From the NCBI RefSeq assembly GCF_000426825.1, contig NZ_AUGC01000007.1, positions 62,001 through 126,000 of the forward strand: DNA of 64,000 bases. The letters run 5' to 3'. A program made the translations under genes and the position numbers. The notes under the pieces were generated by a model. It worked only from the letters and a program-made list of their open reading frames with translations, searched no databases and was not told where the DNA came from. The first letter of the stretch is position 1. Every line of letters starts with the position of its first letter. Source of the stretch: Thermonema rossianum DSM 10300 (GTDB lineage: Bacteria; Bacteroidota; Bacteroidia; Cytophagales; Thermonemataceae). Shown piece after piece: positions 1-64,000 of this stretch.

Positions 1-40
1 TGCTTTTTCTTTCATCTTTGCCATCTGCCTTTCCTTTTTT

Positions 41-130
41 GTCATTTCGAGCGTAAGCGAGAAATCTCTTTTTTTCTTCTTGCGGCAGATTTGAGTTTTC
101 TCGCTCCGCTTACGCTCCGTTCGAAATAAT
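41..130. repeat. REP-like palindromic interspersed repeat, copy 1
   Basis: The left arm at 44-63 (ATTTCGAGCGTAAGCGAGAA) and the right arm at 96-127 are near reverse complements and could form a long imperfect hairpin. Related sequence recurs at 7794-7956 and 19771-19870, always between genes. Similar GAGCG-rich palindromes are common between genes in Cytophagales. The first 166 bases hold no gene that I can see. Confidence 0.6.
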
Positions 131-166
131 ACACTTTGCCGCACCCCGTTTGCACTTGTCAATAAT

Positions 167-1564
167 TTAATAACGGAAGGGGCGGCTTTGTAAGTTGTGG
201 AAGTAATGAAAGGTGGTTTGCCCGGCTTCCACATCAAAGACGAAGTTATAGGTCTTATTTTCGCCTTCTGCGCCTTGCACTACCAGCTTTACCGTTTGCT
301 TTCCTTCCGGCAAGCGCACACGCGTGTAGTGAATGGCATAGGGCAAAGTCATCCATGCGCGGGTGTCGGACTGCTGCCCCATTTGTAACAAAAGCCCCAC
401 CCACATGGCGGCCTCTTCGTTGTCTTCTTCTATACCCTTTTCTATGGCTTTGCGTAAAGCCATACGAAGCACCGCCGAAGACACTTCCCAGAACAAACGT
501 TGTTTCAGTGTATAAAAGGCAACCGCATTGATATCTTCTGCCAATTCAAAAGCAAGCGTGTCATTACCTGCCAGCAAATAGGCCGACTGATAAACAGGGG
601 GGCGCTCTTTGTATTCGGGAATTACTACATTAAAGACTTCCAGCTTGTCCAGCTTCTCTTTTTCGTCTTTAGACAAACGACTTTCAAAAGTCCAGCCGTA
701 CTCTTCGTTATAAAAATAGGCTTTGTTGCCCTTCACACGCGTAGCAAATGAAATGCTTTTATCTACTTTCACCGGCGCCAAGCCTGTATGCCAAAAGAAT
801 ATGAGTTCGCCGTAATCAGATTCGGACGGTTCGGCTTCATAGGTCATGCCAAACTCTTTTTCATAAGCGTGCATTTCTTCAATGAAGCCGCTCAAATAAG
901 CCGTACGTAGCAGATCTTTTTTCAATTGCTGTGGTGCATGCACCCCGAACAACTCGCTGTGAATGGTTTGGTATGCGTTCCACGCATTGCGGTAAGCAAT
1001 GAAGGCATTGTTGTAATCGTGCATGGCGTCGTAGGCAAGCCCCATAATCAGGTAGAAGAAGGCATCGCTTCTATACTTCACCTCTTCCGTATTCTTGTAA
1101 TAGCTTGTCCAGCGTCGCAGCAAAATATCGACGCGGCGGCACTCCACCAGCGCTTCTTCGTAGCGTTTTAGTTTTAAGTAAGCCAGCGCTTTGTAGTAGT
1201 GCACCATCAGCAGCTCGAAGTACTCTCCCCGGTAAGGCGCGTACATGGGATTGATCAGCTCGGCAGCCCCTTCCGCCAAGTAATTGCGCGACAGATTGTC
1301 GCCCAAGCGATAGGCTATTTCAAAATACTGAATGGCATCTTCATAACGCTGCGCCATGAAGGCAGCCATACCCATGTTCATATAATGCAGCAGGTAATTG
1401 CGGCGGGGCACTTTCGACTTCTTCAATATCTGCAGTGCCTGCTCAAAGTCGCCTTTTTCGAAGGCTTTGTGGTATTCAAGATAACGCACATAGTAGGAAG
1501 AGCAGCCTCCTAAAAAAAGCAGGCAGCAGCCAAGCAACAAGCTACGTAGCCGGCGGCGTATCAT
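167..1564 (-). CDS. COG3014-like TPR lipoprotein
   Basis: The 465-aa product begins with a lipoprotein signal peptide, with a lipobox Cys at residue 21 (FLGGC). Helical repeats of TPR character follow over about residues 25-210, with patterns such as Y..A..YFE.AY and ..YEEALVECR. The rest, about 250-465, is a mixed C-terminal region with no motif I recognise. It resembles the COG3014 family of uncharacterised lipoproteins, which tend to occur beside LpoB-like proteins, and an LpoB-like gene lies 4 bp upstream here. The product is probably a periplasm-facing outer-membrane lipoprotein tied to the cell envelope, and a partner role with LpoB is inference. It starts with ATG and is the last gene of a four-gene minus-strand run beginning at rpe. 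Confidence 0.7.
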   Translation of the reverse strand: MIRRRLRSLLLGCCLLFLGGCSSYYVRYLEYHKAFEKGDFEQALQILKKSKVPRRNYLLHYMNMGMAAFMAQRYEDAIQYFEIAYRLGDNLSRNYLAEGAAELINPMYAPYRGEYFELLMVHYYKALAYLKLKRYEEALVECRRVDILLRRWTSYYKNTEEVKYRSDAFFYLIMGLAYDAMHDYNNAFIAYRNAWNAYQTIHSELFGVHAPQQLKKDLLRTAYLSGFIEEMHAYEKEFGMTYEAEPSESDYGELIFFWHTGLAPVKVDKSISFATRVKGNKAYFYNEEYGWTFESRLSKDEKEKLDKLEVFNVVIPEYKERPPVYQSAYLLAGNDTLAFELAEDINAVAFYTLKQRLFWEVSSAVLRMALRKAIEKGIEEDNEEAAMWVGLLLQMGQQSDTRAWMTLPYAIHYTRVRLPEGKQTVKLVVQGAEGENKTYNFVFDVEAGQTTFHYFHNLQSRPFRY

Positions 1565-1568
1565 CTGT

Positions 1569-2156
1569 TTAGTTCTTTACAAACTTTTTGATTTCTTTTT
1601 TGCCTATCCAAACCACTTCGTTGGTCTCGATATTGGTAAGTTCCAAATTCACCTGATAATAGATGACACGCTTACGCTTTTCTATGTCCACAATGGAAGA
1701 GATGGTCCCCAACAACATGAAATCGGCACCCAACTCTTTGCCCCACTGCTTCTGTGTAGAAGGCGACGCAAAGTTTTGTTGGTCAAGGCGTTCTTCCCGC
1801 ACTTTGTCGCGCAGGGCGGCATTTTGCACAACCCGCACCCGGCGCGACTCGATAAGTGCCCGCTCAATGTCTTTAATAAAAGTCTCTGTGTTGATGTGTT
1901 CGTGTGTTTTATTTTGAATGAAGCCCACTATCACGACCGGTTCGCGTTCATGGTCCATATAAAAATTACGATGCCAATGGGCTTCCATGATTTGGCGTGT
2001 CATTTCTTCGGCTACCAAACGGGAATCGGTGTCGTTCCATACACCGCTTAGGTCAATGGCCTGTGCGGCGTCGATTCGCTGAACACTATGGGGGGCACAG
2101 GCTGCCGACAGCATCAAACAAAGGCAGGCAGTCAATAGTGATTTTATGCTTTTCAT
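1569..2156 (-). CDS. LpoB-like lipoprotein (penicillin-binding protein activator family)
   Basis: The 195-aa protein starts at the ATG at 2156; the reading frame is open further upstream, but only inside the preceding receptor gene. It has a lipoprotein signal with Cys at residue 20 (MLSAAC). The mature part reads like the LpoB/COG3417 fold: VVIVGFIQNKTHEHINTETF near the start, a central ADFMLLGTISSI strand, then NLELTNIETNEVVWIGKKEI at the end. Proteobacterial LpoB is an outer-membrane lipoprotein that activates PBP1b; whether this homologue does so is unknown. It lies 23 bp after the receptor and 4 bp before the COG3014-like gene, so co-transcription is likely. Confidence 0.75.
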   Translation of the reverse strand: MKSIKSLLTACLCLMLSAACAPHSVQRIDAAQAIDLSGVWNDTDSRLVAEEMTRQIMEAHWHRNFYMDHEREPVVIVGFIQNKTHEHINTETFIKDIERALIESRRVRVVQNAALRDKVREERLDQQNFASPSTQKQWGKELGADFMLLGTISSIVDIEKRKRVIYYQVNLELTNIETNEVVWIGKKEIKKFVKN

Positions 2157-2179
2157 AATGTAAGTTTTGAGTTTTAAGC

Positions 2180-4537
2180 TTAAAATTCTCCCACTATGCG
2201 AAAGTTCAAAAACCTTGCCGAAAGCGTATTGGGCACGGCATATCTTTGCCCGGATACATCTTCTATCCATGTGTAGGAAATCACGTTGTTGATACCCAAT
2301 ACATTCAATATATCGGCGCCTATCCATAGGGACTTCAGGAAGGGGCGTTCGCGCCAGCGCACATCGGTAATGTATTTTGAAAAGCCCAAATCCACGCGCC
2401 TGTAGGCTCTTCCTTGAAAAGCACTGCGAAAAGCCGGCTCATTGGGCACGCCAAAGGGCAAACCGGTCCCCCACTGAAGTTGCATATTCACCCGCCAAGA
2501 CGGATTGGAAGGCAAGTGGTCTTCGAGATAGACCCCCACAGTCAGACGCTGATCCATGGGGCGGCGCAAGTACCCCCTGTCGTCAAAAGCGAGGTCTTCT
2601 TCGGTGCGCAGCAAACTGAGGCTTATCCAAGACTCCGTGCCTCGAATCAGTTCGCCGTTCAGGCGCATGTCCAAGCCGGCAGCATAGCCTGTGGCATCAT
2701 TGCGGGCATAATATCGAATGCGCACATTCTCCACGTCATAAGGATTCAACTGCATCAGATGCTTGTAGTAGGCTTCGGCAGTGAAACGAAACGGGCGCCC
2801 CAACAGCGGCAAAAGCAAATCGGCACCCATCACCACATGCCACGCTTGTTGGGCACGCACCCCGGGATGCAACTGCCCGGCGAAGTCGCGTAACTCGCGA
2901 TAAAAAGGGGGCTGCTGATAAAGCCCCACGGCCCCACGCCACACCCAGTCGGGGCGCCGGCGGCGGCGCACACTCCATTGCAAAGAAGGACTTACGTTCC
3001 ATTCGTTGTTGTAAGTCCAATAGGTAGCACGCACACCGGCACGCAAGCTCACCAATGAATCAAGGTAAAGGCTTTGTTGTGCAAAAAAACTAAGGCGTTG
3101 CCCTTCTACCCGGTTGTGCCCGTCTATTTGCTCCGTGATGCGCACGTAGCCGGCAGAGTCCACAAAACGGTATTCGTCAATAAACTCTTCCACTGTTTCA
3201 TAACTCCACCGCATCCCCCACTCGGTAAGGTGCCCTTGGCGCCAATGAAAGGCCGAACGGTTTTCCAGGGCGGCCACCCATGCCCCCATACGGTTGCGCA
3301 GGTGCAGGTAATTGCTGCCTGCCCCCACTTGTTTCACACATTGATTGAAACCACCGGCGCCATAATTTTGCCCTACTTCACAGAGGCGGTAAGCCCCCTC
3401 CACCTCAGTAAATTCCCGCTCAACGGTGCGCATGTAAGAGAGCACCCACTGTGTTTTCAGTTGGTCGTTCCAGTGGCTTTCCAGCTGCAGGCTGTTTTGA
3501 GTAATGTCATAACGCATCTGCTCTTGCCCGTCGAAACCCACTGACAAGCGTAACTTGCGATTGACGGTGCCGAAGTCTGTTTGTGCAAAGTCGGGCTGCA
3601 CAAAATAACGGTTGCGCGCATAGGTCAGCAGGCTCTTCAGACTATGGCGCGCACTCAGCTTGTAGGTAAGCCACGCTTGCACGTCTATAAAGTTGGGCAA
3701 ATACTGCCCCTTTACCGGTAGCGTATTGAGCAAATAGCGGGCACTTTTGCGACGCACACCGGCTACATAGGTCAAACGTCCACCGCCTGTGCTGCCTTCT
3801 ACATGGGCAGCGCTGTTGAGAATGCCCGCACTCACCGACGCCTTGAATTCTTTAGGTTCTTTGTAACGGATGAGCATCAAAGACGACAGTTTGTCGCCAT
3901 AGGCGGCTTGCCAACCGCCACTGTAGAAGCGTACTTCTTCCACCAAGTCGGGATTCACGAAGCTGAGCCCCTCTTGCTGACCGGCCCGAATCAACAAAGG
4001 GCGGTACACCATCATGCCATTGACATACAGCAAGTTTTCATCGTAGTTGCCACCACGAACCGAATAGGACGATGACAGTTCGTTGTTGCTCACCACCCCG
4101 GGCAAGGTAGCCAATATCTTATTGAAGTCGCCGAAGGGTGTGGGCGCCCGCTTGGCCTGCAGCGCAGTAAAACGGAAGGCACTTACCTCTTCTTGCAGCA
4201 AGGTATCCTTGGCTTCCACCACTACTTCTTCTATGCGCAGGTTCTCCCAAATCCACCGTACAGGCTCTGCGGCGGGCATTTGCACCGAAAAGGTCTTTTC
4301 TTTTCCCAAAAAATAAACGCGCAAGGTTTGGGAACCGGCAGGCAGACGCAGTTCAAAATAACCACTGCTGCGCGTGACGGTATAGCGGCTTGAGTCGGTT
4401 GTCCACACCACCACTGCCTGCTCTATGCCTTGCCCTTGGGGGTCGAGCAAATAGCCACGCAAGGGCGTCTCTTGCTGCGCCCATGCATGCCCCCATAACA
4501 ACACAAGCAAGCACCCCCATGCCCAACGTGCCATCAT
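2180..4537 (-). CDS. TonB-dependent receptor-like outer-membrane protein with carboxypeptidase-regulatory N-terminus
   Basis: The 785-aa protein has a signal peptide ending near AWAQ. A carboxypeptidase-regulatory-like beta-sandwich follows at about residues 24-95 (LRGYLLDPQGQGIEQAVV), then a plug domain at about 125-230 containing FNKILATLPGV and the VRGGNYDEN segment, and then a long beta-barrel. The substrate cannot be told from the sequence, and no SusD partner is present. Its start codon overlaps the rpe stop as ATGA at 4534-4537, a sign of translational coupling, and the LpoB-like gene follows after 23 bp. The pairing with rpe is probably a shared transcript rather than a shared pathway. 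Confidence 0.8.
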   Translation of the reverse strand: MMARWAWGCLLVLLWGHAWAQQETPLRGYLLDPQGQGIEQAVVVWTTDSSRYTVTRSSGYFELRLPAGSQTLRVYFLGKEKTFSVQMPAAEPVRWIWENLRIEEVVVEAKDTLLQEEVSAFRFTALQAKRAPTPFGDFNKILATLPGVVSNNELSSSYSVRGGNYDENLLYVNGMMVYRPLLIRAGQQEGLSFVNPDLVEEVRFYSGGWQAAYGDKLSSLMLIRYKEPKEFKASVSAGILNSAAHVEGSTGGGRLTYVAGVRRKSARYLLNTLPVKGQYLPNFIDVQAWLTYKLSARHSLKSLLTYARNRYFVQPDFAQTDFGTVNRKLRLSVGFDGQEQMRYDITQNSLQLESHWNDQLKTQWVLSYMRTVEREFTEVEGAYRLCEVGQNYGAGGFNQCVKQVGAGSNYLHLRNRMGAWVAALENRSAFHWRQGHLTEWGMRWSYETVEEFIDEYRFVDSAGYVRITEQIDGHNRVEGQRLSFFAQQSLYLDSLVSLRAGVRATYWTYNNEWNVSPSLQWSVRRRRRPDWVWRGAVGLYQQPPFYRELRDFAGQLHPGVRAQQAWHVVMGADLLLPLLGRPFRFTAEAYYKHLMQLNPYDVENVRIRYYARNDATGYAAGLDMRLNGELIRGTESWISLSLLRTEEDLAFDDRGYLRRPMDQRLTVGVYLEDHLPSNPSWRVNMQLQWGTGLPFGVPNEPAFRSAFQGRAYRRVDLGFSKYITDVRWRERPFLKSLWIGADILNVLGINNVISYTWIEDVSGQRYAVPNTLSARFLNFRIVGEF

Positions 4538-5193
4538 GCCGTTGTTTGTTTAAGCGTGGCAATTGTGTGCAGAGGATCGGCAGCAGAAAAGACAAAGCTG
4601 CCTGCCACCAACACATCGGCACCGGCAGCGAGCAAATCTGCCGCATTGCTTTGCTTTACGCCTCCGTCTATTTCAATCAGCGTCTGCAAGCCTCGTTCAT
4701 CTATCATGCGGCGCAGACGGCGCACCTTGTCGTAGGTGTGTTCAATGAATTTTTGCCCGCCAAAGCCGGGATTTACCGACATCATGCATACCAAATCGGC
4801 TTCGTGCAAAATGTCCCGCAGTGCTTCCACAGGCGTATGTGGATTGATGGCAATGCCTGCCTTGCATCCCAGTTGTTTGATTTGCTGCAAAGTGCGATGC
4901 AAATGGGGGCATGCCTCATAGTGCACACTGATAATGGAAGCGCCCAAACGGCTGAAAGCTTCCAAATAGCGCTCGGGCTGCACTACCATCAGGTGCACGT
5001 CCAACGGCTTGGTGGCATGACGCTGCACGGCTTCACACACGGGCATGCCAAAAGATATATTCGGAACAAAAACGCCATCCATAATATCGAGATGCAACCA
5101 ATCGGCTTGGCTTTGGTTCACCATCTCAATGGCTGATTGTAAGTTGGCAAAATCGGCGGCTAAAAGAGAAGGGGCTACAATAGGCGTTCGCAT
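4534..5193 (-). CDS. rpe: Ribulose-phosphate 3-epimerase
   Basis: This 219-aa TIM-barrel enzyme interconverts ribulose 5-phosphate and xylulose 5-phosphate in the pentose phosphate pathway. Family signatures are clear: APSLLAADFANL at the start, HLDIMDGVFVPNISFG with the metal-binding His and catalytic Asp, DVHLMV, SVNPGFGGQKF, and the second catalytic Asp in EIDGGV. Length is typical. It is the first gene of the minus-strand run through the receptor and the two lipoproteins, and its stop overlaps the receptor start by ATGA. A TATCTTTG element lies 86 bp upstream. Confidence 0.95.
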   Translation of the reverse strand: MRTPIVAPSLLAADFANLQSAIEMVNQSQADWLHLDIMDGVFVPNISFGMPVCEAVQRHATKPLDVHLMVVQPERYLEAFSRLGASIISVHYEACPHLHRTLQQIKQLGCKAGIAINPHTPVEALRDILHEADLVCMMSVNPGFGGQKFIEHTYDKVRRLRRMIDERGLQTLIEIDGGVKQSNAADLLAAGADVLVAGSFVFSAADPLHTIATLKQTTA

Positions 5194-5278
5194 CTTTTTT
5201 GTGCTTTGGTTGGTTTTGGTTTCAATAAAAAAAGGTGTTTTCTTCTTTCTGTTGAAGCCGTCACTGCCTTCAACTCAA

Positions 5279-5286
5279 CAAAGATA
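5279..5286 (-). promoter_or_regulatory. Candidate -7 element for the rpe operon
   Basis: The minus strand reads TATCTTTG, matching the Bacteroidota -7 consensus TAnnTTTG, 86 bp upstream of the rpe ATG. I see no good TTTG -33 box at the usual 19-21 bp. Confidence 0.35.
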
Positions 5287-5429
5287 ATAAAGATAGCGTG
5301 GAATAAACGCCCTGGCGCCTTTGTCTTCCCCTGCTTTTGCGTTCGCCTTTCTGTCATAGCAAAGGACGAAGCATGCCGCCACGTCCATCTTTTTTCGTAT
5401 TTTAGCTATGCGTTTCAAAGAACAACACC

Positions 5430-5693
5430 ATGCCACAAGAAGAAAGAGTACGCTGCCCGCAATGCGAATGGGAACCCGACGGGGGCGCCTACTGGCAATG
5501 CCATTGCGGGCAAGTGTGGGACACCTTCGAGACCTACGGACAGTGCCCCAATTGCAAGACCGTGCACCGGCACACGCAATGCCCCATGTGTCATCGCTGG
5601 TCACCACATGCCGACTGGTACATAGACCTCCCTCCCATTCGTTTTGAAGAAAAAGAAAATACCGAAGCCAACTCAAAGAAAAGCACTTCATGA
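5430..5693 (+). CDS. Small zinc-ribbon protein
   Basis: The 87-aa protein has eight cysteines at residues 9, 12, 24, 26, 39, 42, 51 and 54, arranged as CPQC, CHC, CPNC and CPMC, enough for two zinc-ribbon sites. It has no signal peptide or membrane segment, so it is probably cytoplasmic. A charged tail follows residue 70. Its TGA overlaps the start of the next gene as ATGA (5690-5693), which supports it as a real, coupled gene. I do not recognise a named family, and a role in nucleic-acid or protein binding is only the usual guess for zinc ribbons. Confidence 0.7.
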   Translation: MPQEERVRCPQCEWEPDGGAYWQCHCGQVWDTFETYGQCPNCKTVHRHTQCPMCHRWSPHADWYIDLPPIRFEEKENTEANSKKSTS

Positions 5694-6979
5694 AACTACG
5701 GATGCTTGTTTGTCTGTGCTTGTGCCTGAGCCTTGGCACACAAGCACAAGACCTTACGCGCGTGCGCCAAACCATCGACACTTTGTGCAGCCCTTTCATG
5801 GATGGGCGCGGCTACCGCCACGACGGAAGCCAAAAGGCAGCATTCTATCTGGCAGAAGAATTCCGGAAAATAGGGCTTCGCACATTTGCAGATGCCCCTA
5901 ATTACCTGCAGCCGTTCAAGCTGACAGTCAATACTTTTGATAAGGCTGTGCTGCGGCTAAACGGGAAGAAGCTGCGGCTTGCCTACGACTACCTGCCACA
6001 CCCGGCAGCGCGTGGCGGCAAAGGACGAAAACGCCTGCTTTTTTTGGACTCTTCCTTTGTTTGGGACACCTCCAAACGTCAAGCCTTACTTCAGATGAAA
6101 CGCCCCGGGCGCTATGCCGTCGTGACGGATGAACGCAGCCTTGCCTACCTGCAAGAAGACAGCCTCATAGCCCGTAAGCTACAGCAAACCGGTGCATGGA
6201 TAGACTTTGTGCCCCGTGTCATGGGCAGCCTTGCGCCCCGCGCGGTGCTGGTGCCCACTTTTCAAGTCCATGATTCGCTTGCCGTCTTGGTGCATGCGAG
6301 CAAGCGGCTGCGGTTCAAGCTGAAGCAAAAACAAATTGCCGGGTATCCTTGCTACAATGTGGCAGGATATGTAGAAGGCAGCCGCTATCCACAACGTTTT
6401 TTGGTCATCACGGCACATTACGACCATCTGGGCAGCATCGGCGAAGTGTATTTTCCGGGCGCCAACGACAACGCCTCCGGGGTAAGCATGCTGCTGGATC
6501 TGGCCCGCTATTTCAAAGCGCACCCGCTACCCTATTCGGTGGCTTTTATTGCTTTCGGTGCCGAAGAAATAGGGCTAAAAGGCTCTTTGCACTATGTGCA
6601 GCATCCCCTCTTTCCTCTTTCCGATATCCGCTTTTTACTTAACCTGGACCTGGTAGGCACCGGCGAAGAAGGCATTACCGTGGTGAATGGCAAAGTGTAT
6701 GAAGAAGCCTTCCGCCTGCTTACGCGCATCGACCTGCAAAAACAGTATGTGGCAAGCATAGAAGCAAGGGGCATAGCGGCCAACTCCGACCACTATTTCT
6801 TTTCACGCATGGGCGTGCCTGCCTTCTTCATTTATGCCCGTGGCGGCTCGCAGGCTTATCATGACCCCAGCGACCGCCCCCAAGCGCTCTCGCTTGCCGC
6901 CTACCGGAATCTTTTTTCCCTGATTGTGGATTTTTTTCGAGCCTTGAGCGAAGATGCACACAACACTTCTCAGCCATAG
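5690..6979 (+). CDS. Secreted M28-family metallopeptidase
   Basis: The 429-aa product has a signal peptide (cleavage near GTQAQ) followed by an M28 aminopeptidase domain. The usual ligands of the two zinc ions can be seen: His in TAHYDH, Asp in GANDNASG, the general-base and ligand glutamates in GAEEIG, Asp in LNLDLVG, and His in AYHDPSD near the end. M28 enzymes usually remove N-terminal residues from peptides. A PA-like or prodomain insert occupies about residues 75-215. It lacks a T9SS C-terminal domain, so it is probably periplasmic, unlike the M28 enzyme at 38785. The start overlaps the preceding zinc-ribbon stop. Confidence 0.88.
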
Positions 6980-6999
6980 GCAGAAGCCACACATTTTTA

Positions 7000-7007
7000 T
7001 ATCTTTG
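7000..7007 (+). promoter_or_regulatory. Candidate -7 element for the transaldolase gene
   Basis: TATCTTTG matches TAnnTTTG and ends 27 bp before the ATG at 7035. The -33 region is not convincing. Confidence 0.4.
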
Positions 7008-7034
7008 CGTTGCAAAACCAATCCATCCGGTACC

Positions 7035-7697
7035 ATGAAATTCTTTATCGACACCGCCGACTTAGACGAAATACGCGAAGCCGCCGAATTCGGCATTTTA
7101 GATGGCGTAACTACCAACCCCTCTTTGATGGCAAAAGTGGGCGTTTCGGGCAAAAAAAACATTCTCGACCACTATGTAAAAATCTGTGAGCTGGTAGATG
7201 GCGACGTAAGTGCCGAAGTGGTAGCTACCGACTTCAAAGGCATCATTGAAGAAGGCAAAGAGCTTGCAGACCTGCATCCCAATATTGTGGTGAAGGTGCC
7301 CATGATTCCCGACGGCGTGAAAGCCATCAAGTATTTTTATGAAGAAGGCATCCGCACCAATTGCACGCTGGTATTTTCGCCGGGGCAAGCCATTCTGGCT
7401 GCCAAAGCCGGGGCTACCTATGTGTCGCCCTTCATCGGACGCTTGGACGACATCTCAACCGACGGCATGGAACTCATCGAACAAATCGTAACCATTTACA
7501 ACAATTACGGTTTCGATACGCAAGTATTGGCGGCGTCTGTACGCCATCCCATGCATATCATTCAGAGCGCACTGATTGGTGCCGATGTGGTTACTTGCCC
7601 CTTGAATGCCATCAAAGCCCTGTTTAAGCATCCTTTGACGGACATTGGCTTGGAAAAGTTTCTTGCCGATTACAAGAAAGCCAATCCCGGGGCGTAG
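7035..7697 (+). CDS. tal: Small transaldolase / fructose-6-phosphate aldolase family
   Basis: The 220-aa protein starts at the ATG of [13 protein letters not shown], the standard start for this family; the frame is open further upstream but into the peptidase gene. It is the short TIM-barrel transaldolase (TalC/FSA type). The Schiff-base lysine is K87 in IVVKVPM, after the TTNPSL segment at 26-31. The enzyme either transfers dihydroxyacetone units in the pentose phosphate pathway or cleaves fructose 6-phosphate, and the sequence alone does not separate the two. With rpe nearby it adds to pentose phosphate capacity. A hairpin terminator follows at 7728. Confidence 0.9.
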
Positions 7698-7727
7698 GCT
7701 GTTCTTATCCGGAAAGGCATGTATTTC

Positions 7728-7764
7728 ATCCACAGGGGATGCCTCCTCTGTGGATTTTGCTTTG
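7728..7764 (+). terminator. Rho-independent terminator after transaldolase
   Basis: ATCCACAGGGGA pairs with TCCTCTGTGGAT (11 of 12) around a short loop, followed by TTTTGCTTTG. Confidence 0.65.
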
Positions 7765-7793
7765 TTCCAAAGCTAAAAACTTATTGAGCCCCC

Positions 7794-7956
7794 CTTTCGA
7801 GCGTAAACAAGAAACCTCTTTTGCAAAAAAGCTTGGTTTGAAGAGATGTCTCACCTCGTTCGACATGGCAAAAGCATGTTTGGTTTGATAAGATTTCTCA
7901 CTCCGCTTACGCTCTGTTCAAAATGACAAGCCGTGCTTCGCTCGTTCGAGATGACA
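7794..7956. repeat. REP-like palindromic interspersed repeat, copy 2 (degenerate, multi-part)
   Basis: The 387-bp gap between transaldolase and katG holds several pieces of the family seen at 41-130: TTTCGAGCGTAAACAAGAAA at 7795, AGATTTCTCACTCCGCTTAC at 7891, then CGCTCGTTCGAGATGACAAG near 7938. Arms are in both orientations and could fold into nested hairpins. Apart from this and the two flanking terminators I see nothing in the gap. Confidence 0.6.
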
Positions 7957-8013
7957 AGCTGCGTGAGGTCTTAGACTTGTAAACTTGCATAAAGAGGCAG
8001 TGGGTTTGCCCCT

Positions 8014-8050
8014 AAAAATAAAAAACGGCTGCCCCAAAGAGGGCAGCCGT
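8014..8050 (-). terminator. Rho-independent terminator after katG
   Basis: ACGGCTGCCC at 8025-8034 pairs perfectly with GGGCAGCCGT at 8041-8050. The A-rich run to its left becomes the U-tract on the minus strand. It lies 35 bp past the katG stop. Confidence 0.85.
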
Positions 8051-8084
8051 TCGCTTGTCGTTTCCGGATGAGATGGGATATTGA

Positions 8085-10322
<2,238 letters not shown>

Positions 10323-10375
10323 TTAGATAAATAATTTAATAATTGCTATTTTCAAATAATAATTTTTACTGACTA

Positions 10376-10407
10376 CAAAGTAAAAAAAAGCATCATTATC
10401 ATTCAAA
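10376..10407 (-). promoter_or_regulatory. Bacteroidota-type promoter for katG
   Basis: On the minus strand TTTG (10404-10407), 20 bp, then TTACTTTG (10376-10383). This is one mismatch from TTTG-N20-TAnnTTTG. It lies 69 bp upstream of the katG start in an AT-rich gap. No regulator site is evident. Confidence 0.55.
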
Positions 10408-10471
10408 TCAATTTTGACTATATAGTTATAACTTTTAATTATAAACATTGATTGTTTTTATGTAAGGCAAT

Positions 10472-10511
10472 AAAAAAAGCCTCCACCGGAACGTTATGGC
10501 TTGGTGGAAGC
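10472..10511 (-). terminator. Probable terminator after the GNAT gene
   Basis: GCCTCCACC at 10479-10487 pairs with GGTGGAAGC at 10503-10511 (8 of 9). An A7 run on the left gives a U-tract on the minus strand, 28 bp past the stop. Confidence 0.6.
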
Positions 10512-10538
10512 TTTCGGCTGAGCGGAAAGTCTTTTATT

Positions 10539-10976
10539 TTATTCCCCTTTCCAATACATTTTCACATGCAAGATGCCACACTCATCAAAAATATCGCCTT
10601 CAGGCACAAAGCCGGCGCGTTCATACAGGCGGCGCGCTGCCAATTGAGCATGCAGGTAAATCTTCTTGCCGGGATGCTGCCGGCGCACGTCATCCAAAAC
10701 AGCCCGTACCAGCTGCGCGCCTATGCCCCGGTTCCGGTATTCGGGCAGCACTGCAAAGCGCTCGAGCTTGACGCCTTCGCCGGTTACACGCCAACGGGCA
10801 GTAGCTACCGGCACGCCTTCTACCAAGACCAAAAAATGCCGGCTTTCGTTTTCGTGCTCATCCAACTCTTCGGAAGCAGGCACTCCCTGCTCTTCCACAA
10901 ACACCCGGTAGCGAATGGCAAAGGCTGTCTGTAGCTCCTCTTGTGAATCAATGCGACGTATTTCCGGTGTATTCAT
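10539..10976 (-). CDS. GNAT-family N-acetyltransferase
   Basis: The 145-aa protein has the whole GNAT core. The N-terminal IRYRVFVEEQGVP segment is typical of the ElaA/YjcF-like group. The acetyl-CoA-binding motif A is RFAVLPEYRNRGIGAQLV at about residues 72-89, and the usual YERAGF motif B follows at about 118-123. It should acetylate an amine from acetyl-CoA in the cytoplasm; the substrate cannot be inferred. It is transcribed alone, away from dnaN, and ends in its own hairpin. Confidence 0.88.
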   Translation of the reverse strand: MNTPEIRRIDSQEELQTAFAIRYRVFVEEQGVPASEELDEHENESRHFLVLVEGVPVATARWRVTGEGVKLERFAVLPEYRNRGIGAQLVRAVLDDVRRQHPGKKIYLHAQLAARRLYERAGFVPEGDIFDECGILHVKMYWKGE

Positions 10977-11068
10977 GAACTACAATGAATTTTATAACAG
11001 AGCCGGTAAAAATAACGAAAGCCGGAAGTAAAAAGCAAAGCAAGAAGGGAGCATTTGCCAAAAAAGCT

Positions 11069-11100
11069 TTTGTTTTCAATCTTTTAATGTTTTATCTTTG
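11069..11100 (+). promoter_or_regulatory. Bacteroidota-type promoter for dnaN
   Basis: TTTG at 11069-11072, a 20-bp spacer, then TATCTTTG at 11093-11100. This is an exact match to the TTTG-N20-TAnnTTTG pattern. It would give a leader of about 40 nt before the dnaN ATG. Confidence 0.7.
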
Positions 11101-11146
11101 CTGCTCTGAATAGGTTCTATTAAATTACGCGCAAACCGTCATTAGT

Positions 11147-12271
11147 ATGAAATTCGTCGTATCAACCGGAGCACTTCATAAAAAACTATCTGCCATATCG
11201 GGCGTCATCAGCAACAACCCGATAGTACCTATTTTGGAAAACTTTCTATTGAAGATAGAAAACGGACAGTTGACGGCCATTGCTTCCGACCTGCAAACCA
11301 CCATGATGACCTCCTTGCCGGTGGAAGTGGATGAAGAAGGCAGTGTGGCCGTGCCCGCCAAAATATTGATGGACACGCTCAAGAGCTTGCCCGAGCAGCC
11401 GGTTACCATCAGTGTGGATTTAGAGAGCTTCGTTACCGAAATCCATTCTGCCAACGGACACTACAAGCTGGCCGGCGAAAACGCCTTGGATTTCCCCAGC
11501 ATTCCTACACCTCAATCGGGCACCGAAATCTTTATATCTGCCGACGTACTGAGCGAAGCCATCAGCAACACCATCTTTGCTGTAAGTAATGACGAGTTGC
11601 GTCCTGCCATGAACGGCATCTTCATAGAGCTGAAAGGTGACCATATCAATTTCGTGGCTACCGATGGCAACCGTCTCATTCGTTATCGCCGCAACGACAT
11701 CAGCACGCCCATAGAAAGTGCATTCATTGTACCCAAAAAAGCTTTGAACCTATTGAAGGGGGCGCTGCCCAATGACAACACCGAAGTAGCCATTACTTTC
11801 ACGCCTCATAATGCTTTCTTCTCTTTCAATAATACCCGGACGGTTTGCCGCCTGATTGAAGAGCGTTTCCCCGAATACGAAAATGCCATTCCGCAAAACA
11901 ACGATAAAATACTGATAGTCAACCGTCAGGAGATGCTCAACTCTTTGAAGCGCTTGGATATTTATGCCAACAAAGCCACGCACCTGGTGCGCTTCAAGCT
12001 GGGGGGCAGCCGTTTGGAAATCTTGGCCGAAGACATCGACTTTTCTAACGAAGCCAGCGAAACCATCGCTTGCCAGTATGAAGGCGAAGCCATGGAGATA
12101 GGCTTCAATGCCCGCTATTTGATAGAAATGCTAAGCGCCATTGCCACCGATGAAGTGAAAATCACTTTGTCGGAAGCCAATCGTGCCGGCATCATTATGC
12201 CTGCCGAGCAGTCGGAAGAAGAGGATATCCTCATGCTGCTCATGCCCATCATGCTGAACAACTACGTGTAG
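11147..12271 (+). CDS. dnaN: DNA polymerase III subunit beta (sliding clamp)
   Basis: The 374-aa protein has the three repeated clamp domains: residues 1 to about 120 (MKFVVSTGALHKKLSAISGV), about 130-250 (containing ATDGNRLIRYR), and about 255-374 ending in LLMPIMLNNYV. The C-terminal MPIML-type ending is the conserved clamp terminus. Dimers encircle DNA and hold polymerase III and repair factors. dnaA is not nearby in this window. It is transcribed alone from a strong promoter with a terminator just after the stop. Confidence 0.97.
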   Translation: MKFVVSTGALHKKLSAISGVISNNPIVPILENFLLKIENGQLTAIASDLQTTMMTSLPVEVDEEGSVAVPAKILMDTLKSLPEQPVTISVDLESFVTEIHSANGHYKLAGENALDFPSIPTPQSGTEIFISADVLSEAISNTIFAVSNDELRPAMNGIFIELKGDHINFVATDGNRLIRYRRNDISTPIESAFIVPKKALNLLKGALPNDNTEVAITFTPHNAFFSFNNTRTVCRLIEERFPEYENAIPQNNDKILIVNRQEMLNSLKRLDIYANKATHLVRFKLGGSRLEILAEDIDFSNEASETIACQYEGEAMEIGFNARYLIEMLSAIATDEVKITLSEANRAGIIMPAEQSEEEDILMLLMPIMLNNYV

Positions 12272-12307
12272 GCTGTAAGACACAAAGCAAGAGCATACTT
12301 ATAAAGA

Positions 12308-12342
12308 GAAGGGGCATCACATCGCCCCTTCTTTTCTTTTTT
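12308..12342 (+). terminator. Terminator after dnaN
   Basis: GAAGGGGC pairs with GCCCCTTC around an 8-nt loop (12308-12331), followed by TTTTCTTTTTT. Its T-tract reaches the end of the convergent gene at 12341. Confidence 0.8.
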
Positions 12343-14956
12343 ATAGCTGCCAAGTTAGCTTGCACAAGATATTCAACGGACGAAGGCTGTAGCGTTGCTC
12401 TTGCCGGCGGTTATTTTCCACACTCTGCAGCTCAAGTGCCGAAGTGTTGCCTATATTCCACCATTGGCATTCGAAGGACATGCGCCGCAAGCGATAGCGC
12501 ACTCCCGCATCCATGAAAGCAATTGTCTGCTGCTTCCGCTCCGTGAAGCTGCCGAAGCCCTCCCACTGCAGGTGTAGCTCCCAACGCTCAGCGGGCAACC
12601 AACGCAGCAAGTAGCGTTGGCGCAGTTGCCATACCATAGGTGACGGGGGCTGCTCGCCCCACTGCGTACGGTTCCCTCTTGCTTCCAACTCTGCTACCAA
12701 ATGAAAGAAGGTCAGTTTTTCGAAGGAAAGACTGCTACGCAGATGATAGCTGCTGTTTGTAAACCAAAAACCCTGCCCGTCCTGTTGCATTCTTTGGCGC
12801 AGGTAGAAGCTTGTACCGCTCAGCTCCCAAGTCGTACGCCAATGAAAGAAGTGTTTCTTGAAATGGAAGTTCGTCATGGTATAACTTACCGGTGCAGGTT
12901 CCGGCAGACGGTGGCGTGTCTCCAAAAAGCCGCTGTAATCGAAGGCATCCAAATAATTTTGCTCGCCTTGCTGCCGGCTTACGCTAACAAACAACCCCCA
13001 CCCACCTGTGATATTGCTGAATGACAGCGTGTAGTTTCCGGATACCACCTGTGACCAAGGTATGAAGTCACCATTGACGAACGATTGCCTGTAGGTGCGC
13101 CACAAAGGTTGCCGGTTATTGACAAAGCGGCGTTCCGGTTGCCGGTAGGCAGACAACGAAAGCCCCATGCCCCAACGCCCCTGCCGCCAATTGAGCGAAG
13201 AAGAAGCTTTGCCGAAAGGTATAAAATCCAACAATTGATTGATGCGGTGCTGCGAGGCGCTGTACTCCCCTTCCACACGCCACTGAAAGCCACCTCCCAA
13301 ACGCCGCTGCCATTCGCCGGCGGCAAACAGATAAGCTGAAAGGCGCTCCGTATTTCCACTCAGAGTGTCTTTGGTCCCCAAAGAGTTGTTCATGCTTATG
13401 TTTTGGCGTAGTGCCTGTGCCTGCAAGTCCGTGCCTATTTGCCACTGCCACTGTGTGCGCATGCTGCCGCCTCTTTGGTTACGGAACAAAAGCGTTTGCC
13501 ATTCCGACAGGCTCGCCTGTTGCCGCCAGCTTTCTGTTTCGGCAGAAAACCACTGTGCCGGACTTACGGTCAATTGTTGTGGCAAATGACGCGCATAGGT
13601 ATTGGCTACCCACTGCCTGACACGGCGCCCCTGCCCGGGCAGATAGCTCATATATTCGTTTTTCAGTTCCCAATAGGGCGTTTCCAATTGTTGAAGCAAT
13701 TGGTTGCTTCCTTCCAACTGCCCCCAATGCCGGTCCATGTGGGCGCGTATCAGGGTAGTATTTCTTTGATAGCGTTTTGTGGTGTTTTGTTCGTAATCCA
13801 GCTCGGCTTGCAGCAGATGGCGCCGGCTCTCTACGCGCTGCCTTTCGATGAGCCGGAAGGTATCTTGTAAAAGAAAGAAGCGGCTATCGGTATCAAAATC
13901 ATAATGGGCAGCGTCGTAAAGGTAAGTTACATGGTAGCGCAGCTGCTCTGAAGCAGACAAGCGGCTCACGCCGTTCAGTGTAGTACTTGCCGATTGGTTG
14001 AACCTGTAGCGCTCGGGGGGCAGCAGAGGCACTGCCTGTGACGAGAGCGCCAGCAAGTCTTCCCGCGGAAGGTGATAGCGGCGCAAGCGTAGATTTTCCA
14101 CGCTCAACGGGTGCTCTGTAAGTGCTTTTTCAAGGTCTTTGGCTATGTTGTTGCTTTCTGCCACATGGATGAACTGATGGCGGTCGAAAAATTTCACAGC
14201 CACCAGCCGGGCGTCCCAAAGTAAAAATGGTCCCCCCACGCCCGTTTCACCATTGAGTTGTACATGACGCATTGCCTCGGGGGTAAGCTTCAGATTGAGC
14301 GCCGGCCCACCCCCTGCCACCCCCAGGCTGTCAAGCAATTTCACATCTTGGTGGTTTTCATAAAATTCCACCTCTTCTACCCACTGCCATGGCACATTGT
14401 TGGCAGCTATGTTGTAGCGCTGCCCCAGCATATCTAAATTTTCTATATAAAAACGCCGGATGGGCATGCCTTTATATTTTATCATGCCGTCGGGGCTTAC
14501 TTCCACCCCCGGCATCTTTTTCAGCACCTCTCCTATGTTGCGGTCTGCTTCCGAAGCAAAAGAAGCTACATCATACACCACCGTATCTTTTTTGATGGTT
14601 ACGGGGGCTACCTCCACCTTTACCTCCTCGATATCGAAGGCGGATTCCTGCAACACAAAAGATCGGCGCTGCGTAGTTGCCGCAAGCACCTCGCGATAGG
14701 TGGCATAGCCTATATACCTGATTTCTATGCCTATGCTGTCAGGCGGGGCGGGCGGCAGACTGCACACAAACTGCCCTTTTTCGTCTGTAATAGTGTTTTT
14801 GATGATTTGCCCGAAAGCCGCATCATAGACAATGACAGTAGCAGCTATGAGCGGCTCCCCTTGGGTATCTGTTACCTGCCCGCGGATGACCGCCTGTGCC
14901 CGGGCGGCTTGCACTGCCAACAGCCCACACAAACATAGCAGTATCCATCTGTGCAT
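12341..14956 (-). CDS. Receptor-like outer-membrane beta-barrel protein with carboxypeptidase-regulatory domain
   Basis: The 871-aa protein has a signal peptide (cleavage near AARAQ) and an N-terminal carboxypeptidase-regulatory domain at about residues 22-110 (IRGQVTDTQGEPLIAATV). A plug-like region at about 120-230 includes NIGEVLKKMPGVEVSPDG and IENLDMLGQRYNIA. A large barrel rich in W, Q and R follows. It looks like the receptor-like partners of GLPGLI proteins, and the GLPGLI gene ends 1 bp before it starts. No SusD-like gene accompanies it. Transport of a peptide or small molecule across the outer membrane is inferred, and it might handle the small cysteine peptide encoded upstream. Confidence 0.75.
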   Translation of the reverse strand: MHRWILLCLCGLLAVQAARAQAVIRGQVTDTQGEPLIAATVIVYDAAFGQIIKNTITDEKGQFVCSLPPAPPDSIGIEIRYIGYATYREVLAATTQRRSFVLQESAFDIEEVKVEVAPVTIKKDTVVYDVASFASEADRNIGEVLKKMPGVEVSPDGMIKYKGMPIRRFYIENLDMLGQRYNIAANNVPWQWVEEVEFYENHQDVKLLDSLGVAGGGPALNLKLTPEAMRHVQLNGETGVGGPFLLWDARLVAVKFFDRHQFIHVAESNNIAKDLEKALTEHPLSVENLRLRRYHLPREDLLALSSQAVPLLPPERYRFNQSASTTLNGVSRLSASEQLRYHVTYLYDAAHYDFDTDSRFFLLQDTFRLIERQRVESRRHLLQAELDYEQNTTKRYQRNTTLIRAHMDRHWGQLEGSNQLLQQLETPYWELKNEYMSYLPGQGRRVRQWVANTYARHLPQQLTVSPAQWFSAETESWRQQASLSEWQTLLFRNQRGGSMRTQWQWQIGTDLQAQALRQNISMNNSLGTKDTLSGNTERLSAYLFAAGEWQRRLGGGFQWRVEGEYSASQHRINQLLDFIPFGKASSSLNWRQGRWGMGLSLSAYRQPERRFVNNRQPLWRTYRQSFVNGDFIPWSQVVSGNYTLSFSNITGGWGLFVSVSRQQGEQNYLDAFDYSGFLETRHRLPEPAPVSYTMTNFHFKKHFFHWRTTWELSGTSFYLRQRMQQDGQGFWFTNSSYHLRSSLSFEKLTFFHLVAELEARGNRTQWGEQPPSPMVWQLRQRYLLRWLPAERWELHLQWEGFGSFTERKQQTIAFMDAGVRYRLRRMSFECQWWNIGNTSALELQSVENNRRQEQRYSLRPLNILCKLTWQL

Positions 14957-14957
14957 T

Positions 14958-15818
14958 TTACTCCAATTCTATGGGATTGGAAACTACTTTGGTAATTTTT
15001 TTATTCAGTTTCTTGCGATCAATACCTTCAACTTCTATACTTGCATTACTGTTCCCACTCATTGCACGTACATGGTATGTGAGAGGGTCCTCCAAGAACA
15101 TACTTAATTCTTTCAGGTAGCGTTCCCTGCTTATCTTCACAAAATTTCTCGGTTCGGAAGGGTCATAGTGTGTGACCATCTCATAGCCGGCGGGCAGGCG
15201 TTCAAAGCCTATCAGTTCGAAGCGGAAGTGGCGCAGGCTGTCTTCGGCATAGACCACCAAGCCGGGCAAGCCGTAAAACTTCCAAGGTCCGAAAGGCGTC
15301 GGTATATCGGTGGTGTACCACACCTCCCACTGTCTGCCACGAAACGTCGCCACTGCCTTTTGGCAAGTGTAATTACCGATTTTTTTGCTTTCCTGCCGGT
15401 ACTGCCAGTCAAACAAAGGATATTCTTCTTCGTAGCGCCAGAAGGCGCCCAACAAATCCGCTGTAAAAAAAGTAAGCTTCTTGTTGTTTGGATAATGATG
15501 AACTACTACAGCGCTTGTGTAAGCACGTATCTGTTCCCCGGAAACCGGCATTTGGAAAGAGGCACCGCTTTTTATGGAACGACGGATGCCTTCATACATT
15601 AACGAATCATAGTAGCGCCGGGTAGGCGAATAGAACACCGAATGCTTCGAAGAGAATTCCAAATACATGGTGTCCACTCGAAGGCTCGTAGTGTCTGCGG
15701 GGTCAGTTACTGTCTCTACGCGGTACACTGCCCGGAATTCACCTTTTCCTAAGCGGGCTTGTGCCCAAACTGCTGCAACAGAAATCGCAAATACAAATGT
15801 TAGTAGATACTTTTTCAT
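14958..15818 (-). CDS. GLPGLI family protein
   Basis: The 286-aa exported protein has a signal peptide (AAVWAQ). It carries the family hallmark FYGLPGLVVYAEDS at about residues 182-195, preceded by the typical WEVWYTTDIPTPFGPWKF stretch. GLPGLI proteins are periplasmic or outer-membrane-associated proteins of Bacteroidota with unknown function. They are often encoded next to receptor-like barrel proteins, as here, with a 1-bp gap. A terminator-like hairpin lies between this gene and the upstream cysteine peptide gene, so this pair may be expressed at a lower level than the peptide. Confidence 0.88.
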   Translation of the reverse strand: MKKYLLTFVFAISVAAVWAQARLGKGEFRAVYRVETVTDPADTTSLRVDTMYLEFSSKHSVFYSPTRRYYDSLMYEGIRRSIKSGASFQMPVSGEQIRAYTSAVVVHHYPNNKKLTFFTADLLGAFWRYEEEYPLFDWQYRQESKKIGNYTCQKAVATFRGRQWEVWYTTDIPTPFGPWKFYGLPGLVVYAEDSLRHFRFELIGFERLPAGYEMVTHYDPSEPRNFVKISRERYLKELSMFLEDPLTYHVRAMSGNSNASIEVEGIDRKKLNKKITKVVSNPIELE

Positions 15819-15856
15819 ATCTGCTTGTTTTTAAAAATTCAAACAAGGTGTATAGA

Positions 15857-15897
15857 GAAAAGCCGCAATCGGGCTTTAAACAGCCACGATTGACGGC
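15857..15897 (-). terminator. Terminator or attenuator between the cysteine peptide gene and the GLPGLI gene
   Basis: On the minus strand GCCGTCAATCG pairs with CGATTGCGGC (one bulge) around a loop, followed by TTTTCTC. It sits in the 93-bp gap between two genes on the same strand, where partial read-through would favour the first. Confidence 0.5.
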
Positions 15898-15911
15898 TTT
15901 ATAATTTAGAA

Positions 15912-16217
15912 TCAGAACATAATCACTACTTTATCTGCCCCGCCACAAATAGCCACGTCGGCAGAAAGAATAGCAGTAACTATTTGAGAGGTTGTTACGT
16001 TACACGCCGTGACCGTAACCGCTACCCCACAACTTAAAGTAGCCCCAAAAGTTACACAATCATTAGGCTTGGCCACTGTTGCCTCTTCATTTGAGCTTTT
16101 GGCTAAAGTTGCCTCAAAAGCAGGCACAGTGGGAAGCTGCGATGCGGCCTCATTTGCCCAAGCAGCAGGCACAGCAGCAAGAAAGCTTAGAAGGAATAAC
16201 AACAATAACTTTTTCAT
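15912..16217 (-). CDS. Small secreted cysteine-containing peptide precursor, unknown function
   Basis: The 101-aa product has a clear signal peptide (MKKLLLLFLLSFLAAVPAAW, cleavage after AWA). The mature form is about 79 aa. The first third is acidic and low-complexity, with an imperfect EATLAKSSNE / EATVAKPND duplication. The last half is hydrophobic, beta-prone and rich in V, T and A. Four cysteines fall at about residues 54, 63, 72 and 91, enough for two disulfides. I do not recognise the family. It has its own promoter and a leader containing a TTTC repeat, and it precedes the GLPGLI/receptor pair. It could be an adhesive or signalling peptide or the cargo of that pair, which is inference only. 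Confidence 0.65.
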   Translation of the reverse strand: MKKLLLLFLLSFLAAVPAAWANEAASQLPTVPAFEATLAKSSNEEATVAKPNDCVTFGATLSCGVAVTVTACNVTTSQIVTAILSADVAICGGADKVVIMF

Positions 16218-16282
16218 AGTACTTGATGTTTTTGGTGAAACATTAAGTTATCGAAAGCTTGCGCGCTTGCTTTCTTGCCACT

Positions 16283-16315
16283 AAGAAAGAAAGAAAGAAA
16301 GAAAGAAAGAAAAAG
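16283..16315. repeat. Tetranucleotide microsatellite (GAAA)7, TTTC on the coding strand
   Basis: Seven perfect GAAA units run from 16285 to 16312, flanked by further A-rich sequence. The tract lies 66-98 bp upstream of the cysteine-peptide ATG. It is downstream of the predicted promoter and so inside the predicted leader. Slippage would change leader length or fold, not reading frame. Confidence 0.85.
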
Positions 16316-16357
16316 TCAACACTTTTGCTTAAAAAATTTTTAACAACCTGATATTAA

Positions 16358-16391
16358 CAAAGATAGAAATGCAAAACAAATTTAAACCAAA
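16358..16391 (-). promoter_or_regulatory. Bacteroidota-type promoter for the cysteine peptide gene
   Basis: On the minus strand TATCTTTG (16358-16365) is an exact -7 match. A TTTG lies at 16388-16391 with a 22-bp spacer, slightly long. The predicted start near 16350 gives a leader of about 130 nt containing the TTTC microsatellite. Confidence 0.5.
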
Positions 16392-16562
16392 AAAATAAAC
16401 CTTTATTAAATCAACAAAAAAACGCAAAACAAAACAAATCAACGAAAAAACATACACCAAATCACGCTTTCTTATGCTTCTTGCTTGTAAGAAAACTTTC
16501 CGGTCCGGGCTGTTTTAGTTTTTATCAAGCAAAGTTGCTTGTCCGGCAATGCATGTAATTTA

Positions 16563-16625
16563 AAAACGATGAAAGATAATTTTTACACGACGAAAGAAGC
16601 ATTTTTAACGATAAAAGAAAAAAAT
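16563..16625. promoter_or_regulatory. Three tandem 21-bp-phased direct repeats (operator-like array, part 1)
   Basis: Three 21-bp units start at 16563, 16584 and 16605, with cores CGATGAAAG, CGACGAAAG and CGATAAAAG, each followed by an AT-rich half. The exact 21-bp period puts the cores on one face of the helix. About 9-bp direct repeats at this spacing are the layout bound by LytTR-type regulators, but that link is inference. The array is about 170 bp upstream of the peptide promoter. The stretch 16400-16560 shows only AT-rich sequence. Confidence 0.6.
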
Positions 16626-16666
16626 CTTTAAAAACAACCACTCCCCTTTCCGGCAACACCACACAC

Positions 16667-16708
16667 TAATCGACAAAAGATATATTTTGCTCGACGAACG
16701 AAAAAAGC
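16667..16708. promoter_or_regulatory. Two further 21-bp-phased repeats (operator-like array, part 2)
   Basis: Units at 16667 and 16688 carry the cores CGACAAAAG and CGACGAACG, again 21 bp apart, and lie 62 bp after the third unit of part 1. The second unit runs into the ThiF terminator. Confidence 0.5.
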
Positions 16709-16727
16709 ACCGGCCTAAAACCGGTGC
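16700..16727 (-). terminator. Terminator after the ThiF-like gene
   Basis: GCACCGG (16707-16713) pairs perfectly with CCGGTGC (16721-16727). The A6 run to the left serves as the U-tract on the minus strand. It separates the acyltransferase/ThiF transcript from the peptide operon. Confidence 0.85.
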
Positions 16728-16764
16728 TGCACACAGAATAACCAATACAAAACATACTTGCGAT

Positions 16765-17529
16765 TTACTGCACAGCAGACAACCAATATACTTTTGGATA
16801 AGGTGCTACTTCTTGCGGGCGGGTAGCCAAAAGAAAAAGCAGCCGCGTGGTGAGTGCTGCCACAGCCCAACTACCTACCGCTAATTGAGGCGGCGACTGC
16901 CTTTCCGGCATGGCAACATAGCGCCGGGCTATCTCATGCAACCAAGCGGTTTCTTCCTTTGAAAGTTGCGCTTCCAGCAGGTGTTGTACAAAGCGCACCT
17001 CTGCCCTTTGCGGATCAGCACCAATAATATCATCTAAGAATGGCCCTTCCGGGGACACCACTATTGCCAGAGCAGCCCACCCCAGATTGTAAGGGTGAAT
17101 AACCGGTATTTGACGGCGTGCACAAGCACGGTCAAACAAAAAAGGAACATCAGAAGTAAAATCCAAGGCATTCACGGCTATATCCACTCCCTGAAGGCAG
17201 TCTTCCATATTGTTTTTATCGATAAAAGCAGATATTGCCTCTATGGAAGCTTGCGGATGGATCGCCCGCAGGCGTTTGGCAAGGGTTTCGGCCTTTAACC
17301 TGCCGATGTCCTGTTGTGTGTAGTTCTGCCTGTTCAGGTTGCTTAATGATACGGTATCGCCATCGACAAGCCGCAGGCGCTCAAAGCCCAAGCGCAAGGC
17401 GCATTCGGCAATGTTGCTGCCGATGCCGCAGCCACCTAAAAGGACGCGACATGTTGCCAGGCGGGCTTGTTCTTCCGGCTCTATGTAAAGGTAGTTTCTA
17501 TCGTAGCGCATAGCGTTCTGTTTGAGCAT
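16765..17529 (-). CDS. ThiF/MoeB/E1-like adenylyltransferase
   Basis: The 254-aa protein has a Rossmann-type ATP site (LLGGCGIGSNIAE, about residues 31-43). The E1-family run VDGDTVSLSNLNRQNY holds the conserved Asp and Arg, LKAE follows with the conserved Lys, and NALDFTSD holds the later Asp. This group adenylates the C-terminus of a ubiquitin-like protein or peptide, or a small acid. The paired CxxC zinc motif of MoeB/ThiF is missing, I see no clear catalytic cysteine, and no ubiquitin-like or thi/moa gene is adjacent. It overlaps the upstream acyltransferase gene by 32 bp. A second ATG at 17511 (MRYDRNYLY) is an alternative start. Substrate unknown. Confidence 0.8.
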   Translation of the reverse strand: MLKQNAMRYDRNYLYIEPEEQARLATCRVLLGGCGIGSNIAECALRLGFERLRLVDGDTVSLSNLNRQNYTQQDIGRLKAETLAKRLRAIHPQASIEAISAFIDKNNMEDCLQGVDIAVNALDFTSDVPFLFDRACARRQIPVIHPYNLGWAALAIVVSPEGPFLDDIIGADPQRAEVRFVQHLLEAQLSKEETAWLHEIARRYVAMPERQSPPQLAVGSWAVAALTTRLLFLLATRPQEVAPYPKVYWLSAVQ

Positions 17530-18148
17530 TTACCCAATCTTCCAAGTCATGGTGTTCTATCATGACGGGCACCGTCAGCGATCCTACGATGTATTTTGCT
17601 TGCCCCAGCTCCTTAATATTCAACCCAAGCTTCTTTAACAAGCGCAGCACGCCGGCATCTACTTCCGCCACAAGCACTCCCTCGTGGGCTGCCACAAAAC
17701 CTACTGCCCAGAAACAAAGTGCCGGCAATACACTTTGCTTTTCGAGGGGGATGTCGTCGTGCCAAGAGGCAGCCAAGCGCCCACAATGCCAAATGGGACG
17801 GTCACTTAAAGTAGCGGGGTCTATGCCGAAGTATTTCTGCAAAGGCAGCTCCAATGAGGGGTTCCACAAGGTAAGCTTTACGCTTCCTACCGTGTACTTG
17901 CCTATTTTAAAAAGCCAATAGTGTGAAAAAGGATAAAACAGTTCATCTTCTTCGAGCAGCTCCCGGTAGTCGTCCTCTGTGGGGCGCCAACCATTGAGGC
18001 GGGAATAGGTGCGCGCATACACATCAAAAACAAAACGGGTAAAATCCGGCAGCTCTTCATAGCGAACCTCCCATACACCAAAAGGACCGATTTGCCCTGC
18101 CCATTGGTGTCTCTTTGCTTGTCCGGTTAAAAATGCAGTTGTGTTCAT
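17498..18148 (-). CDS. N-acyltransferase of the acyl-homoserine-lactone-synthase / GNAT-like fold
   Basis: The 216-aa protein resembles autoinducer-synthase-like and N-acyl amino acid synthase proteins. An N-terminal FVFDVYARTYSRLNGW segment is followed by an acidic helix (DDYRELLEEDELFYPFSHY), a strand pair YWLFKIGKYTVGSVKLTLW and CGRLAAS at the position of the conserved Gly-Arg. A helix-strand segment then leads to LKKLGLNIKELG. I place it by fold-level pattern, not by a family signature, so another GNAT subgroup is possible. Start is the ATG of MNTTAF at 18148; a GTG sits one codon before. It overlaps the ThiF-like gene by 32 bp, so the two probably act in one pathway. Confidence 0.6.
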   Translation of the reverse strand: MNTTAFLTGQAKRHQWAGQIGPFGVWEVRYEELPDFTRFVFDVYARTYSRLNGWRPTEDDYRELLEEDELFYPFSHYWLFKIGKYTVGSVKLTLWNPSLELPLQKYFGIDPATLSDRPIWHCGRLAASWHDDIPLEKQSVLPALCFWAVGFVAAHEGVLVAEVDAGVLRLLKKLGLNIKELGQAKYIVGSLTVPVMIEHHDLEDWVNAQTERYALR

Positions 18149-18364
18149 CACCGTATCTGTTAGTAGTTTTACCTACACAGAGTTACGCAATGCCGGGGCG
18201 CTTGTTGGCTGCCCCGGTACCATTCCAATATCATCGGTGCAATATTTCCCGGAGAGTTGGCCGTTTTATCAAAAAAGCGACATACCAAAGGCAAAGTCGC
18301 TCATAACAAGTGTTTTGTGTTATTTTTTTTGTAACTTGTAGAAAAACCAAATCATTGAAAAGCT

Positions 18365-19228
18365 ATGACTAAAATCAGAGGTAAAAAAGTGCTGGTCACC
18401 GGCGGTGCCAATGGCATTGGGCGCTTGCTGGGCGAACGCTGCCTGAAAGAAGGCGCAGCCCATCTGGTCATTTGGGACATCAACGAGCAGCGCTTAGCCG
18501 AAACAAAAAAAGCATTTGAGAAGCAGGGCTACCAGGTCAGCAGCTATATTGTGGATGTGTCGAATGTAGAAGAAATCAAGACGGCAGCGGCGCTTACCTT
18601 ATCCGAAGTAGGCAAGATTGACATTTTGTTCAACAATGCCGGTATTGTAGTGGGCAAGTTCTTTCATGAACACACTCACGAAGAAATCAGCAAAACCATC
18701 GATGTGAATGTTCTGGGGGTGATGCATGTGGCACGCGCTTTCTTGCCTGACATGCTGCGCGAAAAGAGCGGCCACATCGTGAATATAGCATCGGCTGCCG
18801 GCCTGTTGGCCAATCCCAAAATGTCGGTGTACGTGGGCAGTAAGTGGGCGGTGCTGGGCTGGTCTGAGTCGCTGCGTATTGAAATGGAAGAAGAAAAAAC
18901 CGGTGTGAAGGTAACCACGGTCACGCCCAGTTACATCAAAACCGGCATGTTCGAGGGGGTGAAACCACCGCTGTTGGCACCGTTGCTTGAGCCGGAAGAG
19001 ATTGTAGATAAAATCATCGATGCAGTAAAAGAAAATGAAATTTTGGTTACGGCGCCCTGGTCGGTACACCTGATTCCTATCTTGCGCGGCTTGATGCCTG
19101 CACGTATTTTTGATTGGGTCATAGGCAAAGGGTTGGGCATTTACGAGTCGATGGCAAGTTTTGTGGGACGCCCCAAAGAAGAAGCCGTGCCGGAAAAGAA
19201 AAGCTCAAAAATCAAACTGGATGAGTAG
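18365..19228 (+). CDS. Short-chain dehydrogenase/reductase (SDR)
   Basis: This 287-aa classical SDR has the NAD(P)-binding TGGANGIG (about residues 12-19), NNAG at 90-93, catalytic Ser143 (IASAAG), Tyr156 and Lys160 (YVGSK). The acidic WDIN after strand 2 hints at NAD rather than NADP. The C-terminal extension from about residue 225 contains a hydrophobic stretch (VHLIPILRGLMPARIF), as in retinol-dehydrogenase-like or membrane-associated SDRs. The tail is charged. The substrate cannot be told. It is transcribed alone, with a terminator straight after. Confidence 0.9.
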   Translation: MTKIRGKKVLVTGGANGIGRLLGERCLKEGAAHLVIWDINEQRLAETKKAFEKQGYQVSSYIVDVSNVEEIKTAAALTLSEVGKIDILFNNAGIVVGKFFHEHTHEEISKTIDVNVLGVMHVARAFLPDMLREKSGHIVNIASAAGLLANPKMSVYVGSKWAVLGWSESLRIEMEEEKTGVKVTTVTPSYIKTGMFEGVKPPLLAPLLEPEEIVDKIIDAVKENEILVTAPWSVHLIPILRGLMPARIFDWVIGKGLGIYESMASFVGRPKEEAVPEKKSSKIKLDE

Positions 19229-19251
19229 CATTTGATTATTGTCTGAAGCGA

Positions 19252-19281
19252 GCCTCTGCCGTATGGCAGGGGCTTTTTTTA
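19252..19281 (+). terminator. Terminator after SDR gene
   Basis: GCCTCTGCC pairs with GGCAGGGGC (one G-T) around GTAT, followed by a run of seven T. Confidence 0.85.
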
Positions 19282-19323
19282 TTCCACCGCTTTTTTTAAA
19301 GTGCAGGCGTATTCCTGTTTTTG

Positions 19324-19331
19324 TATTTTTG
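19324..19331 (+). promoter_or_regulatory. Candidate -7 element for crcB
   Basis: TATTTTTG fits TAnnTTTG and ends 31 bp before the crcB ATG. No clear -33 box. No fluoride riboswitch fold was seen. Confidence 0.35.
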
Positions 19332-19362
19332 CCGGGTAGCCTCTAAAAAAACCGGAAAGACT

Positions 19363-19749
19363 ATGACATTATGGAAGCATTTTGTATGGGTAGCAATTGG
19401 CGGGGCAAGCGGCAGCATGCTGCGCTATGGTACGGCACTGCTTTTTAAAGAATGGCAATGGGAACGCTTGCCGTTTGCCACGCTTACCGTCAACTTACTG
19501 GGCTGTCTTTTGATCGGTTTTCTCTATGGGTTATTGAACGAATTGCCTCACTTTCCCAGAAAATATATATTGCTGTTGGCAACAGGTTTCTGTGGTGGGT
19601 TTACTACTTTTTCTTCTTTCGCCTTTGAAAATGTGGAATTGTTGGAGACACAAAGCCTTGGGCACAGTTTGCTTTATATCTTTTTGAGTGTTGCCGGGGG
19701 GATTCTCTGTGTGATAGCCGGCGTGTGGATAAGCCGCCAGGTAGTGTAA
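19363..19749 (+). CDS. crcB: Fluoride ion channel CrcB/Fluc
   Basis: The 128-aa, four-helix membrane protein exports fluoride as an antiparallel dimer. Family motifs are present: GGASGSMLRYG in the first helix region, NLLGCLLIGFLYG in the second, and GFCGGFTTFSSFAFE in the third, holding the Phe and Thr/Ser residues that line the pore. Start is the ATG of MTLWKHF; the frame is open upstream without support. It stands alone between the SDR gene and a repeat region. Confidence 0.93.
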   Translation: MTLWKHFVWVAIGGASGSMLRYGTALLFKEWQWERLPFATLTVNLLGCLLIGFLYGLLNELPHFPRKYILLLATGFCGGFTTFSSFAFENVELLETQSLGHSLLYIFLSVAGGILCVIAGVWISRQVV

Positions 19750-19770
19750 AAACAAACTTATCTTATTGAT

Positions 19771-19870
19771 CATGCCGAACGCAGTGAGACGCCTCGTCAA
19801 ACCAAGCTTTTTTAAGACAAGAGATTTCTCGCTTGTGCTCGAAATGACAAAAGGAAATGCTCGAAACGAT
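19771..19870. repeat. REP-like palindromic interspersed repeat, copy 3
   Basis: The sequence CATGCCGAACGCAGTGAGAC and, further on, GAGATTTCTCGCTTGTGCTC then GAAATGAC belong to the same intergenic family as 41-130 and 7794-7956. It fills most of the 218-bp gap between convergent crcB and sucC. Confidence 0.55.
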
Positions 19871-19901
19871 AAGTACAAAAGCGGGACGACGAAAGCAAGC
19901 C

Positions 19902-19934
19902 AAACAAAAAAACGGGCAGCCGTCTGACTGCCCG
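19902..19934 (-). terminator. Terminator after sucC
   Basis: CGGGCAG pairs with CTGCCCG around CCGTCTGA (19913-19934). An A-rich run to the left is the U-tract on the minus strand. Confidence 0.8.
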
Positions 19935-19967
19935 CAATGATTGGCTTCTTCGTTCGTATGAACAATC

Positions 19968-21170
19968 TTACGCCAACTCGCCTTTCACTGCCTTTTGTAC
20001 CTTCTCGGCGGCTTCTTGCAGCGTGATGGCAGAATATACTTTCAAGCCTGATTCGTCGATGATTTTGGCAGCTTCTTCGGCATTGGTGCCCTGCAAGCGC
20101 ACGATAATCGGCACATTGATTTCACCAATGTTTTTGTACGCTTCCACTACGCCATTGGCTACGCGGTCGCAGCGCACAATACCACCAAAGATATTGATAA
20201 GAATAGCTTTCACGTTCGGGTCTTTAAGGATGATGCGGAAGCCTGCCTCTACGGTTTGTGCATTGGCTTTGCCACCTACATCCAAGAAGTTGGCGGGTTC
20301 GCCTCCCGACAGTTTAATCATATCCATGGTAGCCATTGCCAAGCCGGCACCGTTTACCATACATCCCACGTTGCCATCCAGCTTCACGTAGTTTAATCCA
20401 TACTCACCGGCTTCTACTTCGGCGGGGTCTTCTTCGGTGATGTCGCGCAGGGCAGCCAAGTCAGGATGACGGAAGAGTGCGTTGTCTTCCAAGTTTACTT
20501 TGGCATCTACGGCAATGATTTTATTGTCGGAAGTTTTAAGTGCCGGGTTGATTTCCACCAAAGAAGCTTCAATATCTACATAGGCACGGTAAAGGTTCTT
20601 GATGAATTTCACCATTTCTTTCATGGCGTCGCCTTCCAGCCCCAACGCAAAAGCTACTTTGCGGGCTTGGAAGTCGCGCAAGCCTACACGTGTATCGATA
20701 AATTCTTTTACGATTTTATCGGGGTGTTTTTCTGCTACTTCTTCGATGTCCATGCCCCCTTCTGAGCTGGCAATGATGACGTCTTGCCCCGTGGCACGGT
20801 CCAGCAAGATAGATACGTAGTATTCTTTAGGCTCGGAAGGTCCGGGATAATACACATCTTGGGCTACCAGCACTTTGTGTACTTTTTTGCCTTCGGGGCC
20901 GGTCTGGGGGGTTACCAGCTGCATGCCCAATATTTTGCCGGCTACCTCTTCTACTTCGTTGATGCTTTTGGCAAGCTTCACACCACCACCTTTGCCGCGT
21001 CCACCGGCATGGATTTGCGCTTTGATAACAAAGATTTCGGTACCGGTTTCTTCTTGCAGCTGACGGGCAGCCTCTACGGCTTTGGCAGGCGTGTCGGCTA
21101 CGATGCCTTCTTGCACGCGCACACCGTAGCGCTTCAATATGTCCTTAGCCTGATATTCGTGAATGTTCAT
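19968..21170 (-). CDS. sucC: Succinyl-CoA synthetase (ADP-forming) subunit beta
   Basis: This 400-aa ATP-grasp subunit works with SucD to make ATP from succinyl-CoA in the TCA cycle. Recognisable parts are the start MNIHEYQAKDILKRYG, the glycine-rich HAGGRGKGGGVK loop (about residues 42-53), the metal-binding VEINPAL (about 205-211), and the C-terminal domain with NIFGGIVRCDRVA for subunit contact and phosphohistidine approach. Start is the ATG of MNIHEY at 21170; upstream codons in frame have no support. sucD is not adjacent. It has its own promoter, whose -33 region overlaps the parE terminator. Confidence 0.96.
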   Translation of the reverse strand: MNIHEYQAKDILKRYGVRVQEGIVADTPAKAVEAARQLQEETGTEIFVIKAQIHAGGRGKGGGVKLAKSINEVEEVAGKILGMQLVTPQTGPEGKKVHKVLVAQDVYYPGPSEPKEYYVSILLDRATGQDVIIASSEGGMDIEEVAEKHPDKIVKEFIDTRVGLRDFQARKVAFALGLEGDAMKEMVKFIKNLYRAYVDIEASLVEINPALKTSDNKIIAVDAKVNLEDNALFRHPDLAALRDITEEDPAEVEAGEYGLNYVKLDGNVGCMVNGAGLAMATMDMIKLSGGEPANFLDVGGKANAQTVEAGFRIILKDPNVKAILINIFGGIVRCDRVANGVVEAYKNIGEINVPIIVRLQGTNAEEAAKIIDESGLKVYSAITLQEAAEKVQKAVKGELA

Positions 21171-21215
21171 GTTGTATAGACGTTTATTGATTAGAACACG
21201 ATTGTTTGAACGTTT

Positions 21216-21248
21216 CAAATATACAAAAACAAGCGGCTTGAAAGCAAA
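21216..21248 (-). promoter_or_regulatory. Bacteroidota-type promoter for sucC
   Basis: On the minus strand TTTG (21245-21248), a 21-bp spacer, then TATATTTG (21216-21223). The -7 box is 46 bp upstream of the sucC ATG. Confidence 0.6.
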
Positions 21249-21268
21249 AAAAGATGCCCGAAGGCATC
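21246..21268 (-). terminator. Terminator after parE
   Basis: GATGCC pairs with GGCATC around a CGAA tetraloop (21253-21268). The A7 run to the left forms the U-tract on the minus strand, and that run overlaps the sucC -33 box. Confidence 0.7.
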
Positions 21269-21285
21269 TGTATTCTTATGTATTC

Positions 21286-23193
21286 TTAGGCTTCCAGCTC
21301 TACACGCTCTGCCAGGCTTGGGTCGAGCATGTCGGTTTCTATGCGCAGATTATTGATAATAAATTCCTGACGGTCAGTTGTATTGCTTCCCATGTAGTAA
21401 GAAAGCAGCTTTTCTATGTTGGTATGCTCTTGCAAGATAACAGGCTCGAGACGCATGTCTTCGCCGATAAACTGCTTAAACTCTTCGGGCGATATTTCAC
21501 CTAAGCCTTTGAAGCGTGTGATTTCCACACCCTTGCCCAGCTTTTCTACTGCCTGTATCTTCTCTTGTTCCGAATAGCAGTAAATGGTTTGTTTTTTATT
21601 GCGCACGCGGAATAAGGGGGTATCTAAAATATAGACATGACCGTGGCGTACCAAGTCAGGATAAAAGCGCAAGAAAAAGGTCAGCAACAGCAAGCGTATG
21701 TGCATGCCGTCGGTATCGGCATCGGTGGCAATTACCACACGGTTGTATCGCAGCCCTTCCAGGCCGTCGTCCAGCCCCAAGGCGTGATGCAAGAGGTTCA
21801 GCTCTTCGTTTTCATACACTACCTTCTTGCTGGCATTCCAGCAGTTGAGCGGCTTGCCACGCAAAGAAAACACGGCTTGGGTGCGCACGTCGCGCGCCTT
21901 GGTCATGGAACCACTGGCAGAATCGCCTTCGGTGATGAAGATGGTGGTTTCGTAACGCTCGTCTTTGTTGGTATCGTTGAAGTGAATGCGGCAGTCGCGT
22001 AGTTTGCTGTTGTGCAAGCTGGCTTTCTTCACTCTCTCTTTTGCCAACTTACGGATGCCGGCAATCTCTTTACGCTCCTTTTCCGACTGCTGAATGCGCT
22101 TGAGCAGGGCTTCGGCGGTTTCGGGGTGCTGGTGCAGGTAGTTGTCCAGCTCCGTTTTCACAAAGTCAAGGATAAAAGCCCGTATGGTAGGACTGTTGGG
22201 GTCGGGCGACAGGTTGGTAGAACCCAGCTTGGTCTTGGTCTGCGACTCAAACACAGGTTCTTGCACGCGGATGCTAATAGCTGCCACAATGGAAGCCCGG
22301 ATGTCGGTGGTGTCGAAATCTTTTTTGTAGAAGTCGCGCACCGTCTTCACGACTGCCTCACGGAATGCCTGCTGGTGGGTGCCCCCTTGGGAAGTGTATT
22401 GCCCGTTCACAAACGAATAATAATCTTCGCCATATTGCGAGCCATGGGTCATGGCTATTTCTATGTCTTTGCCTTTCAGGTGAATGATGGGGTAGCGAAT
22501 TTCCTCTTCATTCACTTTATGACGCAACAGGTCCAAGAGGCCGTCCTTAGAATGAAACTCTTTGCCGTTGTACACCAAGGTCAGTCCGGCATTCAAGAAA
22601 GCATAATTCCACAGCAAGTTTTCCACGAACTGCGGAATGAATTTAAAATGTTTGAAAATGGTTTCATCGGGTTCGAAAACAACCAAGGTGCCGTCCGGCT
22701 CGTCGCAAGGCTTTACGGGGTGGTCTTTGACCAGGACGCCCCGCTCAAACTCCGCTATTTTGGTTTTTCCTTCGCGCACAGACTGCACCATAAAGTAGGT
22801 AGAAAGGGCATTGACGGCCTTGGTACCTACCCCGTTCAAACCAATGGACTTTTGAAATACGGAAGAATCATATTTTCCGCCGGTATTTATCTTCGACACG
22901 CAGTCAATCACTTTGCCTAAGGGGATACCGCGCCCATAGTCGCGCACACGCACGCGGCGGTCTTCTATGGTTACCTCTATGCGGTTGCCATAGCCCATCA
23001 AATGCTCGTCTATGGCATTGTCTATCACTTCTTTCAACAAGATATAAATGCCGTCTTCTTGCGAAGAGCCATCGCCCAGTTTTCCTATGTACATGCCGGG
23101 ACGCAGGCGTATGTGCTCCCGTGGTTCAAGGGTGCGAATGCTGTCTTCGGTATAAGCTACTCCGTTGCTGCTGTTTGTGTTTTTCTTTGCCAT
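21286..23193 (-). CDS. parE: DNA topoisomerase IV subunit B (GyrB/ParE family)
   Basis: This 635-aa type IIA topoisomerase ATPase subunit works with ParC to unlink replicated chromosomes. The GHKL ATPase domain holds [10 protein letters not shown] with the catalytic Glu, DYGRGIPLG and [14 protein letters not shown]. The transducer domain has QTKTKLGS. The TOPRIM domain has [15 protein letters not shown] and [10 protein letters not shown]. Length and the [10 protein letters not shown] form fit the Bacteroidota ParE. Start is the ATG of MAKKNTN at 23193. parC is not next to it; pyruvate carboxylase lies upstream. Confidence 0.93.
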
Positions 23194-23305
23194 TGTTCGT
23201 TCCTTCAAAGCTTATGTTCTGCAAATGTAAAGGAAAAATATGTTCCTTCAGTCTTGTTTGATGATACAACTTTTCACGAAAAGAAGCAAGGGCACCCCCG
23301 GTAAG

Positions 23306-23339
23306 CAAAAAGCGGAAGGCTGTCAAACAGCTCTCCGCT
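23306..23339 (-). terminator. Terminator after pyruvate carboxylase
   Basis: AGCGGA..GCTGT pairs with ACAGC..TCCGCT around CAA (23311-23339), with A residues on the left and T residues on the right, so it could work in both directions. Confidence 0.7.
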
Positions 23340-23363
23340 TTTGTTTGAAATGTGGGCGGTCTG

Positions 23364-26300
23364 TCAGGCGTCGAACTCCAGAACAAGGTCGTTTTGTTCT
23401 ACCAGTGTGCCTGCCGGCAGGTGTATCTTCCCTACTTTTCCTGCACGCGGCGCTGTCACTACCGACTCCATTTTCATGGCTTCAATCACAAAAAGCGGTT
23501 GGTTCACCTTTACCTCCTCGCCTTCTTTCACTTTGATTTCCGATATTTTGCCTTGCAAGGGGGCGCCTACGTGGTGTGCTTCGGTGGCTTTGGCATGTGC
23601 TTGTTTCACTTGCCCCACCGACTCATCGCGCACACGCACGCGGCGCAGCTGACCGTTCAGCTCAAAAGAAACCGTACGGTAGCCCTCTTCATCCACAGTA
23701 GATGACACGCCCACTTTTTTAATCAGGATGGTTTTGCCTTCGTCTATGTTCACCAAAATTTCTTCCCCATCTTTCAGGCCATAATAAAATGCCGGTGTGG
23801 GGATATACCACACATCGCCATAGCGGCTGCGGTGCTCGTGGTATTGCTCAAACACCGCCGGATATAAGCAGTAGGACAGGAAGTCTAAGAAAGAATATTC
23901 CTCACCAAACTTTTGCCGGAAAGCATCAAATTCAGCATCAAAATCGATGGGCTCAAGATATTCGTTCGGGCGCTTGTCGAAGGGTTGTTCCCCTTTCAGC
24001 ACCAGCTGCTGCAGCTTTTCGGGAAATCCGCCATAGGGCTGCCCCAGCTCGCCGCGGAAAAACTGCTTCACCGACTCGGGGAAAGCAAGCGTGGCGCCCT
24101 TCTCCAAAATTTCCGCGGGGGTGAGCCCGTTCGAAGTCATGAAAATAGCCATGTCGCCAACTACTTTTGAACTTGGCGTTACTTTGACGATATCGCCAAA
24201 CAGTTCGTTGGCAAGACGGTAATTCTCCTTGATGGTCTCGAAACTTCCTTCCAGCCCCATGGATTCGGCTTGCGCTTTCAAGTTAGAGTATTGCCCACCG
24301 GGCATTTCGTGCTCATATACCGTGGCAGTGCCGGCCTGCAGCCCGGCTTCAAAGGGGTAATAATACGCCCGCACGGCTTCCCAGTAGTCGGAAAGTTTAT
24401 TCAGGTGATTAAGGTCGTAGGGGTTTCCCCGCTCGTGTCCCTTGAGCATGGCTACAATAGAGTTGAAGTTGGGCTGCGAAGTAAGCCCCGACAGTGCGGC
24501 AATAGCCACGTCCACCACGTCCACGCCGGCATCGATGGCTTTCAGGTAAGTGGCCGGCTGCACCGAAGCGGTATCATGGGTATGCAGGTGAATGGGTATG
24601 CTCAGGTGCTCTTTCAGCGCATTGATAAGCATTTCAGCAGCATAGGGTTTCAATAAACCGGCCATATCTTTGATGGCTAAAATATGCGCGCCGGCATCTT
24701 CAATGCGACGTGCCAAATCAATATAGTATTGCAGGTTGTATTTCTTGCTGCGCCCGGGGTCTTGCAGGTCGCCCGTATAACAAATGGCAACTTCAGCAAG
24801 GCTATTGGTGTATTTGCGTACTGCCTGAATACTTACTTTCAGGTTTTCAAGGTAGTTCAGTGAGTCGAAGATACGAAAGATGTCGATGCCCTCTTGCGCT
24901 GCCTTTTCTATGAACTTTTCTATCAGATTATCGGGATATGCCTTATAGCCCACGGCATTGGAGCCACGCAGCAGCATCTGAAGCAAAATATTGGGCACAG
25001 CTTGGCGTATCATACGCAGCCGCTGCCAAGGGCATTCTTTCAGGAAGCGCAGGGCTACGTCGAAAGTAGCACCGCCCCATACCTCCATAGAGAAGGTTTG
25101 AGCGTGGTGGTGGGCAAAGCAAGCCGCCGCCTCCACCATATCGATGGTGCGCATACGGGTAGCCAACAGCGACTGATGGGCATCGCGCAGGGTGGTGTCT
25201 GTAAACTGTATTTTCTTTTCTTGCTTCAACCACTCTACAAAACGCTCCCGCCCCATCTCTTCAAGCATCTGCTTGGTTCCGGGCGGCGTTTCGGTATAAC
25301 GGTCTTTGGTGGGCAGCTTCGCTTGTTTGAAAGTGCGGTCGTCCAGGCGTTTGTTTTTCAGGTCAGGATGTCCGTTCACGGTGACATGCGCCAAATATTG
25401 CAGGGTGCGGGTGCCGCGGTCCAAGCGTTTCTCTATGTCGAAGAGCTCGGGGTGTTGCTGTATAAAGTTCACGGTGGCTTCGCCCCGCTGAAAAACCGGA
25501 TGGGAAATCACATTGAGCAAAAAGCCGATGTTGGTCTTCACGCCCCGGATGCGGAACTCGCGCAAAGCACGATGCAGGCGCTGCGCAGCCCCTTTCAGGG
25601 TACGCCCCGAAGCAGATACTTTCACCAGCATGGAATCGAAAAAAGGCGAAACACGCACACCGGGATAAGAGCTGCCCTCATCAAGGCGTATGCCAAAGCC
25701 GGCTGCATTGCGGTAAGCAATGACGGTTCCGAAATCAGGCTTAAAGTCGTTCAAAGGGTCTTCGGTGGTGATACGGCACTGAATGGCAAAACCATTGACC
25801 TGAATGTCGTCTTGGCTGTGAATCCAAATGGGTGGGTCGCTCAGTTTATAACCACGGGCTATTTCTATTTGTGAACGCACGAGGTCAATGCCGGTGACCT
25901 CTTCGGTGATGGTGTGCTCTACTTGGATGCGCGGGTTTACCTCTATGAAGAATATATTTTCTTGCGGGTCCACCAAAAACTCTACCGTGCCCACATTGTT
26001 GTAGTTCACGTAGCGGGCAATGCGCAAGGCATAGTCGTAGAGCTTTTGTTTGGTTTCGTGCGAAAGTGTTTTGGCAGGGGCTACTTCCACTACTTTCTGA
26101 AAGCGGCGCTGCACCGAGCAATCCCGTTCGTAAAGATGCACAATATTGCCATAGTTATCGCCCATGATTTGCACCTCTATGTGCTTGGGGTTGTCTATGT
26201 AGCGCTCCATAAAAATGGTATCGTCGCCAAACGCACGTCCTGCTTCGCGCTTGGCTTCTTCGAAGGCTTTCAGCAGTTCCTGCTCACTGCGCACTACACG

Positions 26301-26831
26301 CATGCCCCGCCCCCCACCACCGGCTGCTGCCTTCAACATGATGGGGTAACCAATGCGTTCGGCTTCTTTTAGGGCTGTTTGTTCGTTGGTAATCGGGCTC
26401 CGGTTGTCTTCAATCACGGGTACGCCGGCTTGGCGGGCTATCTCTTTGGCAGACACCTTATCGCCCAGTGCCGCCATGACTTCCGAACGCGGTCCTATAA
26501 AAATAATGCCTTCTTCTTCGCAGCGGCGGGCAAAATCCACGTTTTCAGAAAGGAAGCCATAGCCCGGATGGATGGCATCCACCTGTTTGCTTTTGGCCAG
26601 TTGTATGATCTCTTCAATGTCCAGATAAGGCTTCAAGGGCTCGTCTTCGTCGCCTATCAAATAGGCTTCATCGGCTTTGAAGCGGTGCAGGGAATAGCGG
26701 TCTTCATAAGTATAAACAGCTACGGTGCGAATATGTAGCTCAGAAGCAGCGCGTAAAATACGAATGGCGATTTCACCACGATTGGCTACCATCAACTTCT
26801 TGATGGGACGCGGAGGCAAAGGTGTTACCAT
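23364..26831 (-). CDS. pyc: Pyruvate carboxylase
   Basis: This 1155-aa single-chain biotin enzyme makes oxaloacetate from pyruvate, bicarbonate and ATP to refill the TCA cycle. Domains in order: biotin carboxylase with ANRGEIAIRILRA near residue 16, the glycine-rich AAAGGGGRGMRVV ATP-grasp loop and FIEVNPRIQVEHT; carboxyltransferase from about 530 (QFTDTTLRDAHQSLLATRMR) with the metal-binding HLHTHDT; PYC allosteric/central region about 800-1020; biotinyl domain with the biotinylated lysine at about 1120 in EAMKME. It is full length and transcribed alone. It fits with sucC as central carbon metabolism. Confidence 0.97.
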   Translation of the reverse strand: MVTPLPPRPIKKLMVANRGEIAIRILRAASELHIRTVAVYTYEDRYSLHRFKADEAYLIGDEDEPLKPYLDIEEIIQLAKSKQVDAIHPGYGFLSENVDFARRCEEEGIIFIGPRSEVMAALGDKVSAKEIARQAGVPVIEDNRSPITNEQTALKEAERIGYPIMLKAAAGGGGRGMRVVRSEQELLKAFEEAKREAGRAFGDDTIFMERYIDNPKHIEVQIMGDNYGNIVHLYERDCSVQRRFQKVVEVAPAKTLSHETKQKLYDYALRIARYVNYNNVGTVEFLVDPQENIFFIEVNPRIQVEHTITEEVTGIDLVRSQIEIARGYKLSDPPIWIHSQDDIQVNGFAIQCRITTEDPLNDFKPDFGTVIAYRNAAGFGIRLDEGSSYPGVRVSPFFDSMLVKVSASGRTLKGAAQRLHRALREFRIRGVKTNIGFLLNVISHPVFQRGEATVNFIQQHPELFDIEKRLDRGTRTLQYLAHVTVNGHPDLKNKRLDDRTFKQAKLPTKDRYTETPPGTKQMLEEMGRERFVEWLKQEKKIQFTDTTLRDAHQSLLATRMRTIDMVEAAACFAHHHAQTFSMEVWGGATFDVALRFLKECPWQRLRMIRQAVPNILLQMLLRGSNAVGYKAYPDNLIEKFIEKAAQEGIDIFRIFDSLNYLENLKVSIQAVRKYTNSLAEVAICYTGDLQDPGRSKKYNLQYYIDLARRIEDAGAHILAIKDMAGLLKPYAAEMLINALKEHLSIPIHLHTHDTASVQPATYLKAIDAGVDVVDVAIAALSGLTSQPNFNSIVAMLKGHERGNPYDLNHLNKLSDYWEAVRAYYYPFEAGLQAGTATVYEHEMPGGQYSNLKAQAESMGLEGSFETIKENYRLANELFGDIVKVTPSSKVVGDMAIFMTSNGLTPAEILEKGATLAFPESVKQFFRGELGQPYGGFPEKLQQLVLKGEQPFDKRPNEYLEPIDFDAEFDAFRQKFGEEYSFLDFLSYCLYPAVFEQYHEHRSRYGDVWYIPTPAFYYGLKDGEEILVNIDEGKTILIKKVGVSSTVDEEGYRTVSFELNGQLRRVRVRDESVGQVKQAHAKATEAHHVGAPLQGKISEIKVKEGEEVKVNQPLFVIEAMKMESVVTAPRAGKVGKIHLPAGTLVEQNDLVLEFDA

Positions 26832-26946
26832 AGTATTGAATGATTTTTAAAATGGAAGACAGGTGTTATACAAATACAGTAGCGAAACTAATAAAAAAGT
26901 GTATTTTTTTCAAAAAGCGAATTTTCGCAAAAATGATTATGGCAAA

Positions 26947-26983
26947 TAAAAAAGCTGCGGAAACAGTCTTTCGCTTCCACAGC
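26947..26983 (-). terminator. Terminator after the HAMP-GAF gene
   Basis: GCTGCGGAA pairs with TTCCACAGC (8 of 9) at about 26954-26983. An A-run to the left gives the U-tract on the minus strand. Confidence 0.65.
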
Positions 26984-27013
26984 CCTCTTTTTTGGTTTGG
27001 TTGATATAGTTTC

Positions 27014-28507
27014 CTAAACCCCTCGCCGCTTGATGCGTTTTTCCACTTCTTCGGTTTCTTGCTGTATTTTTCGAAGACGCTCGTTGTTTTTGGCAGTCAG
27101 AATCACCGAAGCCAAGTTTTCCGATACGCGTGCCAGGAAGTCCCGTTTGTATTCGGGTATGGGGGTCAGACTCATCAACTCCACTACCGCATATACGTTT
27201 TCGTTCAGCTTCAATGGTGCCACCAATACACTACGGGGCTTGGCACCGCCCAAAGCAGAGCTTATTTTATCGAAGGTCGGGGGTACATCTTCGAGGTAAA
27301 TCATATTTTTATCGCGAAAAGCTTGCCCCACAAGCCCCTCGCCGGGCAAAAATTCTTTGTCTATATAGCGCCGCTTGTTCAGGGCATAGGCTGCATAAAG
27401 CTTAAGAGTAGTTTTGGCAATATTTTCTTCAACGAAATAGATGGCTCCCTGCTGTAGGTCCATGTATTTTACGAGATTGGAAACAATGAGGTAAGCCAAC
27501 TCATCAAGCGCCAGGTTGGAGGCGCCGCGCAGTACGCCTGCGAAATGAGCGACCCCTGCTTCTATCCAGCGCTCTTCTTGGTCGCGCCGGGCTACTTCTT
27601 TCAATTGTTGCCGCATTTGCTCGAGAATCACGATGAGGTTGTTTTCCGTATCGCTCAGTACTTCTTTACTGCCTTTATATTGTGCATCGAGATTCCCTTG
27701 CCCTATTTCCTTGGCAAACTCGGAAGCATGGTAGAGTGTCTCGGAAATGCGGTTCAGGTTGCGTGCTACAGTACCTATCTCATTGTTGTTGTAGTGTGTT
27801 ACCTTCACGCCCAGCTGCCCATTGGCCAGCAAAGCCGTAACCCTTGCTATCTGGCGTATAGGTTGAAGAATTAAGTAACGCCCCACAATAAACAAGATAA
27901 AAAACAGCAATACGGTCAGGCTAAGCAAAGTATAAAACCACACATATTGAACATGCTCCTGCTTTTGAGCCCAGTCCAAATAAATTGCCTTCAAGGCATT
28001 GTTTTTACTTGCAAATTCAGAGGCTTGAATACTTACCCACGCCCTGTCGTAAGTAGCTTGACGGGCTTCGGGCATACCACTCAAGTAACGCACCAACCAT
28101 TCTATGGAAGGCGATAGTTCCTTCCAGTCTTTACGCAGCTCTTTTAGCTTTGCTTCGGCTTCTTTGACCCGCACAATTTGCACTTTCTGCCGGTTACCGA
28201 TGGTATGCACGCCCCCACTTTGCAGCACTTCCAAGTAGGTGGTGTAGCGTGCCCGCAGCTGTTCCAACTTATCGGCAGAATGAGAAAGGACGACGGTAGT
28301 ATCGGACGTAGTAGCCCACACTTCTACCATGCCGGCGATTTCATCTGCCAAGCGACCGGTCTCTACTGCCAATGCTACCGTATTGACATGCTTCATCTTA
28401 ATGCCTTTGTAGTACACAGTAGCGAAGTAGGCAAAAAGCAACAGCATGGAAAAAGCGGCTGCCACCAAGGCAATCAGTCGCAAAGGCAGATTGTTCAATA
28501 ATTTCAT
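27014..28507 (-). CDS. Membrane sensor with HAMP and GAF domains, no recognisable output domain
   Basis: The 497-aa protein has a transmembrane segment at about residues 8-32, an extracytoplasmic helical sensor region to about 185, and a second membrane segment at about 190-215 (FYTLLSLTVLLFFILFIVGR). A HAMP linker (LQPIRQIARVTALLANGQLG) follows, then a helical stretch, a GAF domain at about 325-470 (NLVKYMDLQQGAIYFVEE, GEGLVGQAF) and a charged coiled tail ending in KRIKRRGV. It has no kinase, cyclase or methyl-accepting hairpin that I can see. It probably signals through a separate partner, as is often seen in Cytophagales. Start is the ATG of MKLLNN at 28507; the frame is open a little further upstream. 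Ligand and partner are unknown. Confidence 0.75.
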   Translation of the reverse strand: MKLLNNLPLRLIALVAAAFSMLLLFAYFATVYYKGIKMKHVNTVALAVETGRLADEIAGMVEVWATTSDTTVVLSHSADKLEQLRARYTTYLEVLQSGGVHTIGNRQKVQIVRVKEAEAKLKELRKDWKELSPSIEWLVRYLSGMPEARQATYDRAWVSIQASEFASKNNALKAIYLDWAQKQEHVQYVWFYTLLSLTVLLFFILFIVGRYLILQPIRQIARVTALLANGQLGVKVTHYNNNEIGTVARNLNRISETLYHASEFAKEIGQGNLDAQYKGSKEVLSDTENNLIVILEQMRQQLKEVARRDQEERWIEAGVAHFAGVLRGASNLALDELAYLIVSNLVKYMDLQQGAIYFVEENIAKTTLKLYAAYALNKRRYIDKEFLPGEGLVGQAFRDKNMIYLEDVPPTFDKISSALGGAKPRSVLVAPLKLNENVYAVVELMSLTPIPEYKRDFLARVSENLASVILTAKNNERLRKIQQETEEVEKRIKRRGV

Positions 28508-28565
28508 AGGCACTCACTTTGAAAGTGAAATATAAAAAAACTTTGCCATTCTCTTACACCTTATT

Positions 28566-29246
28566 TCATTTATTGAAGGCTGTTTGTGAGTGTGCTTCTT
28601 CCGGATCAAGTGCCCGGAAAAGGTCTTCGCCTTGCTCCTGCGGCAAAATGGTAAGCACGTTTGCCAACACCAGTAAAGTAAGCGTGCGGGAAGCCATACG
28701 TCTTGTAATGCCGGCTACTTCGGCAAAAGTGGATACATTGATATGTCCATGCTCAGCCAGGTGGCGCATCAGCAGCTGCTCTTTGGTGCCATAACGAAAA
28801 CGGAAAGATTTATTTTTCCGCTTCTCCCGCAGGATGACACGCATTTCTTTGCTTGCCTGTATGGTCTTGTCATTGACCCGCACATATACTTTTTTGCTGC
28901 CGCTTTCGTCTATAAAGTAAAGCAGTGTCGGTGACTTGGGGATGTTAAATATAAGCACTTCCCTTTCTTTCCGGTCTTCTACTTGGAGCACATCCAGGCG
29001 GTACTCCAAAGCCGGCTGTATGTGTTTCTGTATGGCACGCCGCAGCACGTATAATTCTTCATCCGGAAACTTTACGCCTTTTATTTTCAGATCATCGCTT
29101 ACACCTACTATCAAAATGCCGCCTTCGGTATTGGCAAAGGCAATCATCTCTTTAATGATTTTTTCCGGGTGTGAAGATTTCAGTTTGAATTCGAGATGCA
29201 AGCCCTCGCCTTGCCGTACCAGCCGCTTTAGCTCTTGCCATTCCAT
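28566..29246 (-). CDS. AlbA_2/Schlafen-domain putative transcriptional regulator
   Basis: The 226-aa protein starts at the ATG of MEWQELKRLV. Residues about 8-125 match the AlbA_2 (Schlafen AAA_4) domain: EGLHLEFKLKSSHPEKIIKEMIAFANTEGG split across two blocks, then GGILIVGVSDD. A helix-turn-helix-like C-terminal part follows at about 155-205 (LMRHLAEHGHINVSTFAEVAGITRRMASRTL). The domain is common in DNA- or nucleotide-binding regulators. It lies downstream of the polysaccharide genes on the same strand, 64 bp after the CpsB-like gene, so it may be co-transcribed and could regulate them; that is inference. Confidence 0.78.
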   Translation of the reverse strand: MEWQELKRLVRQGEGLHLEFKLKSSHPEKIIKEMIAFANTEGGILIVGVSDDLKIKGVKFPDEELYVLRRAIQKHIQPALEYRLDVLQVEDRKEREVLIFNIPKSPTLLYFIDESGSKKVYVRVNDKTIQASKEMRVILREKRKNKSFRFRYGTKEQLLMRHLAEHGHINVSTFAEVAGITRRMASRTLTLLVLANVLTILPQEQGEDLFRALDPEEAHSQTAFNK

Positions 29247-29310
29247 AACTATGTGTTTTTCCAAAAAAACAGGACCTATATGATAGGCAACAAGGCGCAA
29301 AGAAAAAAAA

Positions 29311-30063
29311 TTACAGCAAGCAAAGCGAATTTTTAAAAGCATGCCTTTGCAGCCCTCTCCATGCAGATGAAAGCGGTAGCTTTTTTAGCAGGGCTTCTAA
29401 GTGCCGTACATGGTGCGCGTCGGTAGCCACAAAGTCAGCCATTCCTTCTTTGAGCAAAGTTTCGGCCTGTTTGCGCACGCCGGCGCCATAGTAGCCTATA
29501 AAAGAAAGCAAATTCAATTGAAAGAGTCCGTCATAGCGGCGCCAAAGCTCTATCAGTGGCTTTCCTATGTAAAGGTAGCGCTCCGGGTGCGCCAATACAG
29601 GCACATAAGCCCGGTGACGCAACTCAAAGAGTACTTCGGCAAGCAGGGCCGGCTGTTGAAATACAGGCAATTCAAGCAAAACATACCGCTTTCCAAATGT
29701 AAGTAGCGTTTCGTTCTGTTTCAGTGCATCGAGCAAGTGTTCATCGGCATAGTACTCGGCGGCATAGGCAGTGCGAGGCAAAGGGGCAGCCACCGCCTGT
29801 GTCTTCACCTCCTTATAGGCAGCGGCAATGGTATGGGGTGTATTGGGATAATGGGGCGGCAGTATGTGGGGCGTAGCCACGGTGGAATGCCATCCCATAT
29901 GCCGCATAAGTAGCAGCATATCGAGAGATTCTGTAAGAGTCTTTACACCATCATCGATGGCAGGCAGCCAATGTGCGTGCAAATCGGCACCTAAATGATT
30001 GGAAATCCAGGTAAATAACTGCTTCTCACGCCGGCGTGTATTCCCCCAAAAGGCAAACCACAT
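29311..30063 (-). CDS. CpsB/YwqE-type tyrosine-protein phosphatase (PHP fold)
   Basis: The 250-aa protein has the metal-binding motifs of PHP-type phosphatases: DLHAHWLPAIDDG near residue 27, TPH, AAEYYAD, LLELP, LAHPERY and ATDAHH. These coordinate metal ions and dephosphorylate the tyrosine cluster of bacterial tyrosine kinases. The Wzc-type kinase gene lies 7 bp upstream on the same strand, the classical pairing that controls surface polysaccharide chain length and export. The N-terminal 20 residues (MWFAFWGNTRRREK) are not part of the core fold. Confidence 0.9.
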   Translation of the reverse strand: MWFAFWGNTRRREKQLFTWISNHLGADLHAHWLPAIDDGVKTLTESLDMLLLMRHMGWHSTVATPHILPPHYPNTPHTIAAAYKEVKTQAVAAPLPRTAYAAEYYADEHLLDALKQNETLLTFGKRYVLLELPVFQQPALLAEVLFELRHRAYVPVLAHPERYLYIGKPLIELWRRYDGLFQLNLLSFIGYYGAGVRKQAETLLKEGMADFVATDAHHVRHLEALLKKLPLSSAWRGLQRHAFKNSLCLL

Positions 30064-30070
30064 GTTTTTT

Positions 30071-32527
30071 TCATCTTTTTCGTTGTAGTATATGCTTCAA
30101 GCGATGCCAGATAGAAGTACTCTCCACGTTTTCATCACCATAGTAGCCGTAGCCGTAGCCATAGCCGTAGCCATAGCCGTAGCCGTGTTCTTCACTGCTC
30201 ACGGCATTTAGAACCAATCCCACGCGGTCAAGGCGGTGTGCCTTAACCATCTGTTCTATTCTTTTGACAAACAAACGCTTGGAGTAAGAAGCACGCAACA
30301 CAAATATACGCAGGTCCGCATGCTTCATAATTAACATACCGTCTGTAACTAACCCTACCGGTGGAGTATCCAGTATGACCACATCATACTTTTCCTTTAA
30401 GTGTTTTAATGTGGTAGTGAAGGTCTCACGCAAAATCAGTTCAGAGGGGTTGGGGGGTATGGGACCGGCCGGAATAACAAAGAGGTTTTCCACACTTGTA
30501 GGGTGCACACAGGCTGCTATATCATGTTGTCCACTAAGCAAGGTGCTGGCGCCCTTGTGGTTAGGCAACTCCAAAGAAAGATGCAAGCGGGGTTTGCGGA
30601 GGTCTAAGTCAACCAAAACTACTTTCAATCCGGACATGGCAATAATAGCCCCCAAATTAAGGGTAGTAAAAGTCTTGCCCTCCCCACTAATAGTAGATGA
30701 TATGGCAATGCTCGTGTTTTTAAATCTGCTTAGTGTCTTATCGGGTGAGGGCGGTAGCATAAAATCAAGATTTGTACGTATGGTACGAAACGCCTCACTC
30801 ACAAACGATTTGGGGTTATCGTTCACCACTATTTGAGACACCGCCATATCCTTTTTACGGCTTCTGGGCAAGCTACCCAATACAGATAACCGGGTCAGGC
30901 GCTCCAAGTCTTGCACAGACTCAACGGTATTGTGCAGCAAGTACTGTATCACGAGCCATAAGAGGGTAAGTACAACTCCGGTCCCTATGGAAGCCAAATA
31001 AACATTACGGCGATTGGGAGCTATCGGCTGGTGAGGTACAACGGGCGCAGACAGCACCTCAAAATCAGGTACGGTACCGGCTGCCGCCAAACCCAATTGT
31101 ATCTTCTGACTAAGTAATTCGTTATAATACCGTTCAATAAGCGAGTACTTTTGCTGTAGTTTATTGAAAGACCGGTTTCGGGAAGGGATACCAACAAACT
31201 CGGACTCCGATCGCTCAATTTGGCGATTCAGTTTAAACAATTCCGCAAGCAGATAGCGCCGCTTCTCGGCAATATAGGTGCGCAGTTGTTCTTTTAAAGC
31301 GGCTACCTGCATGATGCTTTTTCTGTATAACAAGGTGTTTTCGTTGACTGATAAACGCAGCTGTGCTTGTGACTGCTTCAGTTCATTGAGCTTCATTAAG
31401 TTTTGCAGAATAAACTCGTCTTCTATGGCAGTAAAAAAGAAAGAGTAAGGGCGGGTGGTGGTATCATCAAGCAGCTGCTCTACTTTATTAAGGGCCGCTA
31501 CTTGCTCTTCAAGCAGGGTTTTCTCCTTTGTCAGGCTTTTGATAGCCTGAATATAGTCTTCTATATTATCGCCTACTTCTTGCGATTTGTTTGAAATGAT
31601 AAACGCTTCTATTTCCCTTTCAATGCCCCCCAGCTCTGCCTCTGTTTCTTGTATTTTCTGCTCAAGCCATTGCTCTTTTTGTTTATTGGCCTTATTCTTA
31701 ATATCAATGCTTACCGCTGTATATGCTTCCACTGCCTCCTTGATGATTTCATATGTTTTGTAAGGCTCATAGCCCCGGAATGTAATCTGTATTACCTTAG
31801 CCGCCTGATTGGCAATGCGCGCCTCCAAATTGCCTTGAAGGTACTTATACAGGTAATTGTCAGTGTGAAATACGAAATACAAGGGGGTTGAAAATTCCTG
31901 CAAAGCATTTTCCGGAACGTTGGCGTGAATAAGCAAGCGCATGCCGTCAACTGCAAGCAGCTTCCCCAACGTACCTTCATACTCTTGTGTTTGTTCGCCC
32001 GCCTTCACTTTTAAGCGGTAACTTCCATTACCGGCGTAGTCAAAATAAATCTTACGCTCGTACCAAGCAGGGTCACTTATCTCATAGTCCTTTACCTCTA
32101 TGGGGGCCGTTTTATATAACTCTTTTTCCAGGATGCGTCCTTCGGCATAGTAACCCACGCGCAGGGGCAAAGCATCTATAATCCGGCTGTAAATAAGCGG
32201 CGACTGAATGACTTCCAGCTCACCGGCCATTAAGTTATCCCATTCCTGGCGCATCACATTGCCAAAGGGCGAAAACTGCACCTCTGCCTTGGGAATCAGC
32301 TTCAGGGTAACTTCTGCCTGATAAAGTGGCTTGGTATAGCGAAGGAACAGGTAGCCGCCTAAAAAGGCAAGAAGCGGGAAAAGCAGCATACTCCACCAAT
32401 GACGTCGAAAAATAAGCTTTACTTTAGCCCAGTCCACGCCCGGCTCTTCCTGCCCGGACGACGGGGTCTCGAAGGAATATGGATTAGCTTGATAATGGGC
32501 TATGGCTTTTAATTCTTCCTCTTTCAT
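30071..32527 (-). CDS. Wzc-type polysaccharide copolymerase with C-terminal BY-tyrosine kinase
   Basis: The 818-aa inner-membrane protein has a first transmembrane segment at about residues 42-62 and a Wzz chain-length domain. Long periplasmic coiled coils follow (about 260-440), then a GNVR-like region and a second membrane segment near 520-540. The cytoplasmic kinase domain has Walker A SGEGKT (about 614-619), Walker A' VVLVDLDLRKP (about 636) and Walker B VVILDTPP (about 716). The C-terminal tyrosine cluster at about 781-796 is seven Gly-Tyr dipeptides plus one Tyr, eight tyrosines in all. It controls polymer length and export with the Wza-like protein upstream and is reset by the CpsB-like phosphatase downstream. 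Confidence 0.93.
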   Translation of the reverse strand: MKEEELKAIAHYQANPYSFETPSSGQEEPGVDWAKVKLIFRRHWWSMLLFPLLAFLGGYLFLRYTKPLYQAEVTLKLIPKAEVQFSPFGNVMRQEWDNLMAGELEVIQSPLIYSRIIDALPLRVGYYAEGRILEKELYKTAPIEVKDYEISDPAWYERKIYFDYAGNGSYRLKVKAGEQTQEYEGTLGKLLAVDGMRLLIHANVPENALQEFSTPLYFVFHTDNYLYKYLQGNLEARIANQAAKVIQITFRGYEPYKTYEIIKEAVEAYTAVSIDIKNKANKQKEQWLEQKIQETEAELGGIEREIEAFIISNKSQEVGDNIEDYIQAIKSLTKEKTLLEEQVAALNKVEQLLDDTTTRPYSFFFTAIEDEFILQNLMKLNELKQSQAQLRLSVNENTLLYRKSIMQVAALKEQLRTYIAEKRRYLLAELFKLNRQIERSESEFVGIPSRNRSFNKLQQKYSLIERYYNELLSQKIQLGLAAAGTVPDFEVLSAPVVPHQPIAPNRRNVYLASIGTGVVLTLLWLVIQYLLHNTVESVQDLERLTRLSVLGSLPRSRKKDMAVSQIVVNDNPKSFVSEAFRTIRTNLDFMLPPSPDKTLSRFKNTSIAISSTISGEGKTFTTLNLGAIIAMSGLKVVLVDLDLRKPRLHLSLELPNHKGASTLLSGQHDIAACVHPTSVENLFVIPAGPIPPNPSELILRETFTTTLKHLKEKYDVVILDTPPVGLVTDGMLIMKHADLRIFVLRASYSKRLFVKRIEQMVKAHRLDRVGLVLNAVSSEEHGYGYGYGYGYGYGYYGDENVESTSIWHRLKHILQRKR
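30140..30184 (-). repeat. Hexanucleotide repeat encoding the Gly-Tyr tail of the Wzc-type kinase
   Basis: Seven in-frame GGC-TAY units on the minus strand (TAC or TAT), then one more Tyr codon. Being in frame, gain or loss of a unit would add or remove tyrosines without breaking the gene. Confidence 0.9.
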
Positions 32528-32565
32528 GGGTGGGGCTGCTTCAACTTACGCTTATTTTTTTCCAT

Positions 32566-33363
32566 TTAAAACTGCCGGATAAGCAAAATGGTGCTAATCA
32601 CGAAGGTGCTCAAGCCGGTAATCATACTAACCACCGGCGATACATCCTTGAATGCTTCAATAAAGGGCCGGCGCAGGGGTTCTATATAGATGATGTCGTT
32701 GGGAAGCGCTTCCATATTGACGCGCCGCATGCCTTCCACCGTAGTTAAGTCAATCACATACACATTGGGGTTTTGCAAACTACCACGTACCAAGCGCACG
32801 TTCGTGAGGCGCATTTGGTTGTTTATGCCCCCCGCTTCGGCAAGCACTTCCAGCAAGGTCATGCCTTCATGCTTCAGAGGCAAGACGGTGGCCTCTTGCC
32901 CCCGAAATACTACCACTCGCCGGCTGGTGGGGTTTATTTTCACGAAAGCGCCTTTATAATACGCACTATAGGCTACGGACAGCAGGCTGTCGGCCTGCAC
33001 AAGTGTATAACCTGCCAGTTTCTGCCTGCCCACCAAAGGCAGCACCACGGTGCTATCGGCCTGAATGCGATAGACCCAAAACCCCTGCTGCGTTTGAAAC
33101 ATCTGCGGGTTTGTGCCTCCTTGTTGCCCTACCCCGCCGTTCAGTGCATCTACTACTTGTATTTCCTCGCCTTGATTGCTGTACACCCGCAACTGAAACT
33201 CCTCATAGGGGCGCAGTATGTAGTTGTTTTCTGCCTCATAACGCTTTTCCAGCAAACTGTCATAAATAATGTCGCGCTCTGTCTGTAGCAACAAGCTTTG
33301 CCTGTACACCCCACAAGAGGTAAGCAAGAGTAGCAGCGCGATTCCTGTCAACAAGACCCTCAT
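32566..33363 (-). CDS. Wza-type polysaccharide export lipoprotein
   Basis: The 265-aa protein starts at the ATG of MRVLLTG, with a lipoprotein signal (LLLTSC, Cys17). A polysaccharide export domain at about residues 45-150 (YILRPYEEFQLRVYSNQGE, VLPLVGRQKLAGYTL) is followed by one SLBB-like domain (VVVFRGQEATVLPLKHEGM, LLEVLAEAGGI). A C-terminal hydrophobic segment ends in TFVISTILLIRQF. It should form the outer-membrane export channel that docks on the Wzc-type protein. Its start overlaps the rmlC stop as ATGA (33360-33363), and the kinase gene follows after 38 bp. Confidence 0.9.
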   Translation of the reverse strand: MRVLLTGIALLLLLTSCGVYRQSLLLQTERDIIYDSLLEKRYEAENNYILRPYEEFQLRVYSNQGEEIQVVDALNGGVGQQGGTNPQMFQTQQGFWVYRIQADSTVVLPLVGRQKLAGYTLVQADSLLSVAYSAYYKGAFVKINPTSRRVVVFRGQEATVLPLKHEGMTLLEVLAEAGGINNQMRLTNVRLVRGSLQNPNVYVIDLTTVEGMRRVNMEALPNDIIYIEPLRRPFIEAFKDVSPVVSMITGLSTFVISTILLIRQF

Positions 33364-33929
33364 GGCGTATAAAATTCTTTGATTTTGGGTAGTACTTCTT
33401 CGCAAAATACCTTAAAGGAAGGCAACTGCCGGTCTTTGCCCGATACAATAGGCGCACTTACACCCCAATCAATAGCCAAGTCAGGGTCGTTCCACACAAT
33501 ACCCGACTCAGCCTCCGGATGATAGTATTCACTGCATTTATAAGCAAAGACCGTATCTTCGAGTGTTACAAAGCCATGTGCCATGCCCTTGGGCACAAAC
33601 AAGCGCTTATGCTCACGTGCGTCTAAATGAAATGCCTCCCAGCGCCCAAAAGTAGGCGACCCGGGGCGTATATCCACCACCACATCTATGACACTTCCCC
33701 ATATGACGCCCACCAGCTTGTCTTGTTCATAAGGCGGCAGCTGCAGATGCAGCCCCCTCAACACGCCCTTCTTCGAAAAAGACTGATTGTCCTGCACAAA
33801 AGCAACATCAATGCCTTGTGCTCGCAGTTTTTCCTGCTGAAAAGACTCGAAAAAGTAACCTCTTTCATCCTCAAATACACGGGGATATATTTCATATACC
33901 CCCTCAATGGTTGTAGGTTTTACAAGCAT
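33360..33929 (-). CDS. rmlC: dTDP-4-dehydrorhamnose 3,5-epimerase
   Basis: This 189-aa cupin enzyme makes dTDP-4-keto-L-rhamnose, a precursor of L-rhamnose in surface polysaccharides. Signatures: FEDERGYFFESF, QDNQSFSKKGVLRGLHLQ with the catalytic His, VVDIRPGSPTFG, the PKGMAHGF motif, and the Tyr/Asp segment YKCSEYYHPEAE. rmlA, rmlB and rmlD are not in the window, so the rest of the pathway is elsewhere. It leads the Wza-Wzc-CpsB run, coupled to the Wza-like gene by ATGA. A promoter lies at 33982-34012. Confidence 0.95.
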   Translation of the reverse strand: MLVKPTTIEGVYEIYPRVFEDERGYFFESFQQEKLRAQGIDVAFVQDNQSFSKKGVLRGLHLQLPPYEQDKLVGVIWGSVIDVVVDIRPGSPTFGRWEAFHLDAREHKRLFVPKGMAHGFVTLEDTVFAYKCSEYYHPEAESGIVWNDPDLAIDWGVSAPIVSGKDRQLPSFKVFCEEVLPKIKEFYTP

Positions 33930-33981
33930 AATACTTAAACGGATTCGTAACTTTCTTTATAAAATCACAAGCGATTTCAAA

Positions 33982-34012
33982 CAAAAATAGAACTTTTGCC
34001 CGGAAAAACAAT
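33982..34012 (-). promoter_or_regulatory. Promoter for the rmlC-wza-wzc-cpsB run
   Basis: On the minus strand ATTG (34009-34012), a 19-bp spacer, then TATTTTTG (33982-33989), an exact -7 match. It lies 53 bp upstream of the rmlC ATG. Confidence 0.5.
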
Positions 34013-34018
34013 CAGGCA

Positions 34019-35134
34019 TCAGGGCTTCAAAGCCTGCAATACACGCTCATAGGCTTCTATGACCCGTTGCACATCGAAATGTGCTTCTACACGACGGCGC
34101 GCTGCTTGTCCCATGCTTTCACGCACCTCTACGGGCAACGCCATCATGCGCTTCATACACATAGCCAAGGAGTGAGCATCGGCGGGCTTGCACAGAAACC
34201 CATTTACGCCTTCTTGCACAATATTGTTACACCCCGGCACATCGGTGGCAATCAGCGGGCGCCCCATGGCAGCCGCTTCGAGCAAAGCCCGAGAGGTGCC
34301 TTCCCGGTAGGAAGGAAGCACCACACAGTCTGCCGCTGCAATTAGCGGGCGCACATCATCAAGCACACCGGCATATTCAATATCGCCGGCTGCCACCCAA
34401 GCCTCGATCTGTTCGCGCGGGATATCCACCGCTGTCGGGCAGTCAGCTATTTTGCCTAAGAGAATCCCCCGCACCTCAAGCGCATATTTTTGCCGGAGCA
34501 AGCGCAGGGCTTCTACAAACTCCACTACCCCTTTGTCGTAAAGTGCACGGGCAATCAAAAGAAAAGTAAAAGGACGGGCAGCAGGCAAGGGCGAGGGCAC
34601 AAAATAAGAAGTATCGATACCCGAGCCGGGTACCAAGCCGGAGCGTTCTGCCCGTACCAGACGCTTGCGCAGAAAGAGTTGGCGGTCGTCTTCATTTTGA
34701 AAGAAAACCCAGTCTGCTGCCGGCAGCATCAAACGATACATCCAACGGGCTACGCGCGTGGCGGGCGTGGCGTGCAGAAAGACCGTACCTAAACCCGATA
34801 CATTACACACCGAACGCACCCCCGCCCACCGGGCAGCCACCGAGCCATAAAGATTGGGCTTCACCGTAAAATGCAAAGCCACATCGAAGCGATGCTTACG
34901 GTAATAAGTATACAGCTGCCACAGAGTCTGCAAATCTTGCCGTGGATTCACCCCTTTGGCTTGCATATGCAAAGGCAAATAAAGAACCCCCAAGCGCCGG
35001 AGCGCCGGCGTGAATTCGTCATAAGGCGCAATAGCCCACACCTCCTTGCCTTGTGCAAGAAAATGATGGATAAGGGGCGCACGAAAGTGCAGCAAATTCC
35101 AACTGCTGTTAGCCACCAATGCTATTTTATGCAT
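34019..35134 (-). CDS. Family 4-type glycosyltransferase
   Basis: The 371-aa GT-B enzyme has an N-terminal acceptor domain (IALVANSSWNLLHFRAPLIHH) and a C-terminal donor domain with FLLIARALYDKGVVEFVEAL, the PSYREGTSRALLEAAAMGRP segment holding the conserved EGxxxxxLEA core, and IATDVPGCNNIV. This is the pattern of retaining GT4 enzymes that build surface glycans from nucleotide sugars. The sugar cannot be inferred. It stands 89 bp upstream of rmlC on the same strand, with a likely separate promoter for rmlC between them. Confidence 0.9.
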   Translation of the reverse strand: MHKIALVANSSWNLLHFRAPLIHHFLAQGKEVWAIAPYDEFTPALRRLGVLYLPLHMQAKGVNPRQDLQTLWQLYTYYRKHRFDVALHFTVKPNLYGSVAARWAGVRSVCNVSGLGTVFLHATPATRVARWMYRLMLPAADWVFFQNEDDRQLFLRKRLVRAERSGLVPGSGIDTSYFVPSPLPAARPFTFLLIARALYDKGVVEFVEALRLLRQKYALEVRGILLGKIADCPTAVDIPREQIEAWVAAGDIEYAGVLDDVRPLIAAADCVVLPSYREGTSRALLEAAAMGRPLIATDVPGCNNIVQEGVNGFLCKPADAHSLAMCMKRMMALPVEVRESMGQAARRRVEAHFDVQRVIEAYERVLQALKP

Positions 35135-35246
35135 GGAACGTGTAAATTCTATTGAACGAAATTCAAAAGAATGGCTGTTTTATAAAAGAGCTAAACAAAA
35201 ACACTAATTTTGCAAATTAACACAATTTGCACTGTAAACATAGCCT

Positions 35247-36407
35247 ATGATTGATAACTTCAAAGAGTTAAAAGAAAACGAAAGTGCCGTTTTGGTAGCA
35301 CTGCAAACCCCCAAACTAAGCCGCGAAAGAGTAGAAGAGTATTTGGATGAGCTGGCTTTTCTGGCACAAACCCTCTCCATCGATGTCAAAGGGCGCTTCA
35401 TTCAGCGCCTTGAACGCCCCGACCCGCGCACCTTTGTGGGCAAGGGCAAGCTGGAAGAAATCAAACAGTATATTGAAGAACACAAAATAGACACCCTTAT
35501 TTTTGATGATGAACTTAGCCCTTCGCAAGTGCGCAATCTGGAAAAATATTTCAACAAACGCATTTATGACCGTAATCTATTGATACTTTATATCTTCTCG
35601 CAAAGGGCACAAACAGCCCAAGCCAAAGCACAGGTGGAGCTGGCACAATATGAGTACCTCCTGCCGCGCCTGACCGGTCTTTGGACCCACCTCGAACGCC
35701 AACGCGGCGGCACGGGCACGCGTAGTGGGGCCGGAGAGAAAGAAATAGAAACCGACCGCCGGATTGTAAAACAAAAGATAGCTCTACTCAAGAAAAAGCT
35801 TGAGAAAATAGACAAGCAAAACCAAACCCGCCGCAAGCAGCGCCAAAGCATGGTGCGTGTGAGTTTTGTAGGCTACACGAACGTGGGCAAATCAACCCTC
35901 ATGAACCTGCTTACCAAAAGCAACGTGTTGGCAGAAAACAAACTTTTCGCGACCCTCGACTCCACGGTAAGAAAAGTAGTATGGGACGGCATTCCCTTCC
36001 TGCTTGCCGACACCGTAGGATTCATACGGAAACTGCCGGCCACTTTGGTCGAAAGCTTCAAATCTACCCTGGACGAAGTGCGGGAAGCCGACATACTGGT
36101 GCATGTGGTGGACATCACCCATCCCTCTTTCGATGAGCAGATAGAGGTGGTCAACCAAACACTGCAGGAGATTGACGCCGGCGACAAGGATATTCTACTG
36201 GTATTCAACAAGGTAGATGCGCTGCCGCTTGAAAAGCAGGAGCTGCCGCAGCTATTGCAACAAAGCCATTGGGTAGGCAAAGTGCGGGGCATTGTAGCGG
36301 TATCGGCACTGCAAAAACAGGGCATCGATGAGCTGCGCAGCAAGCTGCTGTCAATTGTAAAAGAACGTTTCTACCAAATCTACCCCAACTATTTAAACAC
36401 GCCTTAA
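35247..36407 (+). CDS. hflX: GTPase HflX
   Basis: This 386-aa ribosome-associated GTPase rescues or splits stalled 70S ribosomes, particularly under stress. An N-terminal HflX domain (about residues 20-110, TFVGKGKLEEIKQYI) is followed by a coiled linker with GGTGTRSGAGEKEIETDRR. The G domain begins near 207 with P-loop GYTNVGKST, DTVGFI (G3) and NKVD (G4). Length is normal. A TAATTTTG -7-like element lies at 35205-35212, 35 bp upstream of the ATG. A tRNA gene follows. Confidence 0.95.
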   Translation: MIDNFKELKENESAVLVALQTPKLSRERVEEYLDELAFLAQTLSIDVKGRFIQRLERPDPRTFVGKGKLEEIKQYIEEHKIDTLIFDDELSPSQVRNLEKYFNKRIYDRNLLILYIFSQRAQTAQAKAQVELAQYEYLLPRLTGLWTHLERQRGGTGTRSGAGEKEIETDRRIVKQKIALLKKKLEKIDKQNQTRRKQRQSMVRVSFVGYTNVGKSTLMNLLTKSNVLAENKLFATLDSTVRKVVWDGIPFLLADTVGFIRKLPATLVESFKSTLDEVREADILVHVVDITHPSFDEQIEVVNQTLQEIDAGDKDILLVFNKVDALPLEKQELPQLLQQSHWVGKVRGIVAVSALQKQGIDELRSKLLSIVKERFYQIYPNYLNTP

Positions 36408-36463
36408 ATACTCTGCATTCTTGACAATTTAGAGGTGATTTCAGATAATTGCACTTGGAAGTT

Positions 36464-36535
36464 GTCCCCGTAGTTTAATGGATAGAACAGGAGTTTCCTA
36501 AACTCTCGGTGCAGGTTCGATTCCTGCCGGGGGCA
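36464..36535 (+). tRNA. tRNA-Arg (anticodon CCT)
   Basis: The 72-nt cloverleaf has acceptor GTCCCCG/CGGGGGC with one G-T pair, a D arm GTTT/GAAC, an anticodon stem GGAGT/ACTCT with loop TTCCTAA (anticodon CCT, reading AGG), and a T arm GCAGG-TTCGATT-CCTGC. The discriminator is A, and CCA is not encoded. It sits between hflX and the histidine kinase gene, whose stop codon begins one base after it. Confidence 0.95.
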
Positions 36536-38671
36536 CTATTTTTTGACAGAAAGGGAAATACGCACGCACAAACCTTTGTCGCGCTCGCCGCTGACAGATA
36601 TGCTCCCGCCCATGGCCTCTGCCTTCACTTGTGCCATGTATAACCCCATCCCCTTCCCGGAATTGCTATGAAAGGTCTGGTAAGGATGCAGTATTTTGGA
36701 GTGGAAAGCATCGACCTCCAAGCCCAGGCCGTTGTCTTCTACTTCTATTACATGAAAATCGCCTGACACAAACACCCGGACACGAATAACAAGCTCTCGT
36801 ACAGGATTCCGGAAGCGAAAACAGTTATCCAAAACGCTTTCAAGAATATCTGTCAAATAGGTACGATTGGCATGAACCACACTCACTTGATATTCTTCTT
36901 CCAAAGAAAAAGGAAAAAGATAGCGCGTCTTTAAGCCTTGTAGTACGTCGGCTATTACCTCCTGCACCGGTACCAGCTGTACTTCCACCAAGCCTTCTGA
37001 ACGTATGGCTACGATTTCATTCAGGTCGTGCAGCACCTCGTCTGCTTCATGGGCAGATTTCACCATGGCTTGCACCAATGACTGCAAAGACACTTGCACG
37101 GCTACCGTATCTGCCTGCTTGCGCTCCAACTCCATCAACTGAGCCAGCCCCATCATGCGTGCCAAAGGCGCCCGCAGGTTATGTGCCAAGGCAAAAGCAT
37201 AATCTTCTACCTGCCGTGCATATTGCAACAAGCGTTCGTTCGATGCCTTCAGCTCAGCAGTGCGTACCCGCACACGCTGCTCCAACTCGGCATTTAACTT
37301 TTTGATTTCATTTAACTGCTGTTCTATCTGCTTGTGCTGCTCCGCCAACTGAATACTCTGCTGCAATAATTCTTCATTTTGCGTTTCTATTTCTTCTTTT
37401 TGCTGCTGCAAGTTCTGCAGCTTCTCTTGCAGGTCTTTTTGCAAATGCTCGCTTATGTTTTGATACAACTCGGCTTTTTCTTCTTCTATTGCCAAGCGTT
37501 CCCGCATTTGAGCGGTTTGCCACAAAGCATAGCGGTGAAACAAAGCCAATACAAAAAATAAACTCTGCAGCAGCACACTCACCTCTGCCCAATGATAACG
37601 CGCAAAAAACAAACTGTTACCCGTCAAGGCTGCCACCACATACACCCCCATGCAGAGCGAATAGATGCCCCAGCCTATCATCAAAAAAAACAGAGCACGC
37701 TCGCCCCGCCGCCAGCTTAACCATACCAGGTAAGTAATTACGACATTCATCAAAACGGCAAGGCTTCCTGCCAAAGCAGAAATGAGCGCATAAGAAAAAA
37801 GCCAGCTTCCCCACAGACACCCCAAACCAAATCCCAAATAAAACTTCAGGGAAATTGCCCCCCAAGCCGGCATGTGTTTGCGGGGCACCAACGTGCGCAC
37901 CAGCCCCACAGCGCCAATTACCCACACGCCAAGGGCAGAACTCAAAGCTAATTTTGCACTTACCACCGGCAAATGAAACCACCACTGCGGAACCCCCGCA
38001 TTAATACTCAATGTAATGCCGGCACCCAGTAGAAAAAGGGCAAAATAAAAATATACACGTTCTTTAAAGTAGCCCCATGCCAAGCAGGACAGCACAAAAA
38101 GCAAGGCAGTAAAACCGGTTGCAAGACCGTAGAACAGAAAATAAGCGGCTTCTTTCTGATGCAACTCTTGAAGCGACAGACAGTAAACGGGCAGTACCAG
38201 CGGTGTTTCAGATCGTATTTTCAGCAGAAAAGCAGCAGTAGTATCCTCTATTGCACAGCGGGGAAATATTGATATATGTTGCTGCCCGGCGGTACTGTCC
38301 CAGCACGGTTGCCACCGCCTCCCCGCCACGTCTTTTTTAAAAAACACGACTTCATCCAGGAACGCATTCCCTACTGCTATTACCCACTGTCGCCCCTCCT
38401 TTTCCGGCAAAACGATCCTTACCTTGAGCCATACTTCCTTATGGGGCAATACCCCCAGGCTAAGCCCTTTGGCCGGCACGGCTTTCCAAGGCAAAGCAGC
38501 CTGCTCAATAGACTGCACACGGAAACTGTCGGCCGGCAAAACTACATAATACATCTCCATCCGGGGCTGTGAGCTAAGCTTTTGCCTTTGACACCCGCCC
38601 AGTATCGCACTTAAAAACACCCATAGAAGGGGCAATATGTAAGTATAGAAAAGCCTTTTCCGGTGCCGCAC
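36536..38671 (-). CDS. Histidine kinase with 7TMR-DISM sensor module
   Basis: The 711-aa protein starts at GTG; no ATG gives the full signal sequence. It has a lipoprotein-like N-terminus (ILGGC) and a DISM extracellular beta-domain (about residues 40-170). Seven membrane helices span about 180-385, followed by a long coiled coil (about 390-480). The kinase has the H-box ALAHNLRAPLARMMG with the phospho-His, N-box LDNCFRFRNP, G1 VEDNGLGL and G2 GKGMGLYM. It phosphorylates an unknown response regulator; none is adjacent. The HNLRAPL H-box is typical of Bacteroidota kinases. The DISM ligand might be a carbohydrate, but nothing here shows it. Confidence 0.9.
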   Translation of the reverse strand: MRHRKRLFYTYILPLLWVFLSAILGGCQRQKLSSQPRMEMYYVVLPADSFRVQSIEQAALPWKAVPAKGLSLGVLPHKEVWLKVRIVLPEKEGRQWVIAVGNAFLDEVVFFKKDVAGRRWQPCWDSTAGQQHISIFPRCAIEDTTAAFLLKIRSETPLVLPVYCLSLQELHQKEAAYFLFYGLATGFTALLFVLSCLAWGYFKERVYFYFALFLLGAGITLSINAGVPQWWFHLPVVSAKLALSSALGVWVIGAVGLVRTLVPRKHMPAWGAISLKFYLGFGLGCLWGSWLFSYALISALAGSLAVLMNVVITYLVWLSWRRGERALFFLMIGWGIYSLCMGVYVVAALTGNSLFFARYHWAEVSVLLQSLFFVLALFHRYALWQTAQMRERLAIEEEKAELYQNISEHLQKDLQEKLQNLQQQKEEIETQNEELLQQSIQLAEQHKQIEQQLNEIKKLNAELEQRVRVRTAELKASNERLLQYARQVEDYAFALAHNLRAPLARMMGLAQLMELERKQADTVAVQVSLQSLVQAMVKSAHEADEVLHDLNEIVAIRSEGLVEVQLVPVQEVIADVLQGLKTRYLFPFSLEEEYQVSVVHANRTYLTDILESVLDNCFRFRNPVRELVIRVRVFVSGDFHVIEVEDNGLGLEVDAFHSKILHPYQTFHSNSGKGMGLYMAQVKAEAMGGSISVSGERDKGLCVRISLSVKK

Positions 38672-38784
38672 AGACAGTTTTTATTTTGTATTTTTAATGT
38701 AGTAGCTTCGCCAATTCCCGGGGGAATTTCCCGCGAAGAGAAGGTGTTTAGAATTTCATACTTTTTACCTATAAAAGCAAGAAA

Positions 38785-40314
38785 ATGCAGCAAATTGTTC
38801 TCTTTATTTCGTTACTGTGGGTCTTGGCAGTCATTCCGGCGGCTGCGCAAAGTGTGCAGACCGATATCGCCGGGGCGGTCAATCAAGTATCTGTTAGCCG
38901 CCTGCAAGCGCTCCTGCAGGAATATGAGCAACTGGGTATTAAGAACATAGGTAGCCAAAATCTGGAAGCCACGCGTGCATGGATAAAACAGTGCTATTTG
39001 GACATGGGCTACGCCCCGGAGCAAATCAGCGAACACGCCTTTTCTTATGCCCAGAAAACCCTGTATAACATTGTCATTACCAAAGAAGGCAGCCTGTTCC
39101 CTCACATTTACATTTACTTGACCGCCCACTACGACAGCACGCCCAATGGACCGGGTGTCAACGACAACGGCAGCGGCACCGTGACGCTACTCGAAATTGC
39201 CCGTATCATACAATCTTGGGACCTGCCCTACTCGGTACGCCTGGTGCATTTCAGCGCCGAAGAAGCCGGTTTGGTTGGCAGTCAGCGTTATGTATCGGAA
39301 GTAGCTGTTCCCCGACACATCGCCATCCGGGCACTCATCAATTTGGATGAAGTGGGCGGCGACAAAAACAAAAACAATACTTTTGTGCATTGCGAGCGCG
39401 ACGAAAGCAATACTTCTACGGTAAACAATGCCATTTCGGCACATTTCACCCAAAGAATGGCAAACATCACGGAACTGTACACTTCCCTAAATGCCGTGGT
39501 CAGTCATGCCTATGCGTCGGACTATATGCCCTTTGAGGCAGCAGGCTACAATATCATGGGCTTTTATGAAAGCTACCAAACGGCACACTATCATAGCAGC
39601 ACCGACTTGCTACAGAATATGGATGTCCCCTATTTCCACAAAGTGGTGCAGGCTGCCCTGGCTACCCTGCTGCACTTTGCCGGCGAAGTGCCCCCCCAAA
39701 TCGAGCGCCTCAGCCCACAAGCCGGCGACAGCCTCTACCGGTCGCAGCCGGACAGCCTGCTCATAGACTATGACCGCCCGCTGCAATACTTTGGCGGCAA
39801 GTTGCAGATTCGCCGTAGCTCAGATGACCAAGTGGTGCAAAGCATCACGCTTCAGCAAAATCATATTCAAGGAAAGTCAATCAAAATAGCTTTGAGTGAA
39901 AAGCTTGCTCCCGGGCAGGGCTATTATGTAACCCTCCCCTTCGGTTGGGTATCCGGTGCAGAAGGCATCCTTACCGACTCACTGGGCAAGGGGCAATGGC
40001 AATTTTATGTTAAAGACGAAACCCCTCCTGCCGAACCCGCCTCCCCGCCACTCAACAACGATACGCCGCAACCGCAAGGGCTGCAGCTATATCCCAATCC
40101 GGCGGGGCAAGAGCTGCACATTCAACTAAACGGCGTAAAGCCGCAGGCCACCCTCCGGGTGTTCAATAACGAAGGTAAACTCATACATGAGCAATCTTTA
40201 ACAAGCACGGCAAACATCCGCTTAGATATTTCTCAATGGGCACGCGGCGTGTATTTCATCAAGGTGGAAGCGAAACAAAAACAATGGGTGCGACGCTTTG
40301 AAAAAGTTTTTTAA
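38785..40314 (+). CDS. Secreted M28 metallopeptidase with T9SS C-terminal sorting domain
   Basis: The 509-aa protein has a signal peptide (PAAAQ) and an M28 domain at about residues 30-300 with zinc ligands in TAHYDS, GVNDNGSG, SAEEAG, LINLDEVGG and the late HYHSSTD. A beta-sandwich resembling the SbsA Ig-like domain spans about 305-415 (IERLSPQAGDSLYRSQPDSL). A Pro-rich linker leads to a type A T9SS sorting domain from about 432 (LQLYPNPAGQELHIQL, ending WVRRFEKVF). It should leave the cell through the type IX system as a secreted or surface aminopeptidase. The PorD homologue at 52.4 kb fits this. No terminator is evident before the IS element. Confidence 0.92.
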   Translation: MQQIVLFISLLWVLAVIPAAAQSVQTDIAGAVNQVSVSRLQALLQEYEQLGIKNIGSQNLEATRAWIKQCYLDMGYAPEQISEHAFSYAQKTLYNIVITKEGSLFPHIYIYLTAHYDSTPNGPGVNDNGSGTVTLLEIARIIQSWDLPYSVRLVHFSAEEAGLVGSQRYVSEVAVPRHIAIRALINLDEVGGDKNKNNTFVHCERDESNTSTVNNAISAHFTQRMANITELYTSLNAVVSHAYASDYMPFEAAGYNIMGFYESYQTAHYHSSTDLLQNMDVPYFHKVVQAALATLLHFAGEVPPQIERLSPQAGDSLYRSQPDSLLIDYDRPLQYFGGKLQIRRSSDDQVVQSITLQQNHIQGKSIKIALSEKLAPGQGYYVTLPFGWVSGAEGILTDSLGKGQWQFYVKDETPPAEPASPPLNNDTPQPQGLQLYPNPAGQELHIQLNGVKPQATLRVFNNEGKLIHEQSLTSTANIRLDISQWARGVYFIKVEAKQKQWVRRFEKVF

Positions 40315-40393
40315 ATACTTCTGAGAGGTCATGATTACATAGAAGACAAGTATATTTGTATTCAACATTATACAATGTTTCTTGTCTTTAATT

Positions 40394-41226
40394 AGTGTCG
40401 AAGTTGTTTAAAGTTTCCTGAGTAAAATTACGGTAAAAGCCAATAACCACAAGGACTTCCAAGTTTCATCTTGGGTTTCAAAACGGACTAAAATCGCCTT
40501 GAAAGCGTCTAACCAAGCGTTGGTTCTTTCAATAGCAAATCTGTATTTGTAAAGCAAGCGGTCAAAAACATACTTTCCTTGTTTATTTTTTGATTTTCTG
40601 CCATTCTCTACAATATTGGCGATGATTTCACGACTACTGCAAAGCTTGCGAAATTCCCTTGTGTCAAAACCTGCATCCGCATTCAGAAACAACCCTTGTG
40701 TCGGAACGGACGATTTTTCTAACATTTGTAGCATACTGTTGAAATGCTCGTTTAACTTATATGCATCATGATGGTTTCCTGCCATTGGCCGGCTGATAGC
40801 CAACCGAATGCCTTGACTGTCGGTGAGCAATAACATATTGGTTGTTTTACTTTTTTTACGCCCTTGATAGCCTACCGATTCGCCTCCTCTTTTAGCCGGT
40901 GTATGGGTGCCGTCTATTTGTATACAAGATAAATCCAAGCTGCCTGCATACTTGCCTACCACCTTATTCCATACTTTTTGCCAACTGCCGTCCATGCTCC
41001 ATTTACGATAATGGTAATATACACTTTGCCAAGTGTATTTATCTTTGAAAAACTGTTTGACCGGCAACTCCCGCCATTGGCAGCCGGTCTTTAAACGATA
41101 CAGTATCGCACTGACAATTTGCCAAGCTTGAACCTTTGAATTATTCTTTCTGCCGAACGTTCAATGCGGGCAAATCTCTTTTTTATTATATCTTTGCTTA
41201 ACACCATGTCTTTTTGAGCGAACACT
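40394..41226 (-). mobile_element. IS5-family insertion sequence, about 833 bp
   Basis: Ends are set by AGTGTCG on the left and the matching inverted CGAACACT on the right (short imperfect terminal repeats), with ATT on both outer sides (40391-40393 and 41227-41229) as a likely 3-bp target duplication. It contains one DDE transposase frame. It lies between the T9SS peptidase gene and the dnd genes, at the GC-to-AT shift. Exact ends are tentative. Confidence 0.7.
40408..41207 (-). pseudogene. IS5-family transposase with a 5' frameshift
   Basis: The main frame is open from 41160 to 40408 (250 codons) and includes FGRKNNSKVQAW, the family hallmark ILYRLKTGCQWRELP and the DDE triad: Asp in QIDGTHTP, Asp in NADAGFD, Glu in FAIERTNAW. 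The natural start, ATG at 41207 (MVLSKDIIKKRFARIER), is in another frame that runs to a stop at 41091. One missing base near 41155-41162 (around GAACGTTCGG) would join them. I therefore call a frameshifted gene. A programmed shift is possible but I see no classical slippery site there. Confidence 0.75.
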
Positions 41227-41257
41227 ATTTATTTCTTTCTTCTTTACAAAAAGAAAG

Positions 41258-41290
41258 TTGGTATTCGCTCTTTTTAATTTTTTAACTTTA
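41258..41290 (+). promoter_or_regulatory. Candidate promoter for the dndCDE operon
   Basis: TTG at 41258-41260, a 22-bp spacer, then TAACTTTA at 41283-41290, one mismatch from TAnnTTTG. It is 48 bp upstream of the dndC ATG and lies just outside the IS end, so it belongs to the island and not to the element. Confidence 0.4.
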
Positions 41291-41338
41291 AACAACTTCG
41301 TCTTAAAAAGATATACCTACCAAATCAAATACAACATT

Positions 41339-42688
41339 ATGGAATTCTCACACACAAAAGTTGCTCTAAAAGATAAGCTCTACCATATAGAACAAGAAAT
41401 AATTGACCAATACATAAACGATAAGCCTAATCGAGTATGGATTGTAGGGTTTAGCGGAGGCAAAGACAGTACACTTTTACTTCAACTCGTATGGCAGGCT
41501 ATAAAAAAGCTTCCTGTTTCCGAAAAGAAACGCCCTATTTACGTAGTATGTAATGACACATTGGTAGAGAACCCTCATATCGTATCATTCATTTATGATA
41601 CACTTTCAAAAATAGAGTCGGCAGCACAGAAAGACAAGATGCCTATAAAAGTTGTCCGTACAGTTCCAAAGCTTGCCGACACATTTTGGGTCAAACTTAT
41701 CGGCTTGGGTTATCCAGCTCCAAATAAGTTCTTTAGATGGTGCACTGATCGTTTGAAAATAAACCCTACAACTCGGTTTATTAAAGAGGTAATAAAAGCA
41801 ACGGGTGGCGCTATAATCCTGTTGGGGACTCGCAGTGATGAAAGTGCTACCCGGGCTGCATCGATAAAAAAACACGAGATTAAAGGTAGCCGTCTGCGTT
41901 CCCACTCGCTACCTAATGCGTACATTTATGCTCCAATCAAGGATGTTACTACCGATGAGCTATGGCGCTACCTGTTACAAGTGCCGCCTCCATGGGGTGG
42001 AACCCATAGGCAACTTGCTGCCCTCTATAAAAATGCAAATGGAGGGGACTGTCCTTTGGTCATAGACACATCTACCCCTTCATGTGGACAAAGCAGATTT
42101 GGGTGTTGGGTATGCACAGTAGTTAAACGTGATAAATCGATGGAAGGCTTAATTGATACGGGGGAAAGCTGGATGCAACCTCTCCTCGAAATCAGAGACT
42201 TTTTAATTGAAACGCGTGACAATCCAGAAAAATGGCGGATGAAGAAGGGGCGCAATGGCAGTGAAAGAGAAGGCAAGTGGGGACCATACAAATTTGAAAC
42301 GCGTGTTGAGATATTGAGAAGGCTACTGATAGCACAGAAAGAGCTTTCTAAGGTTGATCCAAACATAAATCTTATATCGGATCGAGAGTTAGCCATTATC
42401 CAGCATCACTGGTACAAAGATCTTTTCTTTAATGTAAAAGTTTCAGATATTTATAGGGAAGTTTTACAAAAAGAGTTCTTTATGAGCAAACATGATGAAA
42501 AGTTAAAAGAAGAGTTAGAGCTGCTACTAGAAGTCTGCCAAGATGCTGAAAAAGTAAAGCTAATTGAAAACCTATTGAAGCTATACAGAAGCAAAACGCT
42601 TTATCTTCGTAAAAGAAACATTTTAAATGAGTTTGAAGACCTTATAAATAAAAATATCAATCTTCAAGAACAAGAAGAAGAAGAATAA
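41339..42688 (+). CDS. dndC: DNA phosphorothioation protein DndC (PAPS-reductase-like, Fe-S)
   Basis: The 449-aa protein starts at the ATG of MEFSHTK. The ATP-pyrophosphatase P-loop is SGGKDS at about residues 39-44 (WIVGFSGGKDSTLLLQL). Cysteines for a 4Fe-4S cluster can be seen in FRWCTDRLK and CGQSRFGCWVC near 257-265. In known Dnd systems DndC activates the DNA backbone with ATP so that sulfur from DndA replaces a non-bridging oxygen. The C-terminal third is helical and charged. It is followed after 17 bp by dndD. The AT-rich composition differs from the genes before the IS and after dndA, which suggests transfer. Confidence 0.93.
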   Translation: MEFSHTKVALKDKLYHIEQEIIDQYINDKPNRVWIVGFSGGKDSTLLLQLVWQAIKKLPVSEKKRPIYVVCNDTLVENPHIVSFIYDTLSKIESAAQKDKMPIKVVRTVPKLADTFWVKLIGLGYPAPNKFFRWCTDRLKINPTTRFIKEVIKATGGAIILLGTRSDESATRAASIKKHEIKGSRLRSHSLPNAYIYAPIKDVTTDELWRYLLQVPPPWGGTHRQLAALYKNANGGDCPLVIDTSTPSCGQSRFGCWVCTVVKRDKSMEGLIDTGESWMQPLLEIRDFLIETRDNPEKWRMKKGRNGSEREGKWGPYKFETRVEILRRLLIAQKELSKVDPNINLISDRELAIIQHHWYKDLFFNVKVSDIYREVLQKEFFMSKHDEKLKEELELLLEVCQDAEKVKLIENLLKLYRSKTLYLRKRNILNEFEDLINKNINLQEQEEEE

Positions 42689-42705
42689 CACTCAATACAA
42701 CTACT

Positions 42706-44832
42706 ATGAAAATTAAAGAGATTACATTCTGCAACTACCGAGTATATAAGGGGATAAATACCATTGACCTTAACGTAGAAAATGGTAAAAATATCATTAT
42801 TATTAGCGGCAACAATGGGTATGGAAAAACATCTTTCTTGACAGGGCTTGTGTGGTGCTTATACGGTAAGCAGATGGAAATGGTAGATGAAATGTATAAA
42901 AAAGAGGTTGATAGTCAAGGAGGATACCAAAACCTTTTTCGCAAATCATTAAATAGAGATGCTGAAAGAGAAGGCATATCAAAGTATTATGTTGAAGTTC
43001 TTATAGAAGATGTGGAGTTGGTAGATGGAATATATAATGTACGAATAAAGCGGGAATACGATATACAAGATGGTACTGATAAATTGTATATCAACTCTGA
43101 TACAGAAAACATGCCTCTTCCAGACGAAGAGTATCTGAATGAAGATAAAAATAAAGATTACTTTATTAGAGAAAATATACTTCCAATAGATATTGCCAAG
43201 TTCTTTTTATTTGATGCAGAAAAAATAGTAAATATTGCAGAACTGTCTCTTACTCAACAAGGAGAAGAACTTAGTAAAGCTTACTCTCAAATATTAGGGA
43301 TTCATAAATATGAGCAGATTAGCGACTACTTGGAGCAACTTCTGGGGAAAATAAAAAGAGAGTCAGCAAGTGCTCATGAGGTAGCTGAATTTAAGAATTT
43401 ACGAAATGAATATGAGACCTTAACGGAGATAACTATTCCGGATATAAAAGCTCAGATTGAAGAACTCAACGAAGAGAAAAGGAAGCTAAACTATCTAAAA
43501 CAACAGATAGAAAACTCTCTAATGGAAAAGGCTTTTGGATATAGTGAAGATTATATAAATGAACTTAGAAAAAAAGAAGAAGAGTTAAAACAGAAAGAGA
43601 GTGAACTCAAGCAAGAACTGCTGTCACTTTACGAGCAGACCCCGTTGGCAAGTGCAGGTAACTTACTCTTACTAATAAGAGAGAAAATAGATGCCGAATT
43701 ACAAGAAAAATGGCAAGAAGCAGCGAACAAAGATATCGATGAAAAAATAGACAAAATAATAGAAAAGTTCTGGGAAGAGTATGAAAAGCTAAATGAAGAT
43801 ATGTTTGCTCTTCACAGAAGTGTCAGAACCGCTATTGAACAAGCTATTGAACAAGCAGTACGAGAAAATCTTTATAAATCGCCAGTAGAAAACACTTCTA
43901 TTTCAACAAGCGCCTTCAAGCTTAACTATACAGAAAATCAAAAAAAAGAGGTAGAAAACCTAATAAGCTACATTACTACATCTTTCAAAGAAAGATTTGA
44001 AAAAATAATTGAAAATCGCAATATAATAGAAAACAACCTTCTTGATATAAGAAATAACATAAAAAAAGCCGAAGCATCTGTTAATACAGAAGAAACTCAG
44101 CAACTACGAGAAAAAAAGAAGCAAGTAGAAGAGAAAATAGAAAAGCTATTAAAAGAAATAGGAATCAAAGAACAACTACTGAAAGAAACTGAAAATAAAG
44201 CAAATGAAATAAACCACAGCATCAAAAAGCTGGAGGAAAGGGTCAAAACCCGTGAAGAGTTTAAGAAAAAAGAAAAGTTTATTAAAAGCCTGCGTTCCAA
44301 TCTTAACGAATTTATAAATAAGTTCCATAAACAAAAAAAGGAAACATTAGAGAAGCGGATTCTTGCAGGCTTAAAGTCACTTATGCATAAAACTAACTTA
44401 ATTGATAAAGTAGAAATTCAGACTATTGAACGCTCCATGAGTATTAAGTTATATAACAATCACGGAGAAGAAATACCTAAAAGTTCCCTTAGTAAAGGGG
44501 AACAGCAGATGTTAGCTACAGCTATTCTTAAAGGACTGGTCGAAGAAAGCGGCATTGAGTTTCCTGTATTTATAGACTCACCAATGCAAAAGTTCGATCA
44601 ACTCCATGCTACAAATATCATTGAACACTTTTACCCCAAAATAAGCGATCAAGTTGTAATTTTCCCTCTTTTAAATAAAGAGCTAACAGAAAGCGAGTAT
44701 AAAAAACTTAGCCCCTATATCGCTAAAAGCTACCTCATTATAAACAAAGATGGCAAAAGCTCTTTTAAAGAAGTAAGCCCAACAGAACTACTAAGTACCT
44801 ACAATAAAAAATATTTAACTTATGATAAGTAG
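42706..44832 (+). CDS. dndD: DNA phosphorothioation protein DndD (SMC/Rad50-like ATPase)
   Basis: The 708-aa ABC-type ATPase has an N-terminal Walker A GNNGYGKTS (about residues 35-43), long coiled coils over about 210-560, the ABC signature SLSKGEQQ (about 594-601), and Walker B PVFIDSP (about 620-626) with a following His. No CxxC zinc hook is visible in the coil. DndD is thought to supply energy or open DNA for sulfur insertion by DndC. It overlaps the following gene by 11 bp, a sign of tight coupling. Confidence 0.93.
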   Translation: MKIKEITFCNYRVYKGINTIDLNVENGKNIIIISGNNGYGKTSFLTGLVWCLYGKQMEMVDEMYKKEVDSQGGYQNLFRKSLNRDAEREGISKYYVEVLIEDVELVDGIYNVRIKREYDIQDGTDKLYINSDTENMPLPDEEYLNEDKNKDYFIRENILPIDIAKFFLFDAEKIVNIAELSLTQQGEELSKAYSQILGIHKYEQISDYLEQLLGKIKRESASAHEVAEFKNLRNEYETLTEITIPDIKAQIEELNEEKRKLNYLKQQIENSLMEKAFGYSEDYINELRKKEEELKQKESELKQELLSLYEQTPLASAGNLLLLIREKIDAELQEKWQEAANKDIDEKIDKIIEKFWEEYEKLNEDMFALHRSVRTAIEQAIEQAVRENLYKSPVENTSISTSAFKLNYTENQKKEVENLISYITTSFKERFEKIIENRNIIENNLLDIRNNIKKAEASVNTEETQQLREKKKQVEEKIEKLLKEIGIKEQLLKETENKANEINHSIKKLEERVKTREEFKKKEKFIKSLRSNLNEFINKFHKQKKETLEKRILAGLKSLMHKTNLIDKVEIQTIERSMSIKLYNNHGEEIPKSSLSKGEQQMLATAILKGLVEESGIEFPVFIDSPMQKFDQLHATNIIEHFYPKISDQVVIFPLLNKELTESEYKKLSPYIAKSYLIINKDGKSSFKEVSPTELLSTYNKKYLTYDK

Positions 44833-46387
44833 TATTCATATAAAAACATCAAAAGAAAATCAAGATAGAATAAGTACCCTAACTAAAAAAATATACACCG
44901 ATGCTCCAGAGAACCACATTGCACGTCTTGCATTGGTGCTTTCTCTGCGCACCGGAAGAAAAATAGACTTAGACACAGAAAAAAAAGATAGTGGAGGAAA
45001 GGAGTATAAAGAAGAAACATTGTTCGGCAGGTATAAAGACATCTATATAGCCTTGGTCTGTCAACACTATGGCATTTCTCCTGATGACCCCAAGCTACCA
45101 CAGTATGTAAAAGCGCATGTAGATCATGGAATAGAGCTCATATACAATGAAGTAAGTCAATCCAGTACTATTAGAGGCACAGACTATCTTCTAAAAAAAG
45201 TAACCGATGGAATATTTGAATTAACCTCTATTGATACTTTAGCTCCTACTATATCAAATACCTCTTATAACAGTATTCCAGACAAAAGCTATTTCTCTGC
45301 TCCTATTAGGATAAAAATCGGAGACTTAAAGAATGGTGAGGTAATTCACTTGGAGTGGAATAATACACAATTTCGCCCCAACTGTCATATAGCGATTGCG
45401 GGAACTTCTGGCAGTGGAAAAACAAGATTTGCCCGCCACCTCATCAAAGAAATAGTAAATAACACGAATCACCAAGTAAACTTTTTATTTATAGATTTCA
45501 AAGGCCAAGGTAGGCAACAAGAGAGTTATTCGGATCAGTTTATTAATGAAACGAACTGTGAATATAGAGATTTATCTAAAAGTAAATTTCCTATTAACCC
45601 CTTATCTATTATCAATACAATTAACGAAAACGAAAAAATATCTTCTATTCTCAGATTTATAGATATCCTTACAAAATGTAACCCTAAAATCGGTGAGGTA
45701 CAGAAATCCCATCTCAAGACAGCTATAAAAAATGCAATCGACAATTTAAGCCCAGGTGAGCCTTTAACGTTCAATGACATATACCAACAGCTTGAATCCA
45801 ATAAACCTGATAGCCTTACTGAATTAATAGAACGTCTGGCAGAGCTCCCACTCTTCGATACACAAAACAATGCAGAGGTCATCAATAAAAACTACTATTT
45901 AAGTATTCCCAGCAGCTTACCTGAAAATGTTCGAATAACAGCAGTATTTCTTGTCATATACTACATATACAACACTTTCATCCAGATGTCCGATACTCCC
46001 AACGAACAAGGTTACCAAGGAGTCAGGTTCTTGTTAGTTATAGATGAAGCACATTTTGTCTTTAAAGACAAAGCTACACATAGCTTACTGGAGGAAATCC
46101 TACGAACTATCCGTAGCAAGGGAGTTGGTATTATACTAATATCTCAAAGCATTGCAGATTTTGTGCATAGAAGCTTCAATTTAGGTAGCGCTTGCAGCAC
46201 CAATTTCCTTTTTCAACTAAAAGAACAAAAAATTCAGACTATAAGAGAGTTCGCCAATTACCCTCAGAGTTTGGACTCCAAAGTAAAACAAGCCATGGAG
46301 CAATTAAAACCGGGAGAAGCTCTTGCTAATTTAAGGAAGGAAGAAGGATATCAATTAGGAACTCCATTTCAAACTTATACCACCTAA
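44822..46387 (+). CDS. dndE: DndE fused to a HerA/FtsK-type ATPase
   Basis: The 521-aa product joins two modules in one frame. Residues 1 to about 112 match DndE: a helix ending in ARLALVLSLRTGRKIDL, then TLFGRYKDIYIALVCQHYG and YVKAHVDHGIELI. Residues about 155-521 form a HerA/FtsK-like ATPase with Walker A GTSGSGKTR (194-202), FIDFKGQG (223-230), Walker B LLVIDEAH (404-411), and sensor IILISQS (437-443). Canonical DndE is only about 110-120 aa and binds nicked DNA. The added motor suggests a DNA-translocating form. It starts 11 bp inside dndD and ends at a palindromic terminator. I vaguely recall longer DndE forms in archaeal Dnd systems but cannot check here. Confidence 0.88.
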   Translation: MISSIHIKTSKENQDRISTLTKKIYTDAPENHIARLALVLSLRTGRKIDLDTEKKDSGGKEYKEETLFGRYKDIYIALVCQHYGISPDDPKLPQYVKAHVDHGIELIYNEVSQSSTIRGTDYLLKKVTDGIFELTSIDTLAPTISNTSYNSIPDKSYFSAPIRIKIGDLKNGEVIHLEWNNTQFRPNCHIAIAGTSGSGKTRFARHLIKEIVNNTNHQVNFLFIDFKGQGRQQESYSDQFINETNCEYRDLSKSKFPINPLSIINTINENEKISSILRFIDILTKCNPKIGEVQKSHLKTAIKNAIDNLSPGEPLTFNDIYQQLESNKPDSLTELIERLAELPLFDTQNNAEVINKNYYLSIPSSLPENVRITAVFLVIYYIYNTFIQMSDTPNEQGYQGVRFLLVIDEAHFVFKDKATHSLLEEILRTIRSKGVGIILISQSIADFVHRSFNLGSACSTNFLFQLKEQKIQTIREFANYPQSLDSKVKQAMEQLKPGEALANLRKEEGYQLGTPFQTYTT

Positions 46388-46395
46388 TTAATTTG

Positions 46396-46428
46396 CTCTT
46401 GTGGAAGATATCTTCCACAAGAGTTTTC
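46396..46428. terminator. Perfect 28-bp palindrome terminator between convergent dndE and dndA
   Basis: CTCTTGTGGAAGA and its exact reverse complement meet at a central TA (46396-46423), followed on the plus strand by TTTTC. It lies 8 bp past the dndE stop and 7 bp before the dndA stop. The U-tract is better on the plus strand. Confidence 0.8.
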
Positions 46429-46430
46429 AT

Positions 46431-47627
46431 TTATAATGAAGCCAAGTCTCGGAGCTCTTTTACAGCAAGGCTTATTCTATGAACTGCAATATCTATTTCT
46501 TCTTCAGTTGTAAACTTGCTTAAAGATACTCGTATGCTTCCAGCTGCATCATCTTCTGAAAGCCCCATTGCTCTCAAAACATAAGAAGGTTCAATAGAAT
46601 GAGAACTACATGCACTACCATTACTTATAACAATCCAAGGTATGTCATCATCATCTGGGCATAGAGTAGCAATCAAAGCTTCCGAATCAATAGCCGTTAT
46701 AGCTATGTTGCTTGTATTGCATACTCTTGGAGCGGTTTCTGAGTTAATCTTTATACCATCTATAGATTTTTTTATTTTCTTTTCAAAAGAATTTCTCAGA
46801 TACTCCATTCTCTTTATATTACTTTCCATTTCTAAAAAAGCCACTTCTGCTGCCATCCCCATGCCTACAATTGCTGGAACATTTAGAGTGCCACTTCTTT
46901 TGCCTTTTTCATGTCCTCCTCCGTGTAATAAAGGAGATATCTTTAGCCGCATTCCATCAATAATTTTTTGGGTGTACCATATTCCTCCAACCCCTTTTGG
47001 TCCATGAAACTTATGCGCACTAAAGCATGCTATATCAACCCCATCTTTGTTTAAATTCACTGGAAGCTTTCCTAAAGCCTGAGTATAATCAGAAAAACAG
47101 ATAGCACCTACATTATGAGCCATTTCAGCAATCTTTTGTATGGGCTGAATAACTCCTGTTTCATTATTCACATACATAATAGCCACCAAAGCCACATCAT
47201 CTGACAAAATATCAGCTAACATGTCCAAGTCTATTAGCCCATTATCTTTTACCGGCAAGTAAGTAACACGATAGCCTAAAACTTTCTCTGCATAGGCACA
47301 TACATCCAGAATAGCCTTATGTTCTGTTTGACATGTTACTATGTGGCGCCTCTTAGTATTATCAGGAAGAACTGCTTTTATTACCTGATTAATAGCCTCA
47401 GTGGATCCGCTAGTAAAGACAACTTCTTCTGGATGCGATGCACCAACCAATGCAGCTACTTGCTTCCTTGCCTTAGCGATAGCTTGTTCTGCCAAAAAAC
47501 CAAAACGATGTCTGCTACTTGAATTAGCATATATTTCATCAAAAAACGGTAGCATAGCATTCACTACTTCGCTCGGCACTTTCGTTGTTGAGTTATTATC
47601 AAGGTAAATAATCCTACGCTCATTCAT
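46431..47627 (-). CDS. dndA: Cysteine desulfurase DndA (NifS/IscS-like)
   Basis: This 398-aa PLP enzyme takes sulfur from cysteine. The PLP lysine is K206 in SAHKFHGPKG. The active cysteine is C340 in NGSACSSHS within a short class-I-like loop. The start MNERRIIYLDNNSTTKVP is typical. As it sits convergent to dndCDE inside the AT-rich island, with no isc or suf genes near, it most likely supplies sulfur to DndC. It could also serve general Fe-S assembly. It has its own transcription; a TACTTTTG element lies on the minus strand at 47688-47695. Confidence 0.88.
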   Translation of the reverse strand: MNERRIIYLDNNSTTKVPSEVVNAMLPFFDEIYANSSSRHRFGFLAEQAIAKARKQVAALVGASHPEEVVFTSGSTEAINQVIKAVLPDNTKRRHIVTCQTEHKAILDVCAYAEKVLGYRVTYLPVKDNGLIDLDMLADILSDDVALVAIMYVNNETGVIQPIQKIAEMAHNVGAICFSDYTQALGKLPVNLNKDGVDIACFSAHKFHGPKGVGGIWYTQKIIDGMRLKISPLLHGGGHEKGKRSGTLNVPAIVGMGMAAEVAFLEMESNIKRMEYLRNSFEKKIKKSIDGIKINSETAPRVCNTSNIAITAIDSEALIATLCPDDDDIPWIVISNGSACSSHSIEPSYVLRAMGLSEDDAAGSIRVSLSKFTTEEEIDIAVHRISLAVKELRDLASL

Positions 47628-47712
47628 ATTTTTGGACTTTTGTTTTGTGTACTTTTAAAATAAACCAAACTTTCGTATCGTTGTTAACAAAAGTATTAAA
47701 ACCTCAAACAAT

Positions 47713-49005
47713 ATGCATAAGCTATACACTTTACTCATATCCGGCTTGCTCTTTTGCTTGGCAAGCCACGCCCAAAATCCGGCGCCGGCGCCGGCACAGA
47801 GCCGGCCGGTAGTGATAGAAAACACTACTTTGCACCTGGGCACCGGGCAAGTCATGCAACATGCCTACCTGGCTTTTGAAGAAGGCAAAATTACGGCCAT
47901 CAGCCAAGAACCCATCCGCATCGAAGGGGCAGAAGTCATCGACGGGCGTAACAAGCACGTGTATCCCGGCTTTATTTTACCCAACACAACGCTCGGCTTG
48001 CGTGAAATCGATGCGGTGCGTGCGACCTTGGACTTTGCCGAAACCGGGCAGTACAACCCCAATGTACGGGCGCTGATTGCCTACAATACCGATTCGGAGA
48101 TTATCCCCACTGTGCGCCTCAACGGTGTGCTGATTGCACAAACGACGCCCCGCGGTGGGGTTATCTCGGGCACTTCGTCTATTATGATGCTCGACGGATG
48201 GACATGGGAAGAAGCCGTGCTGAAAGCCGACGACGGCATTCACCTCAACTGGGTGCCTATGTTCCGGCGCCGCGGCTGGCGGGGCCCCATTGAGCCCAAC
48301 AAGGAACGCAACAAGCAGCTGCAATACATAGAAGACTTTTTTGCCGAAGCGGCCGCCTATGCACGCCAAAGTAAACCGGCAGAAGTCAATTTGAAATTTG
48401 AAGCCATGCGTGGCTTGTTTGATGGCAGCAAAACCCTGTATGTGCACGCCGACCGGGCACGCGAAATGGTGGAAGCCGTTCAGTTTGCAAAAAAAATGGG
48501 CATCCGCCGCGTGGTGTTGGTTGGAGGCACCGAAGCATGGCTCATTGCCGGTTTTCTGAAAGAGCACCAAGTGCCGGTATTGCTCAACCGGGTGCATGAC
48601 CTCCCCCCCTATGAAGACAGTGACGTGGACCATTTCTATAAGCAAGCAGCGCTTTTGTTCCGCGCCGGTGTTTTGGTAGGCCTGCAGTATGCCGGCGATA
48701 TGGAAGCCATGGGAAGCCGCAATTTGGGCTTTACGGCCGGTACGGCGGCGGCTTATGGCTTGGACCCCGAAGAAGCATTACAGTTGATTACCCTCAACAA
48801 TGCCCGTATTTTGGGCATAGACAAGCAGACAGGCAGCCTCGAAGTGGGCAAAGATGCTACGTTGTTCATTTCCCGCGGCGATGCCCTCGACATGCGCAGC
48901 AATCAAATAGAACGTGCCTTTATTCAAGGTAGAGACATTACGCTTGAAAGCAAACAAACCCGTTTGTATCATATTTACAGCAAAAAATACGGTTTGGAAG
49001 AATAG
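47713..49005 (+). CDS. Exported amidohydrolase-superfamily protein lacking the HxH motif
   Basis: The 430-aa protein has a signal peptide (CLASHAQ) and a short Pro-Ala-rich stretch (APAPAQ) encoded by GCC-rich repeats. It then shows the amidohydrolase layout: an N-terminal beta-sandwich with LHLGTGQVM and GKITAISQE, a barrel, and the C-terminal NNARILGIDKQTGSLEVGKDATLFI. At the site where active members have PGFIDxHxH it reads PGFILPNTTLGLREID, so the metal-binding His pair is absent. This form may be an established Bacteroidota subfamily. Activity is uncertain. It marks the return to native base composition after the Dnd island. Confidence 0.82.
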   Translation: MHKLYTLLISGLLFCLASHAQNPAPAPAQSRPVVIENTTLHLGTGQVMQHAYLAFEEGKITAISQEPIRIEGAEVIDGRNKHVYPGFILPNTTLGLREIDAVRATLDFAETGQYNPNVRALIAYNTDSEIIPTVRLNGVLIAQTTPRGGVISGTSSIMMLDGWTWEEAVLKADDGIHLNWVPMFRRRGWRGPIEPNKERNKQLQYIEDFFAEAAAYARQSKPAEVNLKFEAMRGLFDGSKTLYVHADRAREMVEAVQFAKKMGIRRVVLVGGTEAWLIAGFLKEHQVPVLLNRVHDLPPYEDSDVDHFYKQAALLFRAGVLVGLQYAGDMEAMGSRNLGFTAGTAAAYGLDPEEALQLITLNNARILGIDKQTGSLEVGKDATLFISRGDALDMRSNQIERAFIQGRDITLESKQTRLYHIYSKKYGLEE

Positions 49006-49034
49006 AACAACTTCGCTTGTCTTTTTTGCATAAA

Positions 49035-49073
49035 GCGACTGCCGGCAAGCTGCCGTGAGCAGTCGCTTTTTCT
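49035..49073 (+). terminator. Terminator after the amidohydrolase gene
   Basis: GCGACTGC pairs with GCAGTCGC (49035-49066), with an inner CGGC/GCCG stem, followed by a T5 run. Confidence 0.85.
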
Positions 49074-49139
49074 GTTTTTCCTGAAAAAAGTCAAACTGCT
49101 GACCAAGTTTGTTTTTCAAAGAAAGTATCTTTCGTGCCA

Positions 49140-50408
49140 ATGAAAATGCTTATTGTCATGCATAGCCACGAAACGAAAGACAAACTTGCTTTTTGGCAAA
49201 ACAACAACTGGGAACCGGAACTGTTTATCTCCGGTGGGGCTATTTTTGTACTTATGCAGTTGAACGAATGGTTGCACAGATTCAGCACACTGCTTTTTGA
49301 ACAAAGTGGCTTTTTTGAAAACATTCTCATCTTTCACTTTGTCATTACGGCTATTCAAGCCCTTATTTTTGGCTTTGGCTTACACTTGATTTGCCGTGGC
49401 TTTTGGGTGGCTATGGTAGGTCTAAGCATTGCCTTTCCGCAAGACATACGCCCCGAAAAGCTTCCCCAACAAGAGCCTTTTCGCAGCTTCATTCAGAAAC
49501 ACCTAAGCAGCAATCGCACTTTCATAGAGAAACTACACCACACGGCCGGGCTGGTGTTTGGCTTGTCGGTATTGTCGGCATGGGTCATCTTGAGCATATT
49601 CACGGTATTGCTGGCACTGGTGCCCCACACAGGCTTGCGTTATGCGCTGGGCGAATCGTGGTTTTTGCTGCTGCGCCTTGCCGCCGGCTTCTTGCTGTCT
49701 GCCGGTCTTCTGTATCTGCTCGATTTCATTACTTTCGGTTGGTTAAAAAAGCAGGCAGGCATTGCCCGGCTTTACTACCGGGTTTACCGCTTTTTTTCTT
49801 TGCTTTCTCTGGCTTTCTTTTATCGTACGGCTTACTACACCATTGCTACCAACATTAAGCGCTGGAAGTTTGACCTGTATTTGCTGGTGTTTGTCAGTAT
49901 TGCCGTGCTCAGTACGGCTTACACTTATGGCGGCTTGATTCATTGGGGCAATCCGCTGCATTACCTTCACCTTCAGCAAAACAACGAGCAAATAGAAGCC
50001 CGCTTCTATGACAACTTGCGTCCCGAGGGGGCACTTATTGAACTGGCAAGCATTCCTTCCGATATAGTTGACAAGCCGGTGGTGCGCCTTTTCGTCGTAC
50101 GCCAAGGGTACATAGAAAGACTGGCAGGCATTGACCCCAAACAAGCCAATATCTCTACCCTTGCGCGACATTACCGCGTTTCGCTCAATGGCAAAGCATG
50201 TGATGCTTTACAGTGGTTTTACTTTACCCACCCCCAAACCAAAGAGAAAGGCATAGCCACCTACATTCCACTTCATGCCCTTGCCCCCGGCTTGCATACG
50301 CTCGCCGTTCACTTGCCCCACCTGCCGAATCGCTTCCGGCAGGGCTACGTGCAGATTCCTTTCTACAAGAGCACTCCGGCTGAGGGGCAGCCAAAAGCTC
50401 AACACTGA
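49140..50408 (+). CDS. Multi-pass membrane protein of unknown function
   Basis: The product is about 422 aa from the ATG of MKMLIV (alternative ATGs at 49146 and 49158). Hydrophobic segments fall near residues 60-100, 130-160, 175-200 and 255-275, giving about five or six membrane helices. A soluble C-terminal part of about 140 residues (RPEGALIELASIPSDIVDKPVVRLFVVRQGY) follows and probably faces the periplasm. I recognise no domain. A TATCTTTC element at 49126-49133 would start transcription near 49140, which favours the start at 49158. It is convergent with recN. Confidence 0.7.
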   Translation: MKMLIVMHSHETKDKLAFWQNNNWEPELFISGGAIFVLMQLNEWLHRFSTLLFEQSGFFENILIFHFVITAIQALIFGFGLHLICRGFWVAMVGLSIAFPQDIRPEKLPQQEPFRSFIQKHLSSNRTFIEKLHHTAGLVFGLSVLSAWVILSIFTVLLALVPHTGLRYALGESWFLLLRLAAGFLLSAGLLYLLDFITFGWLKKQAGIARLYYRVYRFFSLLSLAFFYRTAYYTIATNIKRWKFDLYLLVFVSIAVLSTAYTYGGLIHWGNPLHYLHLQQNNEQIEARFYDNLRPEGALIELASIPSDIVDKPVVRLFVVRQGYIERLAGIDPKQANISTLARHYRVSLNGKACDALQWFYFTHPQTKEKGIATYIPLHALAPGLHTLAVHLPHLPNRFRQGYVQIPFYKSTPAEGQPKAQH

Positions 50409-50449
50409 CAATAAACAGGCGGCTTGCCCGGCATTGCCACACCAACAAC

Positions 50450-52117
50450 CTACCCCCTTTTGCTTTGCGCCAACAGCTCACGGGCACTCTGCAGTGCCGA
50501 AGGTGATGGCTGCTGTCCGCTAATCATCTGCGCGATTTCGTGCACTCGCTCCTCGGGGCTCAACAACTTCAAGCGGCTGAAGGTGCGGCTGCCTGCTTCG
50601 TCTTTATAGACGTAATAATGTGCATCGGCAAGGGCAGCAATCTGGTGCAGATGGGTAATGGCTATCAACTGATGTTGTTTGGACATGTCGGCCATCATGC
50701 GTGCTACCTTCATGGCGGTTTCGCCCGAAATGCCCGTGTCTATTTCATCCAAAATCAAGGTGGGCAAGGCTGTTTTTTGCGCCAGCAGATATTTGATGGC
50801 CAGCATCAAACGGGAAAACTCCCCGCCGGATGCCACCGCCTTCAGGGGCCCCGGTGCAATACCTTTATTGGCACTGAACAGCAGCTGCACTCTGTCTAAG
50901 CCCCCCTCATAAAGCACCTCACAGGGCTCTACCAGCACTTCTACGGTAGCATGCGGCATGGCCAGCTCCTGCAGAAGGTTTACCAACGCTTCTGCCAAGG
51001 GGGGGGCATGCTCCCGGCGGCGTGCCCGCAGGGTCAGCGCCATTTCCTGCAATTGCTTTTCTTGGCGCTTGATATCCTCTTCGAGCGCTTCCAGCTCCTC
51101 GCGCGATACCGATGCCTGCTCGATGCGCCGCGCCAGTTCCTCTTTGCGCTGCAACAGCTCTGCCTCGCTGTTTACTTTATGTTTTTTTTGCAGGGAATAA
51201 AGCAGGTCCAAACGCTCTTGAATACGCTGCACCTCACGCGGGTTGACTTCTACCTCTTCCACGGCGTCGGCTATGTCGCGGCTCAGCTCGCGCACCTCAA
51301 TCAAGACGCTTTCGGCACGTTCGTGCAGCTCGCCAAAGTCTTCGGAATAAGAACGCAAGCGTTTGAGCGCTTCCACGGCTGTCAGCAGCACACTTTCAGC
51401 CCCGTATTCTTCATTTTCCAGGGCTTGCATGGCTTCGGCTGCCGCCTGCTGAATGGCTTCGGCATGCTCCAGCTTTTCCAAACGCTGCTCCAGCTGCTCC
51501 TGCTCCCCCTCTTCCAGCTGTGCCTTTTCCAGCTCCTGCCATAAAAAGCGTTCATAATCGAGTGCCTGCTCTTGTCGTTCTATTTGTTGCTTAAGCACTT
51601 CATAGCGCTGCAGTGTGGTGCGGTAATGGGCAAAACAGCGGCGATATTCATCCAACAGCGCCCCATTACCGGCAAACGTATCGAGCAAAGCAAGCTGGTA
51701 AGCCCCCTCGCCCAACAAAAGATGGTCATGCTGCGAGTGGATGTCTATCAAGCGGCGCCCCAAAGCCTTCAACACCTCTAAAGTTACGGGGGTGTCATTG
51801 ACAAAAGCCCGCGACTTGCCGGCGGGGCTAATCTCGCGCCGCACAATGGTGAGCGCCTGATAGTCCAGGTCATGCTCTTCAAAAAGCGCCTCCAGCTGAT
51901 AAGGTGCCAAATCGAAGGTAGCCTCTACAATGCACTTCTCTGCCTCATTCATCAAGGCTTTTTTGTCGGCACGCTCGCCCAAGAGCAAGCCAATAGCCCC
52001 CAACATGATGGACTTGCCGGCGCCCGTTTCGCCGGTAATGACGTTCAACCCACGATGCGGGCGCATCTCCAATTGCTCAATCAGGGCATAATTGCGTATA
52101 GACAAGTGAATAAGCAT
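50450..52117 (-). CDS. recN: DNA repair protein RecN
   Basis: This 555-aa SMC-like ATPase acts early in double-strand break repair. Start is the ATG of MLIHLSIRNY, the typical RecN N-terminus; upstream codons in the frame are unsupported. Walker A is GETGAGKS (29-36). A long coiled coil spans about 150-360, then the signature ASGGEFSRLMLAIK and Walker B TLILDEIDTGISGETA. It is the last gene of the run porD, 74-aa protein, recN, with a 22-bp gap. Confidence 0.95.
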   Translation of the reverse strand: MLIHLSIRNYALIEQLEMRPHRGLNVITGETGAGKSIMLGAIGLLLGERADKKALMNEAEKCIVEATFDLAPYQLEALFEEHDLDYQALTIVRREISPAGKSRAFVNDTPVTLEVLKALGRRLIDIHSQHDHLLLGEGAYQLALLDTFAGNGALLDEYRRCFAHYRTTLQRYEVLKQQIERQEQALDYERFLWQELEKAQLEEGEQEQLEQRLEKLEHAEAIQQAAAEAMQALENEEYGAESVLLTAVEALKRLRSYSEDFGELHERAESVLIEVRELSRDIADAVEEVEVNPREVQRIQERLDLLYSLQKKHKVNSEAELLQRKEELARRIEQASVSREELEALEEDIKRQEKQLQEMALTLRARRREHAPPLAEALVNLLQELAMPHATVEVLVEPCEVLYEGGLDRVQLLFSANKGIAPGPLKAVASGGEFSRLMLAIKYLLAQKTALPTLILDEIDTGISGETAMKVARMMADMSKQHQLIAITHLHQIAALADAHYYVYKDEAGSRTFSRLKLLSPEERVHEIAQMISGQQPSPSALQSARELLAQSKRG

Positions 52118-52139
52118 GAGCCAATGTTTTTGGATGTTT

Positions 52140-52364
52140 TTATGAAGCCGGCAGGTCGTACCATATTTCTTGCAATTGCCCCAGCTCAAAAGTCAGGCGC
52201 TTGCCTTTGCTGTCTATGCCTGAAAGCTCTTGTGCGTCGAGGCGATCCGCTTGTATGGTCCACACCCGTCCTTCGTTGTCAACAAGGTGCAGATGTGGCG
52301 TAGGCAGTTCTGCCCACCGCCGGGGCAAGTCTTCGGGCATTATATACGCCAAACGTTTAGGCAT
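52140..52364 (-). CDS. Small conserved-looking protein, unknown function
   Basis: The 74-aa protein has no signal or membrane segment. It is acidic with Trp-rich ends (PRRWAELPTPHLHLVDNEGR, LGQLQEIWYDLPAS). It fits exactly between porD (3-bp gap) and recN (22-bp gap) on the same strand, and this packing is the main evidence that it is real. I recognise no family. Confidence 0.6.
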   Translation of the reverse strand: MPKRLAYIMPEDLPRRWAELPTPHLHLVDNEGRVWTIQADRLDAQELSGIDSKGKRLTFELGQLQEIWYDLPAS

Positions 52365-52367
52365 CGT

Positions 52368-53312
52368 TCAACGGTTTTGTATTTGTAAGCTGCCGGCGGC
52401 ATTTTGTCCAAATGCTTGTTGAAACAAGGGTACCTTGGGCGGGTCCACACGCCGGAATATGTCCGTTACTTCTTTCTGCTGCTGCGCCGGTATTTTTTTC
52501 AAAATAGAAGCCAGCTCCTGCGCCTTGGTGTCGCTGAGTACTGCCAACAGCAAGGCGTTGGGTTTCAAACGGGCGGCTTCGCCCATGCTGCGCACCAGCT
52601 GCATGGCAGCCTCCACGGCGGCTTCGGGCTTTTCGGTGTAGTAGTCCAAGCCCTTGCGATGATACACATAATACGCTTGCAAGACGGGCTGCAGTTGCTG
52701 GCTCAACAGGTTTTCTGCCAGCCAATAGCGGTTGCGGACGTCACCACGCCGCCACCCCACATTGCCTGCGGTCTGTGCCAGATTCACCAAGTTGTTCATC
52801 TTTTGCACCCACTCATCGCCGCCCTCTTCGGCAAACGAATAGCCATCCATGGCCAGCACAAAATAGGCATAATAAGCCAGCATGGCAGTGAGGTCGTCGG
52901 TAAATACATTTTCGTTAAAAATCAGCTGTTGCCCTTTTTGAAAGCGGAAATTAAACTGACGGTCCACGTAAATAAGCAAAGGGGTTTCGTAATCGCTATT
53001 GTACACGGGGCGTAGTGCCCGAATCTGAGCGGTAGCTTGGTAGTTTCCGCTGTTCACGTCGCCTTGGATAAGCGTAATTTCCAGCGTACAGTCAATGCGC
53101 TCTTCGGGCAAATAGGCATCGGTACCCCAGCTGCGCTCGTTCATGAACACCGTGATTGCCTGCTCCATTTCGCGAAAAATGCTGCGCTCGGTGGTCTGTG
53201 CCGTCTGTATTTGCTTGTCGTTCACAATGACGCGGCAGTTCAGCTCCTGTGCAGAAGCTGCCGGCACGCTTACAAGCAACGCAATAATAATGATGAGTAT
53301 TTTCTTTTGCAT
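52368..53312 (-). CDS. porD: DUF4835 protein, probable T9SS component PorD
   Basis: The 314-aa exported protein starts at the ATG of MQKKIL with a signal peptide (PAASAQ). It carries the DUF4835 pattern: LNCRVIVNDKQIQTAQTTER, a middle FNFRFQKGQQLIFNENVF and DLTAMLAYYAYFVLAMDGYSF. To my knowledge DUF4835 proteins are now named PorD, linked to type IX secretion, and they often lie next to recN as here. The exact role in the secretion machine is unclear. The T9SS cargo at 38785 shows the organism uses the pathway. Confidence 0.8.
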   Translation of the reverse strand: MQKKILIIIIALLVSVPAASAQELNCRVIVNDKQIQTAQTTERSIFREMEQAITVFMNERSWGTDAYLPEERIDCTLEITLIQGDVNSGNYQATAQIRALRPVYNSDYETPLLIYVDRQFNFRFQKGQQLIFNENVFTDDLTAMLAYYAYFVLAMDGYSFAEEGGDEWVQKMNNLVNLAQTAGNVGWRRGDVRNRYWLAENLLSQQLQPVLQAYYVYHRKGLDYYTEKPEAAVEAAMQLVRSMGEAARLKPNALLLAVLSDTKAQELASILKKIPAQQQKEVTDIFRRVDPPKVPLFQQAFGQNAAGSLQIQNR

Positions 53313-53345
53313 GAGACAAAGAGCATTTCTGCCAAGTGGTGAAGT

Positions 53346-53378
53346 TAAAAAACAAAGCCCGCTCTTGCAAGCGGGCTT
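53346..53378 (-). terminator. Terminator after ettA
   Basis: AAGCCCGCT pairs with AGCGGGCTT (53355-53378), with an A-rich run on the left acting as U-tract on the minus strand. Confidence 0.8.
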
Positions 53379-53388
53379 CTTCACAGCT

Positions 53389-55059
53389 TTATTTTACCAG
53401 TTTTTTGTAACGGAAGCGTCGTATTTCATCGCCTAAGCGCTGACGGCGGTTTTCTTCGTATTCGCTGAAGTTGCCTTCGAACCAATAGACTTGGGCATCG
53501 CCCTCGAAGGCCAGTATGTGCGTACAGATGCGGTCAAGGAACCAGCGGTCGTGCGAAATCACCACGGCACAGCCGGCGAAGTTTTCCAAGGCTTCTTCGA
53601 GTGCCCGCAGGGTGTTCACATCCAGGTCGTTGGTGGGCTCGTCCAGCAACAAGAGGTTGGCTTCTTCTTTCAGCATCATAGCCAAGTGCACGCGGTTGCG
53701 CTCGCCCCCCGACAGGTTTTTGATTTTCTTCTCCTGGTCAGAGCCCGAGAAGTTGAAACGGCTCACATAAGCCCGCGCATTCACCTGGCGGTTGCCCAGC
53801 TGAATGAGTTCGTTGCCGCCGGAAATAGTTTCAAATACAGTTTTTTCCGGGTCAAGCACATCATGCTCTTGGTCCACATAAGCCATCTTCACGGTTTCGC
53901 CAATGGTGATGGTACCGGCATCGGGCTTTTCTTTGCCGGCAATCAGTTTGAAAAGGGTGGTTTTACCTACCCCGTTGGGACCAATCACGCCCACGATGCC
54001 ACCGGGCGGCAAGGCAAAAGTCAGGTTTTCGAATAGCAGCTTGTCTTCAAAACCTTTGGTCACGTGGTCAAACTCCACCACTTTGTTGCCCAAACGGGGT
54101 CCGGGTGGTATATACAACTCCAAATGTGCTTCTTTCTGCTTGCTTTCTTCGCTCAATAGCTTTTCGTAAGCATTGATGCGGGCTTTGGCTTTGGCTTGGC
54201 GGGCTTTGGGCGTCATGCGAATCCATTCCAGCTCGCGCTGCAGGGTCTTCATGCGCTTCGATTCGTTTTTTTCTTCCTGTGCCAAGCGCTGCTGCTTCTG
54301 CTCAAGCCAGGATGAGTAGTTGCCCTTCCACGGAATGCCTTCGCCACGGTCCAGCTCCAGTATCCAGCCGGCTACGTTGTCAAGGAAATAACGGTCGTGT
54401 GTGACGGCAATAACGGTGCCTTTGTATTGTTGCAGGTGCTGCTCAAGCCAATGCACCGATTCGGCGTCCAGGTGGTTGGTAGGCTCATCCAGCAAAAGCA
54501 CGTTGGGCTGCTGTAGCAACAAACGGCACAAAGCCACCCGGCGCTTTTCGCCCCCGGACAAATGCTCTATTTTGGCATCGGCAGGCGGCAGTTGCAGGGC
54601 ATCCATGGCACGCTCCAGCTTGCTGTCCAAGTTCCACGCATCGAGCTGGTCCAGCTTTTCCTGCACTTCCCCTTGGCGTTCAATGAGGCGGGCCATCTCC
54701 TCATCGTCCATGGGCTCGGCAAACTTCATGTTGATTTCTTCAAACTCTTTGAGCAGGTTTACGACTTCCTGCACCCCTTCTTCCACTACTTCCCGCACCG
54801 TCTTGTTTTTGTCCAATTCCGGCTCTTGGGGCAGGTAGCCCACACTGTAGCCCGGTGACCACACCACCTCGCCTATGTAGTCTTTATCGACGCCCGCAAT
54901 GATGCGCAAAAGCGTGGATTTACCCGAGCCGTTCAAACCAATGATGCCAATTTTGGCGCCGTAGAAGAAAGATAAATAGATGTCTTTTAACACATAGCGG
55001 TTGGGCGGATATACTTTACCCACCCCCGACATAGAGAAAATAATTTTTTCGTTGCTCAT
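53389..55059 (-). CDS. ettA: Energy-dependent translational throttle protein EttA (ABC-F)
   Basis: The 556-aa protein has two ABC cassettes and no membrane part. Cassette 1 has Walker A GLNGSGKST, signature LSGGEKRRVALCRLL and LLDEPTNHLD. The Y-loop/linker with RMTPKARQAKAKARI is the EttA-type P-site interaction motif. Cassette 2 has GPNGVGKTT, LSGGERNRV and LLDEPTNDLD. The arm insert in cassette 1 and the length fit EttA, which gates the 70S ribosome according to the ATP/ADP ratio. It is transcribed alone with a strong terminator. Confidence 0.93.
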   Translation of the reverse strand: MSNEKIIFSMSGVGKVYPPNRYVLKDIYLSFFYGAKIGIIGLNGSGKSTLLRIIAGVDKDYIGEVVWSPGYSVGYLPQEPELDKNKTVREVVEEGVQEVVNLLKEFEEINMKFAEPMDDEEMARLIERQGEVQEKLDQLDAWNLDSKLERAMDALQLPPADAKIEHLSGGEKRRVALCRLLLQQPNVLLLDEPTNHLDAESVHWLEQHLQQYKGTVIAVTHDRYFLDNVAGWILELDRGEGIPWKGNYSSWLEQKQQRLAQEEKNESKRMKTLQRELEWIRMTPKARQAKAKARINAYEKLLSEESKQKEAHLELYIPPGPRLGNKVVEFDHVTKGFEDKLLFENLTFALPPGGIVGVIGPNGVGKTTLFKLIAGKEKPDAGTITIGETVKMAYVDQEHDVLDPEKTVFETISGGNELIQLGNRQVNARAYVSRFNFSGSDQEKKIKNLSGGERNRVHLAMMLKEEANLLLLDEPTNDLDVNTLRALEEALENFAGCAVVISHDRWFLDRICTHILAFEGDAQVYWFEGNFSEYEENRRQRLGDEIRRFRYKKLVK

Positions 55060-55354
55060 ACAAGCCTCTTTGATTTGCTGTTGTTGTCAAATGTGCTGCA
55101 AGTTAGCAAATTTTGCGCTCATGCGCCCGGCTTCTGCCTCTTGCTCACACCCCTTGCATGCGGCATAAAAGCAGCCAAGTAAGATTTATTTTTTCAAAAA
55201 AAATTTAGAACTTAGCAAAAAAGTGGAAATTTGCAGCTTATTGCTGCCCAAAAGTGGCAAAAAAAGAACGGATTACCTTGATTCGTTTCCTTTTTCGCTT
55301 GACAGACCCGATAAACACTTTGAATATTGGCAACCCTTAAAAAGATGTACTACC

Positions 55355-56662
55355 ATGAAGTATGATTTAGAAACCACTTACGGCTATGTAAAAGATGGCA
55401 AGGTGTATTTGAAAGGCTACCTTGACTACCCCGACCGTGAAATAGGCTTTGTAAAAGAAACCCCTGAAGCTGCCATTGAGTACTTCGAAAAGCGCTACCA
55501 ATTAGCCGTAAACAAGGTGGAAGAGCTGAAAAAACAAATAGAAGAAGCCGAAAACAAAGGCTCTTACTTAATGAAGCTCTTGCACCTGCGCGAATATCTT
55601 TTGAAATTCAACGGTTTGGGCGACTTTCCCAGCCTGCTCAAGCAACTCGACGAGCTGGAGATTTACCTGCGTGAAATGATTGCCCAAAACCGCATCAAAA
55701 ATCTTGAAATCAAGCGTGAAATACTGAAAGAGCTGGAAGATATTGCCCAACAACAAACCAACTGGAAGGCCAACAGCGAGCGCATTCAAGATTTAAAAAT
55801 GCGCTGGATTCGTACCGGACCGGTGGATGAAATCTATGAAGAAGAGCTCGAAGAGCGCTTCACCACTGCACTCAAAACCTTCTTTGCCAACCGCAAAGAG
55901 TTCTTCCAAACCAAGCGGCAAGAGGAGAAAGAAAAAGTCGATCGCTATCGCCAGCTCATTCAAGAAGTCAACGACCTGAAATATTCCAACGACTTCGAAG
56001 CCGTGGCCGAGCGCATCAAAGAAATTCAAGCGCAATGGAAAGAGGTAGGCAAGGTGTCGCACAAGCGCATGGTCAAGCTGTGGAAGCGCTTCCAAAAGGT
56101 AAACAATGAGTTTTTCCACCGGTACAAGCAATATAAAGAGGGCGTGCCCGTAGAAAATATTCAGCCGCTCAACATGGATGAATACATACGGGTAAGACAA
56201 GCCGAATTTTGCAAAGAGATGGAAGCTTTGGTGGGCATCAATACGGATGAGTCTATCCAACGTGCCAAGTTTCTGCTGTCGGAATGGAAAAAGCTCACCC
56301 AAGACCCGCGCCTGCTCGACAAAGCTTTGGCACGGCGTTTCCGTCTCATCAGCGACCGTGTGTTTGAAGAAAGTTATTTGATGCGTGTGGTACGCCGCAA
56401 ATATCCGGACTTTGACTTCAAACCCGAAGAGGACCAATTAAAAATCAAAATCAGCTTTTTGCGCGAAACCATTCGCCGCGATGAGCAGGAAATAGCGGAA
56501 GCCGAACGCGACCTGGAAAAAGTACGCGCCTATAAGCCCAATTTCAACCCGCGCACACAACAACGCAAAGTGATGGTTAAGCAAGTGATGCTCAGAGAAT
56601 TTGAAGAGCGCCTGCGTGTGGTGCTGGGCGAAGAAGAAAACGATAATTTCAAGTTCTTTTAA
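55355..56662 (+). CDS. DUF349 protein
   Basis: This 435-aa, almost wholly helical and charged protein starts at the ATG of MKYDLETTYGYVKDGKVYLKG; the frame is open upstream but the extension looks unlike protein. DUF349 repeats of about 70 aa carry the W-K/R-x-x-G pattern: DLKMRWIRTGPVDEIYEEEL, IQAQWKEVGKVSHK, LLSEWKKLTQDP. Family members are cytoplasmic with unknown biochemical role. It stands alone between ettA and the DUF2795 gene. Confidence 0.85.
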   Translation: MKYDLETTYGYVKDGKVYLKGYLDYPDREIGFVKETPEAAIEYFEKRYQLAVNKVEELKKQIEEAENKGSYLMKLLHLREYLLKFNGLGDFPSLLKQLDELEIYLREMIAQNRIKNLEIKREILKELEDIAQQQTNWKANSERIQDLKMRWIRTGPVDEIYEEELEERFTTALKTFFANRKEFFQTKRQEEKEKVDRYRQLIQEVNDLKYSNDFEAVAERIKEIQAQWKEVGKVSHKRMVKLWKRFQKVNNEFFHRYKQYKEGVPVENIQPLNMDEYIRVRQAEFCKEMEALVGINTDESIQRAKFLLSEWKKLTQDPRLLDKALARRFRLISDRVFEESYLMRVVRRKYPDFDFKPEEDQLKIKISFLRETIRRDEQEIAEAERDLEKVRAYKPNFNPRTQQRKVMVKQVMLREFEERLRVVLGEEENDNFKFF

Positions 56663-56759
56663 GCTTCGAAAAAAAAGCACTGCTTTTTGAAACCTTTTTT
56701 TGTAAAAATCGATTACAATTGCGATAATCGATTAGGGATAACTTAAAATTGTGTAGCGT

Positions 56760-56981
56760 ATGTACTGGACACTCGAACTGGCATCTTATCTGGAAGATGC
56801 ACCTTGGCCTGCTACCAAAGAAGAGCTGATTGACTATGCTCTGCGTTCAGGTGCACCGATGGAAGTGGTAGAAAACTTGCAGGAACTCGAAGACGACGGC
56901 CAACCCTACGAAAGCATCGAAGAGATTTGGCCCGACTACCCCACCAAAGAAGATTTCTTCTTTAACGAAGACGAATTCTAA
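56760..56981 (+). CDS. DUF2795 protein
   Basis: The 73-aa acidic protein has the DUF2795 pattern LASYLEDAPWPATKEELIDYALRSGAP split over two helices, and PYESIEEIWPDYP. It is small and cytoplasmic, with unknown function. It ends in an acidic FNEDEF tail. A bidirectional hairpin separates it from convergent ispD. Confidence 0.85.
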   Translation: MYWTLELASYLEDAPWPATKEELIDYALRSGAPMEVVENLQELEDDGQPYESIEEIWPDYPTKEDFFFNEDEF

Positions 56982-57004
56982 CAATCATTAAAAATCAAGC
57001 AAAA

Positions 57005-57040
57005 ATAAAAAGAGCTGCTCAAAGGCAGCTCTTTTTATTT
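57005..57040. terminator. Bidirectional terminator between the DUF2795 gene and ispD
   Basis: AAAGAGCTGC pairs with GCAGCTCTTT around TCAAAG. A-rich sequence on the left and a T-run on the right suit both directions. Its right edge touches the ispD stop. Confidence 0.85.
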
Positions 57041-57745
57041 TGACAGCAAAGCCGAAGCAATCAGCAAGTCTTCGGCAGTAGTGATTTTTAAATTCCGGTA
57101 GTCCCCCTCTACCAAACATAAGCGATGCCCCGCTGCCTCCATTACCGAAGCATCATCGGTGAAGCGTTCCATGTCTCCGGCAAGCCATGCTTGGCGGTAG
57201 GCTTCCAGCAGGTCTTGCAGGCGAAACACCTGTGGCGTTTGTACCAAACGGAAACAGCTGCGGTCAAGTGCGCGGTGTGTGCCTGTGGGCGTCACTTCCC
57301 GGATAGAGTCCTTCAAAGGCACCGCAGGAATGGCACTGCCATGATTTGCCGCCATGGTAAAAGCACGCTCAAGCAAAGCCGTATCCACCAAAGGGCGGGC
57401 GCCGTCGTGCACCCCCACCAATGTGCTTTTTTCTGAGGCACCCAAGCGCTGCGCCAACGCCTGCAAGCCGTTCCAAACCGAATGGCAACGCGTGGCACCA
57501 CCCGGCACACATACAAAGGGCATTTCCGGCTCTATCTTTTGCCACTCGGCTTGCCAATAGTCAATATACTGCTCCGGCAGCACCACCACCAAGGGCATCC
57601 GTGCATCAAACTGCAAAAAAGCCCGGATGGTATGCCACAAAACGGGCTTGCCTTGCAAAGGCAGAAATTGCTTGGGCATGTTTGCCCGCATCCGGCTACC
57701 GGAACCGCCGGCTACAATAACAGCTGCAAAAGAGGTCGTACTCAT
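57035..57745 (-). CDS. ispD: 2-C-methyl-D-erythritol 4-phosphate cytidylyltransferase
   Basis: This 236-aa enzyme of the non-mevalonate isoprenoid pathway transfers CMP to MEP. Start is the ATG of MSTTSFAAV at 57745. The CTP-binding glycine-rich loop is VIVAGGSGSRM (about 9-19) with K for catalysis in PKQFLPL. VHDGARPLV and TPQVFR are the other hallmarks. It follows rlpA by 4 bp on the same strand. Confidence 0.95.
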   Translation of the reverse strand: MSTTSFAAVIVAGGSGSRMRANMPKQFLPLQGKPVLWHTIRAFLQFDARMPLVVVLPEQYIDYWQAEWQKIEPEMPFVCVPGGATRCHSVWNGLQALAQRLGASEKSTLVGVHDGARPLVDTALLERAFTMAANHGSAIPAVPLKDSIREVTPTGTHRALDRSCFRLVQTPQVFRLQDLLEAYRQAWLAGDMERFTDDASVMEAAGHRLCLVEGDYRNLKITTAEDLLIASALLSK

Positions 57746-57749
57746 TCGT

Positions 57750-58487
57750 TTAGTCGAAATGGCGTTTGGGGAATCCATCCATACCGAGTGCCCGGATACG
57801 AGGCAACAGCAACAGGGCTTCTTCACGTGTAGGATATGCCCCCACGATGACACGGTAAATGCGTCCACCGGACCATCCCACTTGAATATACACTTCTTCC
57901 AGCCCGCCTTCCTTTATGAGCGTACGGCACTGGTCTATGGCATTTTCCACATCGCGATACGAGCCCACCTGAAGTCCTACACCTTTGGGGAAGCGCTCTG
58001 TGCCCCACATGCTGTAAGTGTGGCCGGTCTTGAATTTTTGTGCTACCGGCGCGCTCTCTTCTGCCCCCACCGGCACGGCCGGCACCTCGCTGTCTGTGGG
58101 TTCAGGCGCTGCCACCTCTTCTACCAGCACTTTGGCGGTACCGGTGCGCACCATATCCAACTGAATGGCTGCCGCCTTGGTAAGGTCTATGATACGCCCG
58201 TGTGCATAAGGGCCCCGGTCATTGATACGCACCACCACACTTTTGCCGTTGGCTAAGTTGGTTACCTTTACATAGGTGCCAAAGGGCAAGGTGCGATGCG
58301 CAGCCGTCATACGGGAATTGTCAAAAATTTCTCCGCTGGCCGTTTTTCGCCCGTTGAATTTATCGGCATAATACGAGGCCATGCCTTTGGCTTTGTAGGT
58401 GCGCTGTGCGTGCAGCGGAATGACTGAAAAACAAATCATTACCCCCCACAACACACACACCCAATAAGAGCTTTTCATACACTTCAT
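57750..58487 (-). CDS. rlpA: RlpA-family protein with SPOR domain
   Basis: The 245-aa protein has a signal peptide (PLHAQ). A double-psi beta-barrel at about residues 33-120 has [19 protein letters not shown] with the catalytic-type Asp/His region, [13 protein letters not shown] and [20 protein letters not shown] linker rich in P, V and A leads to a C-terminal SPOR domain (about 165-245) that binds denuded peptidoglycan at division sites. RlpA of Pseudomonas is a lytic transglycosylase. No lipobox is evident, so this form is soluble in the periplasm. It leads the rlpA-ispD pair. Confidence 0.92.
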
Positions 58488-58620
58488 TCTCTTAACTTGC
58501 TTGATTCACTTCTTCAAAAATACACAAAACACACAAATGAGTGCCTGTTTTTTTAAAATACGAAGAATGAAGCCATTACACAATTGGGCTAAATGCAAAA
58601 AAAATAATTCATTATTTTAC

Positions 58621-58651
58621 TTGTGACTTAAGGAAAAAACTTTATATATTT
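58621..58651 (+). promoter_or_regulatory. Bacteroidota-type promoter for the DUF3276 gene
   Basis: TTG at 58621-58623, a 20-bp spacer, then TATATTTA at 58644-58651. The predicted start point is within 1-2 bases of the ATG at 58659, so the message may be nearly leaderless. Confidence 0.5.
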
Positions 58652-58658
58652 ACAACCG

Positions 58659-59069
58659 ATGTTTAACCAAACTGTCAGATTTGTGGAAGAGAAAAGAGTG
58701 AACAACGGACAAAAGGAAGAGCTCTTCTCCAAGCGCGTGCGCGCCGGTAAAAGAACCTACTTCATTGATGTAAGAGCTACTCGCGGTGATGATTTTTACC
58801 TGACAATCACTGAGAGCAAGAAGCGTTTCCGCAACGGAAACTACGTGTACGAAAAGCACAAAATTTTCCTCTACAAAGAGGACTTCGCCAAATTCACCGA
58901 AGCATTGCAGGAAGCCATCGACCACATCAAGAATGAGTTGATGCCGGATGTGGACTTCTCACAGTTCGAGAAAACAAGCGAAGAGCTGACAGAAAGCTTT
59001 CTCAACGATGGCTTGGATTCGCTCGATACCGAGTTTTCTACCGAAGACAGCGACTTAAAGTGGGACTAA
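58659..59069 (+). CDS. DUF3276 / PUR-alpha-like nucleic-acid-binding protein
   Basis: The 136-aa protein has the PUR-like repeat typical of Bacteroidota: EELFSKRVRAGKRTYFIDVR, then GDDFYLTITESKKRF and KIFLYKEDFAKFTEAL. The fold binds single-stranded DNA or RNA. An acidic tail follows residue 100. The number of residues before the core (about 18) agrees with relatives. A terminator follows at 59107. Confidence 0.9.
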   Translation: MFNQTVRFVEEKRVNNGQKEELFSKRVRAGKRTYFIDVRATRGDDFYLTITESKKRFRNGNYVYEKHKIFLYKEDFAKFTEALQEAIDHIKNELMPDVDFSQFEKTSEELTESFLNDGLDSLDTEFSTEDSDLKWD

Positions 59070-59106
59070 GCGCCCGGGCGCATAGTTCATTCACGATTTT
59101 ATGATG

Positions 59107-59141
59107 CGGGCAGTTCTTTTAACCAAAAGGGCTGCCTTTTC
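59107..59141 (+). terminator. Terminator after the DUF3276 gene
   Basis: GGGCAG..CTTTT pairs with AAAAG..CTGCC (59108-59136), then TTTT. Its position also argues that the next gene starts at 59197 and not further upstream. Confidence 0.75.
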
Positions 59142-59196
59142 GTTTATTGTTTCATTATCTTTTGCCCACGGTCAACGGCTTCAATTTCTTTTTTCC

Positions 59197-60402
59197 ATGC
59201 AGCAGAAAAAACAAACGCGCATTATTGCTCTGGTTCGTTTTATTGACTTTCAAAAGCCTATCAACCGTATTTTGGTGCAAGGTGCCCTGCTGTTGACAGG
59301 CTTATGGCTTTTTACTTACTACTTCGGCAATATTGCTTCTTATCTCATCATTTCGCTGATACTGTCGGCCATCTTGGGCCCCATTGTCAATTTTCTGCAT
59401 GACCTTCAGTTTTTCGGCATTCGCATGCCCCGGGTGCTGGCAGTCATGCTAAGCTTTCTTATATTTTTCGGCTTTCTCATTACTTTTTTGGTGCTGTTTG
59501 CACCTTTGGTTTATGACCAAATACAACTCATTAAAAGCATACAGTTCGACGAGCTGCTCAAGCGGGGGCAGATACCGCTTCTCAGAATCGAGCGTTTTTT
59601 GAATGACAGCTTCGACATGCAAATCGCCGAAGGGCAACTGCTGCAAGAAATACAGCGGTCACTTTTGCGCCTGCTCGACTCGGTGCGCTTTGGTGACCTG
59701 TTCAATACCTTGCTCAGCTTCGCCGGACAGTTTTTTATCGGCACCTTGGCCGTTTTCTTTATTACCTTCTTTTTTCTTTATGAAAAGAATTTCATTCACA
59801 ACCTGCTCACCGGCATGATTCCCAACCGCTATTTTGAAGTGGGTATCAGCACCATTGACAAAATCGAGCGTTTGCTGTCCAATTACCTGTTGGGCATTCT
59901 GCTGCAAATGGTGGCTATCTTCACCATCGTATCTACCGGTTTGAGCCTGCTGAATATCCCCTATGCCATCACCATCGGGGTATTTGCCGCAGTGGCCAAC
60001 CTCATTCCTTATTTGGGTCCTGTGCTGGGCGGTAGCTTCGGCTTGATTGTGGGCATCTCTTCCATAGCCCTGCACGCCGAATTGAGTACCCAAGCCGTTT
60101 CTTTCCTGGCACTGAAAATACTGATTGTCTTTGCCATCACACAACTTACTGACAATGTCGTGCTGCAGCCGGTCATTTTTTCGCGTAGCGTGAAAGCCCA
60201 CCCGCTGGCCATCTTCATTGCCATATTTTTTGGTGCCAACATAGCCGGCGGCATCGGTATGATATTCGCCATTCCGGTTTATACCATTTTTAAGGTTATC
60301 ATATCCGAGCTGCAAAGGGGCATTAAAGAATATCAAGTATTCAAAAAAGAGAGAGAGGTTATATTGAAAGACAACAGGGATTTACTGCAACGGCTCCCCT
60401 AA
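59197..60402 (+). CDS. AI-2E family transporter (TqsA/PerM type)
   Basis: The 401-aa membrane protein starts at the ATG of MQQKKQTR; the open frame upstream overlaps a terminator. About eight membrane helices show the family pattern: paired N-terminal helices (GALLLTGLWLFTYYFG, LIISLILSAILGPIV), a cytoplasmic middle, and the C-terminal block with the ANLIPYLGPVLGG signature and AITQLTDNVVLQPVIFSRSV. The tail is charged. Members export varied substrates; AI-2 itself is not established for most. It is transcribed toward prs. Confidence 0.9.
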   Translation: MQQKKQTRIIALVRFIDFQKPINRILVQGALLLTGLWLFTYYFGNIASYLIISLILSAILGPIVNFLHDLQFFGIRMPRVLAVMLSFLIFFGFLITFLVLFAPLVYDQIQLIKSIQFDELLKRGQIPLLRIERFLNDSFDMQIAEGQLLQEIQRSLLRLLDSVRFGDLFNTLLSFAGQFFIGTLAVFFITFFFLYEKNFIHNLLTGMIPNRYFEVGISTIDKIERLLSNYLLGILLQMVAIFTIVSTGLSLLNIPYAITIGVFAAVANLIPYLGPVLGGSFGLIVGISSIALHAELSTQAVSFLALKILIVFAITQLTDNVVLQPVIFSRSVKAHPLAIFIAIFFGANIAGGIGMIFAIPVYTIFKVIISELQRGIKEYQVFKKEREVILKDNRDLLQRLP

Positions 60403-60508
60403 GGGCGAAAGTTACGCACGCCTTCTTTTTGTCATGCAAAAGATTGCATAAGTCGTTAAAAAATCAGATATTTGCGCTTCGTATTTTGCCCGCGAAGGGT
60501 AATAGCGC

Positions 60509-60539
60509 TTTGAGACTTAGAGAAAATAGCCTAAGTTTG
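60509..60539 (+). promoter_or_regulatory. Bacteroidota-type promoter for prs
   Basis: TTTG at 60509-60512, a 19-bp spacer, then TAAGTTTG at 60532-60539, an exact consensus match. It is 33 bp upstream of the prs ATG. Confidence 0.65.
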
Positions 60540-60572
60540 TAAAAAATTTCAAAACAGGAACGTTTCAAAACC

Positions 60573-61520
60573 ATGGCTGACCCAAACTTTGTCAAACTGT
60601 TCTCAGGCACCAGCTCCCGCTATCTTGCCGAAAAGATAGCCGAAGCGTATGGTAAGCCCTTGGGCGCTATTACCATTCAGCGATTCAGCGACGGCGAAAT
60701 ATCGCCTTATTACAACGAGTCTATCCGCGGCTGTGATGTATTCCTCATTCAGTCCACCTTCCCGCCGGCAGACAACCTCATGGAACTGCTGCTGATGATT
60801 GATGCAGCCCGCCGGGCATCGGCAAAATACGTAACCGTCGTAATGCCTTACTTTGGCTATGCACGCCAGGACCGCAAAGACAAACCACGCGTGGCCATTG
60901 CTGCCAAGCTGGTAGCCAATTTGTTGTCGGCGGCCGGCGCTGATCGTCTAATGACCTGCGACCTGCATGCCGGGCAGATTCAAGGCTTTTTCGATTTTCC
61001 GGTTGACCATCTGGACGGGTCTGCCATCTTTGCCCCCTATCTTGAAAAGCTCAACTTGGATAATCTTGTATTTGCAGCGCCGGATGTGGGGGGTGTGGGA
61101 CGTGCCCGTGCCTTTGCCAAGATGTTTGAAGCCGATATGGTTGTTTGCGACAAGCACCGCAAGCGTGCCAACGAAGTAGCCGGCATGCAAGTAATTGGCG
61201 ATGTAAAAGATGCCAATGTGGTCATTATAGATGACATTGTGGATACAGCCGGCACCATTTGCCGGGCTGCTGCTGTCCTTAAAGAAAAAGGGGCGCGTAG
61301 CGTGCGTGCCATCTGTACGCACCCGGTCTTGTCGGGCAATGCCTATGACAACATCAACAATTCGGTGTTGGAAGAGCTGGTGGTGTCCGATACCATTCCT
61401 TTGCGCCAGCAATCACCGAAAATAAAGGTGTTGAGTGTGGCTGACTTGTTTGCTACTGCCATCAAGAAAGTGCACGATTACGAATCCATCAGTTCGTTAT
61501 TTATCTCAACTCATAAATAA
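60573..61520 (+). CDS. prs: Ribose-phosphate pyrophosphokinase
   Basis: This 315-aa enzyme makes PRPP from ribose 5-phosphate and ATP for nucleotide, His and Trp synthesis. Hallmarks: FSGTSSRYLAEKIAE at the start, FSDGEISPYYNESIRG, the flexible-loop region PYFGYARQDRKDKPR, TCDLHAGQIQGFF, the DKHRKRAN segment and the PRPP loop VVIIDDIVDTAGTI. Length is normal. rplY follows after 46 bp, a common pairing in many bacteria. Confidence 0.97.
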   Translation: MADPNFVKLFSGTSSRYLAEKIAEAYGKPLGAITIQRFSDGEISPYYNESIRGCDVFLIQSTFPPADNLMELLLMIDAARRASAKYVTVVMPYFGYARQDRKDKPRVAIAAKLVANLLSAAGADRLMTCDLHAGQIQGFFDFPVDHLDGSAIFAPYLEKLNLDNLVFAAPDVGGVGRARAFAKMFEADMVVCDKHRKRANEVAGMQVIGDVKDANVVIIDDIVDTAGTICRAAAVLKEKGARSVRAICTHPVLSGNAYDNINNSVLEELVVSDTIPLRQQSPKIKVLSVADLFATAIKKVHDYESISSLFISTHK

Positions 61521-61566
61521 ACGTTTAAAACGAAATAAAGAAGGATTACCTAAACAAAAGAAAACA

Positions 61567-62151
61567 ATGAGAACTGTAGAAATTGTAGGGTATAAGCGCA
61601 ACGAGCTGGGAACTGCCGCAGCCAAAAAACTTCGCGTAGAAGGATATGTTCCTTGTGTGTTGTACGGTGGCGAAGAAGTCGTACACTTCTATGCTCCCAT
61701 GTCTTTGTTTAAAGACCTGGTGTACACCCCCGAAGCAGCTTTCGTGAAGCTGAACATCGAGGGCGATGAGTACGATGCCATCCTGCAGGAAGCTCAATTC
61801 CATCCGGTAGCTGACTACATCACCCATGCCGACTTCTTGTTGCTGCAAGAAGACAAGCCCGTGAAGATGGAAATCCCTGTGAAGGTAGTAGGTTCTTCCA
61901 TCGGTGTGCAAAAAGGTGGAAAAGCCGAAATCAAGCTGCGCAAGCTGAAAGTAAAAGCTTTGCCGAAAAACATGCCTCAATATGTAGAGGTGGACATCTC
62001 ACACCTGGACTTGGGTAAATCAGTAAAAGTAAAAGACTTGAACCCCGAGAACTATACCATCTTGAACAGCCCTCAAAACCCCATCGTTTCGATCGCCATT
62101 CCTCGTGCTTTGCGTTCGAAACAAGCACAAGAAGCAGCTGCCGGCAAATAA
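61567..62151 (+). CDS. rplY: 50S ribosomal protein L25/general stress protein Ctc
   Basis: This 194-aa long-form L25 binds 5S rRNA. Start is the ATG of MRTVEIVGYKR; upstream codons lie within prs. The N-terminal L25 domain (about 1-90) has VPCVLYGG and ILQEAQFHPV. The C-terminal TL5/Ctc domain (about 95-185) has PVKVVGSSIGVQKGG and VDISHLDLGKSVKVKDL. The tail ends in QEAAAGK with no long acidic extension. It probably shares the prs message and ends at a strong hairpin. Confidence 0.95.
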   Translation: MRTVEIVGYKRNELGTAAAKKLRVEGYVPCVLYGGEEVVHFYAPMSLFKDLVYTPEAAFVKLNIEGDEYDAILQEAQFHPVADYITHADFLLLQEDKPVKMEIPVKVVGSSIGVQKGGKAEIKLRKLKVKALPKNMPQYVEVDISHLDLGKSVKVKDLNPENYTILNSPQNPIVSIAIPRALRSKQAQEAAAGK

Positions 62152-62180
62152 GCAGTGCTTGCATAAAGCTGAAACCAAGC

Positions 62181-62217
62181 AAGAAGGCTACCTGCCGGGT
62201 AGCCTTCTTTGTTTTAT
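62181..62217 (+). terminator. Terminator after rplY
   Basis: AAGAAGGCTACC pairs perfectly with GGTAGCCTTCTT around TGCCG, followed by T-rich sequence. Confidence 0.9.
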
Positions 62218-62242
62218 GTTGTTCCAATAGACCGGTTTGCCG

Positions 62243-63409
62243 CTACTCTATGACAGGATAACGCTTAAAAGGTTTTTGGCGGTCAAACAGATAGCGATAC
62301 GTAATGTGTGTTTTGTAGAGGCGCCCCCCTACATCTTCGGCTACGCGCATCATCTTAGGATTAAAATCACCTATCCAGTTCATTTCCATCTCTTTATAGC
62401 GATAGCCGGGCTTATGCGCCATGGTTGAATAATAATAAACAATGGCAGACTCCACGCCTTTCCCCTGATGTTCGGGCACCACGCCAAATACCACTCCAAA
62501 CAATTTTTTCACTCCCACCACGCGGCGATACCATAAAAACTTCAGCTTTCCCCACCAATTCAATTGCCCATTCAGATGCTTGACAATTTGGTTCATTTCA
62601 GGCAACATAATGAAAAAGGCAACGGGCTCACCATCATAATACGCATACAAAATAATTTCAGGATCCAAAATAGGCTTCAGCTTTTTCATGATGGTCAATG
62701 CCTGTTCGGTAGTCATAGGCTCTACACCACTGTGTTTTACCCATGCTTTGTTGTAAATGGTGCGAAAATCTTCGGCATACTTTTCCAATTTAGACAGGCG
62801 CATGTGGTCAAAGGTGTAGCGCGGGTCGTCGTATATCTTTTTTGCTTTTTCGTGCACCTTTGGCTTTAGCGGGTCGGGAATCCAGCGATAATAAGTGTAT
62901 TGTTTAAAATAGGTTTGAAAGCCGTAATTTTCGAAAAGGGTGCGGTAGTAAGGGTAGTTATAAGGCATGCAATAATTAGGCTCGGTAAAACCATCGACCA
63001 AGCATCCCCACCAACGGTCGCGCGTACCGAAATTAATGGGACCATCCATGGCTTCCATGCCGCGAGCCTGCAACCAGGCTTTACAGGTATCGAAAAGCAG
63101 GTTGGCTGCCGCCTGGTCGTTGATGCAATGAAAAAAGCCCATGCCACCGGTAGGCTGCTCGTTGTCTTTCATCGCCAGTTTTTCATTGTAAAAAGCCGCC
63201 ACACATCCGATGGTTTGCCCCTGCGCATCTTGTAAAATCCAACGGCAGGCATCCCCCCCGCGGAACAACTTGTTTTTGGTGGGGTCAAAAACTTCTTCAA
63301 TGTCCTTGTCCAGCGGTCGAATATAAGCCGGATCGTTTTTGTAAAGGCGCACCGGAAACTCTAAAAACTCCTTACGCAGCGCCTTGTTGTTCACTTCCAC
63401 AACTTTCAT
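62243..63409 (-). CDS. GNAT-fold protein of a large Bacteroidota family, function unknown
   Basis: The 388-aa protein has no signal peptide. The N-terminal part has FLEFPVRLYKNDPAYIRPL, a start shared by many GNAT-like proteins annotated only as hypothetical or YghO-like. The middle has EAMDGPINFGTRDRWWG and NYPYYRTLFENYGF. The C-terminal half shows a second acyltransferase-like fold with VVFGVVPEHQGKGVESAIV, the acetyl-CoA-loop pattern, and MEMNWIGDFNPKM. It may be an acyltransferase acting on a lipid or amino acid; the substrate is unknown. It is divergent from the DUF4136 gene. Confidence 0.75.
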   Translation of the reverse strand: MKVVEVNNKALRKEFLEFPVRLYKNDPAYIRPLDKDIEEVFDPTKNKLFRGGDACRWILQDAQGQTIGCVAAFYNEKLAMKDNEQPTGGMGFFHCINDQAAANLLFDTCKAWLQARGMEAMDGPINFGTRDRWWGCLVDGFTEPNYCMPYNYPYYRTLFENYGFQTYFKQYTYYRWIPDPLKPKVHEKAKKIYDDPRYTFDHMRLSKLEKYAEDFRTIYNKAWVKHSGVEPMTTEQALTIMKKLKPILDPEIILYAYYDGEPVAFFIMLPEMNQIVKHLNGQLNWWGKLKFLWYRRVVGVKKLFGVVFGVVPEHQGKGVESAIVYYYSTMAHKPGYRYKEMEMNWIGDFNPKMMRVAEDVGGRLYKTHITYRYLFDRQKPFKRYPVIE

Positions 63410-63437
63410 AAGACTCTCAAAAGACAGGTTTTATTTT

Positions 63438-63445
63438 TAAATTTG
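63438..63445 (+). promoter_or_regulatory. Candidate -7 element for the DUF4136 gene
   Basis: TAAATTTG matches TAnnTTTG and ends 9 bp before the ATG, so the predicted message would have almost no leader. No clear -33 box. Confidence 0.4.
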
Positions 63446-63454
63446 GGCAAAGCT

Positions 63455-64000
63455 ATGAAATTGAACTTTCAGAATAAAATGCTGCACAAAGCTTTTAGCT
63501 TCCCCCTTTGGTTGACCATCTGTTGCTGCTTATGGATAAGCGCCTGCAGCAGTAGCCGCATCACCCACAGCACCGACCGGGCACCGGCGGTCGATTTCAG
63601 CCAATACCAATCTTTTGTCGTGGTGGATTATTACCGCTTTCGCAACGACAAATACCCGGTAGTAAACAGCGAGCTCAGCCGCCAACGTATGGCACGGCTC
63701 ATCACAGAGGCGTTGGAAGGAAAGGGTTTATTGCCGGCTTCCGAAGCGGCAGCAGCGCAACTGCACGTAAAATTCCGCATGGACCTGCAAACCCAGCAAG
63801 AGTTTCAACAGAGTTTCAACAACAACTGGGGCTGGACAGGCTGGCGCTCCTACCCTTTCTATCCGGCTACCGTGAACACCTACCAGCGGCAATATGAGGA
63901 ACTCACGCTTGTTGTGGATATTGTAGATGCCCAAAGTGGGCGCCTGCTATGGCAAGGATGGGCGTTTGCAGAGATAGATAAAAAACGAAAAAAGCTGCCC
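63455..64000 (+). CDS. DUF4136 lipoprotein (5' part, runs off the window)
   Basis: 182 codons are present with no stop before the window end. A lipoprotein signal has Cys31 (CLWISAC). The DUF4136 pattern follows: VDFSQYQSFVVVDYY, a helix with RMARLITEALEGKGLLPASE, QLHVKFRMDLQTQQ, and late LVVDIVDAQSGRLLWQGWA. Such lipoproteins probably sit at the outer membrane, with unknown function. An alternative ATG lies at codon 9. The C-terminus is missing. Confidence 0.8.
   Translation, partial: MKLNFQNKMLHKAFSFPLWLTICCCLWISACSSSRITHSTDRAPAVDFSQYQSFVVVDYYRFRNDKYPVVNSELSRQRMARLITEALEGKGLLPASEAAAAQLHVKFRMDLQTQQEFQQSFNNNWGWTGWRSYPFYPATVNTYQRQYEELTLVVDIVDAQSGRLLWQGWAFAEIDKKRKKLP

Follow-up and report, generated by a model that had tools for sequence, protein, structure and literature searches.

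The window, a stretch of 64,000 nucleotides, contains a set of phosphorothioation genes, three of which follow each other on the plus strand. The sulfurtransferase gene dndC (41339–42688) scored 438.9 bits against TIGR03183, above the cut-off, and dndD (42706–44832), which encodes a coiled-coil ABC ATPase, scored 266.7 bits against TIGR03185 (cut-off 245.85). The third gene, dndEi (44822–46387), encodes a protein of 521 aa in which DndE is fused to a HerA/FtsK ATPase, as indicated by open reading frame calls, profile matches, motifs and a structure model. With both dndC and dndD over their TIGR cut-offs, this is a dndEi operon, and the first-pass annotation was right to place the fusion in a phosphorothioation operon. 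A dndA-like cysteine desulfurase gene (46431–47627, minus strand) converges on dndEi. Its product matched the PADLOC models of DndA (5.6e-137) and SspA (4.3e-136), and scored under the cut-off of the equivalog TIGR03235. The gap between the two convergent genes is 43 bp and holds a hairpin (46395–46424) with a perfect 28-bp palindrome (46396–46423), which is probably a terminator shared by dndEi and dndA.

Just upstream of dndC sits an insertion sequence (IS) of roughly 900 bp (40399–41300). Its ends are perfectly inverted over 17 bp (40399–40415 and 41284–41300), and it carries an ORF for a DDE transposase (40408–41067). Because the TTG called as the start of dndC, at 41258, sits inside the IS, the ATG at 41339, 38 bp from the IS end, is the likely start of the gene.

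No stop interrupts the 521 codons of dndEi, whose first 11 bp overlap the 3' end of dndD (stop at 44832), just as had been read from the sequence at first. Residues 6–112 (44837–45157, plus strand) match the DndE family PF08870 with 78.8 bits (4.7e-22; cut-off 25) and the solved DndE structure 7x4e (5e-7), which bears out the DndE module proposed for the N-terminus. Against TIGR03184, the stricter DndE equivalog, the protein scored 54.2, under the cut-off of 71.85. A helix and a low-confidence linker follow at residues 113–159 (45158–45298, plus strand), and then the HerA/FtsK P-loop ATPase domain at residues 160–505 (45299–46336, plus strand). The profile matches of this half (HerA_C 1.1e-9, AAA_10 3.9e-9, FtsK_SpoIIIE 1.1e-8) agree with the claim that a full P-loop ATPase continues in frame. 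Among anti-phage proteins, its best match was the C-terminus of the PADLOC DndH (4.9e-25, profile positions 1296–1637 of 1678). A nuclease domain is absent from DndEi.

The motifs lie where the first-pass annotation had put them: Walker A (GTSGSGKT) at residues 194–201 (45401–45424, plus strand), Walker B (LLVIDEAH) at residues 404–411 (46031–46054, plus strand), and ILISQS beginning at residue 438. Across 56 homologues, G194, G199, K200, the Walker B residues I407 to H411 (DEAH), R428 and the sensor Q442 are invariant, and R431 is kept in 55. R428 and R431 are candidates for the arginine finger, and the stretch from there to Q442 in ISQS covers 46103–46147 (plus strand). DndEi therefore has the HerA/FtsK hallmarks, with Walker A and B, a sensor-1 glutamine where strand 4 ends and, shortly before it, an arginine; the sensor glutamine and the upstream arginine define the HerA/FtsK clade (PMC10853773). 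An AlphaFold2 model, built from the 56 homologues, had a mean pLDDT of 83.7, with values below 50 in the linker at residues 136–150. The solved structure closest in fold to the modelled ATPase was the DndH C-domain (7es4; E 2.2e-19, target-length TM 0.80), and VirB4 and HerA came next; a PDB sequence search with DndEi returned 7es4 and 7x4e as top matches. The suggested kinship to DndH/DptH motors is thus supported by both sequence and fold.

As the genome is a draft of 24 contigs, an assembly error or a frameshift could in principle have joined dndE to an adjacent ATPase gene. The second species of the genus, in a separate genome, carries at this locus an intact fused orthologue with 89% identity, and therefore the fusion is not an assembly accident, as already judged in the first-pass annotation. 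A nearly constant junction, with 78–86 residues between residue 112, where DndE ends, and Walker A in the 56 homologues, also argues against such an artefact, whose probability we consider negligible. The gene order at the sister-species locus is the same (M28 peptidase gene, dndC, dndD, dndEi, convergent dndA, and a gene of 430 aa), and from dndC onward the DNA of the two species is about 85% identical. The IS is missing there, and in the genome G395 only 83 bp separate the upstream gene from dndC. The insertion, so close to the dndC ATG, might have taken away the promoter, leaving an operon that is decaying or silent and a fusion protein that is rarely made. This we regard as unlikely, since all four genes are intact and, together with the DNA identity to the sister species, this means that selection probably acted until recently. 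Furthermore, an IS can also supply a promoter.

A natural split between DndE and ATPase was considered for one relative (G431), in which the two modules seemingly belong to two genes. A transposase gene lies between them (L100:6074–7204), and this is therefore an insertion into a fused gene and no natural split. In both species of the window's genus, the G+C content of the dnd block is below that of its flanks, with 33–39% (41258–47627) versus about 49–51% in the window and 33–40% versus 46–50% in the sister species. This suggests that the block was acquired horizontally before the two species diverged.

The fusion of DndE with an ATPase is an already known form, DndEi. Zheng et al. (JBC 2016, 291:1492) gave it this name, and the title of their article describes its helicase activity as essential for phosphorothioate modification and its ATPase activity as stimulated by GAAC/GTTC DNA. 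It was reported again from Bacteroidales (Prevotella, Bacteroides), as a DndE with an additional helicase domain (PMC7464106), and as HerA/FtsK clade-3 ATPases fused to DndE, beside a DndD-related ABC ATPase (PMC10853773; Rakesh, Aravind, Krishnan 2024). In the latter study, the DndE-fused ATPases are relatives of one of six DndH ATPase groups. The first-pass annotation had presented the fusion as new, and had named a survey of DndE lengths as the measure of its novelty. In an even sample of 395 Bacteroidota genomes, DndE was found in ten, and in five of these it was fused (open frames of 511–542 codons), which comes close to a common known variant. While the fusion need not be pursued as new, the survey is of value in showing that, in Bacteroidota, roughly every second DndE protein sampled has a motor of its own.

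A scan of GTDB retrieved 224 relatives, of which the best 80, nearly all from Bacteroidota, were compared in detail. Their matches span both modules, from residues 1–5 through 506–521, and in 79 of them dndEi comes after a dndD, whether intact or in fragments. Full-length matches among these 80 include relatives from Weeksellaceae, but no locus named as Riemerella. The characterised DndEi reportedly came from Riemerella anatipestifer, a member of the Bacteroidota whose family includes Chryseobacterium and Apibacter, and deleting its extra domain is said to have abolished modification. The Chryseobacterium and Apibacter proteins are about 38–39% identical to the window protein over the whole length. 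Identity to most members is 35–41%, and in the DndEi tree the window protein groups with that of the sister species, apart from the others on a long branch. Judged by its sequence, the window protein is a divergent lineage of DndEi. Carriage by mobile elements was also considered and rejected: searches of plasmids and phages turned up nothing closely related to the fusion and only distant matches, on plasmids at 23–29% identity (several of them TraC) and in one unannotated phage record at 21.5% over residues 29–513.

Behind dndEi, the 80 loci differ in their accessory genes. A DndB-type gene was present 3' of dndEi in 38 loci, usually past a variable small gene, and a ParB-like gene in 14 loci, 13 of them with a partner of 320 aa (p320). 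Over the DndEi tree, at least eight swaps between these accessory pairs took place. Within the fetched DNA, dndA was present in 21 loci, usually on the opposite strand. The window locus is the bare set of dndCDEi and dndA, in which neither pair adjoins dndEi, and the same is true for the genus. This swapping, and the genus with neither pair adjoining, are a further value of the survey. In the window's genome, DndB was not found with two models, and neither was a separate DndH in a search in which the positive controls were detected; the p320 family and the DndF model had no match there, in searches run without a positive control.

In most DndB-type loci, a variable gene of 140–210 aa, belonging to no known family, lies between dndEi and dndB (L012:11567–12142 and similar genes); two examples had no match in Pfam. 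The p320 proteins, of about 320 aa, are encoded after the ParB-like gene (L020:6595–7563, L030:7943–8923, L058:12688–13674, and ten more), and matched no Pfam or PADLOC family above the cut-off. Predicted with AlphaFold (pLDDT 87), their fold has a weak similarity to that of MspJI, a modification-dependent restriction enzyme (Foldseek E 3.8e-3, probability 1.00, TM about 0.3), and the residues E148, D212, Q232 and K242 are invariant. From this modelled fold, p320 is a candidate restriction nuclease partner.

Taken together, DndEi is very probably a core part of the phosphorothioate writer, in the known Bacteroidota form of DndE that brings its own HerA/FtsK-family ATPase. The basis is the presence of both domains, the intact catalytic residues, the operon context and the wide conservation. 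The DndE part, with the ABC ATPase DndD, would bind the target motif, and DNA binding would stimulate the C-terminal ATPase. The latter may then remodel or separate the strands at the target site, where DndC would insert sulfur that the cysteine desulfurase DndA provides. HerA/FtsK proteins are usually translocases of double-stranded DNA, and therefore the "helicase" of DndEi could mean remodelling and not unwinding. By analogy, we infer that the divergent window member would act like the characterised DndEi; its target motif and assembly state would likewise follow by analogy. Against this explanation stands that the comparison was with proxies of the characterised DndEi, at about 38–39% identity, from which the window protein is set apart on its long branch.

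The first-pass annotation had gone further and proposed that modification and a translocase or sensor function are merged in one protein. The motor is indeed present. That it works in defence, as a translocase or sensor restricting unmodified DNA, would fit with an ATPase closest to the restriction protein DndH and with a genome in which separate DndH and DndB were not found. However, DndEi itself gives no indication of restriction and is without a nuclease domain, and in its relatives the fusion adjoins separate accessory genes, either the DndB pair or the ParB-like gene with p320. The published activity of DndEi is moreover reported to be required for modification (Zheng et al. 2016). We therefore find such a dual protein very improbable. 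Equally remote is the idea that, in this genus, dndC-dndD-dndEi-dndA suffices without DndB or a linked restriction module, and that phosphorothioation owes its biological effect to the DndEi motor itself, which might, for instance, clear or block incoming DNA that is unmodified.

Compared with known systems, the ATPase half has its top sequence and fold match in the C-terminal ATPase of DndH/DptH (7es4). DndH, however, is a large multidomain protein of about 1,700 aa, with a nuclease (REase) and other domains before the ATPase (PMC10853773), whereas the partner of the window ATPase is DndE and no nuclease is attached. HerA and the VirB4/TraC ATPases share the P-loop fold, the DEAH Walker B and the glutamine sensor, but their similarity is lower, and no secretion or NurA/SIR2 context is present at the window locus. 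With the clade-3 fusions (PMC10853773), compared by their description, no difference was found: a HerA/FtsK-DndE protein next to a DndD-type ABC ATPase, akin to one DndH ATPase group. DndEi itself (Zheng et al. 2016; PMC7464106) differs in that the window member is divergent, on a long branch and without an adjoining DndB or accessory gene, but has the same architecture, a single polypeptide in which an ATPase/helicase domain comes after DndE, in the same phylum and beside dndC and dndD.
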